Source: Granulicoccus phenolivorans DSM 17626 = NBRC 107789 = JCM 15570 (GTDB taxonomy: Bacteria; Actinomycetota; Actinomycetes; Propionibacteriales; Propionibacteriaceae). From it: a stretch of 64,000 nt of DNA. The position numbers and the translations under genes are program-made. Position 1 is the stretch's first letter, and each line of letters begins with the position of its first letter. Shown here piece after piece: positions 1-64,000 of the stretch. Location: NCBI RefSeq assembly GCF_000423085.1, contig NZ_AUHH01000013.1:1-64000 (forward strand), written 5' to 3'. Under the pieces are notes generated by a model. It was not told the origin of the DNA. It made no database searches and worked only from the letters and a program-made list of their open reading frames with translations.

Positions 1-82
1 GAAAACCATGTGAGGCACGACCCCCACCATCCGGGGGAAAACCACGTGAGGCACGACCCCCACCATCCGGGGACTTGCATGT
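1..82. repeat. 36-bp tandem repeat, two copies plus a partial third
   Basis: Copies at 1-36 and 37-72 differ at one base (catgtg versus cacgtg), and a degenerate third begins at 73 with catgtgaggcac. The copies abut with no spacer, so this is a tandem repeat. The array may continue to the left of the window. Confidence 0.85.
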
Positions 83-199
83 GAGGCACCACGATCGACG
101 CGTTGACTCAGCCACCATGTCCGCGTGGGGTGCTTCGTTGCCTCAGCTCAGAGTGCCCGCGTGTGGGGGCTCCCGGAGCTGTTTCGGGGGATCGAGCTG

Positions 200-290
200 C
201 GGTTCGGTCAGGCAGCGTCACCGTTGGGTGGGCAGCTTCGGTGCGCCGTGACGCTGGGTTTCCCAGGGTGACGTTGGGTGGGGTGAACGC
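200..290 (+). repeat. Dispersed intergenic repeat, copy 1
   Basis: The stretch starting ggttcggtcaggcagcgtca matches the reverse complement of 24411-24500 over about 85-90 bases. It contains short inverted repeats of the agcgtcacc / ggtgacg type. Translated in one frame the two copies share about 30 residues with only scattered changes, but neither copy sits in a convincing gene, so it reads as a mobile or recombinogenic intergenic element. Confidence 0.7.
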
Positions 291-374
291 GAGCGGTTCA
301 CGGTTTCCCACCGATGGTGCGTCGCCCGGATTTCGATACGGGTGAGTAGCCCGCCAGTGGCGCAGATCACGCAT

Positions 375-380
375 TAGACT
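375..380 (+). promoter_or_regulatory. Candidate -10 of the ABC importer operon
   Basis: TAGACT lies 44 nt upstream of the first gene; no clear -35 is visible. The leader between it and 425 carries the ribosome site. Confidence 0.35.
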
Positions 381-424
381 CCTTCCCCGATGGCGTCAGA
401 TCGGCGCTGGAGGGGGATTCACCT

Positions 425-1930
425 ATGAAGCGTCGGGTACGCAATGCGCTGCTGGCGGTACTGACACTGGCCATGCTGGCGGCCACCGGCTGCACCAGCG
501 GGACTCAGAGTCAGCAGGGTGCACAGCGGCAGCTGGTGATCGGGGCCACGGCGTCCCCGCCCACGATGGACCCCACGGCCAATGATGCCGCCGCCATCCC
601 CCAGGTCCTGCTGTACAACGTGTACGAGACCCTGGTGAAGATGGACAGCACCGGCCAGTTGCGTCCGCTGCTGGCCCAGCGCTGGGACCTGTCCACCGAT
701 CGGCTCACCTACACCTTCCTGCTGGATCCGGGCGCGAAGTTCGCCTCGGGGCGTCCGGTGACCGCGGCCGACGTCGTCTGGAGCATCCAGCGGGCCAAGA
801 ACGATGTCGCCAGCACGACGATCAAGCGCCAGATGGCCCTGGTGGAGTCCGCGACCGCGACCGGCGAGCGGACGGTGGAGGTGAAGCTCACCCGGCCCAG
901 CAACGGCTGGCTGTTCGACATGTCCTCCACCGCCGGCATCGTGATCGATTCCCAGGCCCAGGTCGACCTGGCCAGCCAGCCCGCCGGTTCCGGCCCGTTC
1001 AAGCTCAAGCAGTGGACCCAGGGCAGCGCGGTGACCCTGGAGCAGAACACCAACTACTGGGGCACCCCGGGACGCTTCAGCGAGGTCACCTTCCGCTACT
1101 TCAGCGATGCCAACGCGATGAATGCGGCGATGCTGTCCGGCGACCTCGACATCATTTCCAACGTGGCGGCGCCGGCCTCGCTGAACCAGTTCAACGACCG
1201 GTCGCGCTACAACGTGATCGAGGGCACCACCAACGCTGAGGTGGTGCTGTCGATGAACAACACCGCCCCGCACCTGAACGACGTGCGGGTCCGCCAGGCC
1301 ATCCGGTACGCGATCGACCGCAAGGCGCTGCGCGACACCGTCTGGGCGGGCAAGGGGACCCTGATCGGCTCGATGGTGCCGCCGACCGACCCGTGGTACG
1401 AGGACCTCAGCGGTGAGTACGCCTTCAACCCCGACAAGGCCCGGCAGTTGCTGCAGGAGGCCGGGGCGACCGGGATCACTCTGCGGCTGCGACTCCCGAG
1501 CCTGCCGTACGCCACCGCCGCCGGTCCGTTCGTGGCCAGCCAGCTCAAGGACGTCGGGATCAATGTGGTGATCGACCAGCTCGAGTTCCCGGCCAGCTGG
1601 ATCGACACGGTGCTCACCAAGGGTGACTACGACATGTCGATCGTGGCGCACGTCGAGCCGCGCGACATCGTCCGCTTCGCCAACCCCGATTACTATTTCC
1701 ACTACCAGTCGGAGAAGTTCCGCACCCTGATCGCCGAGGCCGATGCCGGGACCTCCGATGAGTACATCGCGAAGATGAAGGAAGCCGCGAAGCTGCTGTC
1801 CGACGATGCCGCCGCGGACTGGCTGTTCCTGCTGCCGAACCTGATCGTGACCAAGCCGAACATCACCGGGGTGGCCCCGAACGCAACCAGCCTCTCCTTC
1901 GATGTGACCACGATTTCCGCGGGTCGCTGA
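425..1930 (+). CDS. ABC transporter substrate-binding lipoprotein (SBP family 5)
   Basis: This 501-residue protein is the extracytoplasmic receptor of an oligopeptide/dipeptide/nickel-type importer. It begins with a basic stretch, a hydrophobic segment and a lipobox ending in LAATGC, so Cys23 is the likely lipidated residue that anchors it outside the membrane. The body has the family 5 layout: an early ATASPPTMDPT segment, PLLAQRW, a central VRQAIRYAIDR helix, and a C-terminal lobe. A GGAGGGGG ribosome site precedes the ATG. Two permeases and two ATPases follow with almost no gaps, which confirms a complete uptake system. The substrate cannot be read from sequence; peptides are the default for the family. 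Confidence 0.93.
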   Translation: MKRRVRNALLAVLTLAMLAATGCTSGTQSQQGAQRQLVIGATASPPTMDPTANDAAAIPQVLLYNVYETLVKMDSTGQLRPLLAQRWDLSTDRLTYTFLLDPGAKFASGRPVTAADVVWSIQRAKNDVASTTIKRQMALVESATATGERTVEVKLTRPSNGWLFDMSSTAGIVIDSQAQVDLASQPAGSGPFKLKQWTQGSAVTLEQNTNYWGTPGRFSEVTFRYFSDANAMNAAMLSGDLDIISNVAAPASLNQFNDRSRYNVIEGTTNAEVVLSMNNTAPHLNDVRVRQAIRYAIDRKALRDTVWAGKGTLIGSMVPPTDPWYEDLSGEYAFNPDKARQLLQEAGATGITLRLRLPSLPYATAAGPFVASQLKDVGINVVIDQLEFPASWIDTVLTKGDYDMSIVAHVEPRDIVRFANPDYYFHYQSEKFRTLIAEADAGTSDEYIAKMKEAAKLLSDDAAADWLFLLPNLIVTKPNITGVAPNATSLSFDVTTISAGR

Positions 1931-1937
1931 GCCCCGG

Positions 1938-2957
1938 ATGGCAGGATCCGGCACGGCAACCGGCAGCGCCCCCGCGGTGCGCGGGGGAACGGCTTCCCGG
2001 CGCGGGGGCGTCCTCGTCCGGATCCTGATCCGGCTCGGGGTCTTCCTGGCCAGCCTGCTGGTTGCCTCGCTGATCATCTTCTGGGTCTGCAACGCGCTGC
2101 CCGGCAATGTCGCCCAGGCGATGCTCGGGCAGAGCGCGGACCCGGCCGCCGTCCGCGCGCTGGAGGAGCAACTCGGGCTGAACCGGCCCTTCTTCGTGCG
2201 CTACGGCGAGTGGATCGGCGGGATGCTCACCGGGGACATGGGCACGTCCTACCTGACCCACCAGCAGGTGGGCGTCCAGATCGCCGAGAAGTTCGGGGTG
2301 ACCGCCTGGTTGGTCGGTTTCGCGATGGTGCTGGCGCTGCTGATCGCCGTCCCGGTCGGGACCTTCGCGGCGCTGCGACGGCGGCACTGGGCCGGGTTCG
2401 TCACCTCCGGGCTGTCCCAGCTCGGCCTGGCCATCCCCGCCTTCTGGGCCGGGATCATGGCGGTGTGGCTGTTCGGGGTCTGGTTGCGCTGGTTCCCGGC
2501 CAACGGCTATGTGCCGCTCACCGAGGATCCGGCGCAATGGCTGGCCCACCTGGTCCTGCCGGTCTGCTCGCTGGCTCTGGTGCAGTCCGCCGTGCTGGTC
2601 CGCTATGTCCGCTCGGCCACCATCGAGGTGCTCTCGGAGGACTATTACCGCACCGCCCGGGCCGTCGGGTGGCGGGAGATCCCCGCGCTGCTGCGGCACG
2701 GCCTGCGCAATGCGTCGCTGTCGGTGGTCACCGTGCTCGGGCTGCAGTTGACCACGCTGCTGGTCGGGGCGATCGTGATCGAGCAGGTGTTCGCGCTGCC
2801 CGGCCTGGGCAGCCTGCTGCTGCAGGCGGTGGCCCAGCGGGACCTGGTCATGGTCCAGGGGACCGTGCTGGTTCTGGTGCTGGCCGTGTTGCTGGTGAAC
2901 TTCCTGGTCGACCTGTCCTATCTGTTGCTCGATCCCCGGCTGCGGGAGCGGCGATGA
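1938..2957 (+). CDS. ABC transporter permease, DppB/OppB type
   Basis: A 339-residue inner-membrane permease. After a basic, Gly/Arg-rich N-terminus of about 27 residues comes the first membrane helix, then the DppB-type periplasmic region (ALPGNVAQAML) and about five further helices. The coupling loop that docks on the ATPase is visible as YYRTARAVGWRE near residue 237. The start lies 7 nt after the binding-protein stop, and the end overlaps the next permease by ATGA. It pairs with that permease to form the translocation pore. Confidence 0.92.
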   Translation: MAGSGTATGSAPAVRGGTASRRGGVLVRILIRLGVFLASLLVASLIIFWVCNALPGNVAQAMLGQSADPAAVRALEEQLGLNRPFFVRYGEWIGGMLTGDMGTSYLTHQQVGVQIAEKFGVTAWLVGFAMVLALLIAVPVGTFAALRRRHWAGFVTSGLSQLGLAIPAFWAGIMAVWLFGVWLRWFPANGYVPLTEDPAQWLAHLVLPVCSLALVQSAVLVRYVRSATIEVLSEDYYRTARAVGWREIPALLRHGLRNASLSVVTVLGLQLTTLLVGAIVIEQVFALPGLGSLLLQAVAQRDLVMVQGTVLVLVLAVLLVNFLVDLSYLLLDPRLRERR

Positions 2958-3766
2958 AGCGCGCCTCACTGTGGACCGGCGTCGTGCTGGTCGGGATCGT
3001 GCTGGTGGCCGGGCTGGTCTCGCTGGTGTGGACCCCCTTCGATCCGAATCGGGTCTTCCCCGGGGCTGCCCTGCAGGGGCCCCAGGGTGCCCACATCCTC
3101 GGCTTCGACCAACTGGGCCGCGATCTGTTCAGCCGGGTCCTCGCCGGGTCCCAGATCTGCCTGATCGTCGGGGTCATCTCGGTCTCGATCGCCGCGCTGA
3201 TCGGCGTACCGTGGGGGATCGCGGCGGGGATGCTGAAGGGCTGGCCGAGCGAGCTGTTGATGCGGGTGGCCGACATTCTGTACGCCTTCCCGGCGCTGCT
3301 GCTGGCGATCCTGTTCGCCGCGGCCCGGGGATCCTCCACCTGGTCGGCGATGACCGCGATCGGGATCGCGACCATCCCGGCCTTCGCCCGGGTGGCCCGG
3401 GCCGCCACGCTGAGTGTGATGAGTTCGGACTACATCCTGGCCGCCCGGGCGTCCGGGACGCCGTACCTGATGTCGGCGGTACGCCACGTGCTGCCCAACA
3501 TCGCCCCGGTCCTCGGGGTCCAGGCCTCGGTGTCGTTCGGGATGGCGATCCTCGCCGAGGCCGCGCTGAGCTACCTGGGCCTGGGCAGCCCGCCGCTGGT
3601 GGTCACCTGGGGTCGGATGCTGCGCGAGGCGCAGACCTACATGTTCAACGATCCGGCGCTCGCGCTGTGGCCGGGGCTGGCGATCGCCGGCGCCGTGCTG
3701 GGCTTCAATCTGCTCGGCGACGGCCTGCGGGACCTGCTCGATCCCCGCCTGCGGGAGGCGGTATGA
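2954..3766 (+). CDS. ABC transporter permease, DppC/OppC type
   Basis: A 270-residue second permease subunit. The ATG at 2954 overlaps the previous stop (ATGA), which sets the start. The protein has an N-terminal helix, the DppC-type segment HILGFDQLGRDLFSRVL, five or so further helices and the coupling motif YILAARASGTP. The C-terminus DLLDPRLREAV is typical of the family. It is translationally coupled on both sides (ATGA at 3763-3766). Confidence 0.92.
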   Translation: MKRASLWTGVVLVGIVLVAGLVSLVWTPFDPNRVFPGAALQGPQGAHILGFDQLGRDLFSRVLAGSQICLIVGVISVSIAALIGVPWGIAAGMLKGWPSELLMRVADILYAFPALLLAILFAAARGSSTWSAMTAIGIATIPAFARVARAATLSVMSSDYILAARASGTPYLMSAVRHVLPNIAPVLGVQASVSFGMAILAEAALSYLGLGSPPLVVTWGRMLREAQTYMFNDPALALWPGLAIAGAVLGFNLLGDGLRDLLDPRLREAV

Positions 3767-4617
3767 GTCTGCTCGAGGTGCGCAATCTCAGCGTGGCCTT
3801 CGGGCGCCGGCCACCGACCCTCACCGGGATCGACTTCACCATCGACGCCGGTGCCCGGGTCGGCCTGATCGGCCAATCCGGGTCCGGTAAGTCGGTGACC
3901 GCGCTGGCGGTGATGGGCCTGCTGCCGGAGTACGCCACCGCGACCGGGTCGATCCGGCTGGGCGGCACCGAACTGATCGGCCGCCCGGATGCGTTGTTCG
4001 CCCCGATGCGCGGCAACGACCTGTCGATGGTCTTCCAGGAACCGATGACCGCGCTCGACCCGACGATGAAAGTCGGCCGGCAGGTGGCGGAGGTGGTGCG
4101 GCTGCACCGCAAGTCGAGCCGCGAGCAGGCGCGGGCACTGACCCTGGACATGCTGGAGCAGGTGGATCTGCCCGATCCCGAACAGGTCTATGACGCGTTC
4201 GCCCACCAGCTCTCCGGCGGGCAGCGGCAGCGCGTCGTCCTGGCGATGGCCCTGATCAACCAGCCCGACCTGGTGATCTGCGACGAACCCACCACCGCGC
4301 TCGATGTGACGGTGCAGCAACAGGTGCTCCGGGTGCTGCGGCACAATCTGGATGCCGTGGGCGCGGCGTGCCTGTTCATCACCCACGACCTGGCGGTGCT
4401 CTCCCAGGTGTGCGATCAGGTGCTGGTGATGCTGGACGGGGCGATCGTCGAGGCCGGGGAACTAAAGTCGGTGTTCACCGATCCGCAGCATCCCTACACC
4501 CGGGGCCTGCTGGCGACCGCCCGGCTGGATCAGGTCGCCCCCGGCAGCCGCCTGCCGACGGTGGCCGACTTCTACCGGCGGCCGGAGCGTACGCCGGGCA
4601 CGGAGGTCGCCGGATGA
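3763..4617 (+). CDS. ABC transporter ATP-binding protein, DppD/OppD type
   Basis: This 284-residue ATPase energises the importer. It has Walker A (GQSGSGKS), the Q-loop with VFQEPMTALDP, signature LSGGQRQR, Walker B (LVICDEPTTALD) and the switch histidine (FITHDL). The C-terminal extension typical of oligopeptide ATPases is short and ends soon after the HPYTRGLL motif. It starts by ATGA overlap with the permease and ends by ATGA overlap with the second ATPase. Confidence 0.92.
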   Translation: MSLLEVRNLSVAFGRRPPTLTGIDFTIDAGARVGLIGQSGSGKSVTALAVMGLLPEYATATGSIRLGGTELIGRPDALFAPMRGNDLSMVFQEPMTALDPTMKVGRQVAEVVRLHRKSSREQARALTLDMLEQVDLPDPEQVYDAFAHQLSGGQRQRVVLAMALINQPDLVICDEPTTALDVTVQQQVLRVLRHNLDAVGAACLFITHDLAVLSQVCDQVLVMLDGAIVEAGELKSVFTDPQHPYTRGLLATARLDQVAPGSRLPTVADFYRRPERTPGTEVAG

Positions 4618-5441
4618 GCGACCCGAGCACCCCCGACCCGAGCACCCCCGACGACCCGGCACCGGTCTATGCGGTGCGCGACCTCACCCGGGTCTACCCC
4701 GGGTCCCGCACCGTGGTCGCGGTCGACAACGTCTCACTGACCGTACGCCGCGGCCAGCGCCTGGGCATCGTGGGGGAGTCCGGGTCGGGGAAGTCCACCC
4801 TGATCCGGATGCTGGCCGCGCTGGATCGCCCCACCGCCGGGGACATCCGGTTGCACGGACGCTCGATCATCGGCGTACCGGAACGGCGGCTGGGCTTCCT
4901 GCGCAGCGCGGTCCAACTGGTCTTCCAGGATCCCCGGTCCTCACTGGATCCACGGATGCGGGTGGGGGACATCATCACCGAACCGTTGCGCTCGCGGATG
5001 ATGCGGCACCGCAGCGACGTGCCCGACGATCATGCGGCCCGGCTGACGGAGGTGCTCGAGGCCGTCGGGCTGCCGGCCGACTCCGCCCGCCGGTTCCCGC
5101 ACGAGTTCTCCGGCGGCCAGCGCCAGCGGATCGCGATCGCCCGGGCGCTGGCGCCCCGGCCGGAGGTGCTGATCGCCGACGAACCGGTGTCCGCCCTCGA
5201 TGTGTCGGTCCGCGCCCAGGTCCTCAACCTGCTCAACGACCTGGTCGACCGGATGGGACTGACCATGATTTTCGTCTCCCACGATCTGTTGGTGGTCCGC
5301 CACGTCTGCGACTCGGTTGCGGTTATGCGGGGCGGACGTATCGTGGAGGCCGGAACGACCGAGCAGGTCTATCAACGACCCCAGGAGCCCTACACGCAGG
5401 CACTCCTGGCGGCGATCCCGACCATCCGGTTCGAGCGCTGA
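4614..5441 (+). CDS. ABC transporter ATP-binding protein, DppF/OppF type
   Basis: The 275-residue second ATPase of the importer. An N-terminal DPSTPDPSTPDDP tail precedes the nucleotide-binding domain: Walker A GESGSGKST, VFQDPRSSLDP after the Q-loop, signature FSGGQRQR, Walker B VLIADEPVSALD, and FVSHDL. It ends with the PYTQALLAAIP motif of the oligopeptide-type C-terminus. The start overlaps the first ATPase (ATGA). The two ATPases are related but not identical, so a heterodimer is expected. Confidence 0.92.
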   Translation: MSDPSTPDPSTPDDPAPVYAVRDLTRVYPGSRTVVAVDNVSLTVRRGQRLGIVGESGSGKSTLIRMLAALDRPTAGDIRLHGRSIIGVPERRLGFLRSAVQLVFQDPRSSLDPRMRVGDIITEPLRSRMMRHRSDVPDDHAARLTEVLEAVGLPADSARRFPHEFSGGQRQRIAIARALAPRPEVLIADEPVSALDVSVRAQVLNLLNDLVDRMGLTMIFVSHDLLVVRHVCDSVAVMRGGRIVEAGTTEQVYQRPQEPYTQALLAAIPTIRFER

Positions 5442-5469
5442 ATCCGGGCAACCAACAAAGGAGACACCG

Positions 5470-6114
5470 GTGTCCAGAAGCGAGTTGCTCGTTCTGCTGC
5501 ACGGCCTCGGCCAGACCCCCCAGACCTTCCAGGACCAGGTACGCGACCTGCCGCCGGACCTGCCGGCGGCCGCTCCCTGGCTGTCCGGCCTGCGCCCGGG
5601 TGACGCCGAGTCCTTCGAACTGGATCGGGCCGCGAACCAGGTGAGCACCGAACTGACCAGCTACGGGGCCGCCCGGGCGTACCTGGTGGGCATCTCGTTG
5701 GGTGCCATGGTCGCGTTGCGGGTGGCCGCCACCGATCCGCGGGTGGGGGCCCTGGTCCTGGTCGCGCCGCAGATCGCGCCGCCGAAGATGGTGATGAAGG
5801 CCCAACGCGCCGCGCTGCGCTTCGTGCCCGAGCGCCGGCTGGCGTCCCAGGGAATCAGCAAGAAGCGGGTGCTGCAGGTGCTGGACTCGATGCTCGAGAT
5901 GGATCTGAGTGGTGACCTGGAGCGGATCGATGTCCCCACCCTGGTCCTGCTCGGGGATACCGATCGGGTCAACCGGGCCGCCGGGCACCAACTGACCGAA
6001 CGGATGAGTGACGCCAAGCTGACCACCCTGCACGGCGGGCAGGAGCTCAATATCGACAGTCCGGACGAGTTCAACGTCGAGATGTATCGCTTCATCGGGG
6101 AACACCGCGCCTGA
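5470..6114 (+). CDS. Alpha/beta hydrolase, small carboxylesterase type
   Basis: A 214-residue alpha/beta hydrolase. LLVLLHGLGQTPQTF supplies the oxyanion-hole HG motif, VGISLGAMVAL is the nucleophile elbow with the catalytic serine, and LLGDTDRVNRAAG carries the likely acid. The GTG at 5470 is chosen because it follows a clear ribosome site (AAAGGAGACACC) and gives a compact N-terminus. It begins 28 nt after the ABC ATPase and may be co-transcribed with the importer; a role in processing an imported ester or peptide is possible but not shown. Confidence 0.8.
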   Translation: MSRSELLVLLHGLGQTPQTFQDQVRDLPPDLPAAAPWLSGLRPGDAESFELDRAANQVSTELTSYGAARAYLVGISLGAMVALRVAATDPRVGALVLVAPQIAPPKMVMKAQRAALRFVPERRLASQGISKKRVLQVLDSMLEMDLSGDLERIDVPTLVLLGDTDRVNRAAGHQLTERMSDAKLTTLHGGQELNIDSPDEFNVEMYRFIGEHRA

Positions 6115-6197
6115 GCCCCGTCCGGCCGTGCCCGAGTGCCGGTTCCGACGACCGTTCCGCCCCCGCGTACGGCCCGCCGATTCCGGGTATATAGGCG

Positions 6198-6203
6198 TAC
6201 ACT
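6198..6203 (+). promoter_or_regulatory. Leaderless-type -10 of serA
   Basis: TACACT ends 7 nt before the GTG at 6211, placing the transcription start on or next to the initiation codon. There is no purine-rich ribosome site. Confidence 0.6.
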
Positions 6204-6210
6204 CCACGCT

Positions 6211-7413
6211 GTGAAAGCGCTGCTCCTGGAAAACATCCATCCGGACGCCGAACGGATCCTGACCGACGGCGGCTTCGAGGTGACCACCGTCAAGGGTGCT
6301 CTGGACGAGCCCGAACTGATCGAAGCGCTGCAGGGCGTCTCCCTGCTCGGGATCCGGTCCAAGACCCAGGTGACCGCCAAGGTGCTGGACCAGGCCAAGG
6401 ACCTGATGGCGGTGGGTGCTTTCTGCATCGGCACCAACCAGATCGACCTGGCCACCGCCGCGGCCAGCGGCACCGTCGTGTTCAACGCGCCGTTCTCCAA
6501 CACCCGGTCGGTCGTCGAACTGGTGATCGGCGAGATCATCGCGATGGCCCGGCGGCTCACCGAGAAGAACGCCAAGGCGCACGCCGGTGAGTGGGACAAG
6601 TCGGCGACCGGCTCCCATGAGGTACGCGGCCGCAAGCTCGGCATCGTCGGCTACGGCAACATCGGCAGCCAGCTCTCGGTGATCGCCGAGGCCCTGGGCA
6701 TGCACGTGTACTTCTACGATGTCGCCGACAAGCTCGCCCTGGGCAATGCGCAGCGGTGCAACTCGATGGAGGAGCTGCTCAGCAAGGTCGAGGTGGTCAC
6801 CCTGCACGTCGACGGGCGTCCGGAGAACCGGAAGGCCTTCACCGCCGAGCACTTCGCGATGATGCGACCGCGCAGCCTGTTTCTGAACCTGAGCCGCGGT
6901 TTCATCGTCGACGTCGAGGCACTGCGGGAGAACATCCTGTCCGGCCACATCGCCGGTGCCGCGGTCGACGTGTTCCCCGAGGAGCCCAAGCGGGCCGGGG
7001 AGAAGTTCGTCTCGCCGCTGCAGGGGCTGCCGAACGTGATCCTGACCCCGCACGTCGGCGGCTCGACCCAGGAGGCCCAGCAGGACATCGGCTTCTACGT
7101 GGCCGGCAAGCTGGTCGACTTCTGGCAGACCGGGACCACCAGCATGTCGGTGAACCTGCCCGAGGTGCCCACCGACAACAACGTGCACGGGGTCCGACTG
7201 CTGTACGTGCACAAGAACGTCCCCGGGGTGCTGGCCAAGGTGAACCAGCTGATCGCCGAGCACGGGGTCAACATCGACCGGCAGTCGCTGTCCACCAAGG
7301 GCGAGCTGGGGTACGCCGTCACCGAGGTGTCCGGGGAGAACGTGCGCTCCCTCGCCGCCGCGATCCGGGAACTGCCGGAGACCGTCCGGCTGCGTGCGGT
7401 GATCGCGGAGTGA
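6211..7413 (+). CDS. serA: D-3-phosphoglycerate dehydrogenase with ACT domain
   Basis: A 400-residue enzyme for the first step of serine synthesis, oxidising 3-phosphoglycerate with NAD. The Rossmann motif is GIVGYGNIGSQLSVIAE, catalytic residues lie in the segments LNLSRGFIVD and TPHVGGSTQEAQ, and a C-terminal ACT domain (YVHKNVPGVLAKVNQLI) should bind serine for feedback control. The architecture and sequence (FCIGTNQIDL, FNAPFSNTRSV) follow the short E. coli-type SerA and not the longer actinobacterial form of about 530 residues. The GTG start is set by the -10 element 7 nt upstream and by homology. Confidence 0.95.
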   Translation: MKALLLENIHPDAERILTDGGFEVTTVKGALDEPELIEALQGVSLLGIRSKTQVTAKVLDQAKDLMAVGAFCIGTNQIDLATAAASGTVVFNAPFSNTRSVVELVIGEIIAMARRLTEKNAKAHAGEWDKSATGSHEVRGRKLGIVGYGNIGSQLSVIAEALGMHVYFYDVADKLALGNAQRCNSMEELLSKVEVVTLHVDGRPENRKAFTAEHFAMMRPRSLFLNLSRGFIVDVEALRENILSGHIAGAAVDVFPEEPKRAGEKFVSPLQGLPNVILTPHVGGSTQEAQQDIGFYVAGKLVDFWQTGTTSMSVNLPEVPTDNNVHGVRLLYVHKNVPGVLAKVNQLIAEHGVNIDRQSLSTKGELGYAVTEVSGENVRSLAAAIRELPETVRLRAVIAE

Positions 7414-7438
7414 TCGGCCGCTAGCGCCGCCGACGTCG

Positions 7439-7476
7439 CGACCCCGGAGCCCGCCGGCTCCGGGGTCGTCGCTTTT
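7439..7476. terminator. Bidirectional terminator between serA and hisN
   Basis: A perfect 13-bp stem (7439-7451 with 7456-7468) closes a four-base loop and is followed by tcgctttt. It lies between two convergent genes. Confidence 0.85.
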
Positions 7477-7494
7477 CGGCCGAGAGGTGCGGGC

Positions 7495-8319
7495 TCAGTT
7501 CTCCGGACCGTCGTAGGGCTGCAGCGCCGGATAGAGTTCGCCGGCCATGTGCTGCAGCACCGTGTCGTGGAGTACGCCGTTGGTCGCCAGGGCGCCCGGG
7601 CCGACCGGCCCCGGCGTACCCTCCACGTTGGTGAACCGGCCCCCGGCCTCGGTGACGACGATCGAGCAGGCGGCCATGTCGTGCAGCGCCAGCTCCGGCT
7701 CCAGGGCGAGATCGACCGCACCCTCGGCGACCAGCATGTAGTTCCAGAAATCGCCGTACGCCCGGGTCCGCCAGCAGGCCCGCATCAGGTCGACGAACGG
7801 CTGGCCGTAGTCGGTCTTCACCCAGCCGACCATCGAGGAGTAGGACATCGAGGCATCCTCGATCCGGGCGACCCGGGAGACCGAGATCGGGGTGGCCCGG
7901 TCCAGGGAACGTCCGGTGTAGGCCCCGCCGCCCAGGCTGGCCCACCAGCGGCGGTTCAGCGCGGGCGCGGAGACCACCCCGACGACGACCCGGTCGTCCT
8001 CGGCCAGGGCGATCAGGGTGGCCCACACCGGGACCCCCCGGACGAAGTTCGAGGTGCCGTCGATCGGGTCGACGATCCAGGCGCGCGGACCGGAGCCGGT
8101 CCGGCCCCCCTCCTCACCGATGATGGCGTCGCGTTTGCGAGCGGTGTTCAGGGTGTTCCGGATGGTTTCCTCCACCGCCAGGTCGGCTTCGCTCACCACC
8201 GAACGGTCCGGTTTGCGACTGACCCGCAGCTCCTGGGACTTGAAGCGGTCCATGGTGAGGGCATCGGCCTGGTCGGCCAGCATGTGGGCCAGCCGCAGGT
8301 CGTCGTGGTAGTCGCTCAT
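7495..8319 (-). CDS. hisN: Inositol monophosphatase-family phosphatase, likely histidinol-phosphatase
   Basis: A 274-residue Mg-dependent phosphatase of the IMPase fold. GEEGG, VDPIDGTSNFVRG and the later DMAACSIVVTEAGG segment give the three metal-ligand motifs. In actinobacteria the member next to aroA and rsgA is usually the histidinol-phosphatase HisN; the sequence alone does not exclude inositol or other sugar phosphates. The ATG at 8319 overlaps the rsgA stop (ATGA). It is the last gene of the doxX-aroA-rsgA-hisN unit. Confidence 0.85.
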   Translation of the reverse strand: MSDYHDDLRLAHMLADQADALTMDRFKSQELRVSRKPDRSVVSEADLAVEETIRNTLNTARKRDAIIGEEGGRTGSGPRAWIVDPIDGTSNFVRGVPVWATLIALAEDDRVVVGVVSAPALNRRWWASLGGGAYTGRSLDRATPISVSRVARIEDASMSYSSMVGWVKTDYGQPFVDLMRACWRTRAYGDFWNYMLVAEGAVDLALEPELALHDMAACSIVVTEAGGRFTNVEGTPGPVGPGALATNGVLHDTVLQHMAGELYPALQPYDGPEN

Positions 8320-9359
8320 TGCTGGTCTCCTCTGCTGCGTGCGGACATCATGCGCCGGAAGGATTCGACCCGGCGGGCCAGTGGTCCCCCGAGTTCCAGC
8401 GCTCGGTCCAGGCCACATCCGGGCACCCCGAGCTCGTGCGTACAGCCTCGCGGGCACTGATCGGTCCAGGACGCCAGGTCCGGGAAGGCCGAAATCACCT
8501 TATCCGGTGTGACGTGGCTGAGTCCGAAGGAGCGTACGCCCGGGGTGTCGATCACCCAGCCGGTGTGCGGTTCGGGCAGCTGCAGCGCGATCGCGGAGGT
8601 GGAGGTGTGCCGCCCCCGGCCGGTGACCTCGTTCACGTCGCCGGTGGCCCGGCCCGCATCCGGGATCAGCGTATTGATCAGGGTCGACTTGCCGACGCCG
8701 GAATGCCCGATCAGGACGCTGGAGCGCCCCTCCAGCAGTTCCCAGAGGTCCGTCAACGGGGCGCCGGGCCGGGTCACCACGATGGGGACACCCAGGGGCT
8801 CGTACGCCGCGATCAGCTCATCGGGCGCGGCCAGATCGGCCTTGGTCAGGCACAACAGCGGATCCAGCCCGGCATCGTAGGCGGCGACCAGGATCCGGTC
8901 GATCATCCCGGTCCGCGGCGGGGGATCGGCCAGCGCGGTCACGATCACCAGTTGATCGGCGTTCGCCACGATCGGGCGTTCATAGGGGTCGTCGTCATCG
9001 GCGGTACGACGCAGCACGGTGGTCCGCTCCATCGCTTCCACGATCCGGGCCAGCGTCCCCTCCGCGCCGGAGGTGTCCCCGTCCAGCCGGACCCGGTCGC
9101 CGACGATGATCGCCTTGCGGCCCAGGGTCCGGGCCTTCATGCAGATCACCTCGTGCCGGCCGACCCCGTCGGCGTCCAGCAACAGGCAGCGGTAGCGACC
9201 GCGGTCGATGGTCACCACCAGGCCGAGCGGCAGCTCGGAATAGTCCGGACGCTCCTTGGTCCGGGGCCGGGTGCGGCGCCGCGGTCGTTCGAACTGCGCA
9301 TGGGAGTCGGTGAGAATGGACTCGCGGAAGTTGTCGACGTTGCTGCGCCGAGGGCTCAA
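8316..9359 (-). CDS. rsgA: Ribosome small subunit-dependent GTPase RsgA
   Basis: A 347-residue circularly permuted GTPase that helps 30S maturation. The order is G4 (LCLTKADLA), G1 (GHSGVGKSTLIN), G3 (DTPGVRSFGL), then a C-terminal zinc knuckle with Cys, Cys, His and Cys in CPRGCTHELGVPGC. A basic N-terminus (RRRTRPRTKERP) matches actinobacterial members. The start is taken as TTG at 9359, because it gives MSPRRS as in relatives and overlaps the aroA stop as TTGA; upstream in-frame codons lie deep inside aroA. Confidence 0.88.
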   Translation of the reverse strand: MSPRRSNVDNFRESILTDSHAQFERPRRRTRPRTKERPDYSELPLGLVVTIDRGRYRCLLLDADGVGRHEVICMKARTLGRKAIIVGDRVRLDGDTSGAEGTLARIVEAMERTTVLRRTADDDDPYERPIVANADQLVIVTALADPPPRTGMIDRILVAAYDAGLDPLLCLTKADLAAPDELIAAYEPLGVPIVVTRPGAPLTDLWELLEGRSSVLIGHSGVGKSTLINTLIPDAGRATGDVNEVTGRGRHTSTSAIALQLPEPHTGWVIDTPGVRSFGLSHVTPDKVISAFPDLASWTDQCPRGCTHELGVPGCGLDRALELGGPLARRVESFRRMMSARSRGDQQ

Positions 9360-10717
9360 GAGTCCTGACCCTGGGCCTGGGCGTCGGCCCCGGACTGGCC
9401 GAAGGCGTACTCGGCCGACTGATCCAGCATGTCGTCCCACAGCGCGGAGAAGCCGGTCATGGTCTTGCTGGTACACGAAATGTCGTCCAGCACCACCCCG
9501 TCCACGATCAGCCCGAGCACCGCCCCGGCATGGGCCATCCGATGATCGGCGTAGGTGGCGAAGTCACCGCCGTGCAGCACCCGGGGCCGGAAGCTCAGCC
9601 CGTCGCTCTCCTCCCGGACGTGGGCGCCCAGTTGGTTCAGCTCGGTGGCCAGCGCCTTGAGCCGGTCGGTCTCGTGGCCGCGGATGTGCGCCACTCCGCG
9701 GATCCGGCAGGGCTCGGGGGTGATCGCGGCCAGGGCGGCGACCACCGGGGTCAGTTCCGAGCAGTCGTGCAGATCCAGATCGACACCCTGCAACGGGTAC
9801 TGCCCGGTGACCACCAGACCGGCCGGGGTCAACTCCACCCGGGAGCCGAACTCGGTCAGGATTCGTCGGATGTGATCGCCCGGCTGATCGGTCACCGTCG
9901 GCCAGTCCGGCACGGTCACCGAACCCATCGTGATCACCCCGGCGGCCAGGAACGGCGCGGCATTGGACAGATCCGGTGCGATGGTGACGTCCTTCGCCCG
10001 GATCGGGCCGGGCGCGACGATCCACCGGTCGGGCGCGGACAACTCCACGTGGACGCCCCGCTCACGCAGCATCGAGATGGTCATGTCGATGTTGGGCCGG
10101 CTGGGCACCGTGGTCGCACCCCGGTGCCGGATGTCGATCCCGTTGCGGTACCGCGCCCCGGCCAGCAGCAACCCGGAGATGTACTGGCTGGAGGTGGAGG
10201 CATCCACGATCAGCGGGCCGCCGGCGACCTCCCCGGTGCCGGTGAGCCGGAACGGCAGGCCGGTCGCCTGTACCGGATCCAGGCCGACCCCCAGGTCGTA
10301 CAGTGCGTCCAGCAGCGGACCCATCGGGCGTACCTCGGCGGCCGCGTCGCCGGTGAACTCGACGGTGCCGTCGGTCAGCGCGGCGATCGGGGGCACGAAC
10401 CGCATCACGGTCCCGGCCAGACCACAGTCGATCGTCCCGGACCCGCTGAAGCGGGCCGGGGGAGTGACCCGCCACACCCCGGCGTCGCTGTCGTCGATCG
10501 TCACGCCGAGCACGCGCAGGGCGTCCCGCATCAACCGGGTGTCCCGGGCCTCCAGGCCGTTGCGAATCTGCGAGGGACCGTCACTGAGCGCGGCCAGCAC
10601 CAGGGCGCGATTGGTCTCCGACTTCGATCCGGGCAGGCGCACGGTCGCATGGACCGGTTCGGCGGCAACCGGTGCGGCCCACGGACCCGACTCCAGGGCA
10701 CGGCGGGGGATGACCAT
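9356..10717 (-). CDS. aroA: 3-phosphoshikimate 1-carboxyvinyltransferase (EPSP synthase)
   Basis: A 453-residue shikimate-pathway enzyme that joins PEP to shikimate-3-phosphate. LPGSKSETNRALVLAAL is the substrate-binding loop near the N-terminus; APDLSNAAPFLAAG and ADHRMAHAGAVLGL match conserved segments of the second domain. The ATG at 10717 shares its A with the doxX stop (TGATG), and the stop overlaps the rsgA TTG, so all three are probably translated in coupled fashion. Confidence 0.94.
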   Translation of the reverse strand: MVIPRRALESGPWAAPVAAEPVHATVRLPGSKSETNRALVLAALSDGPSQIRNGLEARDTRLMRDALRVLGVTIDDSDAGVWRVTPPARFSGSGTIDCGLAGTVMRFVPPIAALTDGTVEFTGDAAAEVRPMGPLLDALYDLGVGLDPVQATGLPFRLTGTGEVAGGPLIVDASTSSQYISGLLLAGARYRNGIDIRHRGATTVPSRPNIDMTISMLRERGVHVELSAPDRWIVAPGPIRAKDVTIAPDLSNAAPFLAAGVITMGSVTVPDWPTVTDQPGDHIRRILTEFGSRVELTPAGLVVTGQYPLQGVDLDLHDCSELTPVVAALAAITPEPCRIRGVAHIRGHETDRLKALATELNQLGAHVREESDGLSFRPRVLHGGDFATYADHRMAHAGAVLGLIVDGVVLDDISCTSKTMTGFSALWDDMLDQSAEYAFGQSGADAQAQGQDS

Positions 10718-11295
10718 CAGCGCAGGCTCTGCTTCAGCTCGAGGCCGGCGTTCTCGGCGTCTGCCATCGCCTTCTCCACATTGGCCCGGGCGAGTTTCGC
10801 CTCATAGGCCAGCTGCTTGCGGGTCTGCTCCGCGCCCGCCTGGAGTTTCTTGCCGGTGTCCTTGGCCCGCCAGGTCAGTCCCGGCTTGCCCTCGGTGTCC
10901 TGCGCGGCGATCAGCACCCCACCGAGCAGGGCCAGGTCGGTCAGGAAGGAGTTCCGGGTCGGGCCGGTATCGCCCTCGAACGGGTTGTGCGCGATCAACT
11001 GCGGCACCAGCGACGCGGCCAGCAGGCCGGCGCCCAGCCGGCGACCCTTGCCGGTGGCCAGGGCGAGGCCGCCGAGCAACTGCAACCCGCCGCTGATCCG
11101 GACCAGCGTGGTCGTCTCGGTGGGGATCTTGTCGGCGACGTCGCTGGGGGCAACCTTCTGCGCCAGCGGGATCGCGGTATCGGCAAAACGCTCCGCCTCG
11201 GAGGCGAATTCCTGGGGCTCGCGCAGGGCCTTCTGGCCACGGAAGACGAAGTAGCCGGCGAGCATGGTGCGGGATGCGAGTCGCAGCAGATTCAT
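10717..11295 (-). CDS. DoxX-family membrane protein
   Basis: A 192-residue protein whose first two thirds match DoxX: MNLLRLASRTMLAGYFVFRG, a glycine-rich helix (GGLQLLGGLALATG), and two further hydrophobic segments. The last 60 residues form a charged, Ala/Lys-rich helix likely to lie in the cytoplasm. DoxX proteins have been linked to thiol and redox stress in actinobacteria; the role here is unknown. It leads the operon and diverges from the SRAP gene across a 97-bp gap. Confidence 0.78.
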   Translation of the reverse strand: MNLLRLASRTMLAGYFVFRGQKALREPQEFASEAERFADTAIPLAQKVAPSDVADKIPTETTTLVRISGGLQLLGGLALATGKGRRLGAGLLAASLVPQLIAHNPFEGDTGPTRNSFLTDLALLGGVLIAAQDTEGKPGLTWRAKDTGKKLQAGAEQTRKQLAYEAKLARANVEKAMADAENAGLELKQSLR

Positions 11296-11380
11296 GTGTC
11301 ATGTCTATCGTGTCCGGGCCGCCGATTCCACCGGTACCGAACATCTGGGGGCGCCACGCCGGGGAACTTTTCCTGCGCCC

Positions 11381-11386
11381 TATCGT
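11381..11386 (+). promoter_or_regulatory. Leaderless-type -10 of the SRAP gene
   Basis: TATCGT ends 6 nt before the ATG at 11393 and no ribosome site is present. Confidence 0.6.
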
Positions 11387-11392
11387 GGGGAC

Positions 11393-12136
11393 ATGTGTGG
11401 TCGTTACGCCGCCGCCGCGAATACCGATGAGCTGGTGGAAATCTTCGAGATCGACGAGGTCACCGACCCGGCTCCGCCCCCGGCGTACAACATCGCCCCG
11501 ACCGACCCGGTCGCCGCGGTGGTGGAGCGGATTCCCCGCGACCACTCCGACGAGCCCGGGGCGCCCGGCGTACGCAAACTCGTGCAGTTGCGCTGGGGGC
11601 TGGTGCCGAGCTGGTCGAAGAACGCCACCGGGGGCGCCCGGATGATCAATGCGCGCTTCGAGACCGTCGCCGACAAGCCCGCCTTCCGCAAGGCCTTCCG
11701 CAGCCGGCGCTGTCTGTTGCCGGCGGCCGGCTACTACGAGTGGTACGACACCGGCGCGACCGGCCCGCGCGGTAAGCCGGTGAAACAGCCCTACTTCATT
11801 CATCGCGCCGACTCGGAACTACTGGTGATGGCCGGACTCTACGAGTTCTGGCGGGATCCGGCCCGCAGCCAGGAGGCCGACGGCGGCTGGTTGGCCACCT
11901 GCACCATCATCACCACCGAAGCCACCGATGCGGTGGGACATCTGCACGACCGGATGCCGATGGTGGTCAGCGCCGACCGGTGGGACGCCTGGCTGGATCC
12001 GCGGGCCACCGACGCCGAGGTCGCCCATCACCTGCTGGCGGTGACCCCACCGCAGGATCTGGCGGCCTATCCGGTGTCCACCGCGGTCAACCAGGTTCGC
12101 AACGACGGGCCGGAACTGATCCGCCCACTGGAGTGA
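11393..12136 (+). CDS. SRAP-domain DNA-protein crosslinking protein (HMCES/YedK family)
   Basis: A 247-residue protein expected to shield abasic sites in single-stranded DNA by forming a thiazolidine link through its N-terminal cysteine. The mature N-terminus is MCGRYA, so Cys2 becomes terminal after Met removal. The other active-site residues are present: Asn in MINARFET, Glu in AAGYYEWYD, and His in [11 protein letters not shown]. The start is fixed by Cys2 and by the -10 element just upstream. It precedes sigR on the same strand, which hints at a shared stress context, though sigR seems to have its own promoter. Confidence 0.92.
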
Positions 12137-12265
12137 ATCGGAATAGTCCCGGCGCCGAGCGCGTTGTGCTGCACATGATGGCAACCCAGTGTGATGTGTC
12201 GGAGTACCGGCGCGGGGCAACCCCGCTGCCGACCCCGACCTCCCCGGGAAGCCCGGTGTCTCCGG

Positions 12266-12271
12266 TATTGT
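12266..12271 (+). promoter_or_regulatory. Candidate -10 of sigR
   Basis: TATTGT ends 8 nt before the ATG at 12280. A GGAAG at 12247-12251 sits about where a SigR-type -35 would be, but the matching GTT is only GTC, so autoregulation is a weak suggestion. Confidence 0.4.
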
Positions 12272-12279
12272 CGGCTCTG

Positions 12280-12954
12280 ATGACCCTTCCTGACACCGAT
12301 CCGGACGCCGTCGGGGACACCGATGGCGCCGACGCCACCATTGATCTGCGGGCCGAGGAGACCGAGGCCGAGCGCACCGAACGTTTCGAGCGCGACGCGA
12401 TGGCCTACCTCGACCAGCTCTACGGTGCCGCGCTGCGGATGACCCGAAACCCCAGTGACGCCGAGGACCTGGTCCAGGAGGCGTACGCCAAGGCGTACGC
12501 GTCGTTCCACCAGTTCCGGCCCGGGACGAATCTGAAGGCCTGGCTGTACCGGATTCTGACCAATACCTATATCAACATCTATCGCAAGCAGCAGCGCTCG
12601 CCGAAGGTCGCCGACACCCCCGAGGTGGAGGACTGGCAGGAGGCGCGCGAAGCGTCGCACACCGCGCGCGGGCTGCGGTCCGCGGAGACCGAGGCGCTGG
12701 AACGGATGCCGGACAGCGTGGTCACCGAAGCGTTGGCCGACCTCTCGCCGGACTTCCGGCTGGCGGTCATTCTGGCCGATGTCGAAGGCTTCTCCTACAA
12801 GGAGATCGCCGAGATCATGGGGACCCCGATCGGCACGGTGATGTCGCGACTGAATCGGGCCCGTAAGCAACTGCGCTCGAAGCTGGCCGACTATGCCCGG
12901 GAAACCGGCATGCTGCGCAGCCCCGACGCCCCACATGAGGAGGGTGGGCGATGA
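12280..12954 (+). CDS. sigR: ECF sigma factor, SigR/SigH type
   Basis: A 224-residue group IV sigma factor for thiol-oxidative stress. Region 2 reads [30 protein letters not shown] (in parts), followed by [17 protein letters not shown]; region 4 contains [19 protein letters not shown], the helix-turn-helix for the -35 element. An acidic N-terminal tail of about 35 residues precedes region 2. It is followed, with ATGA overlap, by a zinc anti-sigma factor, which is the diagnostic SigR-RsrA arrangement. Confidence 0.93.
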
Positions 12955-13205
12955 GCGAGCACCGCCTGGAGGATTGCGACCTGGTCCTGAGCCGGGTCCA
13001 CGAGTTCCTGGACAACGAGCTGGACACCGCGACGGCCGATCAGATCCGGGAGCACCTGCTGGCCTGTGAGGAGTGCGTTGAGCACTTCGACGCCGAGGCG
13101 GCGATGCGCGCACTGATTTCGCGCTGTTGCCAGGCCCGCGCCCCCCAACACTTGCGGATGGCCGTCATCGCGCGGATCCGGACGATTCAGATCGAGCGCG
13201 GCTGA
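12951..13205 (+). CDS. rsrA: Zinc-binding redox-sensing anti-sigma factor, RsrA type
   Basis: An 84-residue ZAS-domain anti-sigma factor. The core HxxxCxxC motif is His35, Cys39 and Cys42 in HLLACEEC; Cys9 and the Cys59-Cys60 pair match the remaining redox-active positions of Streptomyces RsrA. Oxidation should form disulfides, release zinc and free SigR. It starts by ATGA overlap with sigR, giving stoichiometric coupling. Confidence 0.93.
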
Positions 13206-13227
13206 GCGGTTCCCCGGCCCACAACGT

Positions 13228-13265
13228 CAGCAGCTCCGAACCCAGGGTTCGGAGCTGCTGGTGTC
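13228..13265. terminator. Bidirectional hairpin between rsrA and bL37
   Basis: A perfect 16-bp inverted repeat (13228-13243 with 13245-13260) centred on one base lies between convergent genes. The stem is GC-rich with only a weak T-run on the plus side. Confidence 0.8.
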
Positions 13266-13278
13266 TGTGGACCACGAC

Positions 13279-13353
13279 TCAGGCGTTGGGACGCTTGCCG
13301 TGGTTCGCGCCCTTTTTGCGACGTGCGCGGCGCTTGCGACCGGTCTTCCCCAT
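13279..13353 (-). CDS. Ribosomal protein bL37 (24 residues)
   Basis: A 24-residue, strongly basic peptide: MGKTGRKRRARRKKGAN followed by HGKRPNA. It matches the tiny actinobacterial large-subunit protein bL37 first seen in mycobacterial ribosome structures, including the conserved ANHGKRPN end. The ATG is preceded by a perfect AGGAGG with 5-nt spacing. Such short genes are routinely missed by gene finders. Confidence 0.88.
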   Translation of the reverse strand: MGKTGRKRRARRKKGANHGKRPNA

Positions 13354-13527
13354 GAGAGCCTCCTGTTCGGTGCCGATTCTGCGGAACCCGCCCGGGGCTC
13401 GTCGGCAAATCCACTGCCGACCCGGGTCCGGGCGCGACAGGGCCACCGGTTGATGGCCAAGAGGTAAGTGTAATCATCTGCCCGGTTCCAGAAAAGCTGG
13501 TCCATCCGGGCGGGTCGCCCCCGTCGG

Positions 13528-13533
13528 TAGAGT
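13528..13533 (+). promoter_or_regulatory. Leaderless-type -10 of the histidine kinase gene
   Basis: TAGAGT ends 6 nt before the ATG at 13540, without a ribosome site. Confidence 0.65.
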
Positions 13534-13539
13534 GGTCCC

Positions 13540-15054
13540 ATGGAGGCGATGCAACGGCTCATGGAGGATCACGGCGATCTGTCCGCCGAGGACAAGGCGT
13601 GGTTGATGCGTCTGGTCGGGGAGTGGCAGTTGGTGGCCGATCTGTCCTTCTCCGACCTGGTGCTGTGGATCCGGGATGAGGATCCACATGTGTTCTGGGC
13701 GGTGGCGCAGGTGCGGCCGACCACCGGCCCGACCGCCCTGGAAGAGGATGTGGTCGGTGACAACATCGCCTACAACTCCGATCACGGCGTCGCGGTCGCC
13801 TACCTCAGTGGCAGCACGGTGCGCGCCAGTGATCACCAACTGCAGTTGGGGATCCCGGCCGGGGTCAGCTCGATCCCGATCCGCCGCAACGGGCAGGTGA
13901 TCGCGGTGGTGGAGCGGCACACCAATCAGTTCGGGGTCCGGGCGCCGGGGTCGCTGGAGGACAATTACCTGCAGATCTCCGAGCAGCTCGCCTCGATGCT
14001 CGCCAACGGCGAGTTCCCGCCCGAGGGCGAGCCCAGTCACCCCGAGCGCAGCCCCAGCGTCGGCGACGGGTTGATCCGGCTGGATGCGCACGGCGATGTC
14101 ATGTACGCCACCCCGAACGCGGTCAGCGCGTACCGCCGGATGGGCCTGGTCGGCGATCTGGAGGACGAGAACCTCACCATGCTGACCCTGGCGGTGATGG
14201 CCCCGGCCGGAGCCGGCGGCGACCCGGAGGACCTGCGCGCCCTGATCAGCAGCACCACCGCCCGGGAGCGGATGATCTCGGTCGGGATGATCTCGATCCG
14301 GATGCGGATCCTGCCGTTGCACAGCGCGCTGTGGCCGGGGGAGACCCTGGTGCTGATCCGGGACGTGACCGAGCTGAACAAGCGCGAGCGGGCCCTGGTC
14401 ACCAAGGACGCCACGATCCGGGAGATCCATCACCGGGTCAAGAACAACCTGCAGACCGTCGCGGCGCTGTTGCGGATGCAGGCCCGCCGGATCGATTCCG
14501 CGGAGGGCAAGGCGGCGCTGACCGAGGCGGTCTCCCGGGTCAGTGCCATCGCGGTGGTGCACGAAACGCTGTCCCAGGCCTTCGACGAGGTCGTCGAGTT
14601 CGACGGGGTCGCCGACCGGGTGCTGCAGATGGTCAGTTCGGTGGCCGGGTTCAGTCGTTCCCGGGCCCGGCGGGAGGGCACTTTCGGGCTGGTGGCGGCG
14701 GAGAATGCGACCAGTCTGTCCCTGGTGATGACCGAGTTGTGCCAGAACGCCTTTGAGCACGGCCTGGCCGGTCACCCGGAGGGAACCGTGCGGGTGCGTC
14801 CGCTGGCCGAGCCGGGACGCCTGCGGGTGGATGTGGTCGACGACGGAGCCGGCCTGGCCGAGGGGTTCAGTCTGGAGAAGTCGCCGAGCCTGGGGCTGTC
14901 GATCGTGAAGACGCTGATGGCCGATCTGGGCGGCACCTTCGAGTTGACGAACAATCCGGACGGGCCCGGTGCCCGGGCACGGATCCGGATGCCGATGCGG
15001 GATCCGCACGAAGCCTCGCCGGACCCCGAGTACTCCCTGTCCCCGCAGGGGTAG
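13540..15054 (+). CDS. pdtaS: Sensor histidine kinase, PdtaS type (HisKA_2)
   Basis: A 504-residue soluble kinase without membrane segments. Residues 1-150 look like a GAF domain, about 175-290 a PAS-like domain, then the HisKA_2 dimerisation helix with TIREIHHRVKNNLQT (phosphoacceptor His near 297-298), and an HATPase domain with MTELCQNAFEHG and DDGAGL. This is the layout of mycobacterial PdtaS, which signals to the RNA-binding antiterminator PdtaR; no such regulator is adjacent here. The start is set by the -10 element 6 nt upstream. Confidence 0.9.
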   Translation: MEAMQRLMEDHGDLSAEDKAWLMRLVGEWQLVADLSFSDLVLWIRDEDPHVFWAVAQVRPTTGPTALEEDVVGDNIAYNSDHGVAVAYLSGSTVRASDHQLQLGIPAGVSSIPIRRNGQVIAVVERHTNQFGVRAPGSLEDNYLQISEQLASMLANGEFPPEGEPSHPERSPSVGDGLIRLDAHGDVMYATPNAVSAYRRMGLVGDLEDENLTMLTLAVMAPAGAGGDPEDLRALISSTTARERMISVGMISIRMRILPLHSALWPGETLVLIRDVTELNKRERALVTKDATIREIHHRVKNNLQTVAALLRMQARRIDSAEGKAALTEAVSRVSAIAVVHETLSQAFDEVVEFDGVADRVLQMVSSVAGFSRSRARREGTFGLVAAENATSLSLVMTELCQNAFEHGLAGHPEGTVRVRPLAEPGRLRVDVVDDGAGLAEGFSLEKSPSLGLSIVKTLMADLGGTFELTNNPDGPGARARIRMPMRDPHEASPDPEYSLSPQG

Positions 15055-15103
15055 CTCCCGGTCCCACTGGGGTGCGGGCAGGCGTACGCGGGCACCAGAC
15101 AGT

Positions 15104-15125
15104 CCCCGCAGCTTCGGCTGCGGGG
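15104..15125. terminator. Terminator with C(UUCG)G tetraloop
   Basis: A perfect 9-bp stem, ccccgcagc with gctgcgggg, closes a ttcg loop. It lies between the convergent kinase and whiB1 genes. C(UUCG)G loops are exceptionally stable. Confidence 0.8.
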
Positions 15126-15142
15126 GTGGTCGGTGATTCGAT

Positions 15143-15394
15143 TCAGGCGGAGCGGAGTCGGGAGCGGGCCGCCCGACGCTTCATGGCGCGTCGCTCGTCC
15201 TCGGACAGACCGCCCCATACGCCGTGGTCCTGACCGGCTTCCAGGGCCCACTGGAGGCAAGCCTCCCGGACCGTGCATCGCTTGCAGACCTGTTTGGCCT
15301 CTTCGATCTGCATCAGGGCCGGGCCGGTGTTCCCGATCGGGAAGAAAAGCTCTGGATCTTCGTCCAAGCAGGCTGCCTCGTGGCGCCAATCCAT
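15143..15394 (-). CDS. whiB1: WhiB-family iron-sulfur regulator, WhiB1 type
   Basis: An 83-residue regulator holding a [4Fe-4S] cluster. The four cluster cysteines are Cys9, Cys37, Cys40 and Cys46, followed by the GVWGG turn and a basic C-terminal tail (RRAMKRRAARSRLRS) for DNA contact. The sequence MDWRHEAACLDEDPELFFPIG is close to WhiB1, which binds the housekeeping sigma factor and responds to nitric oxide in mycobacteria. The leader holds AAAGGGG about 12 nt before the ATG and a small hairpin (gccgc/gcggc, 15421-15437). Confidence 0.93.
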   Translation of the reverse strand: MDWRHEAACLDEDPELFFPIGNTGPALMQIEEAKQVCKRCTVREACLQWALEAGQDHGVWGGLSEDERRAMKRRAARSRLRSA

Positions 15395-15545
15395 GGCGGA
15401 AAACCACCCCTTTGACTAAAGCCGCCTTGTGAGCGGCGTGTTTCAACGTCCCAAGATTGGCAACTACTTCACCTGAAAACAAGACTTGACACGAGTGGAG
15501 CCATCCCTGGGGTGGTTTCATTCGGCCAACCCCGCCCACGTGGCG

Positions 15546-15551
15546 TAGAGT
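15546..15551 (+). promoter_or_regulatory. Leaderless-type -10
   Basis: TAGAGT ends 6 nt before the GTG at 15558. Confidence 0.65.
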
Positions 15552-15557
15552 TGCCGG

Positions 15558-15977
15558 GTGCCCAACACTACCGAGGATCAACCCAGTTTGCGCAAGGTTT
15601 CGATTCCTCGGACCCTTCGGATTGCGGCCGTGGTCCTGGCGATCCAGGCCCTCGGGTTCGCCGCGTTCGCGGTGGTCGAGCTCACCAGCACCAATCCTAC
15701 CCGGCTTGCGGTAGGAGTGGGTGCGTCGGTGTTCCTGCTGGTCTACGCCGCGCTGCTGGCCCTGTCGGGCTGGGGGCTGTGGCGGGGACGCCGCCTGGCC
15801 CGGGGCTTCGCGGTGACCGCCCAGGTGATCCACCTGTTCGTGGGCTATTCCTTCGTCTCCGGCCAACCCGGCCTCGGGTCGCTGCTGACCGGGGTTGTGA
15901 TGATGGTCACCGCGATCGTGGTCGGGGTCTGCGTACTGCTGCCCTCCTCGACCAAGCGGCTGATCGGCCAGGACTGA
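15558..15977 (+). CDS. Small integral membrane protein, unknown function
   Basis: A 139-residue protein with a 20-residue hydrophilic N-terminus and about four hydrophobic helices (starting near residues 21, 50, 84 and 106), with a basic WRGRRLARG loop between the second and third. It resembles small actinobacterial membrane proteins of unknown role. The GTG start follows a -10 element at leaderless distance. It is a single-gene unit, divergent from whiB1 and ended by a hairpin at 16053. Confidence 0.7.
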   Translation: MPNTTEDQPSLRKVSIPRTLRIAAVVLAIQALGFAAFAVVELTSTNPTRLAVGVGASVFLLVYAALLALSGWGLWRGRRLARGFAVTAQVIHLFVGYSFVSGQPGLGSLLTGVVMMVTAIVVGVCVLLPSSTKRLIGQD

Positions 15978-16052
15978 TCGCTCGGGCCGACCCACCGGCC
16001 CGGTGCTCCGGGCGCCGACCCATCGGGGGCTGAGTCCCCACCCAGGACGCAA

Positions 16053-16088
16053 CGAGCCGGCCCGGGCCTCAGGCCCGGACCGGCTTCG
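16053..16088. terminator. Bidirectional terminator
   Basis: A long stem, cgagccggcccgggcc paired with ggcccggaccggcttcg with one internal mismatch and a short loop, lies between convergent genes. Confidence 0.75.
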
Positions 16089-16117
16089 TGCGTCTCATCC
16101 GATGGAAGGGGCGGCGC

Positions 16118-16297
16118 TCAGTCGTCGTCCTCGTCATCCAGGCGGGCCAGGTAGGTGGCCAGCCGTTCGATCGGGGTCTCGAACTCCGGATTCAGGTCGA
16201 CGAAGTGCCGCAGTTCCTCCGCGAGCCAGGAGAAGGTGACCTCCTCCTGGCCGCGGCGGTTGTCCAGCTCTTCGATCCCGCGATCAGTGAAATACAT
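16118..16297 (-). CDS. DUF6104 family protein (59 residues)
   Basis: A 59-residue acidic protein: it opens MYFTDRGIEELDNRRG and ends in a run of Asp and Glu. It matches the small DUF6104 proteins that lie just downstream of kgd in Streptomyces and relatives. It starts 26 nt after the kgd stop, so the two are probably co-transcribed. Function unknown; the conserved position suggests a link to the 2-oxoglutarate dehydrogenase complex. Confidence 0.85.
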   Translation of the reverse strand: MYFTDRGIEELDNRRGQEEVTFSWLAEELRHFVDLNPEFETPIERLATYLARLDDEDDD

Positions 16298-16323
16298 CGC
16301 GCTGAACTCCGAACCGGTGCTGA

Positions 16324-19300
16324 TCAGACCGCGACGGCGCGGTTGATCAGCTCCTTCTGCTGCTCTTCGTGCACGTGGTGCAGACCGACCGCGGGAGCCG
16401 AGGACGCCGGCCGGGTGATCGGGGTCAGCGCGAGCTCCCGATCCGGCAGGTACGCCGCCAACGCCTCCGGCAGGTTCGCGTGGATGAACGGCCACGGACC
16501 CTGGTTCTCCGGCTCGTCCTGCACCCACCGGATGTCGGTGACATGCTCGTAGCCGCGCAGCGCCTCCGCCAGTTCCTCCGCCGGCAGCGGGTAGAGCCGC
16601 TCGAAGGCGAAGATCGCAACCTCGTCGGCGCGACCGTCGGCCTCCAGCCGGTTCACCAGGTCCCAGCGGACCTTGCCGGAGCAAAAGATCAGCGTCTTCA
16701 CCTTCGACTTGTCGGTGATCGAGTCATCGGAGATCAGCGGCCGCCAGTGTCCGGCGGTGAAGTCCTCCGGCATCGAGGTGGCGCGCTTGTTGCGCAGCAT
16801 CGACTTCGGGGTCGCGATGATCAGCGGCCGGTGCCAGTTCACGTACGCGTGGGTGCGCAGCAGGTGGAAATGGCTGGCCGGGGTCGACGGCTGGCAGACC
16901 GCCATCGCGTCCTCGGCGCACAGCTGCAGCCAGCGCTCGATCCGGGCCGAGGAGTGGTCCGGGCCCTGGCCCTCGTAGCCGTGGGGGAGCAGCAGCACGA
17001 TACCGGACTTCTGGCCCCACTTGGCCTGACCCGAGGAGATGAACTCATCGGCGATGGTCTGGGCGCCGTTGACGAAGTCACCGAACTGGGCCTCCCACAG
17101 CACCAGTGCCTCGGGCCGGGCCACGGAGTAGCCGTACTCGAAGCCGAGGGCGGCGTACTCCGACAGGAAGGAGTCGAAGACCTGGAACTGCGCCTGGCCC
17201 TTCTGCATGTTGCGCAGCGGCACCCACGGATCGCCGGTGACCCGGTCGGCCGTGGCGGCGAAGCGCTGGGAGAAGGTGCCGCGGCGGGAATCCTGCCCGC
17301 TGAGGCGGACCGGGCGGCCCTCCAGCAGCAGCGACCCGAGCGCCAGGATCTCCCCGGTGGCCCAGTCGATCGGGCCCTCGAGGATCTGCTTGGCGCGACG
17401 CTCGAGCTGCGGCTTGACCTTGCGGTGCAGGTGGAACCCGTCGGGGGCGTTGATGTGCGCGTCGGAGATGATCTTCATCGCCTCCGGGCTGATCGCGGTC
17501 GGATCCTGGCGGCCCCGCTTCTGCGGGTAGCGCGGAACCCGGACGTAGTCGTCGGGGACCTGGTCGTCGTCACGCACTTCCTTGAACACCTCTTCGAGGC
17601 GGTGCTGGAACTTCCGCATCGCGGCATCGGCGTCGTCGGTGGTGATGTCGCCGCGGCCGATCAGGGCCTCGGTGTACAGCTTGCGGGTCGAGCGCTTCTT
17701 GTCGATCAGGTCGTACATCAGCGGCTGGGTGAAGCTGGGATCGTCACCCTCGTTGTGCCCGCGGCGGCGGTAGCAGACCACGTCGATCACCACGTCCTTG
17801 TTGAATTCCTGGCGGAACTCGAAGGCCAACCGGGCCACCCGGACCACGGCCTCGGGATCGTCCCCGTTCACGTGGAAGATCGGCGCGCCGATCGACTTGG
17901 CCACATCGGTGCAGTACACCGAGGAGCGGCTGAACTCCGGAGAGGTGGTGAAACCGATCTGGTTGTTGACCACCACATGGATGGTGCCACCCACGCGGAA
18001 GCCGCGCAGCTGGGACATCTGCAGCGTCTCGTAGACCACGCCCTGACCGGAGAAGGCCGCGTCGCCGTGCATCAGGATCGGCAGCACGGGGAACTCGTTG
18101 CCCCGGTTGACGATGTCCTCCTTGGCCCGGGCGATGCCCTCCAGGACCGGATTGACCGCTTCCAGGTGGGACGGATTCGCCGCGACCGAGGTCTTGATGG
18201 TGTTGCCCGACAGCGCCTTGAACTCACCCTCGGCGCCGAGGTGGTACTTCACGTCCCCGGAGCCCTGGACCGCGCGCGGGTCGATGTTGCCCTCGAACTC
18301 CCGGAAGATCTGGCCGTAGGACTTGCCGACGATGTTGGCCAGCACGTTCAGCCGGCCGCGGTGCGGCATGCCGATGACGACCTCGTCCATGTCGTCGTTG
18401 GCCGCCATCTCGCACAGCTCGTCCAGCAGCACGATCGCGGACTCGCCGCCCTCCAGGGAGAACCGCTTCTGACCGACGAACTTGGTCTGCAGGAAGGTCT
18501 CGAAGATCTCGGCCTCGTTCAGCTTGTCCAGGATCCGCAGGTGTTCCTCGCGCGGCAGCCGGTCGGCCTTGCGCTCCACCGCCCGCTGCATCCATTCGCG
18601 CTGATCGCGGTCGGGCATGTGCATGTACTCGATGCCGACGGTGCGACAGTAGGAGTCGCGCAGCACGTCGAGGATGTCGCGCAGGCGCATGAACGGCTGC
18701 GGGCCGCCGAAGGAGCCGGTGGCGAAGGGGCGGTCCAGGTCCCACAGGGTCAACCCGTGGGTCTGCACGTCGAGATCCTCGTGGCTGCGCTGCACGTACT
18801 CCAGCGGATCGATGTCGGCCATGAAGTGGCCGGAGGTCCGGTAGGCGTTGATCAGCTCGAACACCCGGGCCTGCTTGCCGACCTGGGCCTCGTGGTCGAT
18901 CGAGGAGTCCACCGCCCAGCGCGAGGGGGCGTACGGGATGCGCAGGGCCCGGAAGATCTCGTCGTAGAAGCCGTCCTCACCGATCAGCAGCTGGTGCAGC
19001 TTGCGCAGGAACTCCCCGGACTGGGCGCCCTGGATCACCCGGTGGTCGTAGGTGGAGGTGAAAGTCATCACCTTCGACACCCCCAGATCGACCAGCCGCT
19101 CGCGGTCCACGCCCTGGTACTCCGGTGGGTAGTCGATGCTGCCGATCCCGATGATCGTGCCCTGACCGTTCATCAGGCGGGGGATCGAATGCTGCGTACC
19201 CAGACCGCCCGGATTGGTCAGGGTGATGGTGGTGCCCTGGAAGTCGGACACCTGCAGCTTGTTGTCCCGCGCCTTCTCGACGATCTCCTCGTAGGCGGCC

Positions 19301-20124
19301 CAGAACTGGGTGAAGTTCAGATCCTCCGCGCCCTTGACCGAGGGGACCACCAGCTGGCGGGTGCCGTCGGCCTTCTGAAGGTCGACCGCCAACCCGAAGC
19401 CGATCGAGGACGGCTCGACCAGGTTCGGCTTGCCGTCGATCTCCTCGAAGGAGTTGTTCATCGCCGGGATCGCCTTGAGCGCCTGCACCATGGCGTACCC
19501 GATGATGTGGGTGAAGGAGACCTTGCCACCGCGGGTCCGACGCAGGTGCTCGTTGATCGCGGTGCGATTCTCGATCACCAACTGCATCGGGACGGTGCGG
19601 ACGCTGGTGGCGACCGGAATGGTCAGCGACCCGTCCATGTTCTTCGCCGTACGCCCGGGCGCACCACGCATCACGGTCTTCTTGGCCGCACCCTTGTCGC
19701 TGACCGGGCGTACGGTCGGGTTCGGCGGGTCGGCGGGCAGACCACCGGGGTTGCCCGACCTGGCCGGACGCGCGTCCCGGACGATGTTCGGCTTCTCCAC
19801 GGTGGCCCGGGGGGCGCCGGCCGAGGGGGTCGGCGCGGCGGGCTGGTGGCCGTTGGGCTGCTCGCCCCGGGGCTGGCCGGTGGGGGCCGCGGCCGGAGTC
19901 GCCGGCTTGGTGGCGGTGGCAGCCGGAGTGGTCGGCTGGTTCGAGCGGGCGACTGCCGTGGCCGAGCCGGTCGCCGCAGGGGCGGTCAGACCGTGGTCGC
20001 GGAAGTACTGAACCCAACTCGCATCCACCGACGTGGGATCAGCCTGGTACTGCTCGAACATTTCTTCGGCGAGCCAGTCATTGGCGCCGAAGCTGGGCTG
20101 GTTTTGGTCGGGCGCGGGGGCCAC
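16324..20124 (-). CDS. kgd: Multifunctional 2-oxoglutarate dehydrogenase E1/E2-like protein Kgd
   Basis: A 1266-residue actinobacterial fusion. Residues 1-40 form the helical tail (NDWLAEEMFEQYQADP), then a Pro/Ala-rich linker to about 120, an E2o succinyltransferase-like domain (TFTSTYDHRVIQGA near 360), and the thiamine-dependent E1o domain (GMPHRGRLNVLAN, GDAAFSGQGVVYETLQ, VVVNNQIGFTTSP). No lipoyl domain is present, as in other actinobacteria where the lipoyl carrier is AceF. It converts 2-oxoglutarate to succinyl-CoA and can form succinic semialdehyde or 2-hydroxy-3-oxoadipate. The GTG at 20124 is chosen because it follows GGAAGAAGG and gives the family N-terminus. Upstream in-frame codons run into the promoter region. 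Confidence 0.95.
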   Translation of the reverse strand: MAPAPDQNQPSFGANDWLAEEMFEQYQADPTSVDASWVQYFRDHGLTAPAATGSATAVARSNQPTTPAATATKPATPAAAPTGQPRGEQPNGHQPAAPTPSAGAPRATVEKPNIVRDARPARSGNPGGLPADPPNPTVRPVSDKGAAKKTVMRGAPGRTAKNMDGSLTIPVATSVRTVPMQLVIENRTAINEHLRRTRGGKVSFTHIIGYAMVQALKAIPAMNNSFEEIDGKPNLVEPSSIGFGLAVDLQKADGTRQLVVPSVKGAEDLNFTQFWAAYEEIVEKARDNKLQVSDFQGTTITLTNPGGLGTQHSIPRLMNGQGTIIGIGSIDYPPEYQGVDRERLVDLGVSKVMTFTSTYDHRVIQGAQSGEFLRKLHQLLIGEDGFYDEIFRALRIPYAPSRWAVDSSIDHEAQVGKQARVFELINAYRTSGHFMADIDPLEYVQRSHEDLDVQTHGLTLWDLDRPFATGSFGGPQPFMRLRDILDVLRDSYCRTVGIEYMHMPDRDQREWMQRAVERKADRLPREEHLRILDKLNEAEIFETFLQTKFVGQKRFSLEGGESAIVLLDELCEMAANDDMDEVVIGMPHRGRLNVLANIVGKSYGQIFREFEGNIDPRAVQGSGDVKYHLGAEGEFKALSGNTIKTSVAANPSHLEAVNPVLEGIARAKEDIVNRGNEFPVLPILMHGDAAFSGQGVVYETLQMSQLRGFRVGGTIHVVVNNQIGFTTSPEFSRSSVYCTDVAKSIGAPIFHVNGDDPEAVVRVARLAFEFRQEFNKDVVIDVVCYRRRGHNEGDDPSFTQPLMYDLIDKKRSTRKLYTEALIGRGDITTDDADAAMRKFQHRLEEVFKEVRDDDQVPDDYVRVPRYPQKRGRQDPTAISPEAMKIISDAHINAPDGFHLHRKVKPQLERRAKQILEGPIDWATGEILALGSLLLEGRPVRLSGQDSRRGTFSQRFAATADRVTGDPWVPLRNMQKGQAQFQVFDSFLSEYAALGFEYGYSVARPEALVLWEAQFGDFVNGAQTIADEFISSGQAKWGQKSGIVLLLPHGYEGQGPDHSSARIERWLQLCAEDAMAVCQPSTPASHFHLLRTHAYVNWHRPLIIATPKSMLRNKRATSMPEDFTAGHWRPLISDDSITDKSKVKTLIFCSGKVRWDLVNRLEADGRADEVAIFAFERLYPLPAEELAEALRGYEHVTDIRWVQDEPENQGPWPFIHANLPEALAAYLPDRELALTPITRPASSAPAVGLHHVHEEQQKELINRAVAV

Positions 20125-20183
20125 AATCGCCTTCTTCCGGGTTGACGAACGATGTGCGGCAGGTTGTGAAACTGCTCGCGTCG

Positions 20184-20189
20184 AGCCTA
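20184..20189 (-). promoter_or_regulatory. Candidate -10 of kgd
   Basis: TAGGCT on the minus strand would give a leader of roughly 55 nt carrying the GGAAGAAGG ribosome site. No strong -35 is visible. Confidence 0.35.
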
Positions 20190-20309
20190 CCCAAAGAATT
20201 TCGCGTCCGGCATGGCGTACACCCTGATGGAACGAAGTGGGACACCCGTGGTCGGGCCGCATTTGCCCGGTGTTCGCCAGCAGCGAAACGGAGCCATAAC
20301 TCAGAGATG

Positions 20310-20360
20310 AGAAAACAATAAGGCCCGGCACTCGGGCCCGCCACAAATGTGGTCGGGCCC
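20310..20360 (-). terminator. Terminator of the tRNA-Arg gene
   Basis: On the minus strand a hairpin of GGGCCCG and CGGGCCC (20334-20360), with an inner CCACA/TGTGG stem, is followed after a short gap by TTATTGTTTT. Confidence 0.7.
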
Positions 20361-20374
20361 GGTGGCCCCAAGGG

Positions 20375-20446
20375 CGCCCCCGCGAGGATTCGAACCTCGG
20401 CTCCCGCCTCCGGAGGGCGGTGCTCTATCCCCTGAGCTACGGGGGC
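20375..20446 (-). tRNA. tRNA-Arg (anticodon CCG)
   Basis: A 72-nt cloverleaf: acceptor GCCCCCG with CGGGGGC, D-arm GCTC/GAGC, anticodon stem CCGCC/GGCGG around loop CTCCGGA (anticodon CCG), and T-arm CGAGG-TTCGAAT-CCTCG. The discriminator base is G and the CCA end is not encoded. It reads CGG codons, frequent in this GC-rich genome, and stands alone upstream of lysA. Confidence 0.96.
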
Positions 20447-20567
20447 CTGGCTGCAGTTCAGCGGTTTTCCTTGCTGTCTCGCGGCCGTCGTACACACTAA
20501 CAGGTTCATTGCCCTGTTGGCGAACCGAGGTGCTCCCGGCGCGTCGGATCTGGCAAAGTCTATGGCT

Positions 20568-21968
20568 ATGACGCACATGCATGTGGCCGGCTCGATCCAC
20601 GCCGACGCCGTGACCCCCGCCCCCAAGTGGCTGCGCGAACCGGACGATGTGAATGCCCTGATGCCGGGGCTGTGGAGCCAAACGGTCGAACGCGGCGCCG
20701 ACGGGGCGCTGCGGGTCGGTGGGGTGGATGTGCGCACCATCGCCGCGGAGGTCGGCACGCCGGCCTACATCATGGACGAGGTCGATTTCCGGGCCCGGGC
20801 CCGGGCGTACGCCACGGCCTTCGCCGGCTGGGAGGTCTACTACGCGGCCAAGTCGTTCTGTTCGATCGCCGCCTGCCGCTGGGCCGCCGAGGAGGGCCTC
20901 GGGGTGGACGTGTGCAGTGGTGGCGAACTCACCGTCGCGCTGCGCGCCGGGGTGAACCCCGCCACCATCGGCCTGCACGGCAACAACAAGACGATCGAGG
21001 AACTCGAACTGGCGATCACCGCCGGGGTCGGCCGGATCGTGATCGACTCCTTCATCGAGATCGATCGGATCATCGAGCTGGCCCGGACCCATGGGCGCAC
21101 CGTGCCGGTGATGGTCCGGGTGACCGCCGGGGTGGAGGCGCACACCCATGAGTACATCGCCACCGCCCACGAGGACCAGAAGTTCGGCCTGTCGATCGCG
21201 ACCGGGGAGGCGCTGATCGCGCTGGAGCGCTGCCAGGCCGCCCCGGAACTGGACCTGCGGGGGATCCACTCCCACATCGGTTCGCAGATCTTCGACACCG
21301 CCGGCTTCGAGGTGGCCGTACGCCGGACCCTCGGGCTGCATGCCGAGCTCGCCCGCGCCACCGGGCAACAGATGCCGGAACTGGACCTCGGCGGCGGCTT
21401 CGGCATCCGCTACACCGCCCAGGATCAGCCGATCCCGCCGGCGGAGCTGGCCGCCCAGCTCAACGAGATCGTCGACCACGAGTGCCGGGCGCTGGAGATC
21501 ACCCGGCCCGGACTGTCGATCGAACCGGGTCGCTCGATCAGCGGCCCGGCCGGGATGGCGCTGTATGAGGTCGGCACGGTCAAGGACGTCACCCTGGACG
21601 GGGGAGCGCACCGCTGCTACATCTCCGTGGACGGCGGGATGAGCGACAACATCCGGCCCGCGCTGTACGGGGCGGAGTACTCCGCCACCCTGGCCGATCG
21701 GCGGTCGGCCGGGCTGCCGCGGCTGTCCCGGGTGGTGGGCAAGCACTGCGAGTCCGGCGACATCCTGGTCCGCGATGAGTTCCTGCCCGATGACGTCACC
21801 CCCGGGGACCTGATCGCGGTGCCGGCCTCGGGGGCGTACTCGCGGGCGATGGCGAACAACTACAACCATGCGCTGCGGCCCCCGGTGATCGCGGTCGCCG
21901 ACGGGAAGTGGCGCACGCTGATCCGGCGGGAGACCCTCGAGGACCTGCTCGGGCTCGACCAGGGGTAG
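20568..21968 (+). CDS. lysA: Diaminopimelate decarboxylase
   Basis: A 466-residue PLP enzyme that makes lysine from meso-diaminopimelate. The PLP lysine lies in VYYAAKSF, the phosphate-binding glycines in LDLGGGFGIRY, and further conserved segments are GIHSHIGSQIFD, EPGRSISGPAG and HCESGDILVRDE. The start at 20568 gives MTHMHVAGSIHAD as in relatives; an ATG 6 nt earlier is equally possible. A degenerate -10 (CAAAGT, 20554-20559) lies 8 nt before it. It begins the lysA-hom-thrB aspartate-family block. Confidence 0.94.
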   Translation: MTHMHVAGSIHADAVTPAPKWLREPDDVNALMPGLWSQTVERGADGALRVGGVDVRTIAAEVGTPAYIMDEVDFRARARAYATAFAGWEVYYAAKSFCSIAACRWAAEEGLGVDVCSGGELTVALRAGVNPATIGLHGNNKTIEELELAITAGVGRIVIDSFIEIDRIIELARTHGRTVPVMVRVTAGVEAHTHEYIATAHEDQKFGLSIATGEALIALERCQAAPELDLRGIHSHIGSQIFDTAGFEVAVRRTLGLHAELARATGQQMPELDLGGGFGIRYTAQDQPIPPAELAAQLNEIVDHECRALEITRPGLSIEPGRSISGPAGMALYEVGTVKDVTLDGGAHRCYISVDGGMSDNIRPALYGAEYSATLADRRSAGLPRLSRVVGKHCESGDILVRDEFLPDDVTPGDLIAVPASGAYSRAMANNYNHALRPPVIAVADGKWRTLIRRETLEDLLGLDQG

Positions 21969-22009
21969 TCCCGGCGCCACGGTGTTCGGGGGCCGCGGCC
22001 CCGATCCCC

Positions 22010-22015
22010 TAGGAT
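22010..22015 (+). promoter_or_regulatory. Candidate -10 of hom
   Basis: TAGGAT lies in the gap after lysA and would give a leader of about 85 nt before the hom start. hom could equally be read through from lysA. Confidence 0.35.
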
Positions 22016-22107
22016 GGGGCGGCGGGGTGCCCGCGTCCCTCCGGCGTGAGTTCCCGGCGCGCACGTCCCGCACCGATCAGCCAGTCCCACAGATGAGGTT
22101 CCGCTCC

Positions 22108-23442
22108 ATGACCATGTCCCCCAATCCTGCTGGTCAGCGACGCGCGTCCGGGGACCGGACCCCGGTCCGGGTGGCCCAGCTCGGCTGCGGAGTCGTCGGC
22201 GGCGCGGTGGCGCGCCTGCTGGTCGCCCGCGGGGACGAGCTGTCCGCCCGGGTGGGAGCCCCGCTGGACCTGGTCGGGATCGCGGTGCGCCGTCCGGACG
22301 TGGTGCGGGAGGGGATCGATCCTGCCTTGTTCACCACCGACGCCCCCGCGCTGGTGGCCCGCGACGATGTGGACATCGTGGTCGAGGTGATCGGCGGGAT
22401 CGAACCGGCCCGGACGCTGATCCTGGCCGCCCTGGAATCGGGCAAATCGGTGGTCACCGCCAACAAGGCCCTGCTCGCCGAGGACGGCGCCACGCTGTAC
22501 GCCGCAGCGGAGGCGAACAATGTCGACCTCTACTACGAGGCGGCGGTGGCGGGGGCGATCCCGATCGTTCGGCCGCTGCGGGAATCGCTGGTCGGCGACG
22601 AGATCAACGCGGTGATCGGCATCGTGAACGGCACCACCAACTTCATCCTGGACAAGATGCACGCGGAGAAGTCCGGGTTCGACGACGTCCTCGCCGAGGC
22701 CCAGGCCCTGGGGTACGCAGAGGCGGACCCGACCGCGGACGTGGAGGGCTTCGATGCCGCGGCCAAGGCGGCGATCCTGGCCGGGCTGGCCTTCCACACC
22801 GACGTTGCCGCCCTGGATGTCTACCGCGAGGGCATCACCGAGGTGACCAGCTCCGACATCGCCGCGGCCGAGGAGATGGGCCATGTGGTGAAACTGCTGG
22901 CGATCTGCCGGTTGGCCGGCGACCGGGTCTCGGCCCGGGTGCATCCGGCGATGATTCCGGCCGAGCATCCGCTGGCGACCGTCGGCGGCGCCTTCAATGC
23001 CGTTTTCGTCGAATCGGCCAGCGCCGGGGAGCTGATGTTCTACGGGCCCGGCGCCGGGGGCGAACCGACCGCGGCGGCGGTCCTGGGGGATCTGGTCACC
23101 GTCGCCCGGCACCGGATCGCCGGGTCGACCGGGCCGAAACGGACCACCCATTCCAACCGGCAGGCGATCGCGATCGGCGACATCGAGACCCGGTACTTCA
23201 TCAATGTCGAGGTCAACGACCGGCCCGGCGTACTGGCCGCGCTGGCGACCCGGTTCGCCGAACACGGCGTCTCGGTGCAGACGCTGCGCCAGGTCTCCTC
23301 GATCTCCAACCGGCCCGATACCGCCCGCCTGGTCGTGGTGACCCACCGCGCCAAGGAATCGGCCCTGGCCGCGACGGTGGCGGCGATCAAGGAACTGCCC
23401 GACGTGCATGAGGTGCTCAGCTTCATGCGGGTCGAAGCCTGA
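22108..23442 (+). CDS. hom: Homoserine dehydrogenase with ACT domain
   Basis: A 444-residue enzyme that reduces aspartate semialdehyde to homoserine. Rossmann motif LGCGVVGGAVARLL is near the N-terminus; GIVNGTTNFILDKM and EADPTADVEGFDAAAKAAILA match the catalytic domain; a C-terminal ACT domain (YFINVEVNDRPGVLAALA) should sense threonine. The ATG at 22108 is preferred because GAGG lies 8 nt upstream; an upstream ATG at 22093 and one at 22114 are alternatives. The stop overlaps thrB as TGATG. Confidence 0.94.
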   Translation: MTMSPNPAGQRRASGDRTPVRVAQLGCGVVGGAVARLLVARGDELSARVGAPLDLVGIAVRRPDVVREGIDPALFTTDAPALVARDDVDIVVEVIGGIEPARTLILAALESGKSVVTANKALLAEDGATLYAAAEANNVDLYYEAAVAGAIPIVRPLRESLVGDEINAVIGIVNGTTNFILDKMHAEKSGFDDVLAEAQALGYAEADPTADVEGFDAAAKAAILAGLAFHTDVAALDVYREGITEVTSSDIAAAEEMGHVVKLLAICRLAGDRVSARVHPAMIPAEHPLATVGGAFNAVFVESASAGELMFYGPGAGGEPTAAAVLGDLVTVARHRIAGSTGPKRTTHSNRQAIAIGDIETRYFINVEVNDRPGVLAALATRFAEHGVSVQTLRQVSSISNRPDTARLVVVTHRAKESALAATVAAIKELPDVHEVLSFMRVEA

Positions 23443-24404
23443 TGGTCGGCCTGGCCGGGCTGCGGTCCGGACGCCCCGGCGGGGTGCCGGTGCCGGTCGG
23501 GACCAGGGTCCGGGTCCGGGTCCCGGCGACCAGTGCCAACCTGGGCCCCGGCTTCGACGCGCTCGGGCTGGCCCTGGACTGGGTCGACGAGCTCGAGTTC
23601 GAGGTGATCGAGGACGGGGTGCGGGTCGAGGTGACCGGCGAGGGTGCCGACAGTCTGCCCCGTGACGAGTCGCACCTGATCGTGTCCACCCTGCGCAACG
23701 GGCTGGCCGCGCTGCACGCCGAGGCGCCGGGGCTGGTGCTGCGGGCGCACAACACCATCCCGCACAGTCGTGGCCTGGGCTCCTCGGCCGCCGCGATCGT
23801 GGCCGGGCTGGCCGGCGCGTGGGCCCTGGCCCGGCGGGACGAATCCGCCGCTGGGCGGGTAGGGGACCGGCGGGGGCTGGACCGGCAGTGGCTGCTGGAA
23901 CAGGCCACCGCGATCGAGGGGCATGCCGACAACGTGGCCGCCGCGGTGCTCGGGGGGTTCGTGATCAGTTGGACCGTTCCCGGGGTCCGCGCCGTCACCG
24001 CCCGGGTGGATCCGGGCGTACGGGCGATGGCGTACGTCCCGGCGCGGCCGGTCTCGACGCGCTCGGCGCGCGGGGCGCTGCCGAAGCTGGTCCCGCACGC
24101 TGAGGCGGCGCTCAACTCCGGGCGCGCCGCGCTGTTGGTGCACGCCCTGGCCGCGGCGCCGGAGCTGTTGCTGCCGGCCACCCAGGAATGGTTGCACCAG
24201 GGGTATCGGGCGGACCTGATGCCGGAGTCCACCGAGTTGATCGGCCGGTTGCGGGCCGCCGGGCATGCCGCGGTGGTCAGCGGCGCCGGTCCCACCGTGC
24301 TGGTGCTGGGGACCGAGGCCGAGATCGCCGCCCTCGAGCCGGAGCCGGGCTTCCGGGAGTACCGGTTGCGGCCCGGCGCCGGGGTGTCCCTGGTGCGCGA
24401 CTGA
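23442..24404 (+). CDS. thrB: Homoserine kinase
   Basis: A 320-residue GHMP kinase that phosphorylates homoserine. It shows VPATSANLGPGFDALGLAL at the N-terminus, the ATP-binding PHSRGLGSSAAAIVAGLAG, and VVSGAGPTVLVLG near the C-terminus. It directly follows hom by TGATG overlap. In most actinobacteria thrC lies between hom and thrB; here it is missing, so threonine synthase must be elsewhere. Confidence 0.94.
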   Translation: MVGLAGLRSGRPGGVPVPVGTRVRVRVPATSANLGPGFDALGLALDWVDELEFEVIEDGVRVEVTGEGADSLPRDESHLIVSTLRNGLAALHAEAPGLVLRAHNTIPHSRGLGSSAAAIVAGLAGAWALARRDESAAGRVGDRRGLDRQWLLEQATAIEGHADNVAAAVLGGFVISWTVPGVRAVTARVDPGVRAMAYVPARPVSTRSARGALPKLVPHAEAALNSGRAALLVHALAAAPELLLPATQEWLHQGYRADLMPESTELIGRLRAAGHAAVVSGAGPTVLVLGTEAEIAALEPEPGFREYRLRPGAGVSLVRD

Positions 24405-24410
24405 GCGCCG

Positions 24411-24500
24411 CTCGCCGCACCCAGCGTCACCTTCGGTAACCGAACGTCCCGGCGCACCGAAGCTGCCTGCCCAAAGGTGACGCTGCCCGACCGAACCGAA
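24411..24500 (-). repeat. Dispersed intergenic repeat, copy 2 (inverted)
   Basis: The reverse complement matches 200-290. It contains a perfect 12-bp inverted repeat, cagcgtcacctt (24422-24433) with aaggtgacgctg (24474-24485), and an inner ttcggtaaccgaa palindrome. Its position right after the thrB stop means it could also form an RNA hairpin at the end of that transcript. Confidence 0.7.
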
Positions 24501-24589
24501 GCCCGATCCTGCCGACGGATCCGGGCACCCCGCGCGGGCATTCGGGAAGAGTCGCCGCGTCGATTTGCGCGTTTGTGGGACGGGGTTGG

Positions 24590-24595
24590 TATGGT
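24590..24595 (+). promoter_or_regulatory. Candidate -10 of rho
   Basis: TATGGT is preceded by TTGCGC at 24565-24570 with a 19-bp spacer. It would give a leader of about 255 nt. Confidence 0.4.
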
Positions 24596-24857
24596 GGTTG
24601 GTGCGTGGAGTTCTTCCCGCCCACCGACCAACTGTGGTCAGGCCTCGTTGCAGACAAGCACCGCTGTTTCCTGCAAACATCGCTGCTCACCTGCTCGGTT
24701 CCCAGCAAAGATCATTCCGTCGATTCGAGAACCGACCCGAATGATCCGAGTACCTCCGAGGATGCGCTCGTGCTGAGTCGCCGGTACCGGGGTTCCGAGC
24801 AGCCGCGCCGGGGCGCTGCCACGCACTCTCGAACAACGGTCCCCCGAAAGGACACAC

Positions 24858-27044
24858 GTGACCGAAGTAACCGAACCCACTGCGGGCCAGCCGGCCGACG
24901 CCACGACGGCAGCGCCGGACTCGGACAACCGCACGGCCCCTCGCACCGGGCGCCGGGGTGAGGGCCTGGACGCCATGGTTCTGCCCGATCTGCGCAAGCT
25001 GGCGACCTCGCTGGGGCTGCGGCGTACCGCAGGGATGCGCAAGGGCGAGCTCATCGAGGCCATCAAGCAGGCCCAGTCCTCGGGTTCCTCCCCGCGCTCG
25101 GGTGCACCCGCAGCGGCGCCGGACCGTGCCTCCGGCGCTGCGGAACTGCCCACCGGGTCCGCCGCGCCCACCGAGTCACCCGCACCCGCCGCGGCGGGCA
25201 CGAACGGCAGCGGCTCCGCCCCCGAACCGGAGGCTGCGACCCGCCCCGAGCGCGCGGACCGACCGGCCGGCGAGCAGCACGCCGCGGCCGAGTCCGGTGC
25301 CGCCGAGGAGTCCACCGGTACGCCGGGCGGCACCACCCGGACCGGGGACCGCGAGTCGGCGCACGAGGCCCGCGAACCGCGCAACCGCCGCGATCGACCG
25401 CGCCGCGACCGGCGCGACGCCGAGGCCGAACCTGCCGTGGATTCCGACATGGCCCGCGAGATCAGCCGTCGGCTGGAGGCCGAGCGCCGCAACTTCGCCG
25501 GCGACCGCGCCGAGTCCCAGCACGGCGAGGATGCCGGCGAGCGGAACCGGCGCGAGGGCCGCGACAACCGCTTCGATCGCGAGAACAACAACCGCGCCGA
25601 GCGCGACCACAACCGGAACGACCGCGATACCAACCGGAACGACCGCGACGCCAACCGGAACGACCGCGACGCCAACCGGAACGACCGGGGCGAGCGCAAC
25701 GACCGGAACGAACGCAATGACCGGAACGACCGGAATGAGCGCACCGACCGGAACGAGCGGGAGAACGATCGCAACTCCGCTCGCTACGACGATGACGACA
25801 ACGGGCCCGGGAACCGGCGCAACCGTCGCCGGCGCAGCCGGGACCGGCAGAATCGGCGCCCCCGCAGTGGCGGGATGGGCAACCTGGAGACCGAGCCGAC
25901 CATCGCCGACGACGACGTCCTGCTCCAGGTGTCGGGCATTCTCGACATCCCGGACAACTACGCCTTCGTCCGCACCACCGGCTACCTGCCCGGGCCGAAC
26001 GACGTCTACGTCTCCCAGTCGATGGTGAAGAAGTACGGACTGCGCAAGGGTGACGTCGTCGCCGGAGTGGTCCGCCAGCCGCGCGAGGGCGAACGCAAGG
26101 AGAAGTTCAATCCGCTGGTCCGGATCGAGTCGATCAACGGCGACGAGCCGGAGAAGGCCAAGGACCGGCCGGAATTCGGCAAGCTGACGCCGCTGTACCC
26201 GCAGGAGCGGCTGCGCCTGGAGACCACGCCGAACCAGATGACCACCCGGATCATCGACATCGTCTCCCCGATCGGCAAGGGGCAGCGCGGCCTGATCGTG
26301 TCCCCGCCGAAGGCCGGCAAGACGATGGTCCTGCAGTCGATCGCCAACGCCATCACCACCAACAACCCCGAGGTCCACCTGATGGTGGTGCTGGTCGATG
26401 AGCGTCCCGAAGAGGTCACCGACATGCAGCGCACCGTCGACGGGGAAGTGATCGCCTCCACCTTCGACCGGCCGGCCGATGACCACACCACCGTCGCCGA
26501 GCTGGCGATCGAGCGGGCCAAGCGCCTGGTCGAACTCGGCATGGATGTGGTGGTCCTGCTGGACTCGATCACCCGGCTGGGCCGGGCGTACAACATCGCC
26601 GCACCGGCGTCGGGCCGGATCCTGTCCGGTGGTGTCGACTCCGCCGCGCTCTATCCGCCGAAGAAGTTCTTCGGTGCCGCCCGCAACATCGAGAACGGTG
26701 GTTCGCTGACCATCCTGGCGACCGCGCTGATCGAGACCGGCTCGAAGATGGACGAGGTGATCTTCGAGGAGTTCAAGGGCACCGGCAACATGGAGTTGCG
26801 GCTGCGGCGGGAGTTCGCCGACAAGCGGATCTTCCCCGCCATCGATGTGGACGCCTCCGGCACCCGGCGCGAGGAGTTGCTGCTCAGCCAGGCCGAACTC
26901 GCCATCATCTGGGGCCTGCGGCGGGCGCTGTCGGGCATGGATGGCCAAGGCGCGCTGGAAATGCTGCTCAAGCAGATGCGCAAGACAAAGTCGAATGCGG
27001 AGTTCCTGATGGTGATCTCCAAGACCACCCCGGGTCGCGACTGA
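24858..27044 (+). CDS. rho: Transcription termination factor Rho with disordered N-terminal insert
   Basis: A 728-residue ATP-dependent RNA translocase. A Rho_N segment (LPDLRKLATSLGLRRTAG) starts near residue 40. From about residue 80 to 335 runs a low-complexity insert, first Ala/Pro/Ser-rich, then Arg/Asp/Asn-rich with NRND heptads and a basic end (RNRRRRSRDRQNRRPRSG). The cold-shock RNA-binding domain follows (DVLLQVSGILDIPDNYAFVR), then the ATPase with Walker A SPPKAGKT near 482, LVDERPEEVTDM and VVLLDSITRLGRAYN. Large N-terminal inserts are known in actinobacterial Rho. The GTG start has AAAGGA upstream. It is a single-gene unit closed by a strong terminator. Confidence 0.96.
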   Translation: MTEVTEPTAGQPADATTAAPDSDNRTAPRTGRRGEGLDAMVLPDLRKLATSLGLRRTAGMRKGELIEAIKQAQSSGSSPRSGAPAAAPDRASGAAELPTGSAAPTESPAPAAAGTNGSGSAPEPEAATRPERADRPAGEQHAAAESGAAEESTGTPGGTTRTGDRESAHEAREPRNRRDRPRRDRRDAEAEPAVDSDMAREISRRLEAERRNFAGDRAESQHGEDAGERNRREGRDNRFDRENNNRAERDHNRNDRDTNRNDRDANRNDRDANRNDRGERNDRNERNDRNDRNERTDRNERENDRNSARYDDDDNGPGNRRNRRRRSRDRQNRRPRSGGMGNLETEPTIADDDVLLQVSGILDIPDNYAFVRTTGYLPGPNDVYVSQSMVKKYGLRKGDVVAGVVRQPREGERKEKFNPLVRIESINGDEPEKAKDRPEFGKLTPLYPQERLRLETTPNQMTTRIIDIVSPIGKGQRGLIVSPPKAGKTMVLQSIANAITTNNPEVHLMVVLVDERPEEVTDMQRTVDGEVIASTFDRPADDHTTVAELAIERAKRLVELGMDVVVLLDSITRLGRAYNIAAPASGRILSGGVDSAALYPPKKFFGAARNIENGGSLTILATALIETGSKMDEVIFEEFKGTGNMELRLRREFADKRIFPAIDVDASGTRREELLLSQAELAIIWGLRRALSGMDGQGALEMLLKQMRKTKSNAEFLMVISKTTPGRD
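25617..25690 (+). repeat. 21-bp in-frame tandem repeat within rho
   Basis: Three near-identical 21-bp units encode RDTNRND, RDANRND, RDANRND, followed by decayed copies (GERNDRNERNDRND). The repeat keeps frame, so copy-number change would only lengthen or shorten the disordered insert. Confidence 0.85.
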
Positions 27045-27067
27045 GCTCCGGACTGCTCCGGTCAACC

Positions 27068-27108
27068 GGCCCCGCGGACGCTCGGCGTCCGCGGGGCCGC
27101 TTTGTCTG
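27068..27108. terminator. Terminator of rho
   Basis: A perfect 14-bp stem (27068-27081 with 27085-27098) with a TCG loop is followed by gctttgtctg. The convergent gene lies on the other side. Confidence 0.9.
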
Positions 27109-27145
27109 CAACCGGTGCGGAAGACCAGGGGTCCGACGACGGGCG

Positions 27146-29152
27146 TCAGCGGCAGGCGGTGACCTGGTACAGCGCGGCCTCGCCGCGGCGCTCCACCAGC
27201 CGGAAGCCCTCGGCCCGGTCCAGGTGTTCCAGCCCCGGATAATCGTGGTTCTCCCCGAACACTCCGCGGGTGCCGAAGTCCAGGACGTAGCCGACGCGCA
27301 GGTGGTGGACCGCCGGACACACCGCGGGGTCGGTGGTAGCGTCCCGCAGCCGCTCCCGGATCACCGCGGCGGCCGGGGAGTCGGTGCCGTTGATGTGCGG
27401 CCGGGTGACCCGGCGGCCGGTGTAGGCGTACACCAGGGAGGCGCCGGTCCACGGATTCACCGCGATCGTTTCATCGGCGGGAACCTGCTGGGCGGCCACG
27501 TCGAACAGCGCCAGCTCGTCGGGATCCACCAGCCGGGCCTGCTCCTTCATCTTGTACGGGGCAGCGATCTGCCGGGCATTCTGGTTCCACCAGGGCATCG
27601 GCAGCGTCAGGGCCAGCAGGACCAGGGCGGTGCCGACCGCGATTCCGGAGCCGAGCAGTTGTCGTCCGCGCCGGGTGCCGGGGGTGGGGGCGTACCGGCG
27701 CAGCCCGAGCCGGATCCAGTGCACCAGTTCGCGTACGCCCAGCACGGCCAGCGGAATCGCGGTGATCGGCAACAGCGCGGCCAAGCGCCAGTAGTCGTTG
27801 AACCAGACTCCGGTGATCAGTCGGCGCAGCCACTCGATCGGCAGCGCGATCGCCACCACCCAGCAGAACAGGTAGCCCAGATGGGCGACCACCAGCCAGC
27901 GATAGCGACGGTGCCGGAACACGCTGACCGCGCCGGCCGCGGTCAGCACCACCAGGGTCCAGGGCACCGCCGGATTGTCCGGGCGCAGCAGCAGCCCCTG
28001 GATCAGGGCCGTGCCCATCCCGAGCTTGGGGAAGGCCAACGTCGCCTCGGGTGCCGGGCGGACCAGCACCCAGCACACGACCGTGGCCACCGTGGTCACC
28101 CCGAGGGTGATCCAGCGATACCGCATCGACTCCACCGGGGTGGTGGTCAGCCGGGCGTCCAGGGCCCAGCCGAACAGCATCGGCAGCACCACGATCATCG
28201 CCGACAGCAGCGCGCTGGGATGGGTCAGGCCGACCCCGGCGATCACCAGCAGCAGGACCGCGCCGGTGCCCAGCTTCGATTCCGGGCCGCGCGGCACCCG
28301 GTTGAAGAACATCGCCACCAGGATCAGCAGGGTCGGCAGCAGGGTCATCGCCAGCAGGCTCGGGTACAGCGGTCCGGTCGACATCGGCCGGTACGGCAGG
28401 CTGGGGAAGAAGCAGGCGAGCACCGCCACCGCGAGCAGGGCGACCGGGCTGCGCGGGACGAGGATCCGGATCACCAGGACCCAGCCGACGCTCCACACCA
28501 CCGCGCCGACGGCCAGGATCACCGCGTTCTGGGCGATCAGGAGTTGCTGCGTCCCGGTGAGCTGGGCGACCAGGGCGACCAGATCGTGCCAGGCCGCCGG
28601 ATAGGGCTGCGGCGGGTTCGGGCCGGAGATCATCGATTCCACGGTGAAGGTGGAACCGTCGCCGGTGTCGAGGATCCAGCGCACCACATTCAGGTGGAAG
28701 ATGCTGTCGAAGTCCTGGGCGATCGCGGTGGGGGAGCCGATCACCCGCACGATATTGCGCACCATCAGGACCATCGCGAGCACGGTGGCGACCACCGGCC
28801 ACCCGGCCCCGTCGACCGCGAACGGGTTGCCGCGCCGACGGCGGCGCCGCCGCGTCGGCGAGTCCACCCAGTGACCGACCAGGGTGCCCCGGACCAGCCG
28901 GGTGAGATAGCGTGCCCCGAGCAGGGTCACCGCGGTGGCGATCACGGTGGAGACCACCACCGGCAGCAGACTGAAGCGCAGTTCCACCGCCGAGGCCCAG
29001 ATCGCCGATACCGACAGCACCAACAGCGAGATCGCCGGGGCAACGGCCAGGCGCAGTTGCGGGCGCAGTCGGATGCCCGCGCTGACCAGCAGCCCGGGGA
29101 GATACAGCAGGGCCACGGCAACCAGGAATGCGGGGATCAGAGGCAGCCACAT
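27146..29152 (-). CDS. Polytopic membrane protein, DUF6541-like
   Basis: A 668-residue protein with about a dozen or more membrane helices in the first 500 residues and a soluble C-terminal domain (about 530-668) containing DETIAVNPWTGASLVYAYTG and HLRVGYVLDFG. The layout of many helices plus an exported C-terminal domain resembles GT-C type glycosyltransferases and the DUF6541 family seen in actinobacteria. No catalytic residue can be assigned. The ATG at 29152 is chosen because AAGGTG lies about 10 nt upstream and it starts directly with the first helix. It is a single minus-strand gene between rho and rpmE. Confidence 0.7.
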   Translation of the reverse strand: MWLPLIPAFLVAVALLYLPGLLVSAGIRLRPQLRLAVAPAISLLVLSVSAIWASAVELRFSLLPVVVSTVIATAVTLLGARYLTRLVRGTLVGHWVDSPTRRRRRRRGNPFAVDGAGWPVVATVLAMVLMVRNIVRVIGSPTAIAQDFDSIFHLNVVRWILDTGDGSTFTVESMISGPNPPQPYPAAWHDLVALVAQLTGTQQLLIAQNAVILAVGAVVWSVGWVLVIRILVPRSPVALLAVAVLACFFPSLPYRPMSTGPLYPSLLAMTLLPTLLILVAMFFNRVPRGPESKLGTGAVLLLVIAGVGLTHPSALLSAMIVVLPMLFGWALDARLTTTPVESMRYRWITLGVTTVATVVCWVLVRPAPEATLAFPKLGMGTALIQGLLLRPDNPAVPWTLVVLTAAGAVSVFRHRRYRWLVVAHLGYLFCWVVAIALPIEWLRRLITGVWFNDYWRLAALLPITAIPLAVLGVRELVHWIRLGLRRYAPTPGTRRGRQLLGSGIAVGTALVLLALTLPMPWWNQNARQIAAPYKMKEQARLVDPDELALFDVAAQQVPADETIAVNPWTGASLVYAYTGRRVTRPHINGTDSPAAAVIRERLRDATTDPAVCPAVHHLRVGYVLDFGTRGVFGENHDYPGLEHLDRAEGFRLVERRGEAALYQVTACR

Positions 29153-29205
29153 CACAAGCTGCACCTTTGCACACCGAGCCTGCCGAGGCACCTCGGCCGG
29201 CCGGA

Positions 29206-29235
29206 TTTGGCCGTTGCCGAGGGGTGCGGAATAAT
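29206..29235 (+). promoter_or_regulatory. Candidate promoter of the rpmE operon
   Basis: TTTGGC (29206-29211), an 18-bp spacer and AATAAT (29230-29235), overlapping TAATAG, precede rpmE by about 110 nt. Confidence 0.35.
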
Positions 29236-29351
29236 AGGCGGGCAGTGCCGGTTCACGTCATCGGAACCGAACCGCCGGCTGGCCCGATACGGGTGCGCGG
29301 GAAGCGCGAACAGGGCGGGACGACCCGGCACCAGATATCAGGAGATGCGTC

Positions 29352-29600
29352 ATGCAACAGGGTATTCACCCCGCTTACGGCCAGACCCGCGTGGTCTGCA
29401 CCTGTGGCAACACCTTTGTCACCAACAGCACCGCCGAGGGCGGCATCATCCGCGCCGAAGTCTGCGCCAACTGCCACCCCTTCTACACCGGCCGGCAGAA
29501 GATTCTCGACACCGGTGGTCGGGTCGCCCGCTTCGAGAAGCGGTACGCCCAGATGAGCGCCGGGGGCACCAAGAAGAACAAGAAGAACAAGAACAAGTAA
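29352..29600 (+). CDS. rpmE: 50S ribosomal protein bL31, zinc-binding form
   Basis: An 82-residue ribosomal protein. The zinc-binding cysteines are present as CTC in VVCTCGNTF and as CANC in EVCANCHPFYTG, so this is the C+ form used under zinc sufficiency. The tail is Lys/Asn-rich (KKNKKNKNK). A GGAGA site lies 7 nt before the ATG. The prfA start codon directly abuts its stop. Confidence 0.96.
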   Translation: MQQGIHPAYGQTRVVCTCGNTFVTNSTAEGGIIRAEVCANCHPFYTGRQKILDTGGRVARFEKRYAQMSAGGTKKNKKNKNK

Positions 29601-30674
29601 TTGTTCGAGGCCGCTGCACCGCTGCGGGCCGAGTTCCGGGAGCTGGAAGAAGCCCTGGCCGACCCCGGCCTTCATGCCGACCCGGCGCGTTCGCGTCGGG
29701 TCGGTCGTCGTTATGCCGAACTCACCGGTGTGGTGAAGGCCCTCGACGAGTACGACCGGCTGACCGAGGATCTGGCGGCCGCCCGTGAGTTGGGGGCCGA
29801 GGACGCCGCCTTCGCTGCCGAGGCCGAGACGCTCAGCGCCGAACTCGACACCGTCACCCAGCGGCTGACCCGCCTGCTCGCGCCGCGGGATCCGAACGAT
29901 TCCAGCGACGCGCTGATGGAGATCAAGTCCGGCGAGGGCGGGGAGGAATCGGCCCTGTTCGCCGGGGACCTGCTGCGGATGTACACCAAGTACGCCGAGT
30001 CCCGCGGCTGGAAGGTCGAGCTGCTCGATGCCCAGGAGACCGATCTGGGCGGCTACAAGTCGGTCACCGTCGCGATCAAGGCCCCGGCGGCCGCCGATCC
30101 CGACGCGATGCCCTACGGGGTGCTCAAGTTCGAGGGTGGCGTACACCGGGTGCAGCGCATCCCGGTCACCGAATCCCAGGGCCGGGTGCATACCTCCGCC
30201 GCGGGCGTCCTGGTGATGCCGGAGGTCGAGGCGACCGAGGTCGAGATCGACGAGAACGATCTGCGCATCGATGTGTTCCGCTCCTCGGGGCCCGGCGGCC
30301 AGGGGGTCAACACCACCGACTCCGCGGTCCGGGTGACCCACCTCCCCTCCGGAATCGTGGTCTCCTCGCAGAACGAGCGATCCCAGCTGCAGAACAAGGA
30401 CCAGGCGATGCGGGTGCTGCGCTCCCGGCTGGTCGCCCTGGCCGAGGAACAGGCGGCCTCGGCGGCCTCGCAGGCCCGCAAGTCCCAGGTGCGGACGGTG
30501 GACCGCAGCGAGCGGATCCGGACCTACAACTTCCCGGAGAACCGGATCGCCGACCACCGGATCGGGTTCAAGGCGCACAATCTGGACCAGGTCCTGGGCG
30601 GAGAACTGCAGCCGGTGATCACTGCCCTGCAGGAGGCCGACCTGGCCGAGCGGCTGGGGCACCTGGGTGAGTGA
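29601..30674 (+). CDS. prfA: Peptide chain release factor 1
   Basis: A 357-residue release factor for UAA and UAG. The stop-codon tripeptide appears as PVT in [17 protein letters not shown], the actinobacterial variant of PxT, and the catalytic GGQ in [17 protein letters not shown]. The start is TTG at 29601, directly after the rpmE stop; it gives the family N-terminus MFEAAAPL and uses the A/G-rich 3' end of rpmE as its ribosome site. It overlaps prmC by 8 nt, matching substrate and modifying enzyme. Confidence 0.95.
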
Positions 30675-31584
30675 GTCCGTCCCGGGCGAGGCGTTCGTGC
30701 CGAATCCCTCGACCGGCTTCAGCGCCGATACGGTCAGCGCCGCCGACCTGATCCGGGAGTCGGTGCGTACGCTGGCCGCGGTCGGCGCGCCGAGCCCGGT
30801 GGCCGATGCGCGGACTCTGGTCGGGCTCGTCCTCGGCCTGACCCCGACGCAACTGCTCACCGCGGGCAACCCGACCGGCCCGCAACTGCGTCGGGTCCGC
30901 GAGTTGGTCAGCCGACGCGCCGCAGGAGTCCCGCTGCAGCACCTGACCCGGGAGGCGTGGTTCCGCACCGTCCGGCTCACCGTCGGCCCGGGGGTGTTCG
31001 TGCCCCGCCCGGAGACCGAGGTGATGACCGGCTGGGCGCTGGCGCGGCTGGCCGAGCTGCCGGCGCCGGCGACCGTGGTCGAGCTGTGTGCCGGGTCCGG
31101 GGCGATCAGTCTGGCCCTGGTCACCGAGGCCCCCGAGCATCATTACTACGCGGTGGAGAAGTCGCCCACGGCGTACGCCTATGCCGCCACCAACCTGGCC
31201 GGCACCGGCGTTGACCTGCGTGAGGGGGACATGGCCGACGCCTTCGCCGACCTCACCGGCCGGGTCGACCTGGTGGTGGTCAACCCGCCGTACATCCCGC
31301 TGACCGCCTACGAGCAGGTCGCCGAGGAGGTCCGCCGGCACGAGCCGGAACTGGCGTTGTTCAGCGGCGACGACGGCCTGGATGCCACCCGCCAGGTCGC
31401 CCGGATCGGGCAGCGGCTGTTGCGGCCCGGCGGCCGGATCTGTTCGGAGCATGCCGAGGTCCAGGGGGAGTCCGCCCCGGCGATCTTCGTCGCGGCCGGC
31501 TATGACCAGGTCCGCGACCATCCGGACCTGACCCGACGGCCCCGGTTCGTCACTGCCCGGCGCCCCGGTCCGGCCGGCGCGTGA
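30667..31584 (+). CDS. prmC: Release factor glutamine methyltransferase
   Basis: A 305-residue SAM-dependent enzyme that methylates the glutamine of the GGQ motif in release factors. It has an N-terminal helical domain, then VFVPRPETE, the SAM-binding [15 protein letters not shown] and the catalytic NPPY in [11 protein letters not shown]. The GTG at 30667 gives a 25-residue hydrophilic extension, so a later in-frame start is possible. It overlaps prfA. Confidence 0.93.
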
Positions 31585-31639
31585 TCCCCGGCGGGTGTCC
31601 CGCGCAGGCGCGTATGCCGGTCGGGGCGCGGCACCGTGG

Positions 31640-31645
31640 CAGGAT
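31640..31645 (+). promoter_or_regulatory. Degenerate leaderless-type -10 of tsaC
   Basis: CAGGAT ends 6 nt before the GTG at 31652. Only the first base departs from TANNNT. Confidence 0.4.
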
Positions 31646-31651
31646 TGCCCC

Positions 31652-32644
31652 GTGACTGAACGGATCGTGGACGGACGCAAGGATCGAACACTGGCGGTCG
31701 TCTCGGCCCGAGCGGCGATCAACGCCGGGGAATGCATCGTGCTGCCGACCGACACGGTGTACGGCATCGGCGCCGACGCCTTCTCCGCCGCGGCGGTGCA
31801 GCGGCTGCTGGACGCCAAGGGGCGCGGCCGGGACATGCCGCCGCCGGTGCTGATCAGCGATCGTTCCGTGCTCGACGCGCTGGCCCGGGACGTCCCGAAG
31901 GCCGCGGTGACCCTCAGCGAACGCTTCTGGCCCGGCCCGCTCACGCTGATCCTGTGGGCCCAGCAGAGCCTGCGGATGGATCTGGGCGAGACCCGCGGCA
32001 CGATCGCGGTCCGGGTGCCCGACCACGAGATCGCGATCGACGTGCTGCAGGCGACCGGGCCGATGGCGGTCTCCAGCGCGAACCGGTCCGGGTCCCCGGC
32101 GGCCAGCGACGTGCAGGATGCGTACGCCCAACTGGGTGACTCGGTCTCGGTCTATCTCGATGGGGGCCCGACTCCGGGGGGCCAGCCATCCACGATCGTC
32201 GACTTCACCGCCAGTGAGCAGGGCACCGTGGTCCGCCTGGGCGCGCTGTCGATGGCGATGCTGCGCGAGGTGGTGCCCGGGATCCAGGGGCCGGGAGACG
32301 ATGCCGCCGACGATGCCGCTTCCGCGGAGCCGGCTGCGGCCGGCGCCACCGACGCTGTTGGCACAGCCGCTCCTGAGGCAGCAGCTTCGCTCGCTACTTC
32401 CGCCACCGCGAACTCCGCCACCGCGACCGCCACCACGGGGATCGGCAGCGACCCCGCCGCCGGCGACCCCACGATCGACGATCTGCCGGGTACCGAGGTG
32501 GTGGAAGATCCCAGCGGCGACTACGCGTACGCCCGCCCCCGCCCGGTGGCGCCGCTGGTCGTGGAGGATCCCGACGGCGATTATGCGTACGTGCGCGACC
32601 CCGTCCGGCCGCACGCGCGGGATCGGCGCGGTCCGCGCCGCTAG
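31652..32644 (+). CDS. tsaC: L-threonylcarbamoyladenylate synthase with long C-terminal tail
   Basis: A 330-residue protein. Residues 1-215 are the YrdC/Sua5 catalytic domain that makes threonylcarbamoyl-AMP for t6A37 of tRNA: ECIVLPTDTVYGIGADAF, RFWPGPLTLIL and MAVSSANRSGSPAA are visible. The remaining 115 residues are not a Sua5 domain but an Ala/Thr/Asp-rich low-complexity tail that ends in two copies of VVEDPxGDYAY. The GTG start follows a degenerate -10 and gives a normal N-terminus. Confidence 0.92.
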   Translation: MTERIVDGRKDRTLAVVSARAAINAGECIVLPTDTVYGIGADAFSAAAVQRLLDAKGRGRDMPPPVLISDRSVLDALARDVPKAAVTLSERFWPGPLTLILWAQQSLRMDLGETRGTIAVRVPDHEIAIDVLQATGPMAVSSANRSGSPAASDVQDAYAQLGDSVSVYLDGGPTPGGQPSTIVDFTASEQGTVVRLGALSMAMLREVVPGIQGPGDDAADDAASAEPAAAGATDAVGTAAPEAAASLATSATANSATATATTGIGSDPAAGDPTIDDLPGTEVVEDPSGDYAYARPRPVAPLVVEDPDGDYAYVRDPVRPHARDRRGPRR

Positions 32645-32647
32645 GTT
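32642..32647 (+). promoter_or_regulatory. Leaderless-type -10 of the wecA-like gene
   Basis: TAGGTT overlaps the tsaC stop codon and ends 6 nt before the GTG at 32654. Confidence 0.6.
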
Positions 32648-32653
32648 GGCTCC

Positions 32654-33811
32654 GTGCGTGAGTATCTGCTGGTCCTGGGGATCGCCGCCGGCGTCACCTA
32701 TCTGGTGTGCGGGCTGGCCCGGACCATTGCGCTGCGCGTGAAGGCGGTGGCCCAGGTCCGGGACCGGGACGTGCACGCGGTCCCGATTCCCTACTTCGGC
32801 GGTGCCGCCATGTTCGTCGGGGTCGCGGCGGCCATGCTGATCGCCAGCCACCTGCCGAACATGGGCCGCAACCCGCTGATCCAGCACGACTTCACCGCGG
32901 TGCTGATCGCCGGGGGCGTGATCTGTGCCGTCGGCGTCCTGGACGACCTCGTGGAACTGAACGCGATCGCCAAACTCGCCGGGCAGGTCCTGGCCGCCGG
33001 TCTGGTGGTGGCCAACGGGGTGAAGATGCTGTGGATTCCGCTGCCGAACCAGATCATCTCGCTGGATGATTCCGCCTCGATCGCGATCACGGTGTTCGTG
33101 ATCGTGCTGTGTACCAACGCGGTCAACTACGTCGACGGGCTGGACGGGCTGGCCGCCGGGGTGGTGGCGATCGGCGCCTTCGCCTTCTTCGTCTACTCCT
33201 ACACCCTGGTGGCCTTCCAGGACCTGCCCCGGGCCACCACGGCCTCGCTGATCACCGTGGCGATCGTCGGGGTCTGCCTGGGCTTCCTGCCGCACAACGT
33301 GTTCCCGGCCCGGATGTTCATGGGCGACTCCGGGTCGATGCTGCTCGGCCTGTTGCTGGCCACCTCGACGATCTCGCTGACCGGCCAGATCGACTCCGCC
33401 CCGCTGCAGGCCAATGCCCGCAGCCTGATCCCCACCGTGCTGCCCCTGGTGCTGCCGCTGGCGATCATGGCGATTCCGATCGCCGACTTCGTCCTGGCCT
33501 TCCTGCGGCGGACCGCGGCCGGGAAGTGGTTCTGGGTCGCCGACAAGCGCCACCTGCATCACCGCCTGCTGGCCCGCGGGCACAGCCAGCGCCGCGCGGT
33601 GTGGGTGATGTACGGCTGGACCGCCCTGATCTCCTTCGGGGCGGTTTCCTTCGGGATGACCGAGTCACTGTGGGTGCTGTTGGCGGCCGCGGTGCTGGCG
33701 CTCGTCTTCGCCTGGTTCACCTTCGGTCCCGGCACCCGGAAGCGGTCCCTGGCCGAGGGGCTGCGGCGCGATCGGGAGACCGAAGCCGCCCAGCACGAGC
33801 GCCTCGGCTGA
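32654..33811 (+). CDS. wecA: Polyprenyl-phosphate GlcNAc-1-phosphate transferase (MraY/WecA family)
   Basis: A 385-residue membrane enzyme with about ten helices that moves a UDP-sugar phosphate onto the lipid carrier for cell-wall glycopolymers. Key motifs: VPIPYFGGAAMF, the Asp pair in GVLDDLVELN, NAVNYVDGLDGLAAG, MFMGDSGSMLLG and the WecA-type histidines in KRHLHHRLLARGHS. In mycobacteria the gene in this position makes the GlcNAc-lipid for the arabinogalactan linker. It has its own -10 inside the tsaC stop region. Confidence 0.92.
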   Translation: MREYLLVLGIAAGVTYLVCGLARTIALRVKAVAQVRDRDVHAVPIPYFGGAAMFVGVAAAMLIASHLPNMGRNPLIQHDFTAVLIAGGVICAVGVLDDLVELNAIAKLAGQVLAAGLVVANGVKMLWIPLPNQIISLDDSASIAITVFVIVLCTNAVNYVDGLDGLAAGVVAIGAFAFFVYSYTLVAFQDLPRATTASLITVAIVGVCLGFLPHNVFPARMFMGDSGSMLLGLLLATSTISLTGQIDSAPLQANARSLIPTVLPLVLPLAIMAIPIADFVLAFLRRTAAGKWFWVADKRHLHHRLLARGHSQRRAVWVMYGWTALISFGAVSFGMTESLWVLLAAAVLALVFAWFTFGPGTRKRSLAEGLRRDRETEAAQHERLG

Positions 33812-33957
33812 CCGGCCGCCCGGGCGTACCGGTGCTGGCGTACGCCGGTCGCCGCCGGCGCGACGGCGTGGGCTGACAAGCCCGAATGTCCCTGTTCGCG
33901 TTGTCACCGGATCGTGATCAGGGTCACCTGTCGGGGATCGCGGCGGGGAACTGTTTG

Positions 33958-33966
33958 TGCTAAGTT
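33958..33966 (+). promoter_or_regulatory. Candidate extended -10 promoter of the atp operon
   Basis: TGCTAAGTT combines a TGN extension with TAAGTT at 33961-33966, compensating for a poor -35. It lies 60 nt before the first gene. Confidence 0.45.
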
Positions 33967-34026
33967 TCACAAGCGCGGCCGGGTGGCCGCGCAAGCCCCC
34001 GAAACCACCTCGAGTGAAGCGAGACC

Positions 34027-34563
34027 ATGACGATCGTGACCGGTTCCGAGAGCTCCTCGCAACCCGCCGACGACGCCATGTCGACGCGTGCGGGAAAGCG
34101 GGTCAACCCGCTGGTCGTGGCCATGCGGCAGATGCTGGTGCAGGGCTTCGTCTGGTGTCACGTGGTCGCCCTGATCTGCGTCGGCCTGCTGCTGGCCGTG
34201 CGTGGTCCGTTGGCGGCGATCTCGGCGGCGCTGACCGCCGCGGTGGTCGTGCTCTTCTACACCATCGGGACCGTCGTGGTGCTGTCGAATGCGCGGACCG
34301 ATCCGCGTTGGCTGCTGATCGTGGCGCTGGGCTCCTACGTGGCCCGCGTCGGGACGCTGGGCGGTCTGCTCGCGGTCTACCTCGCCACTCCGACCTGGCA
34401 CGTGCTGGACACCCCGGCGGTGGTGATCACCGTTGTGGCCTGCACGCTGGCCTGGGTCGGCGGCGAGCTGTTCGCCTTCAAGCGGGCCCGGATCACCTAC
34501 TACGACCAGCCCGGGGATTTCCCCGACGACGGCTCGGCTCCGGGGCACGGTGAGACCGCATGA
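34027..34563 (+). CDS. AtpI-like membrane protein heading the ATP synthase operon
   Basis: A 178-residue protein with a hydrophilic N-terminus of about 45 residues and four hydrophobic helices (near 47-67, 69-92, 98-120 and 128-148), ending in a charged tail. Position and length match the AtpI-like proteins that precede atpB in actinobacteria and are thought to help assemble the c-ring. Sequence similarity to classical AtpI is weak by eye. Its stop overlaps an ATG at 34560. Confidence 0.7.
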   Translation: MTIVTGSESSSQPADDAMSTRAGKRVNPLVVAMRQMLVQGFVWCHVVALICVGLLLAVRGPLAAISAALTAAVVVLFYTIGTVVVLSNARTDPRWLLIVALGSYVARVGTLGGLLAVYLATPTWHVLDTPAVVITVVACTLAWVGGELFAFKRARITYYDQPGDFPDDGSAPGHGETA

Positions 34564-34579
34564 CCGGTTCGGGGACTGC

Positions 34580-34644
34580 TAGAGTCCGTGGCGCCATGAC
34601 TCAAAGCACGCGGGCTCAAAGCACGCGGACTCGAGGTACGCGCA
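34580..34644 (+). repeat. 15-bp tandem repeat with upstream TAGAGT
   Basis: Three 15-bp units occupy 34600-34614, 34615-34629 and 34630-34644 (ctcaaagcacgcgg type, third one decayed). TAGAGT at 34580-34585 lies 10 nt before an ATG at 34596. This may be a secondary promoter inside the atp operon. Confidence 0.6.
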
Positions 34645-34673
34645 TGTTCGAGCGCACGGACAGGAGCCAACGG

Positions 34674-34922
34674 ATGGGGCACGTCGGGGGAGAGGACGGC
34701 TATGCCGTGATCTCCTACGTGCTCGCCGGGCTGTTGTTCTACGGCGGTGCCGGCTGGCTGGCGGACCACTTCCTGCACACCAACTTCCTGCTGCCCGTCG
34801 GCATCATCGTCGGCACCGTGGCGGCTTTCTACATGATCATCAAGCGCTACGGTCACCTGGCCAGCACTGCGGAGAGGAGTCACGATGGGATGGACGAGTC
34901 TGATCCCCATGGCGGGCGATGA
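34674..34922 (+). CDS. AtpZ/AtpI-family small membrane protein
   Basis: An 82-residue protein with two helices (YAVISYVLAGLLFYGGAGWLA and LLPVGIIVGTVAAFYMII), the pattern of AtpZ-like proteins linked to ATP synthase assembly or ion transport. The ATG at 34674 has AGGAG with 7-nt spacing. In-frame ATGs at 34560 (overlapping the previous stop), 34596 and 34644 would add a Thr/Arg-rich tail. Its 3' end overlaps atpB by 38 nt. Confidence 0.7.
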   Translation: MGHVGGEDGYAVISYVLAGLLFYGGAGWLADHFLHTNFLLPVGIIVGTVAAFYMIIKRYGHLASTAERSHDGMDESDPHGGR

Positions 34923-35730
34923 GGTCGGCTACCACGCGCCCGGCGTCCAGAGCTTCCACTACACGGATCCGGGCTGGACGTTCTTCGCCCAGGGTAGCTG
35001 GCTGAACACCTGGATCAACAAGTCCACGCTCCAGGCGCTGATCGCCGCGATCCTGGTGATCGTGTTCTGGCTGGTCGCCTCGCGCAAGCTCAAGATCGTC
35101 CCGACCAAGGGGCAGTTCTTCAGCGAGTACGTCTACGACTTCGTCCGCAACGGCATCGCCCGGGACATCCTCGGCCCGGACTACCGCCGCTACACCGGGT
35201 ACCTGGTCGGCCTGTTCAGCTTCCTGCTGATCAACAACTGGTTCGGTGAGACGTTCATCTTCATGTACCCGACGTTCTCCAACATCGGGTACGCCTACGC
35301 CCTGGCCATCATGACCTGGGTCATCTACATCGGCGCCGGCATCGCCCGGCACGGCTTCGGCAAGTTCATGAAGAAGTCGCTGTTGCCGCCGGGGGTCCCG
35401 CCGTACCTGTGGATCCTGATCATCCCGCTGGAGTTCTTGTCGAACTTCATCACCCGGCCGATCACGCTGGCCCTGCGTCTGTTCGCCAACCTGTTCGCCG
35501 GCCACCTGGTGGTGCTGGTGTTCGTGGTGGGCGGCTGGTTCCTGATGACCTACCCGTCCCAGTCGGCGGCGACCGAGATGAATCTCGGCTACAACATCGC
35601 CGGTGTGATCTCGATCGTCTTCAGCTTCGCCATCCTGGCGCTGGAGCTGTTCATCGGCGCCCTGCAGGCCTACATCTTCACCGTACTGACCGCTCAATAC
35701 GTGCACTCGTCGCTGGCCGACGACCACTGA
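34885..35730 (+). CDS. atpB: ATP synthase Fo subunit a
   Basis: A 281-residue membrane subunit that forms the proton half-channels. The essential arginine lies in ITLALRLFANLFAGHLV. About six helices are visible. The ATG at 34885 has GGAGAGGAG just upstream, inside the preceding gene, so the 38-nt overlap is supported. Starts at 34909 are possible but lack a site. Confidence 0.95.
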   Translation: MGWTSLIPMAGDEVGYHAPGVQSFHYTDPGWTFFAQGSWLNTWINKSTLQALIAAILVIVFWLVASRKLKIVPTKGQFFSEYVYDFVRNGIARDILGPDYRRYTGYLVGLFSFLLINNWFGETFIFMYPTFSNIGYAYALAIMTWVIYIGAGIARHGFGKFMKKSLLPPGVPPYLWILIIPLEFLSNFITRPITLALRLFANLFAGHLVVLVFVVGGWFLMTYPSQSAATEMNLGYNIAGVISIVFSFAILALELFIGALQAYIFTVLTAQYVHSSLADDH

Positions 35731-35797
35731 TCGGTTCCCCGACAACCCATAGCGACCTTCCCCTCAACCGGGGCAGGAGAACACGAAAGGAAACACC

Positions 35798-36019
35798 ATG
35801 ACCCTCATGGAACTGAACGGCTCGATCAACATGATCGGCTACGGCATCGCCACCCTGGGCCCGGCCATCGGTGTGGGCTGGATCTTCGCCTCGGTCATCA
35901 ACGGAACCGCTCGTAACCCCGAGACCCGTGGCGCGATGATGAGCACCGCGTTCATCGGCTTCGCCGTGGTCGAGGCCCTCGCCATCATCGGCATCGCTCT
36001 CGCCTTCGTCCTGGGCTGA
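35798..36019 (+). CDS. atpE: ATP synthase Fo subunit c
   Basis: A 73-residue hairpin of two helices joined by a polar loop (NGTARNPETRG). The ion-carrying carboxylate is Glu59 in AVVEALAIIG. An AAAGGA site lies 6-7 nt before the ATG, which suits the high synthesis needed for the c-ring. Confidence 0.96.
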   Translation: MTLMELNGSINMIGYGIATLGPAIGVGWIFASVINGTARNPETRGAMMSTAFIGFAVVEALAIIGIALAFVLG

Positions 36020-36026
36020 GTCCAGC

Positions 36027-36575
36027 GTGCTCGTCACACTGGCATCGAGCCCGGCAGAACTGCTGGGCCCCCTTTGGCCCCACCAATGGTCGGAGTTCAT
36101 CGTCGGCGTAGTGCTGATGCTGATCATCTGGATCGTGGTGGCGAAGAAGGTCGTCCCCGCCTTCGAGAAGATGTACGCCGAGCGATCCGACCAGATCGCC
36201 GGAGGTATCGAGCGGGCGGAGAAGGCCCAGGCCGAGGCCGAGGCTTCCAAGCAGGAGTATCAGCAGCTCCTCGCGGAGGCACGGCAGGAGGCCGCCAAGA
36301 TTCGGGAGGACGCCAAGAACGAAGGCGCCCGGATCAAGTCCGATATGCGGGAGCAGGCCGAGGCCGACGCTGCGCGGATCGTCGCCCAGGCACATGCGCA
36401 GGTCGAGGCCGAGCGCAGCCAGGTCGTCCATCAGCTGCGCAACGAGGTCGGTGGCATGGCGTTGACCCTGTCGGGTCGCATCGTCGGGGAGTCCCTCGAC
36501 AATGACGACCGGGCGCGGCGTACCGTCGATCGCTTCCTGTCCGAACTCGAATCCCAGGGGTCGGTGCACTCATGA
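36027..36575 (+). CDS. atpF: ATP synthase Fo subunit b
   Basis: A 182-residue peripheral stalk subunit: one membrane helix near residues 24-42 (FIVGVVLMLIIWIVVAKK), then a long Ala/Glu/Lys/Arg-rich coiled coil. The GTG at 36027 lies 7 nt after the atpE stop and has only a weak ribosome site. The stop overlaps atpH by ATGA. Unlike mycobacteria, b and delta are not fused. Confidence 0.93.
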   Translation: MLVTLASSPAELLGPLWPHQWSEFIVGVVLMLIIWIVVAKKVVPAFEKMYAERSDQIAGGIERAEKAQAEAEASKQEYQQLLAEARQEAAKIREDAKNEGARIKSDMREQAEADAARIVAQAHAQVEAERSQVVHQLRNEVGGMALTLSGRIVGESLDNDDRARRTVDRFLSELESQGSVHS

Positions 36576-37378
36576 GCAAGGGAATCAGCGCCACACAGGA
36601 GGCACGGCTGAACTCCCTGGACCGGGTCCTGGATTCCCAGGAGCCGGCCGCGGGACTGGCCGACGAACTCTTCGCAGTGGTCGACACGTTGGATGCCCAG
36701 TCGGCGCTGCGTCGCAGCTTCACCGACCCGGCCCTGTCCGACGACGACCGGAAGACCCTGGTCGGTCGGATCCTGGGTGGGAAGATCTCCGCCCCGGCCG
36801 TCCGGATCGTCCAGGAGGCCGCTGGGCTGCGTTTTACCAGCGGGCGTTCGATGGCCGACGCGCTCGAGCGGCAGGGCATCCGGGCGCAACTGCGAGCGGC
36901 GCTGACCCAGGGGCTCCTGGAATCGACCGCAGAGCAACTGTTCCGGTTCGCTCGTACGGTCGAGAGCACCCCGGAGCTGGCCACAGCTCTGGGGAACCGC
37001 AACACGGCCGTGGAGCAGCGCCAGCAGCTGATCGCGCGCCTGACCGATGGAAAGGTCGGCGCGGCGACGTCGGCGTTGCTCAGGCGTGCGGTCTCCGCTC
37101 GCAAGCGCAACTACATCGACACCGTCGATGAGTACGTGAGCATGGCGGCCGAGTTGCGGAACCGCGCTCTGGCCACCGTCACCGTCTCCCGTCCGCTCAC
37201 CACCGAGCAGAAGGCCCGCCTGCAGGCGATCCTGAACAAGCAGTCCGGCCGTGCGGTCGAACTGCTCGAGGTGGTCGACCCCGAGGTCATCGGCGGCGTG
37301 CGGGTCCAGATCGGCGACGAAGTGATCGAAGGAACGGTGGCCGGGCGCCTGGAAGATGCCCGCGGCACGTTCCAGTAA
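36572..37378 (+). CDS. atpH: ATP synthase F1 subunit delta
   Basis: A 268-residue stator subunit. Its last 110 residues are the conserved delta domain (VTVSRPLTTEQKARLQAILNK, GGVRVQIGDEVIEGTV); the first 150 form a helical domain longer than in E. coli, usual for actinobacteria. Translationally coupled to atpF. Confidence 0.93.
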   Translation: MSKGISATQEARLNSLDRVLDSQEPAAGLADELFAVVDTLDAQSALRRSFTDPALSDDDRKTLVGRILGGKISAPAVRIVQEAAGLRFTSGRSMADALERQGIRAQLRAALTQGLLESTAEQLFRFARTVESTPELATALGNRNTAVEQRQQLIARLTDGKVGAATSALLRRAVSARKRNYIDTVDEYVSMAAELRNRALATVTVSRPLTTEQKARLQAILNKQSGRAVELLEVVDPEVIGGVRVQIGDEVIEGTVAGRLEDARGTFQ

Positions 37379-37420
37379 CCCGGAACAGAACAGCTAGAAA
37401 ACGAGAGCAGGGACGCAACG

Positions 37421-39055
37421 ATGGCGGAACTCACGATTCGTCCGGAGGAGATCCGGACCGCACTGGACGAGTTCGTCCAGAACTACTCCCCGGCTGCCAC
37501 TTCCCGGGCGGAGGTCGGCACCGTGGTCACCTCCGGTGACGGTATCGCCCGCGTTGAGGGCCTGCCGTCGTGCATGGCCAACGAGCTGCTGAAGTTCGAG
37601 AACGGCACGCTCGGGATTGCCCAGAACCTCGAGGAGCGCGAGATCGGCGTGGTCGTTCTCGGGGACTCCGAGGGCATCGACGAAGGTTCGATCGTCCACG
37701 CCACCGGTGAGGTGCTGTCGGTTCCGGTCGGCGACGGCTTCCTCGGGCGTACCGTGAACGCGATGGGCGAGCCGATCGACGGCCTGGGCGAGATCACCCC
37801 GATCGCCGGACGCCGCGCCCTGGAGCTCCAGGCCGCCGGCGTGATGGATCGCCAGGAGGTCCGCGAGCCGCTGCAGACCGGGCTCAAGGCGATCGACGCG
37901 ATGATCCCGATCGGCCGGGGCCAGCGTCAGCTGATCATCGGCGACCGCAAGACCGGCAAGACCGCGATCGCGATCGACACGATCATCAACCAGAAGGCGA
38001 ACTGGGAGTCCGGCGACCCGAAGAAGCAGGTCCGCTGCATCTACGTCGGCGTCGGTCAGAAGGGGTCGACCATCGCCGAGGTGCGGGGCACCCTGGAGAA
38101 GGCCGGCGCCATGGAGTACACCACCATCGTGCACTCCCCGGCCTCCGACCCGGCCGGCTACAAGTACATCGCCCCGTACGCCGGCTCGGCCATCGGCCAG
38201 CACTGGATGTATGAGGGCAAGCACGTCCTGATCATTTTCGACGACCTGTCGAAGCAGGCCGAGGCGTACCGCGCGATCTCCCTGCTGCTGCGTCGTCCGC
38301 CGGGCCGCGAGGCGTACCCCGGTGACGTGTTCTACCTCCACTCCCGGCTGCTGGAGCGCTGCGCCAAGCTGTCCGACGAATTGGGCGGCGGCTCGATGAC
38401 CGGGCTGCCGATCATCGAGACCAAGGCCAACGACGTCTCCGCGTTCATCCCGACCAACGTGATCTCGATCACCGACGGTCAGATCTTCCTGCAGTCCGAC
38501 CTGTTCAACGCCAACCAGCGCCCGGCCGTCGACGTCGGTATCTCGGTGTCGCGCGTGGGTGGTGCGGCGCAGACCAAGCCGATCAAGAAGATCTCCGGTT
38601 CGCTCAAGATCGACCTGGCCCAGTACCGCGACATGCAGGCGTTCGCGATGTTCGCCTCCGACCTGGATGCCGCCACCCGGCAGCAGCTGGAGCGGGGCTC
38701 CCGGCTCACCGAGCTGCTGCGCCAGCCGCAGTACCACCCGTACTCGGTGGGCGAGCAGACCGCGAGCATCTGGGCCGGTACCACCGGTCAGCTGGACGAG
38801 GTTCCGGTCCAGGACGTGCTGCGCTTCGAGCGGGAGTTCATCGACTACCTGAAGCACAACACCCCGATCCTGACCACGATCGAGGAGACCCTGGCCTGGG
38901 ACGACGACACCCAGCAGGCGCTCAAGTCGGCGATCGAGGCCTTCAAGCCGACCTTCCAGACCTCCGAGGGGCTGCCGCTGGGCAGCAAGGAGACCGAGGC
39001 GCTGGAGGCCGACGAAGTGGGTCAGGAGCAGATCCGCAAGCAGAAGCGGAGCTGA
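37421..39055 (+). CDS. atpA: ATP synthase F1 subunit alpha
   Basis: A 544-residue regulatory/catalytic-site subunit. Walker [12 protein letters not shown] is near residue 170, with [25 protein letters not shown] and [10 protein letters not shown] as further alpha markers. A purine-rich site (GAGAGCAGGGA) precedes the ATG. Confidence 0.97.
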
Positions 39056-39059
39056 CCCG

Positions 39060-39959
39060 ATGGCTGCCACATTGCGTGAGTTGCGGCAGCGCAGAAACTC
39101 CGTCGCAACCACTCAGAAGATCACCCGGGCCATGGAACTGGTGGCCGCCTCGCGGATCATCAAGGCCCAGCAGGCGGCGAACCGGGCGACCCCGTACGCC
39201 CGGGAGCTGACCCGCGCGGTGAGCGCCCTGGTGAGCTTCGGTGGGGACGTCAAGCACCCGCTGATCACCGAACGGGAGCAGCCGCGCCGCTCGGCGCTGC
39301 TGCTGCTCGGGCCCGACCGCGGTCTGGCCGGCGCGTACCCGTCGAACGTGGTCAAGGAGGGTGAGGCGCTGACCGAACACCTGCGCGCGCAGGGCCGGGA
39401 GGTCATCCCCTTCGTGGTCGGCAACCGGCCGCGGGCGTTCTACAAGTTCCGGGGCCGCCAGATCGAGCGGTTCTGGTCCGGGTTCACCGAGGCGCCCAGC
39501 TACGCCAACGCGCGCGAGATCGCCGACGAGCTGATCCCGCGGTTCCTGAATCCTGATGCCGAGGGCGGTGTCGACGAGATCCATGTCGTCTACACCCGGT
39601 TCCACTCGATGCTGACCCAGCGTGCGGAGGCCTTCCGGCTGCTGCCGATCGAGGTCGTGGAATCCGATGAGCCGGTCGAGGCCGAGGACATCCTCCCGCT
39701 GTACGAGTTCGAGCCGGACGCGCAGACCGTGCTGGACACCCTGCTGCCGCTGTACGTCGCCAGCCGGATCCAGTTCTGTCTGCTGCAGTCGGCGGCCTCG
39801 GAGCTGGCCAGCCGGCAGCGGGCGATGAAGTCGGCGACCGACAACGCGCAGCAACTGATCGAGCAGCTGGGCCGGGAAGCGAACCAGGCCCGCCAGGCGC
39901 AGATCACCCAGGAAATCACCGAAATCGTGGGTGGCGCTGACGCGCTGGCCGACGCCTGA
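39060..39959 (+). CDS. atpG: ATP synthase F1 subunit gamma
   Basis: A 299-residue central shaft. The N-terminal helix (LRELRQRRNSVATTQKITRAM) and the C-terminal helix (MKSATDNAQQLIEQL, ITQEITEIVGGADAL) form the coiled coil; the middle is the globular foot. The start is 4 nt after the atpA stop with GGAG upstream. Confidence 0.95.
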   Translation: MAATLRELRQRRNSVATTQKITRAMELVAASRIIKAQQAANRATPYARELTRAVSALVSFGGDVKHPLITEREQPRRSALLLLGPDRGLAGAYPSNVVKEGEALTEHLRAQGREVIPFVVGNRPRAFYKFRGRQIERFWSGFTEAPSYANAREIADELIPRFLNPDAEGGVDEIHVVYTRFHSMLTQRAEAFRLLPIEVVESDEPVEAEDILPLYEFEPDAQTVLDTLLPLYVASRIQFCLLQSAASELASRQRAMKSATDNAQQLIEQLGREANQARQAQITQEITEIVGGADALADA

Positions 39960-39973
39960 GAATGAGTGAGTGA

Positions 39974-41425
<1,452 letters not shown>

Positions 41426-41427
41426 TC

Positions 41428-41850
41428 ATGGCTTCCGCTCCACTGAAGGTGGAAGTCGTCTCCGCTGACCGGCTGCTCTGGTCGGGAGAGGCCGACCAGG
41501 TGATCGCCCGGACCACCGAGGGCGACATCGGTATCCTGCCGGACCACACCCCGCTGCTGGCGGTGCTGGTCCCGGCCGGAATCGAGGTCTTCGGCGTGGA
41601 CGGGAACCGTGAGGTCATCGCGGTGGACGGCGGCTTCATCTCCGTCGACCACAACCAGGTCCGGATCCTCAGCGAGTTCGCCCAGATGGCCGGGGAGATC
41701 TCGCTGAGCGATGCCGAGAACGACCGGGAGGCGGCGGTGAAGCTGCTCGACGCGGGAGCCGAGGACGAGGCCACCCGGCGACGCTTCCTGCGCGCCGATG
41801 CCCAGGTCAAGGCCGCCCGCAAGCACGGCAGCGAGCACGCGGGCTTCTGA
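41428..41850 (+). CDS. atpC: ATP synthase F1 subunit epsilon
   Basis: A 140-residue subunit with the N-terminal beta-sandwich (LLWSGEADQVIARTTEGDIGILPDHTPLL) and a C-terminal helical region that is short but complete. It begins 2 nt after the atpD stop and is the last operon gene before the terminator. Confidence 0.95.
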   Translation: MASAPLKVEVVSADRLLWSGEADQVIARTTEGDIGILPDHTPLLAVLVPAGIEVFGVDGNREVIAVDGGFISVDHNQVRILSEFAQMAGEISLSDAENDREAAVKLLDAGAEDEATRRRFLRADAQVKAARKHGSEHAGF

Positions 41851-41872
41851 TCCCGCACGCCGCTCGTGCCCC

Positions 41873-41912
41873 GCAGTACGCCGCCGGAGTTCCGGCGGCG
41901 TACTGCATTTTC
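41873..41912 (+). terminator. Terminator of the ATP synthase operon
   Basis: A perfect 16-bp stem (41873-41888 with 41891-41906) is followed by attttc. Confidence 0.93.
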
Positions 41913-41964
41913 GGGCCGCGGCGGGGCTCGGGCCGGTCGCTGCGCACCGGGGTTGAGTCGATTC

Positions 41965-41994
41965 TTGGACAGTCCGCACAAGTGTCGGTAGGTT
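41965..41994 (+). promoter_or_regulatory. Promoter of the DUF2550 gene
   Basis: TTGGAC (41965-41970), an 18-bp spacer and TAGGTT (41989-41994); the hexamer ends 6 nt before the ATG, so the transcript should be leaderless. Confidence 0.7.
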
Positions 41995-42000
41995 CAGTTC

Positions 42001-42459
42001 ATGGGATGGATCGGGGCAACGTGGATCGTTGTCGTGGTGGTGCTGGTCTGTTCCCTTGCGCCATTGGTCTGGCTGTTCTGGCGGCGGCGGTGGCTGTCGC
42101 GGCTGGGCAGTACGTTCGAGTGTGCGGTGCGGCTGAATCCCGGTGCCGCCGGCGGTGGCTGGGTGCTGGGCCTGGCCCGGATCGAGGGGGAGTACCTCGA
42201 GTGGTTCCGGGTGTTTTCCCTGAGCCTGACCCCCCGGCTGCGGTTCCGGCGTACCTCCACCGCTGCGTTGGGCAGCCGGGACCCGACCCAGGCCGAGGCG
42301 GTCGTGCTGTACCAGGGTGAGCGGGTGGTGGATCTGCGGGCCACCTCCGATTTCGACGATGAGCGGATCTGGGAACTCGCGATGCCGCGGGACAACCTGA
42401 CCGCCCTGCTCAGTTGGCTGGAGGCGGCTCCGCCGAGTCTGGACCGGTTCCGGTCCTGA
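42001..42459 (+). CDS. DUF2550 membrane-anchored protein
   Basis: A 152-residue protein with one N-terminal helix (TWIVVVVVLVCSLAPLVWLFW) followed by a soluble PH-like beta domain containing GGGWVLGLARIEGEYLEWFRVF. DUF2550 genes follow atpC in many actinobacteria. Function unknown. It ends 13 nt from the convergent adenosyltransferase gene. Confidence 0.88.
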   Translation: MGWIGATWIVVVVVLVCSLAPLVWLFWRRRWLSRLGSTFECAVRLNPGAAGGGWVLGLARIEGEYLEWFRVFSLSLTPRLRFRRTSTAALGSRDPTQAEAVVLYQGERVVDLRATSDFDDERIWELAMPRDNLTALLSWLEAAPPSLDRFRS

Positions 42460-42472
42460 TGTTCGGCTCCGC

Positions 42473-43171
42473 TCAGGCGGGGGTTTCGGGCGTGGCGGAG
42501 TCGGGGGCGTCGGCGGAGTCGGGGGCGTCGGCGGGGGCGTCGGCGGGGGATCCGGGCGCGTCGGCGGCCCGGTCGGTGCCGGGCACCCAGAGAATCTCCG
42601 CGGCGGTACCGTTGACCGCCCGCGAGCAGATGAACAGCAGGTCCGACAGCCGGTTCAGGTAGGTCACGGCAATCGGATTGACCCCACCCGGCGTGGCCGA
42701 ATTCTTCGCGGCGGTGTCGGTGCCGTACGCCTCGACCGCGACCCAGGCGGCCCGTTCGGCGCGTCGGCAGACCGTCCGGGCCAGGTGCAGCCCGGCGCCG
42801 GCGGGCGTACCCCCGGGCAGGATGAACGAGCGCAACTTCGGCAGGCCCTCCCCGAACTGGTCGCACCAGTGCTCCAGCCGGTCCACCGAGGACTGGACCA
42901 CGCGCAGCGGCGGGTACTTGGGGTCGGCGGTCAGCGGGTTGGACAGGTCGGCGCCGAGGTCGAACAGTTCGCTCTGCACGATCCGTAGCGCCGCGAACAT
43001 CTCCGGGCCGAGCTCGCCGGTCGCCAGGACCGTCCCGATCACCGAGTTGGTCTCATCGACCGTGCCGTACGCCTCCACCCGCGGATCGGTCTTGCGGGTC
43101 AGCGACATGTCGGACAGGCGGGTCAGGCCTCCGTCGCCGGTGCGGGTGTAGATCTTGTTGAGTACGACCAT
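42473..43171 (-). CDS. pduO: ATP:cob(I)alamin adenosyltransferase, PduO type
   Basis: A 232-residue enzyme that makes adenosylcobalamin, the cofactor of methylmalonyl-CoA mutase. The N-terminus KIYTRTGDGGLTRL is the ATP-binding motif; VEAYGTVDETNSVIG and the C-terminal NRLSDLLFICSR complete the active site. The last 35 residues are a Pro/Ala/Asp/Ser tail encoded by an 18-bp repeat and probably disordered. A -10 (TACTGT) lies 7 nt upstream of the ATG. Confidence 0.93.
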   Translation of the reverse strand: MVVLNKIYTRTGDGGLTRLSDMSLTRKTDPRVEAYGTVDETNSVIGTVLATGELGPEMFAALRIVQSELFDLGADLSNPLTADPKYPPLRVVQSSVDRLEHWCDQFGEGLPKLRSFILPGGTPAGAGLHLARTVCRRAERAAWVAVEAYGTDTAAKNSATPGGVNPIAVTYLNRLSDLLFICSRAVNGTAAEILWVPGTDRAADAPGSPADAPADAPDSADAPDSATPETPA

Positions 43172-43178
43172 GGCGGCA

Positions 43179-43184
43179 ACAGTA
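43179..43184 (-). promoter_or_regulatory. Leaderless-type -10 of pduO
   Basis: TACTGT on the minus strand ends 7 nt before the ATG at 43171. The divergent -10 at 43204 is only about 20 bp away, so the two promoters are nearly back to back. Confidence 0.6.
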
Positions 43185-43203
43185 GTCGCTGCCCGGCGGC
43201 CGC

Positions 43204-43209
43204 TAGAGT
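43204..43209 (+). promoter_or_regulatory. Leaderless-type -10 of the isomerase gene
   Basis: TAGAGT ends 6 nt before the GTG at 43216. Confidence 0.65.
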
Positions 43210-43215
43210 GGCCCG

Positions 43216-43878
43216 GTGCGTTCTGTTGCTGTGCTGTTTGCTGCCGGGCTGTTGGTGCTGTCGCTGAGCGGCTGTGCGCCCCGCGCCGGGCGTTCGGGTG
43301 GGGAGGGTGCGCAGAACGCCGCCGGATGCGTGTACAACCCGTCAGGGACCCCGGCCAAGGTGGTGGATCCGCCGCCGACCGGGGATGTTCCGACGAGCGG
43401 GCAGGTGCTGTTCACGCTGACCACCAATCAGGGCGATCTGCGGATCACCGCCGACCGCGGGCGTACGCCGTGCACGGTGAATTCGTTCTCCTCGCTGGTG
43501 CAGCAGGGCTTCTACGACGACACGCAGTGCCACCGGCTGGTCGACATGGGGATCTTCGTGCTGCAGTGCGGGGATCCGACCGGGACCGGCACCGGCGGCC
43601 CCGGCTACCGATTCGCCGATGAGACCCGGCCCGAGGACACCTACCCCGCGGGGACGGTGGCCATGGCCAACGCGGGGCCGAACACCAATGGCTCGCAGTT
43701 CTTCCTGGTGTACGAAGACTCCGTATTGCCGCCCAATTACACGGTGCTGGGCCGGATGGACGCCGAGTCCACCGGGGTAGTGGCCCGGATCGCAGCCGAG
43801 GGGCACGGTGGGCAGCCGGGGGAGGGCGTACCGAACAACGAGGCGCGGATCATTCGGGCGACCCAGACCCCGCTGTGA
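43216..43878 (+). CDS. Cyclophilin-type peptidyl-prolyl isomerase, lipoprotein
   Basis: A 220-residue exported protein. The signal ends in a lipobox (LSLSGC, Cys20). The cyclophilin domain spans about 60-215 with NSFSSLVQQGFYDDTQCHRL, TVAMANAGPNTNGSQFFLVY and YTVLGRM. It should catalyse prolyl isomerisation of secreted proteins at the outer face of the membrane. The GTG start is set by the -10 and by the signal peptide. Confidence 0.92.
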   Translation: MRSVAVLFAAGLLVLSLSGCAPRAGRSGGEGAQNAAGCVYNPSGTPAKVVDPPPTGDVPTSGQVLFTLTTNQGDLRITADRGRTPCTVNSFSSLVQQGFYDDTQCHRLVDMGIFVLQCGDPTGTGTGGPGYRFADETRPEDTYPAGTVAMANAGPNTNGSQFFLVYEDSVLPPNYTVLGRMDAESTGVVARIAAEGHGGQPGEGVPNNEARIIRATQTPL

Positions 43879-44044
43879 TTCGGAATCAGCGGTAGGGCCG
43901 ACTCCCGGCGGGGCTGGCTGGAGTCCCGGTGGGGCTGGAGTCCCTGGCGGCCTGGGTTCCGGCGGGGACTCCCGGGTATGCGCGACCGTGCAGTTGTCGG
44001 GGGTATCGGACACTTCCACCGGTGCGTGGGCTCTGTCATCGCGT

Positions 44045-44128
44045 AGGTGGGCCGATCCTGCCACCAGGAGCTCGGAATCCGGCATTTTTGGGCTGGTGGG
44101 GTCATCTGGCGGCAGGATCCGCCCACCT
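44045..44128. repeat. Imperfect inverted repeat, 21-bp arms
   Basis: Arms at 44045-44065 and 44108-44128 pair at 19 of 21 positions around a 42-nt loop. It could be a miniature palindromic element or a large RNA hairpin. Confidence 0.75.
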
Positions 44129-44308
44129 GTCCCAGCGCACCACTGCAGCAGTGGCCCATCGCGATGGTGCGGGCGCCGATCCGGGCCACCGAGCAGGCCT
44201 GGTCGCCGTGGGGATGGGTGACTGTGGTGGGTTGGGCGCGGTCAAGTCCGGTGGGTTGGGTCGCTGTGGTGGGCTGGGTGGCGGGGCGGGTTGAGGCACG
44301 GCAGAAGG

Positions 44309-44378
44309 AACGAGCGAAGGGCCATGTCGGGGAGCGAGTACTGCTGAGATCGCTCCTGGGGCTGACTCTTCGCTCGTT
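44309..44378. repeat. Nested palindrome, copy 1
   Basis: Outer arms aacgagcgaag and cttcgctcgtt are a perfect 11-bp match. The inner arm ggggagcga pairs with tcgctcc at seven bases. A 248-249 bp step separates it from copy 2. Confidence 0.85.
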
Positions 44379-44557
44379 TGGTTGACCCTTCGCCGCCCGA
44401 CCAGGAATCCTCGCCGTCCGACCACAGATCGTCGCCGCCCAGCCAGGAATCCTCGCTGCCCGGCTACGTGGCTTCGCTGCTGGGCCTGCTCCGGCTGCTG
44501 CCTGGCGTCGTCCCCTCGCTGCACGTCCTGGAGCGCGTGCGGGGCCATCAGTCCGGG

Positions 44558-44627
44558 AACGAGCGAAGGGCCATGTCGGGGAGCGAGTGCTGCTGAGATC
44601 GCTCCCCGGCCTGAATCTTCGCTGGTC
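44558..44627. repeat. Nested palindrome, copy 2
   Basis: Inner arms ggggagcga and tcgctcccc pair perfectly; the outer right arm has changed to cttcgctggtc, keeping seven pairs. Confidence 0.85.
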
Positions 44628-44805
44628 GGTTCCCCCTTCGCTGCCCGACCACAGATCGTCGCCGCCCGACCACAGATCGTCGCCGCCCGACCAGGAACCC
44701 TCGCTGCCCGGCTACGTGGCTTCGCTGCTGGGCCTGCTCCGGCTGCTGCATGGCGTGGTCCCCTCGCCGCGCGTCCTGGAGCGCGTGCGGGGCCATCAGA
44801 GCGGG

Positions 44806-44875
44806 GACGAGCGAAGGGTCATAGCGGGGAGCGAGTGCTGCTGAGATCGCTCCCCGGGCTGAATCTTCGCTGGTC
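44806..44875. repeat. Nested palindrome, copy 3
   Basis: Same structure as copy 2, with gacgagcgaag on the left and cttcgctggtc on the right; inner arms perfect. The step to copy 4 is 227 bp, shorter than the others by exactly one 21-bp unit. Confidence 0.85.
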
Positions 44876-45032
44876 GGTTCCCCCTTTCGCTGCCTCACTA
44901 CAGATGGTCGCCGCCCAGCCACGAATCGTCGCCGCCGGCTATGTGCCTTCGCTGCTGGGCCTGCTCCGGGTGCTGCGTCGCGTGGTCCCCTCGCTGCACG
45001 TCCGGGAGCGCGTGCGGGGCCATCAGTCCGGG

Positions 45033-45102
45033 AACGAGCGAAGGGCCATGTCGGGGAGCGAGTACTGCTGAGATCGCTCCCCGGGCTGAATCTTCGCTCG
45101 TT
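45033..45102. repeat. Nested palindrome, copy 4
   Basis: The most regular copy: outer arms 45033-45043 and 45092-45102 (11 bp) and inner arms 45053-45061 and 45074-45082 (9 bp) are all perfect, with symmetric 9-nt and 9-nt internal loops and a 12-nt apex. Confidence 0.9.
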
Positions 45103-45112
45103 TGATCCAGCT

Positions 45113-45301
45113 TCGCCGCCCGACCAGGAATCCTCGACGCCCGCCCACTAATCGTCGCTGCCCGACCAGGAGCCCCCGCTGCCCGACCAGGAGCCCCCGC
45201 CGCCCGGCCAGGAGCCCTCGCCGGCCGACCAGAAATCCTCGCCGCCCGAGCAGGAATCCTCGCCGCCCGAGCAGGAATCCTCGCGGCCCGGTCACGGAGC
45301 C
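45113..45301. repeat. 21-bp tandem array, nine copies
   Basis: Nine consecutive 21-bp units of the type tcgccgcccgaccaggaatc plus c. Shorter runs of the same unit fill the spaces between the four palindromes. In minus-strand translation they give GFLVGRR-like heptads. Confidence 0.88.
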
Positions 45302-45354
45302 AGTCCAGAGCCCAAGACCCTCCCTGACCGGGCCCCGGCGTACAGGATGCCCGC

Positions 45355-46122
45355 TCAGGCCTCCAGGAAGGCCTTCAGAGCCTTGGTGAACAACTCCGGC
45401 TGATCGGAGTGGACCCAGTGCCGGGCACCCGGGATCAGGATCTTCTCGGCGTTCGGGAACAGCCGGTACAGGGCCTCGTCGTATTCGGGCAGGACATAGT
45501 CCGACTCGGCGCCGCCGATCAGCAGGGTCGGCTTGGTGAAGGGCTCCTCAGTGACCTCGGGGAAGGCCCGGACCACATTCATCCGGCGCGCGAGCAGGTC
45601 CAGATTCATGTGCCAGGACCAGGTCCCGGTCTTGGGGTCGCGGTGCAGATTCTGCAGCAGGAACTGCCGGACCGCATTGCTGTGCACGCCCTGGCTCTCG
45701 AGCCAGTCCTCGGCGTCGCGGCGTCGTTCCAGCGCGTCCAGATCCATGCTCTGCATCGCCGCGATCATCACATCGAAGTCCCGCCCGGGCGGGTAGGTGA
45801 CCGGCTCGGAGTCGACCAGGACCAGCTTGTGGATCATCTCGGGGTGGCGCAGGGCGATCAGCATCGCGTTCTTGGCACCCATCGAATGCCCGACCAGGTC
45901 GATCGGGGCCCACTGCTCGAGGAACTCCGCGATCTGGTCGGACATCGAGATGTAGGTGAAGTCCTCGGTCCAGGACGAGCGGCCGTGGTTGGGGGCATCG
46001 ACCAGGACGGTGTGCCGGCTGAGCGCTCGCGCGGGCGAGGTCCAGTTCCGCCCCTGCCCGAACACGCCGTGCAGGAAGGCGACCGTGGGTGTCCCGTGCC
46101 CGTACTCGGTGTAGTGAATCAA
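45355..46122 (-). CDS. Alpha/beta-fold hydrolase
   Basis: A 255-residue hydrolase of the YbfF/epoxide-hydrolase-like group. FLHGVFGQGRNWT is the oxyanion segment, DLVGHSMGAKNAML the nucleophile elbow with Ser, VLVDAPNHGRS a conserved early Asp loop, and GARHWVHSDQPELF the catalytic His. The start is taken as TTG at 46122 because GGGAG lies 5 nt before it; no ATG or GTG fits better. It starts 28 nt after the small upstream gene and is the last of the minus-strand unit. Confidence 0.85.
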   Translation of the reverse strand: MIHYTEYGHGTPTVAFLHGVFGQGRNWTSPARALSRHTVLVDAPNHGRSSWTEDFTYISMSDQIAEFLEQWAPIDLVGHSMGAKNAMLIALRHPEMIHKLVLVDSEPVTYPPGRDFDVMIAAMQSMDLDALERRRDAEDWLESQGVHSNAVRQFLLQNLHRDPKTGTWSWHMNLDLLARRMNVVRAFPEVTEEPFTKPTLLIGGAESDYVLPEYDEALYRLFPNAEKILIPGARHWVHSDQPELFTKALKAFLEA

Positions 46123-46150
46123 CTCGACTCCCGTCGTCGCAGGTGATGGT

Positions 46151-46426
46151 TCAGCGCTTGCGGTCCCAGCACCAGCTGTGCCAGTGGCGGCGGTAATCCA
46201 TGGCCGAAGATGCACCGATCGGCGGGATCCGGGGCCACACGACCACGTGTGCCAGACCAGGAGCAATATTGCCCCCACAACCGGGGCACAGATAGGCCTT
46301 CTCAGATCGGCCGACGGGAATCGGCCGCACCAACCACTCACCGTCCGAGCGGGTCACCGCTGCAGGGTGCCCGCCGGACAGTGGTCGATGCGGCCGAGTG
46401 TGTTTGCTCGGGCGTTTGCGGCCCAT
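46151..46426 (-). CDS. Small protein with CxxC and His residues, unknown function
   Basis: A 91-residue basic protein. CPGC (residues 47-50), His60, His81, His83 and Cys86 (AYLCPGCGG, GLAHVVVW, RRHWHSWCW) resemble a treble-clef zinc site of the HNH-like type. Actinobacterial relatives are often labelled ATP/GTP-binding protein without basis. The middle WLVRPIPVGRSEKAY matches that group. A degenerate -10 (CACACT) ends 6 nt before the ATG. Confidence 0.78.
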   Translation of the reverse strand: MGRKRPSKHTRPHRPLSGGHPAAVTRSDGEWLVRPIPVGRSEKAYLCPGCGGNIAPGLAHVVVWPRIPPIGASSAMDYRRHWHSWCWDRKR

Positions 46427-46484
46427 GGAAGAAGTGTGCCCCGGGGGCGGAAACCGGCGCCGTGCCGGACCACCCCCGAGCGGC

Positions 46485-47687
46485 TCAGGTCCAGTCGCGG
46501 ATGTCCTGGACGGCCGAGGCCGGGGCCAGGGCGTACGCCAGCTGCTCGAGCAACCGGACCGGCTTGTCACCGGGCTCGGCGGTCTCGGCGAAGACGGCCT
46601 GCTGCGCGGTGAGCACTTCCTTCGGACCGATCTCGGCGAGCATCTGGAACGGTCCGGGCATCCGACAGCCGAGCTGCATGCCGGTGTCGATGTCGTTCGG
46701 GATGGCGTAGCCGGTCTGCACCATCCGCAGCGCCTCGTTGAGGTACGGCGCGACCAGGCGCAGCGGGAGCTCGTCACCGCGGGTCTGCCGCGGCAGCGAG
46801 ACCGGGCCCGGGTCGTCGGTGGCGCCCTTCTCGTCATAGGTGTAGAAGCCGCGGCCGGACTTGTTGCCCAGCAGACCGGCCTCGACCATCGAGGTGAGCA
46901 GCGCCGGCGGAGCGTTGCGGCGGTCCTTGGTCTCCTCGTACATCCGCTCCAGCACCGCGAGCGCGACGTCATTGCCGACCAGGTCACACAGCTGCAGCGG
47001 GCCCATCGGGTACCCGGCCTGCTCGACCATCGCCGAGTCCAGTTCCTCGCGGGTGCAGTAGTGCTCCTCGTAGAGCCGGACCGCATTGCTGAGGTAGGGG
47101 ATCAGCAGGGCGTTGACGATGAAGCCGGCCCGGTCGCGGCACAGGATCGGCTCCTTGCCCAGCGAGCGCAGCAGCCCAATGAGGCGATCGACGTGCTCGT
47201 CTGCGGTGTGCAGGGTCCGGATCACCTCGACCAGCTTCTGCACCGGCGCCGGGTTGAAGAAGTGCACCCCCACCACGCGGGAGGGATTCTTCGTCACCGC
47301 CGCGATCGCGGTGATCGACAGCGAGGAGGTGTTGGTCGCCAGGATGGCATGTTCCGGAGCCGCCTCATCGATCACCCGGAAGATGCTGGCCTTCAGCTCC
47401 GGGTTCTCGTTGACAGCCTCGATGACGAGGTCGCAGTCGGACACGTCGGTGTTGTCCGTGGAGAACTGGATCCGTCCGATCAGCGCGGCGGCGTCCTCTT
47501 CGGACATCTTGCCCCGCTTGACGGCACGACCGGTCGACTTCTGCAGGATGGCGCGTCCCCGGTCGAGGGCAGCATCGTTGTACTCGATACCGCGGACGGC
47601 GTAGCCGCCCTTGGCGAATACCTCGGCAATGCCGGCACCCATGGTGCCCAGACCGATGACAGCGACCTTCGAGATCTCTTTAGTCAC
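46485..47687 (-). CDS. 3-hydroxyacyl-CoA / 3-hydroxybutyryl-CoA dehydrogenase
   Basis: A 400-residue NAD(P)-dependent enzyme of fatty-acid or hydroxybutyrate metabolism. Rossmann motif VIGLGTMGAGIAEVFA is near the N-terminus, followed by LATNTSSLSITAIA, the catalytic His in VGVHFFNPAPVQKLVEVI, and CRDRAGFIVNALLIPYLSNA. A C-terminal repeat of the dimerisation domain (about 300-385) makes it longer than the 285-residue butyrate-type enzymes. GTG start at 47687, with AAGACT 7 nt upstream as a poor -10. Confidence 0.92.
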   Translation of the reverse strand: MTKEISKVAVIGLGTMGAGIAEVFAKGGYAVRGIEYNDAALDRGRAILQKSTGRAVKRGKMSEEDAAALIGRIQFSTDNTDVSDCDLVIEAVNENPELKASIFRVIDEAAPEHAILATNTSSLSITAIAAVTKNPSRVVGVHFFNPAPVQKLVEVIRTLHTADEHVDRLIGLLRSLGKEPILCRDRAGFIVNALLIPYLSNAVRLYEEHYCTREELDSAMVEQAGYPMGPLQLCDLVGNDVALAVLERMYEETKDRRNAPPALLTSMVEAGLLGNKSGRGFYTYDEKGATDDPGPVSLPRQTRGDELPLRLVAPYLNEALRMVQTGYAIPNDIDTGMQLGCRMPGPFQMLAEIGPKEVLTAQQAVFAETAEPGDKPVRLLEQLAYALAPASAVQDIRDWT

Positions 47688-47765
47688 GGGTGGCAGTCTT
47701 GCACAGTGCGGGCCGGATCACGGAACCCGCGACGAGGGTGGAATGTGACCTGAATCACCTGTCGG

Positions 47766-48704
47766 TCACGCGGTCGATTGCCCGACCCAGAAGCCGTCGG
47801 GCAACCGGAGTCGGGGCGCCACGACCCGGGCCAGAACCTCCCGCAGATCAATACTGCACGGCAGCCCGCCCTCGGCGGTCAGCGCCCCCGGCTGCAGCGA
47901 ATCGATCCGGGTGCGCAGCTGGTACGCACCGGGTTCGGGCTCGCCGGGTCCCGGGTCGGCACCACCCGCGTCGCCGAACCCGCCGCCGGCCAGGAACATC
48001 GCGCTGGCCTGGCCGTGCTCGAGGCCGCCGCCGCTGTTCTGGGCCACCTGGCGGCCGAACTCGGTCACCGTCAGCACGGTGGTGCGCTGCCACTGGGCGC
48101 CCAGCGCGGCCGGCAACGCGGCGATCGTGGCGGCCAGCCGGGTCGCCCGGCGGCTGAACCAGCCCTGCGGGTCGGCGGAGTTGCCGGCGCTGTGGTGCAT
48201 GTCCCAGTTGCCCAGGGTGAGTGAAGTCACGTGTACGCCGGCGGCCCGGACGCCGACGAGGTCCAGCGTGTCGGCCAGCCGGGCCCGTTCGGTGAAGTGC
48301 GAGCTCGACGGCTCGGGCAGGCCGACCCCGTGCACGATGCTCAGTTCCTGTCGCTGCCACAACGTCAGCAGGTCGGCGAGCCCCGGATGCAGGCCCCAGC
48401 GGGTCCCGAGCGGGGTCAACCGATCCCCGGGCAGGGCGAGGTCCGGCCGGGCCCGGCGGTAATCAGCGTCGTCCAACGGGGCCACCGCGGCGAGCCCGTC
48501 GAAGCCCCCGTCGAGAAACAACACGATCAGGTGGCTGGATTCCGGACCGTCGGGGAGACCGGCACCGGCGGGGGCGTCGGCGGCCCGGGCGGGCGCGGCC
48601 GCACCGAATACCGGTGCGGCGGCCAGCACTGCCCCCAGACCCGCGGCGGCGCCGAGGACGGAGCGTCGTGGCAGGCGGTACCCGGTTGTACTGGTGCTCG
48701 GCAT
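47766..48704 (-). CDS. DUF1501 Tat-exported protein, internally shortened
   Basis: A 312-residue protein with a twin-arginine signal (LPRRSVLGAAAG, then AAPARAADAPAG). The body matches DUF1501 sulfatase-like proteins: LIVLFLDGGFDGLAAVAP, LHPGLADLLTLWQRQELSIVHGVG, HVTSLTLGNWDMH and TVLTVTEFGRQVAQNSGGGLEHG. It lacks about 100 residues that normally lie between the SSSHFT and NWDMH regions. The frame is intact, so the gene may still be expressed. AAGGAG lies 4 nt before the ATG. Confidence 0.82.
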   Translation of the reverse strand: MPSTSTTGYRLPRRSVLGAAAGLGAVLAAAPVFGAAAPARAADAPAGAGLPDGPESSHLIVLFLDGGFDGLAAVAPLDDADYRRARPDLALPGDRLTPLGTRWGLHPGLADLLTLWQRQELSIVHGVGLPEPSSSHFTERARLADTLDLVGVRAAGVHVTSLTLGNWDMHHSAGNSADPQGWFSRRATRLAATIAALPAALGAQWQRTTVLTVTEFGRQVAQNSGGGLEHGQASAMFLAGGGFGDAGGADPGPGEPEPGAYQLRTRIDSLQPGALTAEGGLPCSIDLREVLARVVAPRLRLPDGFWVGQSTA

Positions 48705-48788
48705 CTGGCTCCTTCGACGACCCGGCCAGGGTCCCGGACGCATCCGAGGGCCCGGGCCCATTCTGCCCGAGCCCCGAAATCCGCCTCC

Positions 48789-48794
48789 TAGACT
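48789..48794 (+). promoter_or_regulatory. Leaderless-type -10
   Basis: TAGACT ends 6 nt before the ATG at 48801. Confidence 0.65.
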
Positions 48795-48800
48795 GGGTGC

Positions 48801-49340
48801 ATGAGTCAGCCGGAGTACGCCGAGGAGCCACTGCGGGCCCGGCCCGCGCCGTGGGATCCCGAGGGCCCGGATCCGCTGGCGCACCTGTACGCCGGTCCCG
48901 GAGCCGGGCCGGCCGAGCGCCGCGGACCCACCCCCGCCGTCCCGGTGCCCCCCACCGACCCGTACGCCGATCTCCCCGAACCCGGCGTGCCGGCGTACCT
49001 GCTGCCCCCGGGGGCGCTGCCGCAGCAACTGCCGACGTCCGCGCCGGGGTCGACGGACCTGGTGCGGCCCGCGGCCGGCGTCCAGCCCTATCGACCGGAG
49101 GACCGCGAGCAGCATCCGCTGGCCGAGCGGGTGGCGATGCTGGGGTGGCTCAGTCTGGGGCTCTCGGTGACCGCGCCGCTGGCCTGGTACTGGGGAAGTC
49201 GGGCGCGGGCGGACTTTCGGCGGGAGCCGGACCGCTACGACACCACGCCGGTGAACCTGGGCTGGATGCTGGGCGTGGTCCAGACGATCGGCCTGGCGCT
49301 GGCCCTCGGGCTGCTCGGGGTCATCGTGCTGATGTCCTGA
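48801..49340 (+). CDS. Proline-rich membrane protein, DUF4190-like
   Basis: A 179-residue protein: residues 1-105 are Pro/Gly/Ala-rich and probably disordered in the cytoplasm, followed by two helices (MLGWLSLGLSVTAPLAWYWG and NLGWMLGVVQTIGLALALGL) around a short basic loop. This matches the DUF4190-like two-helix domain common in actinobacteria. Function unknown. Confidence 0.7.
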   Translation: MSQPEYAEEPLRARPAPWDPEGPDPLAHLYAGPGAGPAERRGPTPAVPVPPTDPYADLPEPGVPAYLLPPGALPQQLPTSAPGSTDLVRPAAGVQPYRPEDREQHPLAERVAMLGWLSLGLSVTAPLAWYWGSRARADFRREPDRYDTTPVNLGWMLGVVQTIGLALALGLLGVIVLMS

Positions 49341-49396
49341 CCCGCGGACCGGCCGACCGGACCCTGACGAGGGACCGCTCGGTGCGGCCGCCGGGG

Positions 49397-49402
49397 TAGA
49401 GT
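49397..49402 (+). promoter_or_regulatory. Leaderless-type -10 of nucS
   Basis: TAGAGT ends 7 nt before the GTG at 49410. Confidence 0.65.
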
Positions 49403-49409
49403 CTGCCCG

Positions 49410-50120
49410 GTGCGTTTGGTGATTGCTCGCTGTCAGGTCGACTATGCCGGAAGGCTCTCGGCCCATCTTCCGATGGCCACCCGGTTGATCATGGTGAAGG
49501 CCGATGGGGCGGTGTCGGTGCATGCCGATGACCGGGCGTACAAGCCGCTGAACTGGATGAGCGCGCCGTGCCGGCTGACCGTACGCCCGCCCAGTGCCGA
49601 CGAGGCCGCCGTCACCGCCGAGCTGGAGGACCGGATTCAGGAGGTGTGGGAGGTCAAGGGCCGCGAGGAGGATCGACTGCAGATCTCGATCGCGGAGATC
49701 CTGCACGACCACACCCACGAACTCGGGGTGGATCCGGGGCTGCAGAAGGACGGGGTCGAGGCCCACCTGCAGCAACTGCTCGCCGAGAACCCCGCAGCGC
49801 TGGGCGCCGGCCTCACCCTGGTCCGCCGGGAGTACCCCACCGCGATCGGTCCGGTGGATCTGATGTGCCGCAACGACGCCGGCGGCTATGTCGCGATCGA
49901 GGTCAAGCGGCGCGGCGAGATCGACGGCGTGGAGCAACTCACCCGCTACCTGGAACTGTTGCGTCGCGACAGCCTGCTCGGGGAGGTCGAGGGGGTCTTC
50001 GCCGCCCAGCAGATCAAGCCGCAGGCCAAGGTCCTCGCCCACGATCGCGGGATCCGGTGCGTCACCGTCGACTACGACGCCCTGCGCGGACTCGACGATC
50101 CGCAGGACCGGTTGTTCTGA
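49410..50120 (+). CDS. nucS: Mismatch-specific endonuclease NucS/EndoMS
   Basis: A 236-residue nuclease for the MutS-independent mismatch repair of actinobacteria. The N-terminal beta domain ([22 protein letters not shown]) binds DNA; the C-terminal RecB-like domain has the catalytic Asp in GPVDLMC and the Glu-x-Lys in VAIEVKRRG. The protein ends in RLF after an acidic stretch, the type of tail that binds the sliding clamp. GTG start next to a -10. Confidence 0.95.
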
Positions 50121-50188
50121 CCCCCGGGTGCCGCGGCATTACGCGGCGGGAAACCTGCCGACGACGGCCGGTCAACGTACGCCGAGGC

Positions 50189-51592
50189 TCAGCTTCGGTC
50201 GAGCTTGGGGATCAACACCTCGCGGTAGAGCAGCAGCAGCGAGGCCGCGGTCGGGATGGCCAGCAGCGCGCCGACGATACCGAACAGCAGCCCACCGATG
50301 ACCGCCGCGACGATCACCACCGCCCCGGGCACCTCGACCGAGCGCTTCATCACGTTCGGCTGCACGAAGTACGCCTCGAACTGCTGGTAGACCAGGAAGT
50401 ACACCACCGTGATGATCGCCTGGGTGGGCCCGAGGTTCGCCAGCGCGACCAGGGCCACCAGCACCATCGAGATGTTGGTGCCCACCAGCGGGATGAAGGC
50501 GAACATGGCCACCATCACCGCGAGCGCCAGGGCGTACTGGCCCAGGCCGAGGATCATCATGAAAATGAACGAGCAGGTACCCGACAGGGTCACCACCACG
50601 AACATGCCGCTCAGGTAGCCGCCGATCCGTTCGAACATCTCATCGGCCAGGTACTTCGCCCGCGGCCGGCTCGAGGCCGGTGCCAGCCGGTAGATCACAT
50701 TCTTGATCTGCGGCAGGGAGGCCAGGAAGTACAGGGTGAGGACCACCGTCAGGACGATCGAGACCACCGCGTTGGCCACCACCACGAAGCCGCCGTAGAC
50801 GTTGTTGAGCACGGCGTCGGGGGAGAGCAGGCCGGTGAGGCTGTCGATGATCTTGTACTGGGCGTCCAGTCGGGCAAAGGTGTCCGAACTGCGGAAGCTG
50901 CTCAGGAAGGCCGGGGCATTGGTCACCAGCCGGGTGATCTGGTCCACGAAGACGGGGACGATCGCCCAGCCGGCCAGGACCAGGACGCCGAGTCCGACCA
51001 GGATGACCAGGATCAGCGCGAGGCCCCGTTTCACGCCACGGCGGACGAGCCATTCGACGATCGGATTCAGGCCGAGTGCGAGGAACAGCGAGAAGACCAC
51101 CACGATCAGGATGTTCTTCACCTGGGTGGCCATGTCGGCCAGGGCCACGGCCAGGATGACCCCGAGGGCGCCGGTGAAGCCGATCGCGAACGGCGACATC
51201 TGCAGCAGCCGCGTCGGGATCCCGCGGTCGGGGGTGGGTGGGGCCTGCTCGGTGCCATCGGCCGGGGCCGGGGCGGCAGTCATTTCGGGATCGGGGAGTC
51301 GGTCCGGGTGCCGGTCGGGGCGTTTGGTGATCCGGCGCAGGCGGGCCAGCAGCGAGGGGCGGCCGGCCGGCTCGGTGGCCGCTGGGGCAGCCTCGGGGAC
51401 GGGTCCGGTGCCGGAGGAAGCCGACGGGGCCGCCTCGCCCACGACCGGAGTGCTCTCGGCCGAGGTCTCGTCAGCGACCGCGGCGGAATCGCTCGCCGAC
51501 GCCGGTCCGGCCGCGATCCGTTCGGCCCGGGTCGGTTCGCGCGACCCCTCCTCGCCCGGCCGGGGCGCTGCCTCCTCCGAGCGGTTGCTCAT
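50189..51592 (-). CDS. AI-2E family transporter
   Basis: A 467-residue membrane protein. The first 120 residues are hydrophilic, rich in Ala/Glu/Pro; the rest has about eight helices with the family features NILIVVVFSLFLALGLNPIVEWL and FIPLVGTNISMVLVALVAL. Family members export autoinducer-2 or act as Na/H antiporters; the substrate here is unknown. Its ATG overlaps the stop of the DivIVA-like gene (ATGA), tying the two together. Confidence 0.88.
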   Translation of the reverse strand: MSNRSEEAAPRPGEEGSREPTRAERIAAGPASASDSAAVADETSAESTPVVGEAAPSASSGTGPVPEAAPAATEPAGRPSLLARLRRITKRPDRHPDRLPDPEMTAAPAPADGTEQAPPTPDRGIPTRLLQMSPFAIGFTGALGVILAVALADMATQVKNILIVVVFSLFLALGLNPIVEWLVRRGVKRGLALILVILVGLGVLVLAGWAIVPVFVDQITRLVTNAPAFLSSFRSSDTFARLDAQYKIIDSLTGLLSPDAVLNNVYGGFVVVANAVVSIVLTVVLTLYFLASLPQIKNVIYRLAPASSRPRAKYLADEMFERIGGYLSGMFVVVTLSGTCSFIFMMILGLGQYALALAVMVAMFAFIPLVGTNISMVLVALVALANLGPTQAIITVVYFLVYQQFEAYFVQPNVMKRSVEVPGAVVIVAAVIGGLLFGIVGALLAIPTAASLLLLYREVLIPKLDRS

Positions 51593-52848
51593 TTCGTCGG
51601 GGTGCCCTGCGCCGACGGCTTACGGTTCGCCTCGGCGCGCGACGGGCTGTGCGCCGCCTGCTTGGGGGCGTTGTGCGGCAACAGCGCGGTGGCCTCGCCG
51701 TCGTTGCCGGCCAGATGCTTGGGCTGGGATTCCCGCCCGGCCGCCGGGACCACCGGCCGCTGCGCGGTCTGTTCGGGGTCGGACCCGGGGCCCGGTTCGG
51801 CGGCCATGTCCTCCAGCGCCGGGTAGTCCGGGAAGTCGGTTGCGGTCTGCGTGGCGAAGCTGGACAGGTTGGCCAGCTGGGCCAAGATCGCCTGCTTGCG
51901 CTGCCCGAGCATCTCCATCTCCCGGTGCAGTTCCTCGGAGCGGAAGTTGGCCCGCTCGTCGGCCTTCCGGGTGGTTTCCGCGGCGGACTTCTGCGCGTTG
52001 GCCAGGGTCATCTCGGCCTCGCGGGTGGCCCGCAGCTTGGTGGCCTCGGCCTCCTGATGGGCCTCGGCCCGGACCCGGGCCGCGTTGGCGACCTCCTGGG
52101 CCAGCAGCTTCTGGGCCTCGGTGTGGTTCCGGGTGGCATCGCTGAGCAGCTTGTTGCTCTGCTCGGCGGCCTGATCGTGCTCGACCTTGAGTCGGCTGAG
52201 CAACTGCTCGCGCTCGCTGGCCGAGGCGGCACGGATGTCGGCGGCCTGCTTCTCGGCGGCCTGCCGGACCTGAGCGGCCTCCAGGCGGGCGGTTTCCAGC
52301 AGCGAGGCGGCCTTGCGCTGACCCTCGGCGTGGGCCGCGGCCGACTCCTTCTGGGCACCGGTGACCAGCTTCTCGGCCTCGGCCTTGGCCAGGGTCACCT
52401 GCTCCATCGCCTGGCGTTCGAGGTCGGCGCGGGTCTGGGCCATTTCCTTGGTGGCCGCCGTCTTCATGTCGGCGGCTTCCTTCTCACCGGCCTCGCGGGC
52501 CTGCTGCCCCTGCCGACGGCCCTCTTCCTTGACCCGCTCGGCCTCGGTGGCGGCCCGGTCGGTCAGTTCCCGGGCCTGCACCTGGGCCAGCCGGAGCATC
52601 TCGGTGGCATTGGAGCCGAGGTGGGTGTAGTCGGGATTCTGCGGCACCGGCGCCGGGCGGTTCTGCAGTTCGCGTACCCGCTGGTCCAGCATCGCCACGC
52701 GCTCGCGCAACTGGCGTCGGTCGTTCTCCAGCTGCAGCACGTACTCATCGACCGCCTGCCGGTCGTATCCACGGAAGGGCGCGGTGGGAAAACTCCCCGC
52801 TCGGCTGGCTGCGGAATCAAAGAGATTCAGACCGGATTCATCGGCCAC
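51589..52848 (-). CDS. DivIVA-domain coiled-coil protein
   Basis: A 419-residue protein. The first 60 residues after a short lead are a DivIVA lipid-binding domain (FPTAPFRGYDRQAVDEYVLQL), followed by about 270 residues of Ala/Glu/Arg/Lys/Gln-rich coiled coil and a disordered tail from about 345. Such proteins mark poles or septa in actinobacteria, as Wag31, FilP and Scy do. The GTG at 52848 follows GAGGAGGAG. It is translationally coupled to the AI-2E transporter gene. Confidence 0.85.
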   Translation of the reverse strand: MADESGLNLFDSAASRAGSFPTAPFRGYDRQAVDEYVLQLENDRRQLRERVAMLDQRVRELQNRPAPVPQNPDYTHLGSNATEMLRLAQVQARELTDRAATEAERVKEEGRRQGQQAREAGEKEAADMKTAATKEMAQTRADLERQAMEQVTLAKAEAEKLVTGAQKESAAAHAEGQRKAASLLETARLEAAQVRQAAEKQAADIRAASASEREQLLSRLKVEHDQAAEQSNKLLSDATRNHTEAQKLLAQEVANAARVRAEAHQEAEATKLRATREAEMTLANAQKSAAETTRKADERANFRSEELHREMEMLGQRKQAILAQLANLSSFATQTATDFPDYPALEDMAAEPGPGSDPEQTAQRPVVPAAGRESQPKHLAGNDGEATALLPHNAPKQAAHSPSRAEANRKPSAQGTPTK

Positions 52849-52949
52849 GATGGCTCCTCCTCGGGGCAGGACGGCAGTCGGGTGCCGCAATCCGCGATGG
52901 ACTGCGTGACCACAGTACCCGCACCGTGCAGCAGATGCGGGAACCGCGC

Positions 52950-53399
52950 TCAGTGAGCCGCGTCGACCGGCGGTTCGGTCAGTTCCAGCAGCACCCCGCC
53001 GACATCCTTGGGGTGGCAGAAGTTGATCCGGGCACCGCCGGTGCCGCGCCGCGCCTCGGGGTAGAGCAGGCGTACGCCCCGCTCCCGCAGCGTCGCCGAG
53101 ACGGCGTCCAGGTCGGCGACCCGGTAGCACAGCTGCTGCATCCCCGGCCCCTTCTTGTCCAGGAACTTCGCGATCGTGGAGTCCTCGTTCAGCGGCGCCA
53201 GCAGCTGGATCTGGGCACTCTCGGGCAGCTGCGCGCCGGTGCCGATCATCGCCTCCTCCACCCCCTGGTCGAGGTTGCTCTCGCGGTGCAGCAGCCGGAA
53301 GCCCATGACTTCGGTGTGGAACTTGATCGCCTCGTCCAGGTCCGGGACCGCCAGGCCGACGTGATCGATGCAGACAAACAGGTCCGTGAGATTCTCCAT
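52950..53399 (-). CDS. mce: Methylmalonyl-CoA epimerase
   Basis: A 149-residue vicinal-oxygen-chelate enzyme that interconverts 2R- and 2S-methylmalonyl-CoA. Metal ligands are His in CIDHVGLAVPDLD, Glu/Gln in the middle (GMQQLCYRV) and Glu in VLLELTEP. VSATLRERGVRLLYPEARRG and GGARINFCHPKD are strikingly close to the Propionibacterium shermanii enzyme. With pduO it supports a B12-dependent propionate route. A TAGGCT -10 ends 6 nt before the ATG. Confidence 0.95.
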   Translation of the reverse strand: MENLTDLFVCIDHVGLAVPDLDEAIKFHTEVMGFRLLHRESNLDQGVEEAMIGTGAQLPESAQIQLLAPLNEDSTIAKFLDKKGPGMQQLCYRVADLDAVSATLRERGVRLLYPEARRGTGGARINFCHPKDVGGVLLELTEPPVDAAH

Positions 53400-53405
53400 G
53401 GGGCC

Positions 53406-53411
53406 AGCCTA
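53406..53411 (-). promoter_or_regulatory. Leaderless-type -10 of mce
   Basis: TAGGCT on the minus strand ends 6 nt before the ATG at 53399. Confidence 0.6.
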
Positions 53412-53627
53412 GGGCCGGCATCGGCCGGAAAATCGGCGGGTGAGTCGGATGTGACGCGATCGGCAGCGCGTACACTCGGCCGGGTTGCGGCGCGGCCTCC
53501 GCGAAATGTCGGGGTCGTGCGGTACCAATGTCGTGATGTGTGATCGCGGGTGCGCGGTCATGGGTCGACACCCCGCCGGGTCCTCTTCCCCCACTTCGGT
53601 GCCCGGCCCGATCGGAGGTCCCCGACG

Positions 53628-53786
53628 ATGAAGGACATCGGCAAGAAGGTTCTGTGGCTGCTGCTCATCGGCTTCGTGCTCTACTACCTGATCACCCAGC
53701 CGGCCGCGGCGGCCGCGTTCGTCCGCTCGATCGCCGACGGGATCGGGTCGATCTTCACCTTCTTCGGGTCGCTGGCAGCACCGTAG
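53628..53786 (+). CDS. Small single-pass membrane protein
   Basis: A 52-residue protein: MKDIGKKVLWLLLIGFVLYY with one helix, then an Ala-rich, amphipathic second half. A GGAGG site lies 9 nt before the ATG at 53628. It is followed after 9 nt by the PH-domain gene, suggesting a unit. Similar short proteins precede PH-domain genes in other actinobacteria. Function unknown. Confidence 0.7.
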   Translation: MKDIGKKVLWLLLIGFVLYYLITQPAAAAAFVRSIADGIGSIFTFFGSLAAP

Positions 53787-53795
53787 GCCGCGGTC

Positions 53796-54329
53796 ATGGG
53801 TAATCCGTTCACCCGCTTCCTCGACCCACAGGTCGAGACGCACCTGATCAGCGACGAGGGCGAGGTCGTCATCGACGAGGTGGTCGCGCATCCGATGGCG
53901 ATCCTACCGTCGGTCCTCGGGCTGCTGGTGACCATCGTGCTGTTCCTGGTCATGCCGTTCCTCGGCCAGTTCTTCTGGGTCGCGCTGGTGCTCGGGCTGG
54001 TGCTGTTCGGGGTGTGCCTGTTCAAGATCCATGAGCGGCACATGAACCGGTTCGTGGTCACCAATATGCGGGTCTTCCGGGTGACCGGGGTCTTCTCCCA
54101 GACGGTTGCGACCATGCCGATGCAGCGGATCCTGGACATTTCGGTGCGGCAGAGTTTCATCGGACGCCTGTTCGGCTACGGGCACTTCGTCTTCGAGTCC
54201 GCGGCCCGCGACCAGGGGCTGCGGGAGATCCGCTTCGTGGGTCATCCGACCGAGCGGGATCTGACCATCCAGCGGGTGATCCAGCGGGCCGGGATCCGCA
54301 AGGCGGCCCGGGCGGGGGAGTCCTGGTGA
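53796..54329 (+). CDS. PH domain-containing membrane protein
   Basis: A 177-residue protein with two close helices (ILPSVLGLLVTIVLFLVMPFLG and FWVALVLGLVLFGVCLF) followed by a bacterial PH domain containing RFVVTNMRVFRVTGVFSQTVATMPMQRILDI. The role is unknown; relatives are membrane-associated. It ends with GTGA overlap to the next gene. Confidence 0.82.
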   Translation: MGNPFTRFLDPQVETHLISDEGEVVIDEVVAHPMAILPSVLGLLVTIVLFLVMPFLGQFFWVALVLGLVLFGVCLFKIHERHMNRFVVTNMRVFRVTGVFSQTVATMPMQRILDISVRQSFIGRLFGYGHFVFESAARDQGLREIRFVGHPTERDLTIQRVIQRAGIRKAARAGESW

Positions 54330-55531
54330 ACGGGCCGGTGCGGGTGGTCGCGATCAGCGATGCCGATTCCTATCTGAAGTGGGCGTACGCCCTGCTGCGC
54401 GGCGCGCCGGCGCACTGGCGGGTCGAGCATGTGGTGCTGGCGAATCCGATCGCTCCCTCGGCCGCGCAGATCGCGGCAGCCACCGGGCTCCCGGCGGCGG
54501 GCGAGGCGGCGGTGGGTGCGTCGGCGCCGGGCGGCGGGGCGGCGGTCACCCGGGACTGGGCGCCCGCGCTGATCGCCCGGCTGCGTCGGCAGCGGCCGGA
54601 CGTGCTGCTGGTCGCCTGCACCGGCCCGGCCCTGGACGCGGTGCTGACCCTGGGGACGGCGGCCGGGCTGTTCGGTGCGGGTCGACCGGTCCTGGTCACC
54701 GGGCTGCCGGGGATCTCCTGGCCGGCCAATGATCTGGCGGTGGAGTTCCGGGCGCCCTTCGACCTGATGGTGCTGCATTCCCGACGCGAGGTCGCGGCGT
54801 ACGACTGGGTGGCGCAGCAACTGGGGGCCCGGGTGCGGCCGGTGCTGGCGCGGCTGCCGTTCCTGCCGACCGGCCGGGCCGAGGGTGGGACCGAGGTGGT
54901 GTTCGCCGCCCAGTCCCTGGTTCCGGCCCGACCGACCGAGCGGACCCGGATCCTGGCCGCGCTGAGCCGGGTGCCGGCGCCGCTGCAGCCGGTGGTCAAG
55001 GTACGGGCGCTGGCCGGGGAGCGGCAGGCGCACAACGAGGCCGCCCCGTACGCCGACCTGTACGCCGAACTGCGCCGGGAGCAGCCGGACACCGGGGCGG
55101 TGGAGTTCCGGGCCGGGTCGATGGCGGCGGCGCTGGAGCGGGCCCACGGGTTCGCGACGGTGTCCTCGACCGCGGTGCTGGAGGCGATCGCGTTGGGCGT
55201 ACCGAGCCTGGTGCTCGACGAGTTCGGGGTGAATCGCGAGTTGATCAACCTGGTTTTCGCCGACTCCGGCCTGCTCGGCGGGCTGGACCGGCTGGCCTCG
55301 GGGAACTTCGCCCACCCCGATCCGGCCTGGTTGGACGCGAACTATTTCCATCCGCCGCAGGCCGATACCTGGATCCCGCGGATCGAGGAGCTGATCGCCG
55401 ACCGCCGGGCCGGTCGGCTCGGCGCGCTGGATCGGGTCGCAACGGTCGGTCGGGCCGGCACGGGATCGGTGCTCGCCCGGGCCCGGCGGCTGCTGCGGGT
55501 GGTGCCGCCGCCGGCGCTGTGGCGGCGCTGA
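54326..55531 (+). CDS. DUF6716-type glycosyltransferase-like protein
   Basis: A 401-residue soluble protein with two Rossmann-like halves: an N-terminal half with RVVAISDADSYLKWAYALL and LITGLPG-like LVTGLPGISWPAND, and a C-terminal half with PVVKVRALAGE and VSSTAVLEAIALGVPSLVLDEFG, which resembles the nucleotide-sugar site of GT-B enzymes. Relatives lie next to acylneuraminate cytidylyltransferases, as here (10 nt away, convergent). It may transfer a nonulosonic acid, but no activity is established by sequence. GTG start overlaps the previous stop. Confidence 0.72.
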   Translation: MNGPVRVVAISDADSYLKWAYALLRGAPAHWRVEHVVLANPIAPSAAQIAAATGLPAAGEAAVGASAPGGGAAVTRDWAPALIARLRRQRPDVLLVACTGPALDAVLTLGTAAGLFGAGRPVLVTGLPGISWPANDLAVEFRAPFDLMVLHSRREVAAYDWVAQQLGARVRPVLARLPFLPTGRAEGGTEVVFAAQSLVPARPTERTRILAALSRVPAPLQPVVKVRALAGERQAHNEAAPYADLYAELRREQPDTGAVEFRAGSMAAALERAHGFATVSSTAVLEAIALGVPSLVLDEFGVNRELINLVFADSGLLGGLDRLASGNFAHPDPAWLDANYFHPPQADTWIPRIEELIADRRAGRLGALDRVATVGRAGTGSVLARARRLLRVVPPPALWRR

Positions 55532-55541
55532 GCCCGCCGCC

Positions 55542-56792
55542 CTACGCCTGTTCGCCCTTCCCGCTCCGATCCGGCCCGCTCGTATCCGGCCCGCCGTGAG
55601 CCGACTCCGTGCGGGCGGCGAGCACCCGGTCGCAGACCTCTCGGACCGCACCCGCACCACCCGGGCGGGTGAGTACGACCCGGGCCGCGGCGAGCACCTC
55701 CGGGCGGGCGTCGGCGACCGCGATGGGCCAGCCGACCACGTCCATCGGGCCGAGGTCGTTCACATCGTTGCCCACGTACGCGATCCGCTGCGGGTCCAGC
55801 CCTCGCTCGGCGATCCAGGACCGCAGCGCGCTCGCCTTGTCGTCGATCGCCTGGGCCACCTCCACCTTCAGTTTGCCGGCCCGAGCGCTGACCACGGCAT
55901 TGCGCTCCTTGGACAGGATCAGCAGCGGGATCCCGGCCTCCCGCAGTCGCTGCACCCCCATGCCGTCGGCGCGGGACAGGCGTACCGACTCCTGTCCGTA
56001 CTGGTCCAGATAGAGGGTGTCGGGGGTGTGCACGCCGTCGAAATCGGTGACCACCGCGTCCACGTCGATGGGTCGGGGCCCGACCGCGGTCGCCGGACGA
56101 TCCACCACCCCCGCGAACGCGTCGGCCAGCGCGAGTTCCTCGGCGGTGTCGATCTCCAGGGAGGCCAGTTCGGACACCGGCACGACCCGGGTCCGGCCGA
56201 AGAAGCGGTGCCGGGCCGCGAGGAAGCCGGGAACCGCCATCACGTAGAACGCGCCGGTCTCGCGATAGTCCGGGCGGCGGTCCTGGCGCCGGGGCCGGTA
56301 GCCGGCGTCGTGGTTCTGGCCGGTCATCACCCCGGTGCCCGGGGCGATGGTGTCATCGGCGTCGCGCCACAGGAACTCGTAGGTCTCCACCGCGGAGAAC
56401 ACCGAGTCGGCCTCCCCGGCGGTGATCATCCCGACCCCGCGATCGAGGTCCTGGCTGCGGATGAACGGCGAGGTGCACTGGACGAACACCAGCACCCGCG
56501 GATCGATCCCGCGGGCGGCGATCTCCTCCAGGCCGTGCACCAGCGCCGATTCGGAGGTGGCTGTCGGGCCGGACAACTCGGCCGGGCGCAGGATGATCTC
56601 GGCGCCGGCCTCGCGGGCGGCGGCGGCGATCGCCTCGTCGTCGGTGGACACGAACACCTGGTCGATCGTGCGGGCCGCGCGGCAGGCCCGGACCGCCCGG
56701 GCGACCAGCGGGATCCCGCCGATCAGCCGGAGGTTCTTGCCGGGTACGCCCTGGGAGCCGCCCCGGGCAGGGATGATCGCGACCACACTCAT
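55542..56792 (-). CDS. Acylneuraminate cytidylyltransferase fused to a KdsC-like HAD phosphatase
   Basis: A 416-residue two-domain protein. Residues 1-225 are the NeuA-type transferase (AIIPARGGSQGVPGKNLR, VFVSTDDEAIAAAA, FVQCTSPFIRS) that charges a nonulosonic acid with CMP. Residues 240-395 are a HAD domain with DFDGVHTPD, ILSKERNAVVSARA, DDKASAL and YVGNDVNDLGPM, as in KdsC and sialic-acid-9-phosphate phosphatases. One chain could thus remove the phosphate and then activate the sugar. Kdn-containing wall polymers are known in actinobacteria. The ATG at 56792 is preferred by homology; ATGs at 56801 and 56804 are alternatives. Confidence 0.88.
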   Translation of the reverse strand: MSVVAIIPARGGSQGVPGKNLRLIGGIPLVARAVRACRAARTIDQVFVSTDDEAIAAAAREAGAEIILRPAELSGPTATSESALVHGLEEIAARGIDPRVLVFVQCTSPFIRSQDLDRGVGMITAGEADSVFSAVETYEFLWRDADDTIAPGTGVMTGQNHDAGYRPRRQDRRPDYRETGAFYVMAVPGFLAARHRFFGRTRVVPVSELASLEIDTAEELALADAFAGVVDRPATAVGPRPIDVDAVVTDFDGVHTPDTLYLDQYGQESVRLSRADGMGVQRLREAGIPLLILSKERNAVVSARAGKLKVEVAQAIDDKASALRSWIAERGLDPQRIAYVGNDVNDLGPMDVVGWPIAVADARPEVLAAARVVLTRPGGAGAVREVCDRVLAARTESAHGGPDTSGPDRSGKGEQA

Positions 56793-56849
56793 GCGCCCCA
56801 TCATGCCCGGCCCGCAGCGGCCGCGTCGGGTCGACGCTCCTGGTGGGCG

Positions 56850-58172
56850 TCAGTCCAGCACCTCGCCCGACCGGTCGCGGGTCAGCGCCACCGAGATGAA
56901 CGAGACCACCGCACAGAAGGCGACGAACAGGCCCACCAGCGGGTACCGGTTCGCCTCGCCGCCGACGAGCGCGGTGGCGATCAGCGGAGCGGTGCCACCG
57001 ACCAGCGCCGCGCCCACCTGATAGCCCAGCGAGATGCCGGTGTAGCGCACGTCGGCGGTGAAACTCTCGGCGAGGAAGGTGCCCATCAGGGCGCCGTAGA
57101 CCGACCAGATCGCGCCGAAGCCGACGACGGTGGCCACGACCAGCAGCGCCACGTTGTGCTGATTCAGGATCCAGAAGTACGGCACGATGTAGATCACCGC
57201 CAGCACGATGCCGACCAGATACAGCTTCTTGCGTCCGACCCGGTCCGACCACGCCCCGATGGCCAGCATGCAGGGGACCGCGACGATGGCCGCCACCAGG
57301 ACCGCCATTAGGGCTTCACCGCGGGTGAAGCCGCGCTCGACGGCGTAGGTGATCGAGTAGGTGGCGAAGATGAAGAAGGTGGAGGTCTCGATGAACTTCG
57401 CGCCGATCGCCTTGAGTACGCTCGGCCACTGGGTCCGGAAGATCTCCACGATCGGGATCTTGGCCTCCTTGCGCTCGGACTTCACCTTGCGGAAGGCCGG
57501 GGTCTCATCGATCCGGGCCCGGATCCACAGCCCGAACAGCACCAGCAGCGCCGACAGCAGGAACGGGATCCGCCAGCCCCAGGCCATGAAGGCATCCTCG
57601 GGCAGCAGCCAGTCGATGAACCACAGAGTGAGGTTGCCCAGCGCCAGGCCGAACAGGGCGCCGGTCTGCGGGACGGCACCGTAGAAGCCACGCTGTTTGC
57701 GCGGGGAGTACTCCACGGCGAGCAGAATGCCGCCGCCCCATTCCCCACCCAGGGCCAGGCCCTGGATCAGTCGGAGCAGGGTGAGCAGCACCGGCGCCAG
57801 CGCGCCGACCTGGTACGCGGTGGGCAGCAGGCCCATGGCCGCGGTGGAGATGCCCATCAGGGACAGGGTGAACACCAGGGTCTTCTTGCGCCCGATCCGG
57901 TCGCCGATATGGCTGAAGATGATGCCGCCGATCGGGCGGACGACGAAGGCGAGGGCGAAGGAGGCCAGCGACAGCAGGGTCGCGGTGAATCTGTCCTGGT
58001 CGGGGAAGAACAGCGGGCCGAACACGACGCTGGCCATCGTTCCGTAGAGAAAGAAGTCGTACCACTCCACGGTCGAGCCGATGGCCGAGCCGATCAGGGC
58101 TTTGATTCGGGTTCCTTTGTCGATGTGCTCGACGTCGAAGTCGTCCTGTGTGGTGGTCTCGTCAGTGGTCAT
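56850..58172 (-). CDS. MFS transporter, metabolite:H+ symporter type
   Basis: A 440-residue 12-helix carrier of the metabolite:proton symporter branch (ShiA/ProP/KgtP relatives). Markers are GSTVEWYDFFLYGTMA, RPIGGIIFSHIGDRIGRKKT, GLALGGEWGGGILLAVEYSP and WSDRVGRKKLY. The substrate is probably an organic acid or similar metabolite. The ATG at 58172 has GGAGG about 9 nt upstream. It lies just downstream of ycxB and upstream of the cytidylyltransferase on the same strand, but 57 nt from it. Confidence 0.88.
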   Translation of the reverse strand: MTTDETTTQDDFDVEHIDKGTRIKALIGSAIGSTVEWYDFFLYGTMASVVFGPLFFPDQDRFTATLLSLASFALAFVVRPIGGIIFSHIGDRIGRKKTLVFTLSLMGISTAAMGLLPTAYQVGALAPVLLTLLRLIQGLALGGEWGGGILLAVEYSPRKQRGFYGAVPQTGALFGLALGNLTLWFIDWLLPEDAFMAWGWRIPFLLSALLVLFGLWIRARIDETPAFRKVKSERKEAKIPIVEIFRTQWPSVLKAIGAKFIETSTFFIFATYSITYAVERGFTRGEALMAVLVAAIVAVPCMLAIGAWSDRVGRKKLYLVGIVLAVIYIVPYFWILNQHNVALLVVATVVGFGAIWSVYGALMGTFLAESFTADVRYTGISLGYQVGAALVGGTAPLIATALVGGEANRYPLVGLFVAFCAVVSFISVALTRDRSGEVLD

Positions 58173-58329
58173 GTTCTGCTTCCTCCCCCGACCGGCCATG
58201 GTCGTGAAATTCACTATCGGGGAGCGCAAATGCGCTTGACCAGAGATTGCCGAGATTTTCCGTCCCGATGGGTCGGACGATAAGTAGTAATGAACAGTAC
58301 GAATCAGGGGACGCGGCGCCGGAACCCGG

Positions 58330-58836
58330 TCAGCGCTGCCACCATCCGCGGGCCGGGCCCAGGTGGGTGGTCAGCAGCGTGCGCAACTCGTTCTGCTCCT
58401 CGGCCGGGACCGCCGATTTGGGCACCATCAGCACCTTGGCCGCCGGCAGGATCATCAGGAAGGAAATGGCGTTCTCCCGCCACTTCATCATCGAACTCCA
58501 TTCGATGACGTCGTCGGCCTCGCCGTAGTTCACCTCCAGGCCCCGGTCGGTCAGGTTCTGGGTGAGGTACTGACCGTGCCAGTTCTTGAAGTGGGAGCGC
58601 AGCGCCCCGGCGTACGCGATCACCCCGACCACCGGCGCGAGGACCAGGGCCGCCGCGATCAACCAGATGTAGAGGGGAGCCCCGGTGACCCCGGCGAAGA
58701 TGAGCAACCCGATGCCGATCACCAGACTGCCCAGCACCAGCAGGGCGGGTGCGGGCAGGGAGCGCAGGGCCATGTCGGCCTGTTGCTTCGCGTCGAGTTG
58801 ATAGGTGTAACTGAGGTCGCCGTCGGAGCTGATCAC
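58330..58836 (-). CDS. YcxB-like membrane protein
   Basis: A 168-residue protein: a short cytoplasmic N-terminus (LSYTYQLDAKQQADMAL), two helices (LLVLGSLVIGIGLLIFAG and YIWLIAAALVLAPVVGVIAY) and a C-terminal beta domain with WHGQYLTQNLTDRGLEV and VLMVPKSAVP, the YcxB pattern. Function unknown. GTG start at 58836 next to a -10. Confidence 0.75.
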   Translation of the reverse strand: MISSDGDLSYTYQLDAKQQADMALRSLPAPALLVLGSLVIGIGLLIFAGVTGAPLYIWLIAAALVLAPVVGVIAYAGALRSHFKNWHGQYLTQNLTDRGLEVNYGEADDVIEWSSMMKWRENAISFLMILPAAKVLMVPKSAVPAEEQNELRTLLTTHLGPARGWWQR

Positions 58837-58842
58837 CGCCCG

Positions 58843-58848
58843 AGGGTA
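58843..58848 (-). promoter_or_regulatory. Leaderless-type -10 of the YcxB-like gene
   Basis: TACCCT on the minus strand ends 6 nt before the GTG at 58836. Confidence 0.55.
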
Positions 58849-58901
58849 TCGCGCCGTGGGGCGGCCGCCGGCCCGCTGCGGCACCGACGTGCGTGCGACG
58901 G

Positions 58902-59972
58902 TCAGTCCGGCTCCTCGCGCCGGCGACGTTCGGCGGCCTCGCGGATCGCCCGGCCCCGCTTCTCCAGCCGGCGTTCGGACCAGCGGTTGATGACGATCTG
59001 CTCGCTGTGGCGGGGCGGCACCTGCAACTGCACCTCGGCCGGCAGTCCGGCCTGGAGTTCCTGGGCGCGTTCCAGTCCGGCGTCGAGTTCGGCACCGAAG
59101 AGCATCGCGCAGTTGCCGACATAGCCCCACAGCAGGAACAGCACCACGCCACCCAGGGTGCCGTAGGTCGGATCGAGGACGAAGAAGCTGGACAGGTACT
59201 CCGCCAGGGCCCAGGAACTCAGGGCCCAGGCCGCGATCGCCACCAGCGATCCGGGGGAGAGCACCCGGAATTGGAACTTGCGTACGTTCGGGGTGGCGAA
59301 GAACAGCAGGTTCACCAGCATCAGCACCGCGGCAATCAGGACCGGGGCCTGGAAGCCGAGCAACTGCCGGGTCAGCGCCGGGCTGAGATCGGCCACCTGC
59401 ATGGCGCGGGCGGCCAGCGGGGTACCGGAGACCACCGCGAGCAGCACCAGGGAGAGCAGCGTCAGGGCCGCCACGGCGAACAGCATGTGCTGGACCCGCA
59501 GCCACCCGGTCCGCCGGCCCTCGGCGACCTGGTAGATCCGGTTGGTGGCGCGGGAGAAGGCGCTGATGTAGTTCGACACCGACCAGATCGCGCCGGCCGC
59601 GCCGATGACCAGCGGCCACCCCGAGCGCGGGCTGCGGGCCAGGCTCACCATCAGCGGAGTCAGCAACTGGATCGATTCCTCGGGCACCAACCCGTGCAGC
59701 AGCTCCCGCAGCAGATCCGCCGAGGGCGCCGACGCCCCGACCAACCCCAGCAGCGACAATACGACCAGCAGGGACGGCGCGACCGCCAGCACCGCGTAAT
59801 AGGTCAGCGTGGCCGCGGAGTCCAGCGCGTTGTTCACCACGAAACCGTGGATCGCGCGGCGCCCGGCGTACGCCCACGACGACGGTCGCAGCCGCCGCAA
59901 CGGCACCGGCTCCCGTTCCTCGGGCTCCGGTGCCGCCGACGGCGTGGCAGCTGATCCGGGCGACTGGGCCAC
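58902..59972 (-). CDS. YihY/BrkB-family membrane protein
   Basis: A 356-residue protein with about six helices; NALDSAATLTYYAVLAVAPSLL and YGTLGGVVLFLLWGYVGNCAMLFGAEL are the family markers. The cytoplasmic C-terminus is basic (RRLEKRGRAIREAAERRRR). These proteins were once called ribonuclease BN in error; the function is unknown. GTG start 1 nt after the pgm stop, so it is co-transcribed with pgm. Confidence 0.88.
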   Translation of the reverse strand: MAQSPGSAATPSAAPEPEEREPVPLRRLRPSSWAYAGRRAIHGFVVNNALDSAATLTYYAVLAVAPSLLVVLSLLGLVGASAPSADLLRELLHGLVPEESIQLLTPLMVSLARSPRSGWPLVIGAAGAIWSVSNYISAFSRATNRIYQVAEGRRTGWLRVQHMLFAVAALTLLSLVLLAVVSGTPLAARAMQVADLSPALTRQLLGFQAPVLIAAVLMLVNLLFFATPNVRKFQFRVLSPGSLVAIAAWALSSWALAEYLSSFFVLDPTYGTLGGVVLFLLWGYVGNCAMLFGAELDAGLERAQELQAGLPAEVQLQVPPRHSEQIVINRWSERRLEKRGRAIREAAERRRREEPD

Positions 59973-59973
59973 C

Positions 59974-61608
59974 TCAGCTGGTCAGAACCGCGCTGACGAC
60001 CTCCTTGGCGGCCTCCTGCACCTGGGCCAGATGCTCCGGACTCTTCAGCGACTCGGCGTAGATCTTGTACTTGTCCTCGGTGCCGGAGGGCCGGGCGGCG
60101 AACCAGGCCGACTCGGTGACCACCTTGAGACCGCCGATCGCGGCTCCGTTGCCGGGCGCCTCGGTGAGGATCGCACTGATCTTCTCCCCGGCCAGTTCGG
60201 TCGCGGCCACATCGGCGGGGGACAGCGCCTTGAGCCGGGCCTTCTGCTCCCGGTTCGCCTCGGCGTCGATCCGGGCGTAGTAGGACTTGCCGAAGCGTTC
60301 CTCGATCTTCGCGTACCGCTGGGAGGGGGTCTCGCCGGTGACCGCGAGGATCTCCGAGGCCAGCAGGCACAGCAGCAGACCGTCCTTGTCAGTGGTCCAG
60401 GTCTTCCCGTCCCGGGTGAGGAAGGACGCCCCGGCCGACTCCTCGCCGCCGAAGCCGACCGAGCCGTCGGACAGGCCCGGGACGAACCACTTGAAACCGA
60501 CCGGTACCTCCACCAGCCGGCGGCCCAGATCGGCGGTCACCTTGTCGATCAGGCTGGAGGACACCAGCGTCTTGCCGACTCCGCAGTCCGGCGCCCAGCC
60601 GTCGCGGTGGGAGAACAGGTACTCGATCGCGGTGGCCAGGTAGGCGTTCGGGTTCATCAGGCCCGCGTCGGGGGTGACGATGCCGTGCCGGTCGGAGTCG
60701 GCGTCGTTGCCGGTGGCGATCTGGTACTTGTCCCGGTTGTGGATCAGCGAGGCCATCGCGTCGGGGGAGGAGCAGTCCATCCGGATCTTGCCGTCGGTGT
60801 CCAGGGTCATGAACGACCAGGTCGGATCCACCGTCGGGTTGACCACGTGCAGGCCGAGCCCGAGCTGGTCGGCGATGTAGCCCCAGTACTGCACCGAGGC
60901 GCCGCCCATCGGATCGGCCCCGATGTTCAGAATGGCCCCGCGGATCGCGTCCAGGTCGAGGGCCTTGCCGAGGTCGGTGCAGTAGGCGGTCAGATAGTCG
61001 TGCTCGGTCACCTGCGACTTCGCCTGCGCATAGGGCGTACGCCGGATCCCGGTCGGCTGCTTCATCAGCTCGTTGGCCCGGTCGGCGATCCAGCTGGTCG
61101 CGTCGGTGTCGGCGGGGCCACCGTGCGGCGGGTTGTACTTGAAGCCGCCGTCGCGGGGCGGGTTGTGCGAGGGGGTGACCACGATGCCGTCGGCCGGACT
61201 GGACGGACCGGCGGCGTTGAACACGATGATCGCCCGGGAGACCGCCGGGGTCGGGGTGTAGTCGTGCTCGTTCTCGCAGCGGACGTGGACCCCGTTGGCC
61301 ACCAGCACCTCGATCGCGGTCTGCCAGGCCGGCAGGGACAGCGCGTGGGTGTCCTTGCCCAGGTACAGCGGCCCGGCGATGCCCTGGCCGGCGCGATATT
61401 CCACGATGGCCTGGGTGGTGGCGGCGATGTGCAGCTCGTTGAACTTGCCGTCCAGGCTGGAGCCGCGGTGGCCCGAGGTGCCGAACACCACTTGTTGGTC
61501 GATGTTGTCGGGGTCGGGCGTGATGTCGTAGTAGGCACCCACCACGGCGTCGACGTCGATCAGGTCTTCTGCGAGCGCAGGCTGCCCTGCGCGAGGATGA
61601 CGAGCCAT
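59974..61608 (-). CDS. pgm: Phosphoglucomutase (alpha-D-glucose phosphate-specific)
   Basis: A 544-residue enzyme interconverting glucose-1-phosphate and glucose-6-phosphate. FGTSGHRGSSLDGKFN marks the N-terminus, the phosphoserine lies in VVTPSHNPPRDGG, the metal loop is GNDADSDRHG, the sugar-binding loop FGGEESAGASF, and the phosphate-binding segment ARPSGTEDKYKIY. TAGGAT ends 6 nt upstream of the ATG. Confidence 0.96.
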   Translation of the reverse strand: MARHPRAGQPALAEDLIDVDAVVGAYYDITPDPDNIDQQVVFGTSGHRGSSLDGKFNELHIAATTQAIVEYRAGQGIAGPLYLGKDTHALSLPAWQTAIEVLVANGVHVRCENEHDYTPTPAVSRAIIVFNAAGPSSPADGIVVTPSHNPPRDGGFKYNPPHGGPADTDATSWIADRANELMKQPTGIRRTPYAQAKSQVTEHDYLTAYCTDLGKALDLDAIRGAILNIGADPMGGASVQYWGYIADQLGLGLHVVNPTVDPTWSFMTLDTDGKIRMDCSSPDAMASLIHNRDKYQIATGNDADSDRHGIVTPDAGLMNPNAYLATAIEYLFSHRDGWAPDCGVGKTLVSSSLIDKVTADLGRRLVEVPVGFKWFVPGLSDGSVGFGGEESAGASFLTRDGKTWTTDKDGLLLCLLASEILAVTGETPSQRYAKIEERFGKSYYARIDAEANREQKARLKALSPADVAATELAGEKISAILTEAPGNGAAIGGLKVVTESAWFAARPSGTEDKYKIYAESLKSPEHLAQVQEAAKEVVSAVLTS

Positions 61609-61614
61609 GCCTGA

Positions 61615-61620
61615 ATCCTA
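61615..61620 (-). promoter_or_regulatory. Leaderless-type -10 of pgm
   Basis: TAGGAT on the minus strand ends 6 nt before the ATG at 61608. Confidence 0.65.
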
Positions 61621-61696
61621 GGCCGTGGGGGCCTCGGCGGCGGGGAGGGGTGGACCGGCGATTGCGCTGGGTTGACCGGTCGGCGGGGCGGTGGTG

Positions 61697-61816
61697 TGCG
61701 ATGGAATCTGAGGGCCTCGGGCTTCCTGCGACGGAATGTGACGGCGTCGGTCTTCCTGCGATGGAATCTGACGGCGTCGGTCTTCCCGCGATGGAATCTG
61801 ACGGCCTCCCACTTCT
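61697..61816. repeat. 30-bp tandem array, four copies
   Basis: Units at 61697, 61727, 61757 and 61787, each of the type tgcgatggaatctgacggcg plus tcggtcttcc, with one to six changes between copies. Confidence 0.88.
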
Positions 61817-62264
61817 GGCGATAGTCACCTTGACCCCGCGACGGGAACCGCGTACCAGCTGGCCCTGCAGCAGCTGCGGGAAGGGGGTGCTATCGCCGGG
61901 TGGCTCGAACCGGCGCGGGATCGACTGCGGCCATCGAGATTCGGAACCAACTCTGGCCGCTGCCGGGGATCATGCCTCCGCGAGTCGGCCGATGGCCGCC
62001 CGGCGGCACCGGCCATCGAGCGATGGCCAGGGCCAGGGTCCGTGGGCAACCCACCGGACTTGACCAACCCGCTGGCAGCGACTCCCGGCAAGGGGCCATG
62101 GCTCCGGCACGGTGGCTCCCGGTACCGGGGCGATGACTCCAGCACCGGGGGATGGCTCCCGCGCCGGGCGATGGCTCCGGCGATCGGGCGATAGCAGGCG
62201 CATTCCGCGATTGCTGCACCACCCACGAGGTCACTGTTGCGATCGCTGGGTGTCTTCAGCCAAC

Positions 62265-62354
62265 GCGGGAGGCCGAGGCCCGGCAGGATCTATCGCGGGA
62301 GGCCGAGGCCCGGCAGGATCTGTCGCGGGAGGCCGAGGCCCGGCAGGATCTGTC
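62265..62354. repeat. 30-bp tandem array, three copies
   Basis: Units at 62265, 62295 and 62325, nearly identical (one base change), of the type gcgggaggccgaggcccggc plus aggatctgtc. Unrelated in sequence to the 61697 array but with the same period. Confidence 0.9.
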
Positions 62355-62437
62355 GCGGGGAGCCCGCAGGAGCCGCGCGGCGGCCCGAAATCCACGGTCA
62401 CCGGGCCTGCGTTGTGGGTACCTGCAAGAATGCAGCC

Positions 62438-63352
62438 ATGACCTCAGGACGCTTCAATGACCCCGGAATCCTCGATCTGTCGGCCCTCAAGAAGCCCGCG
62501 CCGGGCAGTTCCGGCGGCTCCCGGGGGGCGTACGTCACCGAGGTGGCCACCCCGAACGACCTGCAGGCCCTGGTCAGCAAGTCCCTGCAGCACGTGGTGG
62601 TGCTGGAGTTCTACTCCGCGCGGGCCCAGGGTGGCCAGCAGCTCAGCGACGACCTGATCGCCCTGTCCACCGAGGCCCAGGGCAAATGGCTGCTGGCGCG
62701 CGCCGATTGCGATGCCCACCCCGAGCTCCCGCAGGCGGTCGGGATCCAGGCGGTCCCGACGGTGGTGGCGATGATCGGGGGCCAGCTCGCCCCGCTGTTC
62801 CAGGGGGTACAGCCCAAGGAGGCGATCCGCCAGGTGCTGGACCAGGTGCTGCAGACCGCGGCCGCCAACGGGATCATGGGCAAGACCGAACCGGTCGCCC
62901 AGGCCGCGGCGCCCGACGGCGACGGGGCCCAGCCGGTGTCCGACCCCCGGTTCGCCGCCGCCGACGAGGCCCTGGCCCGTGGCGACTACGCCGGTGCCCG
63001 CGACGAGTTCGACAAGCTCCTGGCGGCCAATCCGAACGACGCCGAGGCGAAGGCGGGCAAGGCGCAGGCCGGCCTGCTGGCCCGGTCCACCACCCTCGAG
63101 CCCGGCCAGGCGCTGGCGTACGCCGCCGCGCACCCCGACGACCACACCGCGCAACTGGCCGCCGCCGATGTCGAAGTGGTCACCGGGAATCCGTCGGGCG
63201 CCTTCGACCGGATCATCACCCTGATCCGGACCAGCTCCGGCGACGAGCGGGACGCGCTGCGCGAGCGGCTGCTGGAGCTGTTCGAAACCGTCGGCGCCAC
63301 CGACCCGGCGGTCCTCAAGGCGCGCCGCGCCCTGTCGGCCGCCCTGTTCTGA
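62438..63352 (+). CDS. Thioredoxin-fold and TPR protein, CnoX-like, without active-site cysteines
   Basis: A 304-residue protein. Residues 40-145 have a thioredoxin fold (VVVLEFYSARAQGGQQL, GIQAVPTVVAMIGGQLAPLFQG), but the CxxC position reads SARA, so it cannot do dithiol chemistry. Residues 170-300 are TPR-like helices (ALARGDYAGARDEFDKLLAANPNDAEAK). This matches the YbbN/CnoX group, which holds proteins as a chaperone. AAGAAT, a poor -10, ends 6 nt before the ATG. Confidence 0.88.
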   Translation: MTSGRFNDPGILDLSALKKPAPGSSGGSRGAYVTEVATPNDLQALVSKSLQHVVVLEFYSARAQGGQQLSDDLIALSTEAQGKWLLARADCDAHPELPQAVGIQAVPTVVAMIGGQLAPLFQGVQPKEAIRQVLDQVLQTAAANGIMGKTEPVAQAAAPDGDGAQPVSDPRFAAADEALARGDYAGARDEFDKLLAANPNDAEAKAGKAQAGLLARSTTLEPGQALAYAAAHPDDHTAQLAAADVEVVTGNPSGAFDRIITLIRTSSGDERDALRERLLELFETVGATDPAVLKARRALSAALF

Positions 63353-63384
63353 GCGGTCCGGGACTTTCCGACCGGGGGCCCACG

Positions 63385-64000
63385 ATGACGACACTGACGG
63401 ACTGGACGCCGGGGGAGCACACCCACGCCGGGATCGGGTACCCCACCTATCGCCGGGGCACCGGCCCCGGGGTGATCGTGATCCACGAGATTCCCGGGCT
63501 GACCCCGGCGGTGCTCCGATTCGCCGATGAGGTGGTGGACGCCGGGTTCACCGTCGTGCTGCCGCACCTGTTCGGACCGGCGGGTGCCGATCTCGCCGGC
63601 CCGGGCGACTACGTCCGGTTGGCCCGCCAGTGCCTGTCGGGCCGCTTCACGCTGCTGGCCACCGGGGTGACCACCCCGATGGCCGACTGGCTGCGGAGTC
63701 TGGCCCGCACCCTGCACACCGAACTGGGCGGTCCCGGCGTCGGCGCCCTCGGGATGTGCTTCACCGGCGGCTTCGCCCTGGCGATGATGGTGGACGACTC
63801 GGTGTCCGCGCCGATCCTGGCCCAGCCGTCGGCGCCGTTCCCGCTGGGGAAGAAGCGTGCCGCCGATCTCAACCTGTCGCCGGCCGACACCGCCCGGGTG
63901 GTGGCCCGCGCCGAAGCCGGGTGTCCCGTCCTGGGTCTGCGGTACGCCGACGATCGGCTCACCGGAACCCGCTTCGCGACCCTGAAAGCACTTCTCGGCG
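63385..64000 (+). CDS. Dienelactone hydrolase family protein (cut by window end)
   Basis: At least 205 residues are visible, beginning MTTLTDWTPGEHTHAGIGY. GVIVIHEIPGLTP is the conserved early segment and GALGMCFTGGFALAMM carries the Cys nucleophile of the family (GxCxG). The reading frame is open to the last base of the window, so the C-terminus with the Asp-His pair is missing. It starts 32 nt after the TPR gene and is likely in the same unit. Confidence 0.85.
   Translation, partial: MTTLTDWTPGEHTHAGIGYPTYRRGTGPGVIVIHEIPGLTPAVLRFADEVVDAGFTVVLPHLFGPAGADLAGPGDYVRLARQCLSGRFTLLATGVTTPMADWLRSLARTLHTELGGPGVGALGMCFTGGFALAMMVDDSVSAPILAQPSAPFPLGKKRAADLNLSPADTARVVARAEAGCPVLGLRYADDRLTGTRFATLKALLG

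Follow-up and report, generated by a model that had tools for sequence, protein, structure and literature searches.

What is the nested palindrome that occurs four times between two genes of Granulicoccus phenolivorans: a structured RNA, a binding site for a protein, a mobile repeat or a product of the assembly? We addressed this question in the window, that is, the whole stretch of 64,000 nucleotides that was analysed, and in other genomes. The array in the window proved to be a single locus of a modular DNA repeat that is dispersed between genes. Its unit is a head, consisting of two AGCGA words followed by two TCGCT words at steps of 20, 17 and 20 bp, to which a polar, one-sided tail is added in most copies.

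The original prediction described four nested palindromes of about 70 bp. Their starts (44309, 44558, 44806 and 45033) and steps (249, 248 and 227 bp) are as described, but the arms are not perfect in every copy. The outer arms AACGAGCGAAG and CTTCGCTCGTT are exact in copies 1 and 4 only; the outer arm end reads CTTCGCTGGTC in copies 2 and 3, and copy 3 starts with GACG. The inner arm TCGCTCCCC is exact in copies 2 to 4 and reads TCGCTCCTG in copy 1. The short step of 227 bp was correctly recognised as the preceding one minus exactly one 21-bp unit, and units of this length were also found by TRF. The sequence between the copies, which had been called conserved, is so in part: GCGCGTGCGGGGCCATCAG has three occurrences (44533, 44781 and 45008), whereas GCTGCTGGGCCTGCTCCGGC is exact at only two places (44476 and 44724). 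The array lies in a gap of 1.5 kb (43879–45354) flanked by convergent isomerase and hydrolase genes, in the interior of a contig of 97,188 bases, and a codon-usage gene caller placed no gene inside this gap. The features of the locus are as follows.

43216–43878, forward strand: left neighbour, a cyclophilin-type peptidyl-prolyl isomerase gene (Pfam PF00160)
44313–44374, forward strand: head 1, AGCGA-N15-AGCGA-N12-TCGCT-N15-TCGCT (palindrome 44309–44378)
44390–44478, forward strand: tail of head 1, five TCGCY words at steps of 20, 21, 21, 21 and 21 from the outer head word
44476–44557, forward strand: conserved linker from the tail to the next head, also present at about 44724–44805 and about 44951–45032
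44562–44623, forward strand: head 2 (palindrome 44558–44627)
44638–44726, forward strand: tail of head 2, five TCGCY words at 21-bp steps, the first 19 bp from the outer head word, one base under the rule
44810–44871, forward strand: head 3 (palindrome 44806–44875)
44887–44953, forward strand: tail of head 3, four TCGCY words at steps of 20, 21, 21 and 20
45037–45098, forward strand: head 4 (palindrome 45033–45102)
45113–45290, forward strand: tail of head 4, a 21-bp unit repeated 8.5 times (consensus TCGCCGCCCGACCAGGAATCC), the first 19 bp from the outer head word
45355–46122, reverse strand: right neighbour, a convergent alpha/beta hydrolase gene (Pfam PF12697)

The same gap holds a separate inverted repeat at 44045–44128 (arms of 23 nt, 91% complementary, 38 nt apart), in which the TCGCT word was not seen. 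Elsewhere in the window, a 36-bp unit stands in two tandem copies (97%) at the very start (1–72), and tandem repeats of period 30 are found at 61697–61822 (3.7 copies) and 62264–62359 (3.2 copies).

The repeat extends beyond the window. A BLAST search of its own genome with copy 4 (45033–45102), as the original prediction had proposed, returned 14 matches at 13 places on seven contigs, and these matches keep the words of the head core AGCGA-N15-AGCGA-N12-TCGCT-N15-TCGCT with at most one base changed. Scanning the genome for this pattern with up to three mismatches gave 33 places (17 without a mismatch, 13 with one, 3 with two and none with three). Since both AGCGA and TCGCT are the same when read backwards, the words were turned inside out (FFRR) in the built-in control, which had no match in this genome at up to three mismatches. 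The backward-read control pattern is uninformative because TCGCT is the same backwards, and its 37 matches sit on head-carrying contigs. With 33 matches against none for the FFRR control, chance is excluded for the four-word pattern, and the array is, as had been thought, a real repeat that keeps some of its parts and not others.

The spacing of the words was equally regular. When exact words were searched and each outer gap was allowed to vary from 5 to 30, the 19 matches comprised 18 distinct sites and one overlapping register (19/15); all but one of the distinct sites (17 of 18) had gaps of 15/15, the other, on contig C45, having 14/15. Because free outer gaps still give 15/15, the outer spacing holds throughout the genome and was not imposed by the search. 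With the C45 variant, the copies found in this genome amount to 34. Where both flanking words lie at 20, the inner step is either 17 (17 cases) or 37 (8 cases), the latter being the distance to the next word out, and takes no other value. A spacing spectrum of 18 loci in this genome has its main peaks for words of the same orientation at 20–21, 40–42 and 61–63 (24 and 33 being less frequent, with 13 and 10 counts) and for AGCGA to TCGCY at 17, 37 and 57, while no value from TCGCY to AGCGA exceeds 6.

The copies are spread over about 16 loci, mostly amid housekeeping-type genes, a count in which the contig ends C14/C16, C12/C53 and C14/C47 were joined by judgement and two gaps on C7 were taken as one. 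The 33 copies are intergenic: 28 were checked and do not overlap any called gene, and the remaining 5 lie in the same intergenic regions. Ten of these regions have called genes on both sides, of which five are convergent, four tandem and one divergent. A coding heptad repeat, with 21 bp as seven codons, was rejected, as the 20-bp steps and the occurrence in both orientations break the frame and 0 of 28 copies overlap gene calls. An assembly artefact could be suspected from the several sister arrays at contig ends; it is nevertheless extremely improbable, as the architecture recurs in independent genomes, and an assembly duplicate is excluded because the window copies differ from each other and their array sits inside a contig. 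The end of C12 and the start of C53 carry the same array, flanked by genes for a 2-oxoacid dehydrogenase acyltransferase and a lipoyl ligase; given the common end array and those flanking genes, the two contigs are probably neighbours that were broken at the repeat.

The tail was then evaluated on all 33 heads, without selecting them for having one. Outward from the outer head words, TCGCY occurs at +20 on 20, at +41 on 16 and at +62 on 18 of the 65 readable sides (66 in total), with further peaks at +83 and +104 (9 sides each) and a mean of 0.39 at other offsets. At exact offsets, one or more of tail words 1 to 3 accompany 24 of the 33 heads, on one side. If one base either way is allowed, tail words are present on one side in 27 heads (three words in 15, two in 7 and one in 5) and absent from 6, and no head has them on both sides. 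A long symmetric tail-to-tail hairpin is ruled out, the tails being one-sided. In an alignment of 24 heads, whose polarity was assigned from the words themselves with a consequent upward bias and from which the nine heads without assigned polarity were omitted, the columns of tail words 1 to 3 hold 1.09, 0.76 and 0.98 bits and the spacers 0.32, with words 4 and 5 dropping to 0.22 and 0.35.

How well the different parts of the unit are preserved bears on how it arose. Overall, the copies are 87% identical within a locus and 67% between loci. Between loci, the words are 94% identical, a value inflated by the word-based retrieval of the 33 heads, against 54% for the spacers. Neutral tandem-repeat DNA, grown by slippage and gene conversion and owing its spacing to copying only, would explain the greater likeness within a locus and the length steps of 21 bp. 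It would be hard to reconcile with spacers that diverge down to 54% between loci while words and spacing persist, nor does it sit well with the recurrence of the spacing in other genera with unrelated spacers (see below), and we think it improbable.

The stems had originally been considered to be kept while the flanks vary, which was taken as a sign of selection on structure or of a replicating repeat. The kept part is instead four short words at fixed spacing, and the element further has a one-sided tail in one orientation, which no hairpin needs. Single-strand DNA folds of the palindromes had z values of −2.8 to −8.9 in 11 elements chosen for folding, although good folds are expected anyway because the inverted words alone would give such values. 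The proposed check for compensatory changes found none at the variable arm positions of 22 non-redundant heads, where pairing is close to the expectation for independent columns: observed and expected counts are 14 and 15.1 for positions 17/46, 14 and 10.5 for 20/43 (the largest excess), 16 and 13.4 for 11/52 (the next excess) and 7 and 10.0 for 14/49, several others also being below expectation. We conclude that word identity and spacing matter in the element, arm pairing being about what independent columns would give.

Signals expected of a transcript were also sought. At the gathering thresholds of Rfam 15, the sole match in the whole window is a tRNA at 20375–20446, with none for the element. 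The four sub-threshold matches in 43880–45354 are to microRNA or lncRNA models, the best being the MIR528 microRNA model (E 0.0077, 26.9 bits against a cut-off of 62). No promoter-like site was found in 43700–45500, and terminator-like sites (a hairpin followed by a T-run) numbered 0 there, with 0.6 expected. At two loci (L003 and L007) the element lies past a terminator-like hairpin, as read by eye. As the main reading, a hairpin RNA is rejected on account of the absent covariation, the sub-threshold scores of the Rfam matches and the one-sided tail in one orientation. More broadly, a structured RNA, 3′ end or terminator whose nested hairpin acts in the transcript could appeal to the low predicted energy of that hairpin, to near-perfect arms in some heads of another genus (g37, see below) and to the intergenic position of the elements, with 5 of 10 fully flanked regions convergent. 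The lack of compensatory changes, of an Rfam family and of promoter- or terminator-like sites over the ranges just given, tail words of one orientation that are unable to pair with each other and the position past the hairpins at L003 and L007 all speak against it, and we judge it to have little chance of being correct.

Searching 84,980 species genomes, a set that may omit the own genome, for the exact pattern gave a locus in Enemella dayhoffiae and another in Mumia xiangluensis; the two species belong to the Propionibacteriales, and both loci were read as intergenic. In the family, 6 of 198 genomes match at up to two mismatches, with 33 places in the own genome, 5 in E. dayhoffiae (G117) and 1 in each of four others, and none for the FFRR control. 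In the order, 11 of 391 genomes match, including two of genus g37, G409 with 4 matches and G369 with 2, and the FFRR control has 2. Three of the six g37 genomes match in all (G409 with 4, G369 with 2 and G415 with 3); this genus is most likely Mumia because G415 carries the Mumia element letter for letter, and its heads include near-perfect palindromes (L036, L073). The single matches in G103, G106, G123, G285, G360, G411 and G414 are probably due to chance, and so, with less certainty as it has only one mismatch, is that in G178. At up to one mismatch, a scan of 394 genomes of the class, sampled without G117 and the three matching g37 genomes, found the own genome only. Viral contigs had no match to the exact four-word pattern, and plasmids and phages had none to window positions 44300–45300 in a search that needs similar DNA.

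The E. dayhoffiae spacers are unrelated to those of G. phenolivorans. Eight further loci in that species were located by a 14-mer (seven) or by BLAST (one) and not by the four-word pattern, and in all eight the outer words are separated by 57 bp (10 heads in total), against five pairs for all other distances in the range 40 to 80. The inner words are mostly lost there, both being exact in 0 of the 10 heads, and the apex is itself palindromic. Over 13 E. dayhoffiae loci, same-orientation steps cluster at 20–23, 31–34 and 41, the exceptions being two steps of 8 and one of 26. These steps take in the 20s of the head itself, and those within a tandem are not independent of one another. The 14-mer, GGTTCGCTGGATGG, occurs 21 times in E. 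dayhoffiae and in 0 of 4 congeners; one congener (G013) has a single related element, in which three of the four words are present. After a gene read as dnaA, the E. dayhoffiae site is filled, while the three congeners aligned (G120 was left out) have a shorter gap without the element. The copies thus come and go, and since they are lineage-specific, no old, indispensable function is implied. A different E. dayhoffiae stretch (L055:2685–3012) has dozens of partial matches (66–87% identical) across four of the five Enemella genomes searched and is unrelated to the element.

Such turnover would fit a selfish miniature mobile repeat of the REP or MITE kind. According to this explanation, a transposase recognises the palindrome, perhaps as a single-stranded hairpin, the words are sites of the enzyme and there is no host function. 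Dispersal to about 16 loci, mostly among housekeeping-type genes, fits it, as do the filled and empty sites next to dnaA in E. dayhoffiae and the three aligned congeners and the predicted DNA hairpins of the 11 chosen elements. However, a genome-wide search, made for the Y1 transposase family (PF01797) only, was negative in 10 of 10 genomes (a control search was positive in 5 of 14). The 30 proteins scanned with Pfam near the elements, which include every flanking gene called and among them catalase, SRP54, PEPCK, the 2-oxoacid dehydrogenase acyltransferase and the lipoyl ligase, comprise no transposase, integrase or replication initiator, two of them having no Pfam match. No direct repeat abuts 32 of the 33 heads and one of 4 nt abuts the other, element ends being blurred by the tail. 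A polar tail of direct repeats, moreover, is not predicted. We regard a mobile repeat as possible but doubtful.

Among known systems, the nearest kinds are the REP/BIME and BOX repeats. In one account, REPs are extragenic palindromes of 20–40 bp with a high copy number, a GTAG/CGTC tag and a cognate Y1 transposase (PMC3733652), and in another, BIMEs are described as binding sites for several proteins (PMC2817692). The present element resembles them as a dispersed intergenic palindrome with modular mosaics and lineage-specific copies. It differs in its 62–70 bp with four fixed words, its 34 copies and its polar direct-repeat tail, and within 12 nt outside the outer words GTAG was found on 0 and CGTC on 5 of 66 sides. 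The lack of the tag and of a Y1 transposase, together with the size and the polar tail, sets it apart from REPs, and a REP/RAYT system is ruled out for want of the tag rule and of that transposase. The original suggestion of a protein-binding, nucleoid or REP-like element thus comes close to our best reading but fails in the GTAG/RAYT sense of REP, whereas the statement that no family could be recognised still holds, the repeat having matched none of the families searched.

BOX elements of pneumococcus have the layout boxA-boxB(n)-boxC. They share with the present repeat a modular build with a variable number of internal units; the resemblance is one of module layout, in an unrelated organism. 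MITEs carry a target-site duplication around an inverted repeat and vary in presence or absence at orthologous sites; the latter feature is shared at one E. dayhoffiae locus (G117 against the three congeners aligned). The iteron arrays of plasmid origins are direct repeats of 17–22 bp in helical register, with an adjacent Rep gene and origin function. In anatomy only, they are similar to the direct repeats found here, which lie about two helical turns apart (steps of 20 or 21) beside an inverted repeat of the same word; unlike iterons, these occupy many chromosomal loci, with no replication initiator among the 30 scanned proteins. Plasmid iterons or a phage origin were rejected, as plasmids and phages did not match window positions 44300–45300 in searches that need similar DNA and viral contigs did not match the exact four words. 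The literature searched, which lies mostly outside the subscription journals, contained no description of a head-and-tail repeat family.

The reading that we favour, at close to an even chance, is that the arrays are a modular repeat of helically phased, putative binding sites for a sequence-specific DNA-binding protein. The TCGCT and TCGCY words would be the sites of this protein, and steps of about two turns (20–21 bp) would align them along a single face of the double helix. A dimer or a dimer of dimers may sit on the inverted head words, and further subunits could be added head-to-tail on the direct repeats of the tail, yielding a polar nucleoprotein array whose role would most likely be chromosome organisation or insulation between genes. 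Copies would spread and recombine as mosaic modules, and tails change in length by 21-bp slippage. The protein-binding and mobile-repeat readings overlap, as the binder could be the mobilising enzyme.

Several results argue for phased binding sites: the 33 four-word places against none for FFRR, the 15/15 gaps at 17 of 18 sites with outer gaps left free, and an inner step of 17 or 37 only where both flanking words lie at 20. The polar tail (one side in 27 of 33 heads, both sides in none), with word columns above the spacer bits, points the same way, as do words conserved at 94% against 54% for spacers between loci, arms without covariation, and the same spacing with other spacers in E. dayhoffiae and genus g37. 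On the other hand, the constant spacing of the tail could partly stem from tandem slippage or duplication alone, and two of the four window tails, those of heads 2 and 4, begin at 19, one base closer than 20. The E. dayhoffiae heads have mostly lost their inner words and have a palindromic apex, and the near-perfect g37 palindromes (L036, L073) are equally explained by a hairpin.

A more specific proposal, in our opinion rather unlikely, is that a conserved and as yet undescribed chromosomal DNA-binding protein of the Propionibacteriales forms a polar phased filament, with nucleation on the head and one-way growth along the tail. In that case the arrays would serve to organise or insulate the chromosome. 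Selection would act on word identity and spacing only, leaving the DNA between the words to change freely, even from one genus to another. Whereas bacterial interspersed repeats are mostly defined by their sequence, this one is defined by its spacing. If the binder exists, the arrays would be a new kind of chromosomal protein array for the Propionibacteriales; if not, the element would be an unusual miniature repeat without a known transposase.

As to what such a binder might be, the half-site of ClgR resembles TTCGCT/AGCGAA, and a helix-turn-helix (HTH) gene, which we take to be ClgR-like, lies near one array, another HTH gene abutting one head. The ClgR operator consensus is given as WNNWMGCYNNNRGCGWWS (PMC2905415), and its half-sites, TCGCT followed by AGCGA, point towards each other across about 8 bp. 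A ClgR box was therefore rejected for its wrong order and spacing; facing half-sites at that spacing occur here in one case, with no peak. At locus L005 (1172–1447, on contig C6 of the own genome), a tail-less head has a small Cro/C1-type HTH gene ending about 50 bp before it and a small protein without a Pfam match starting about 50 bp after it. It is conceivable that the Cro/C1-type protein is a candidate for the binder.
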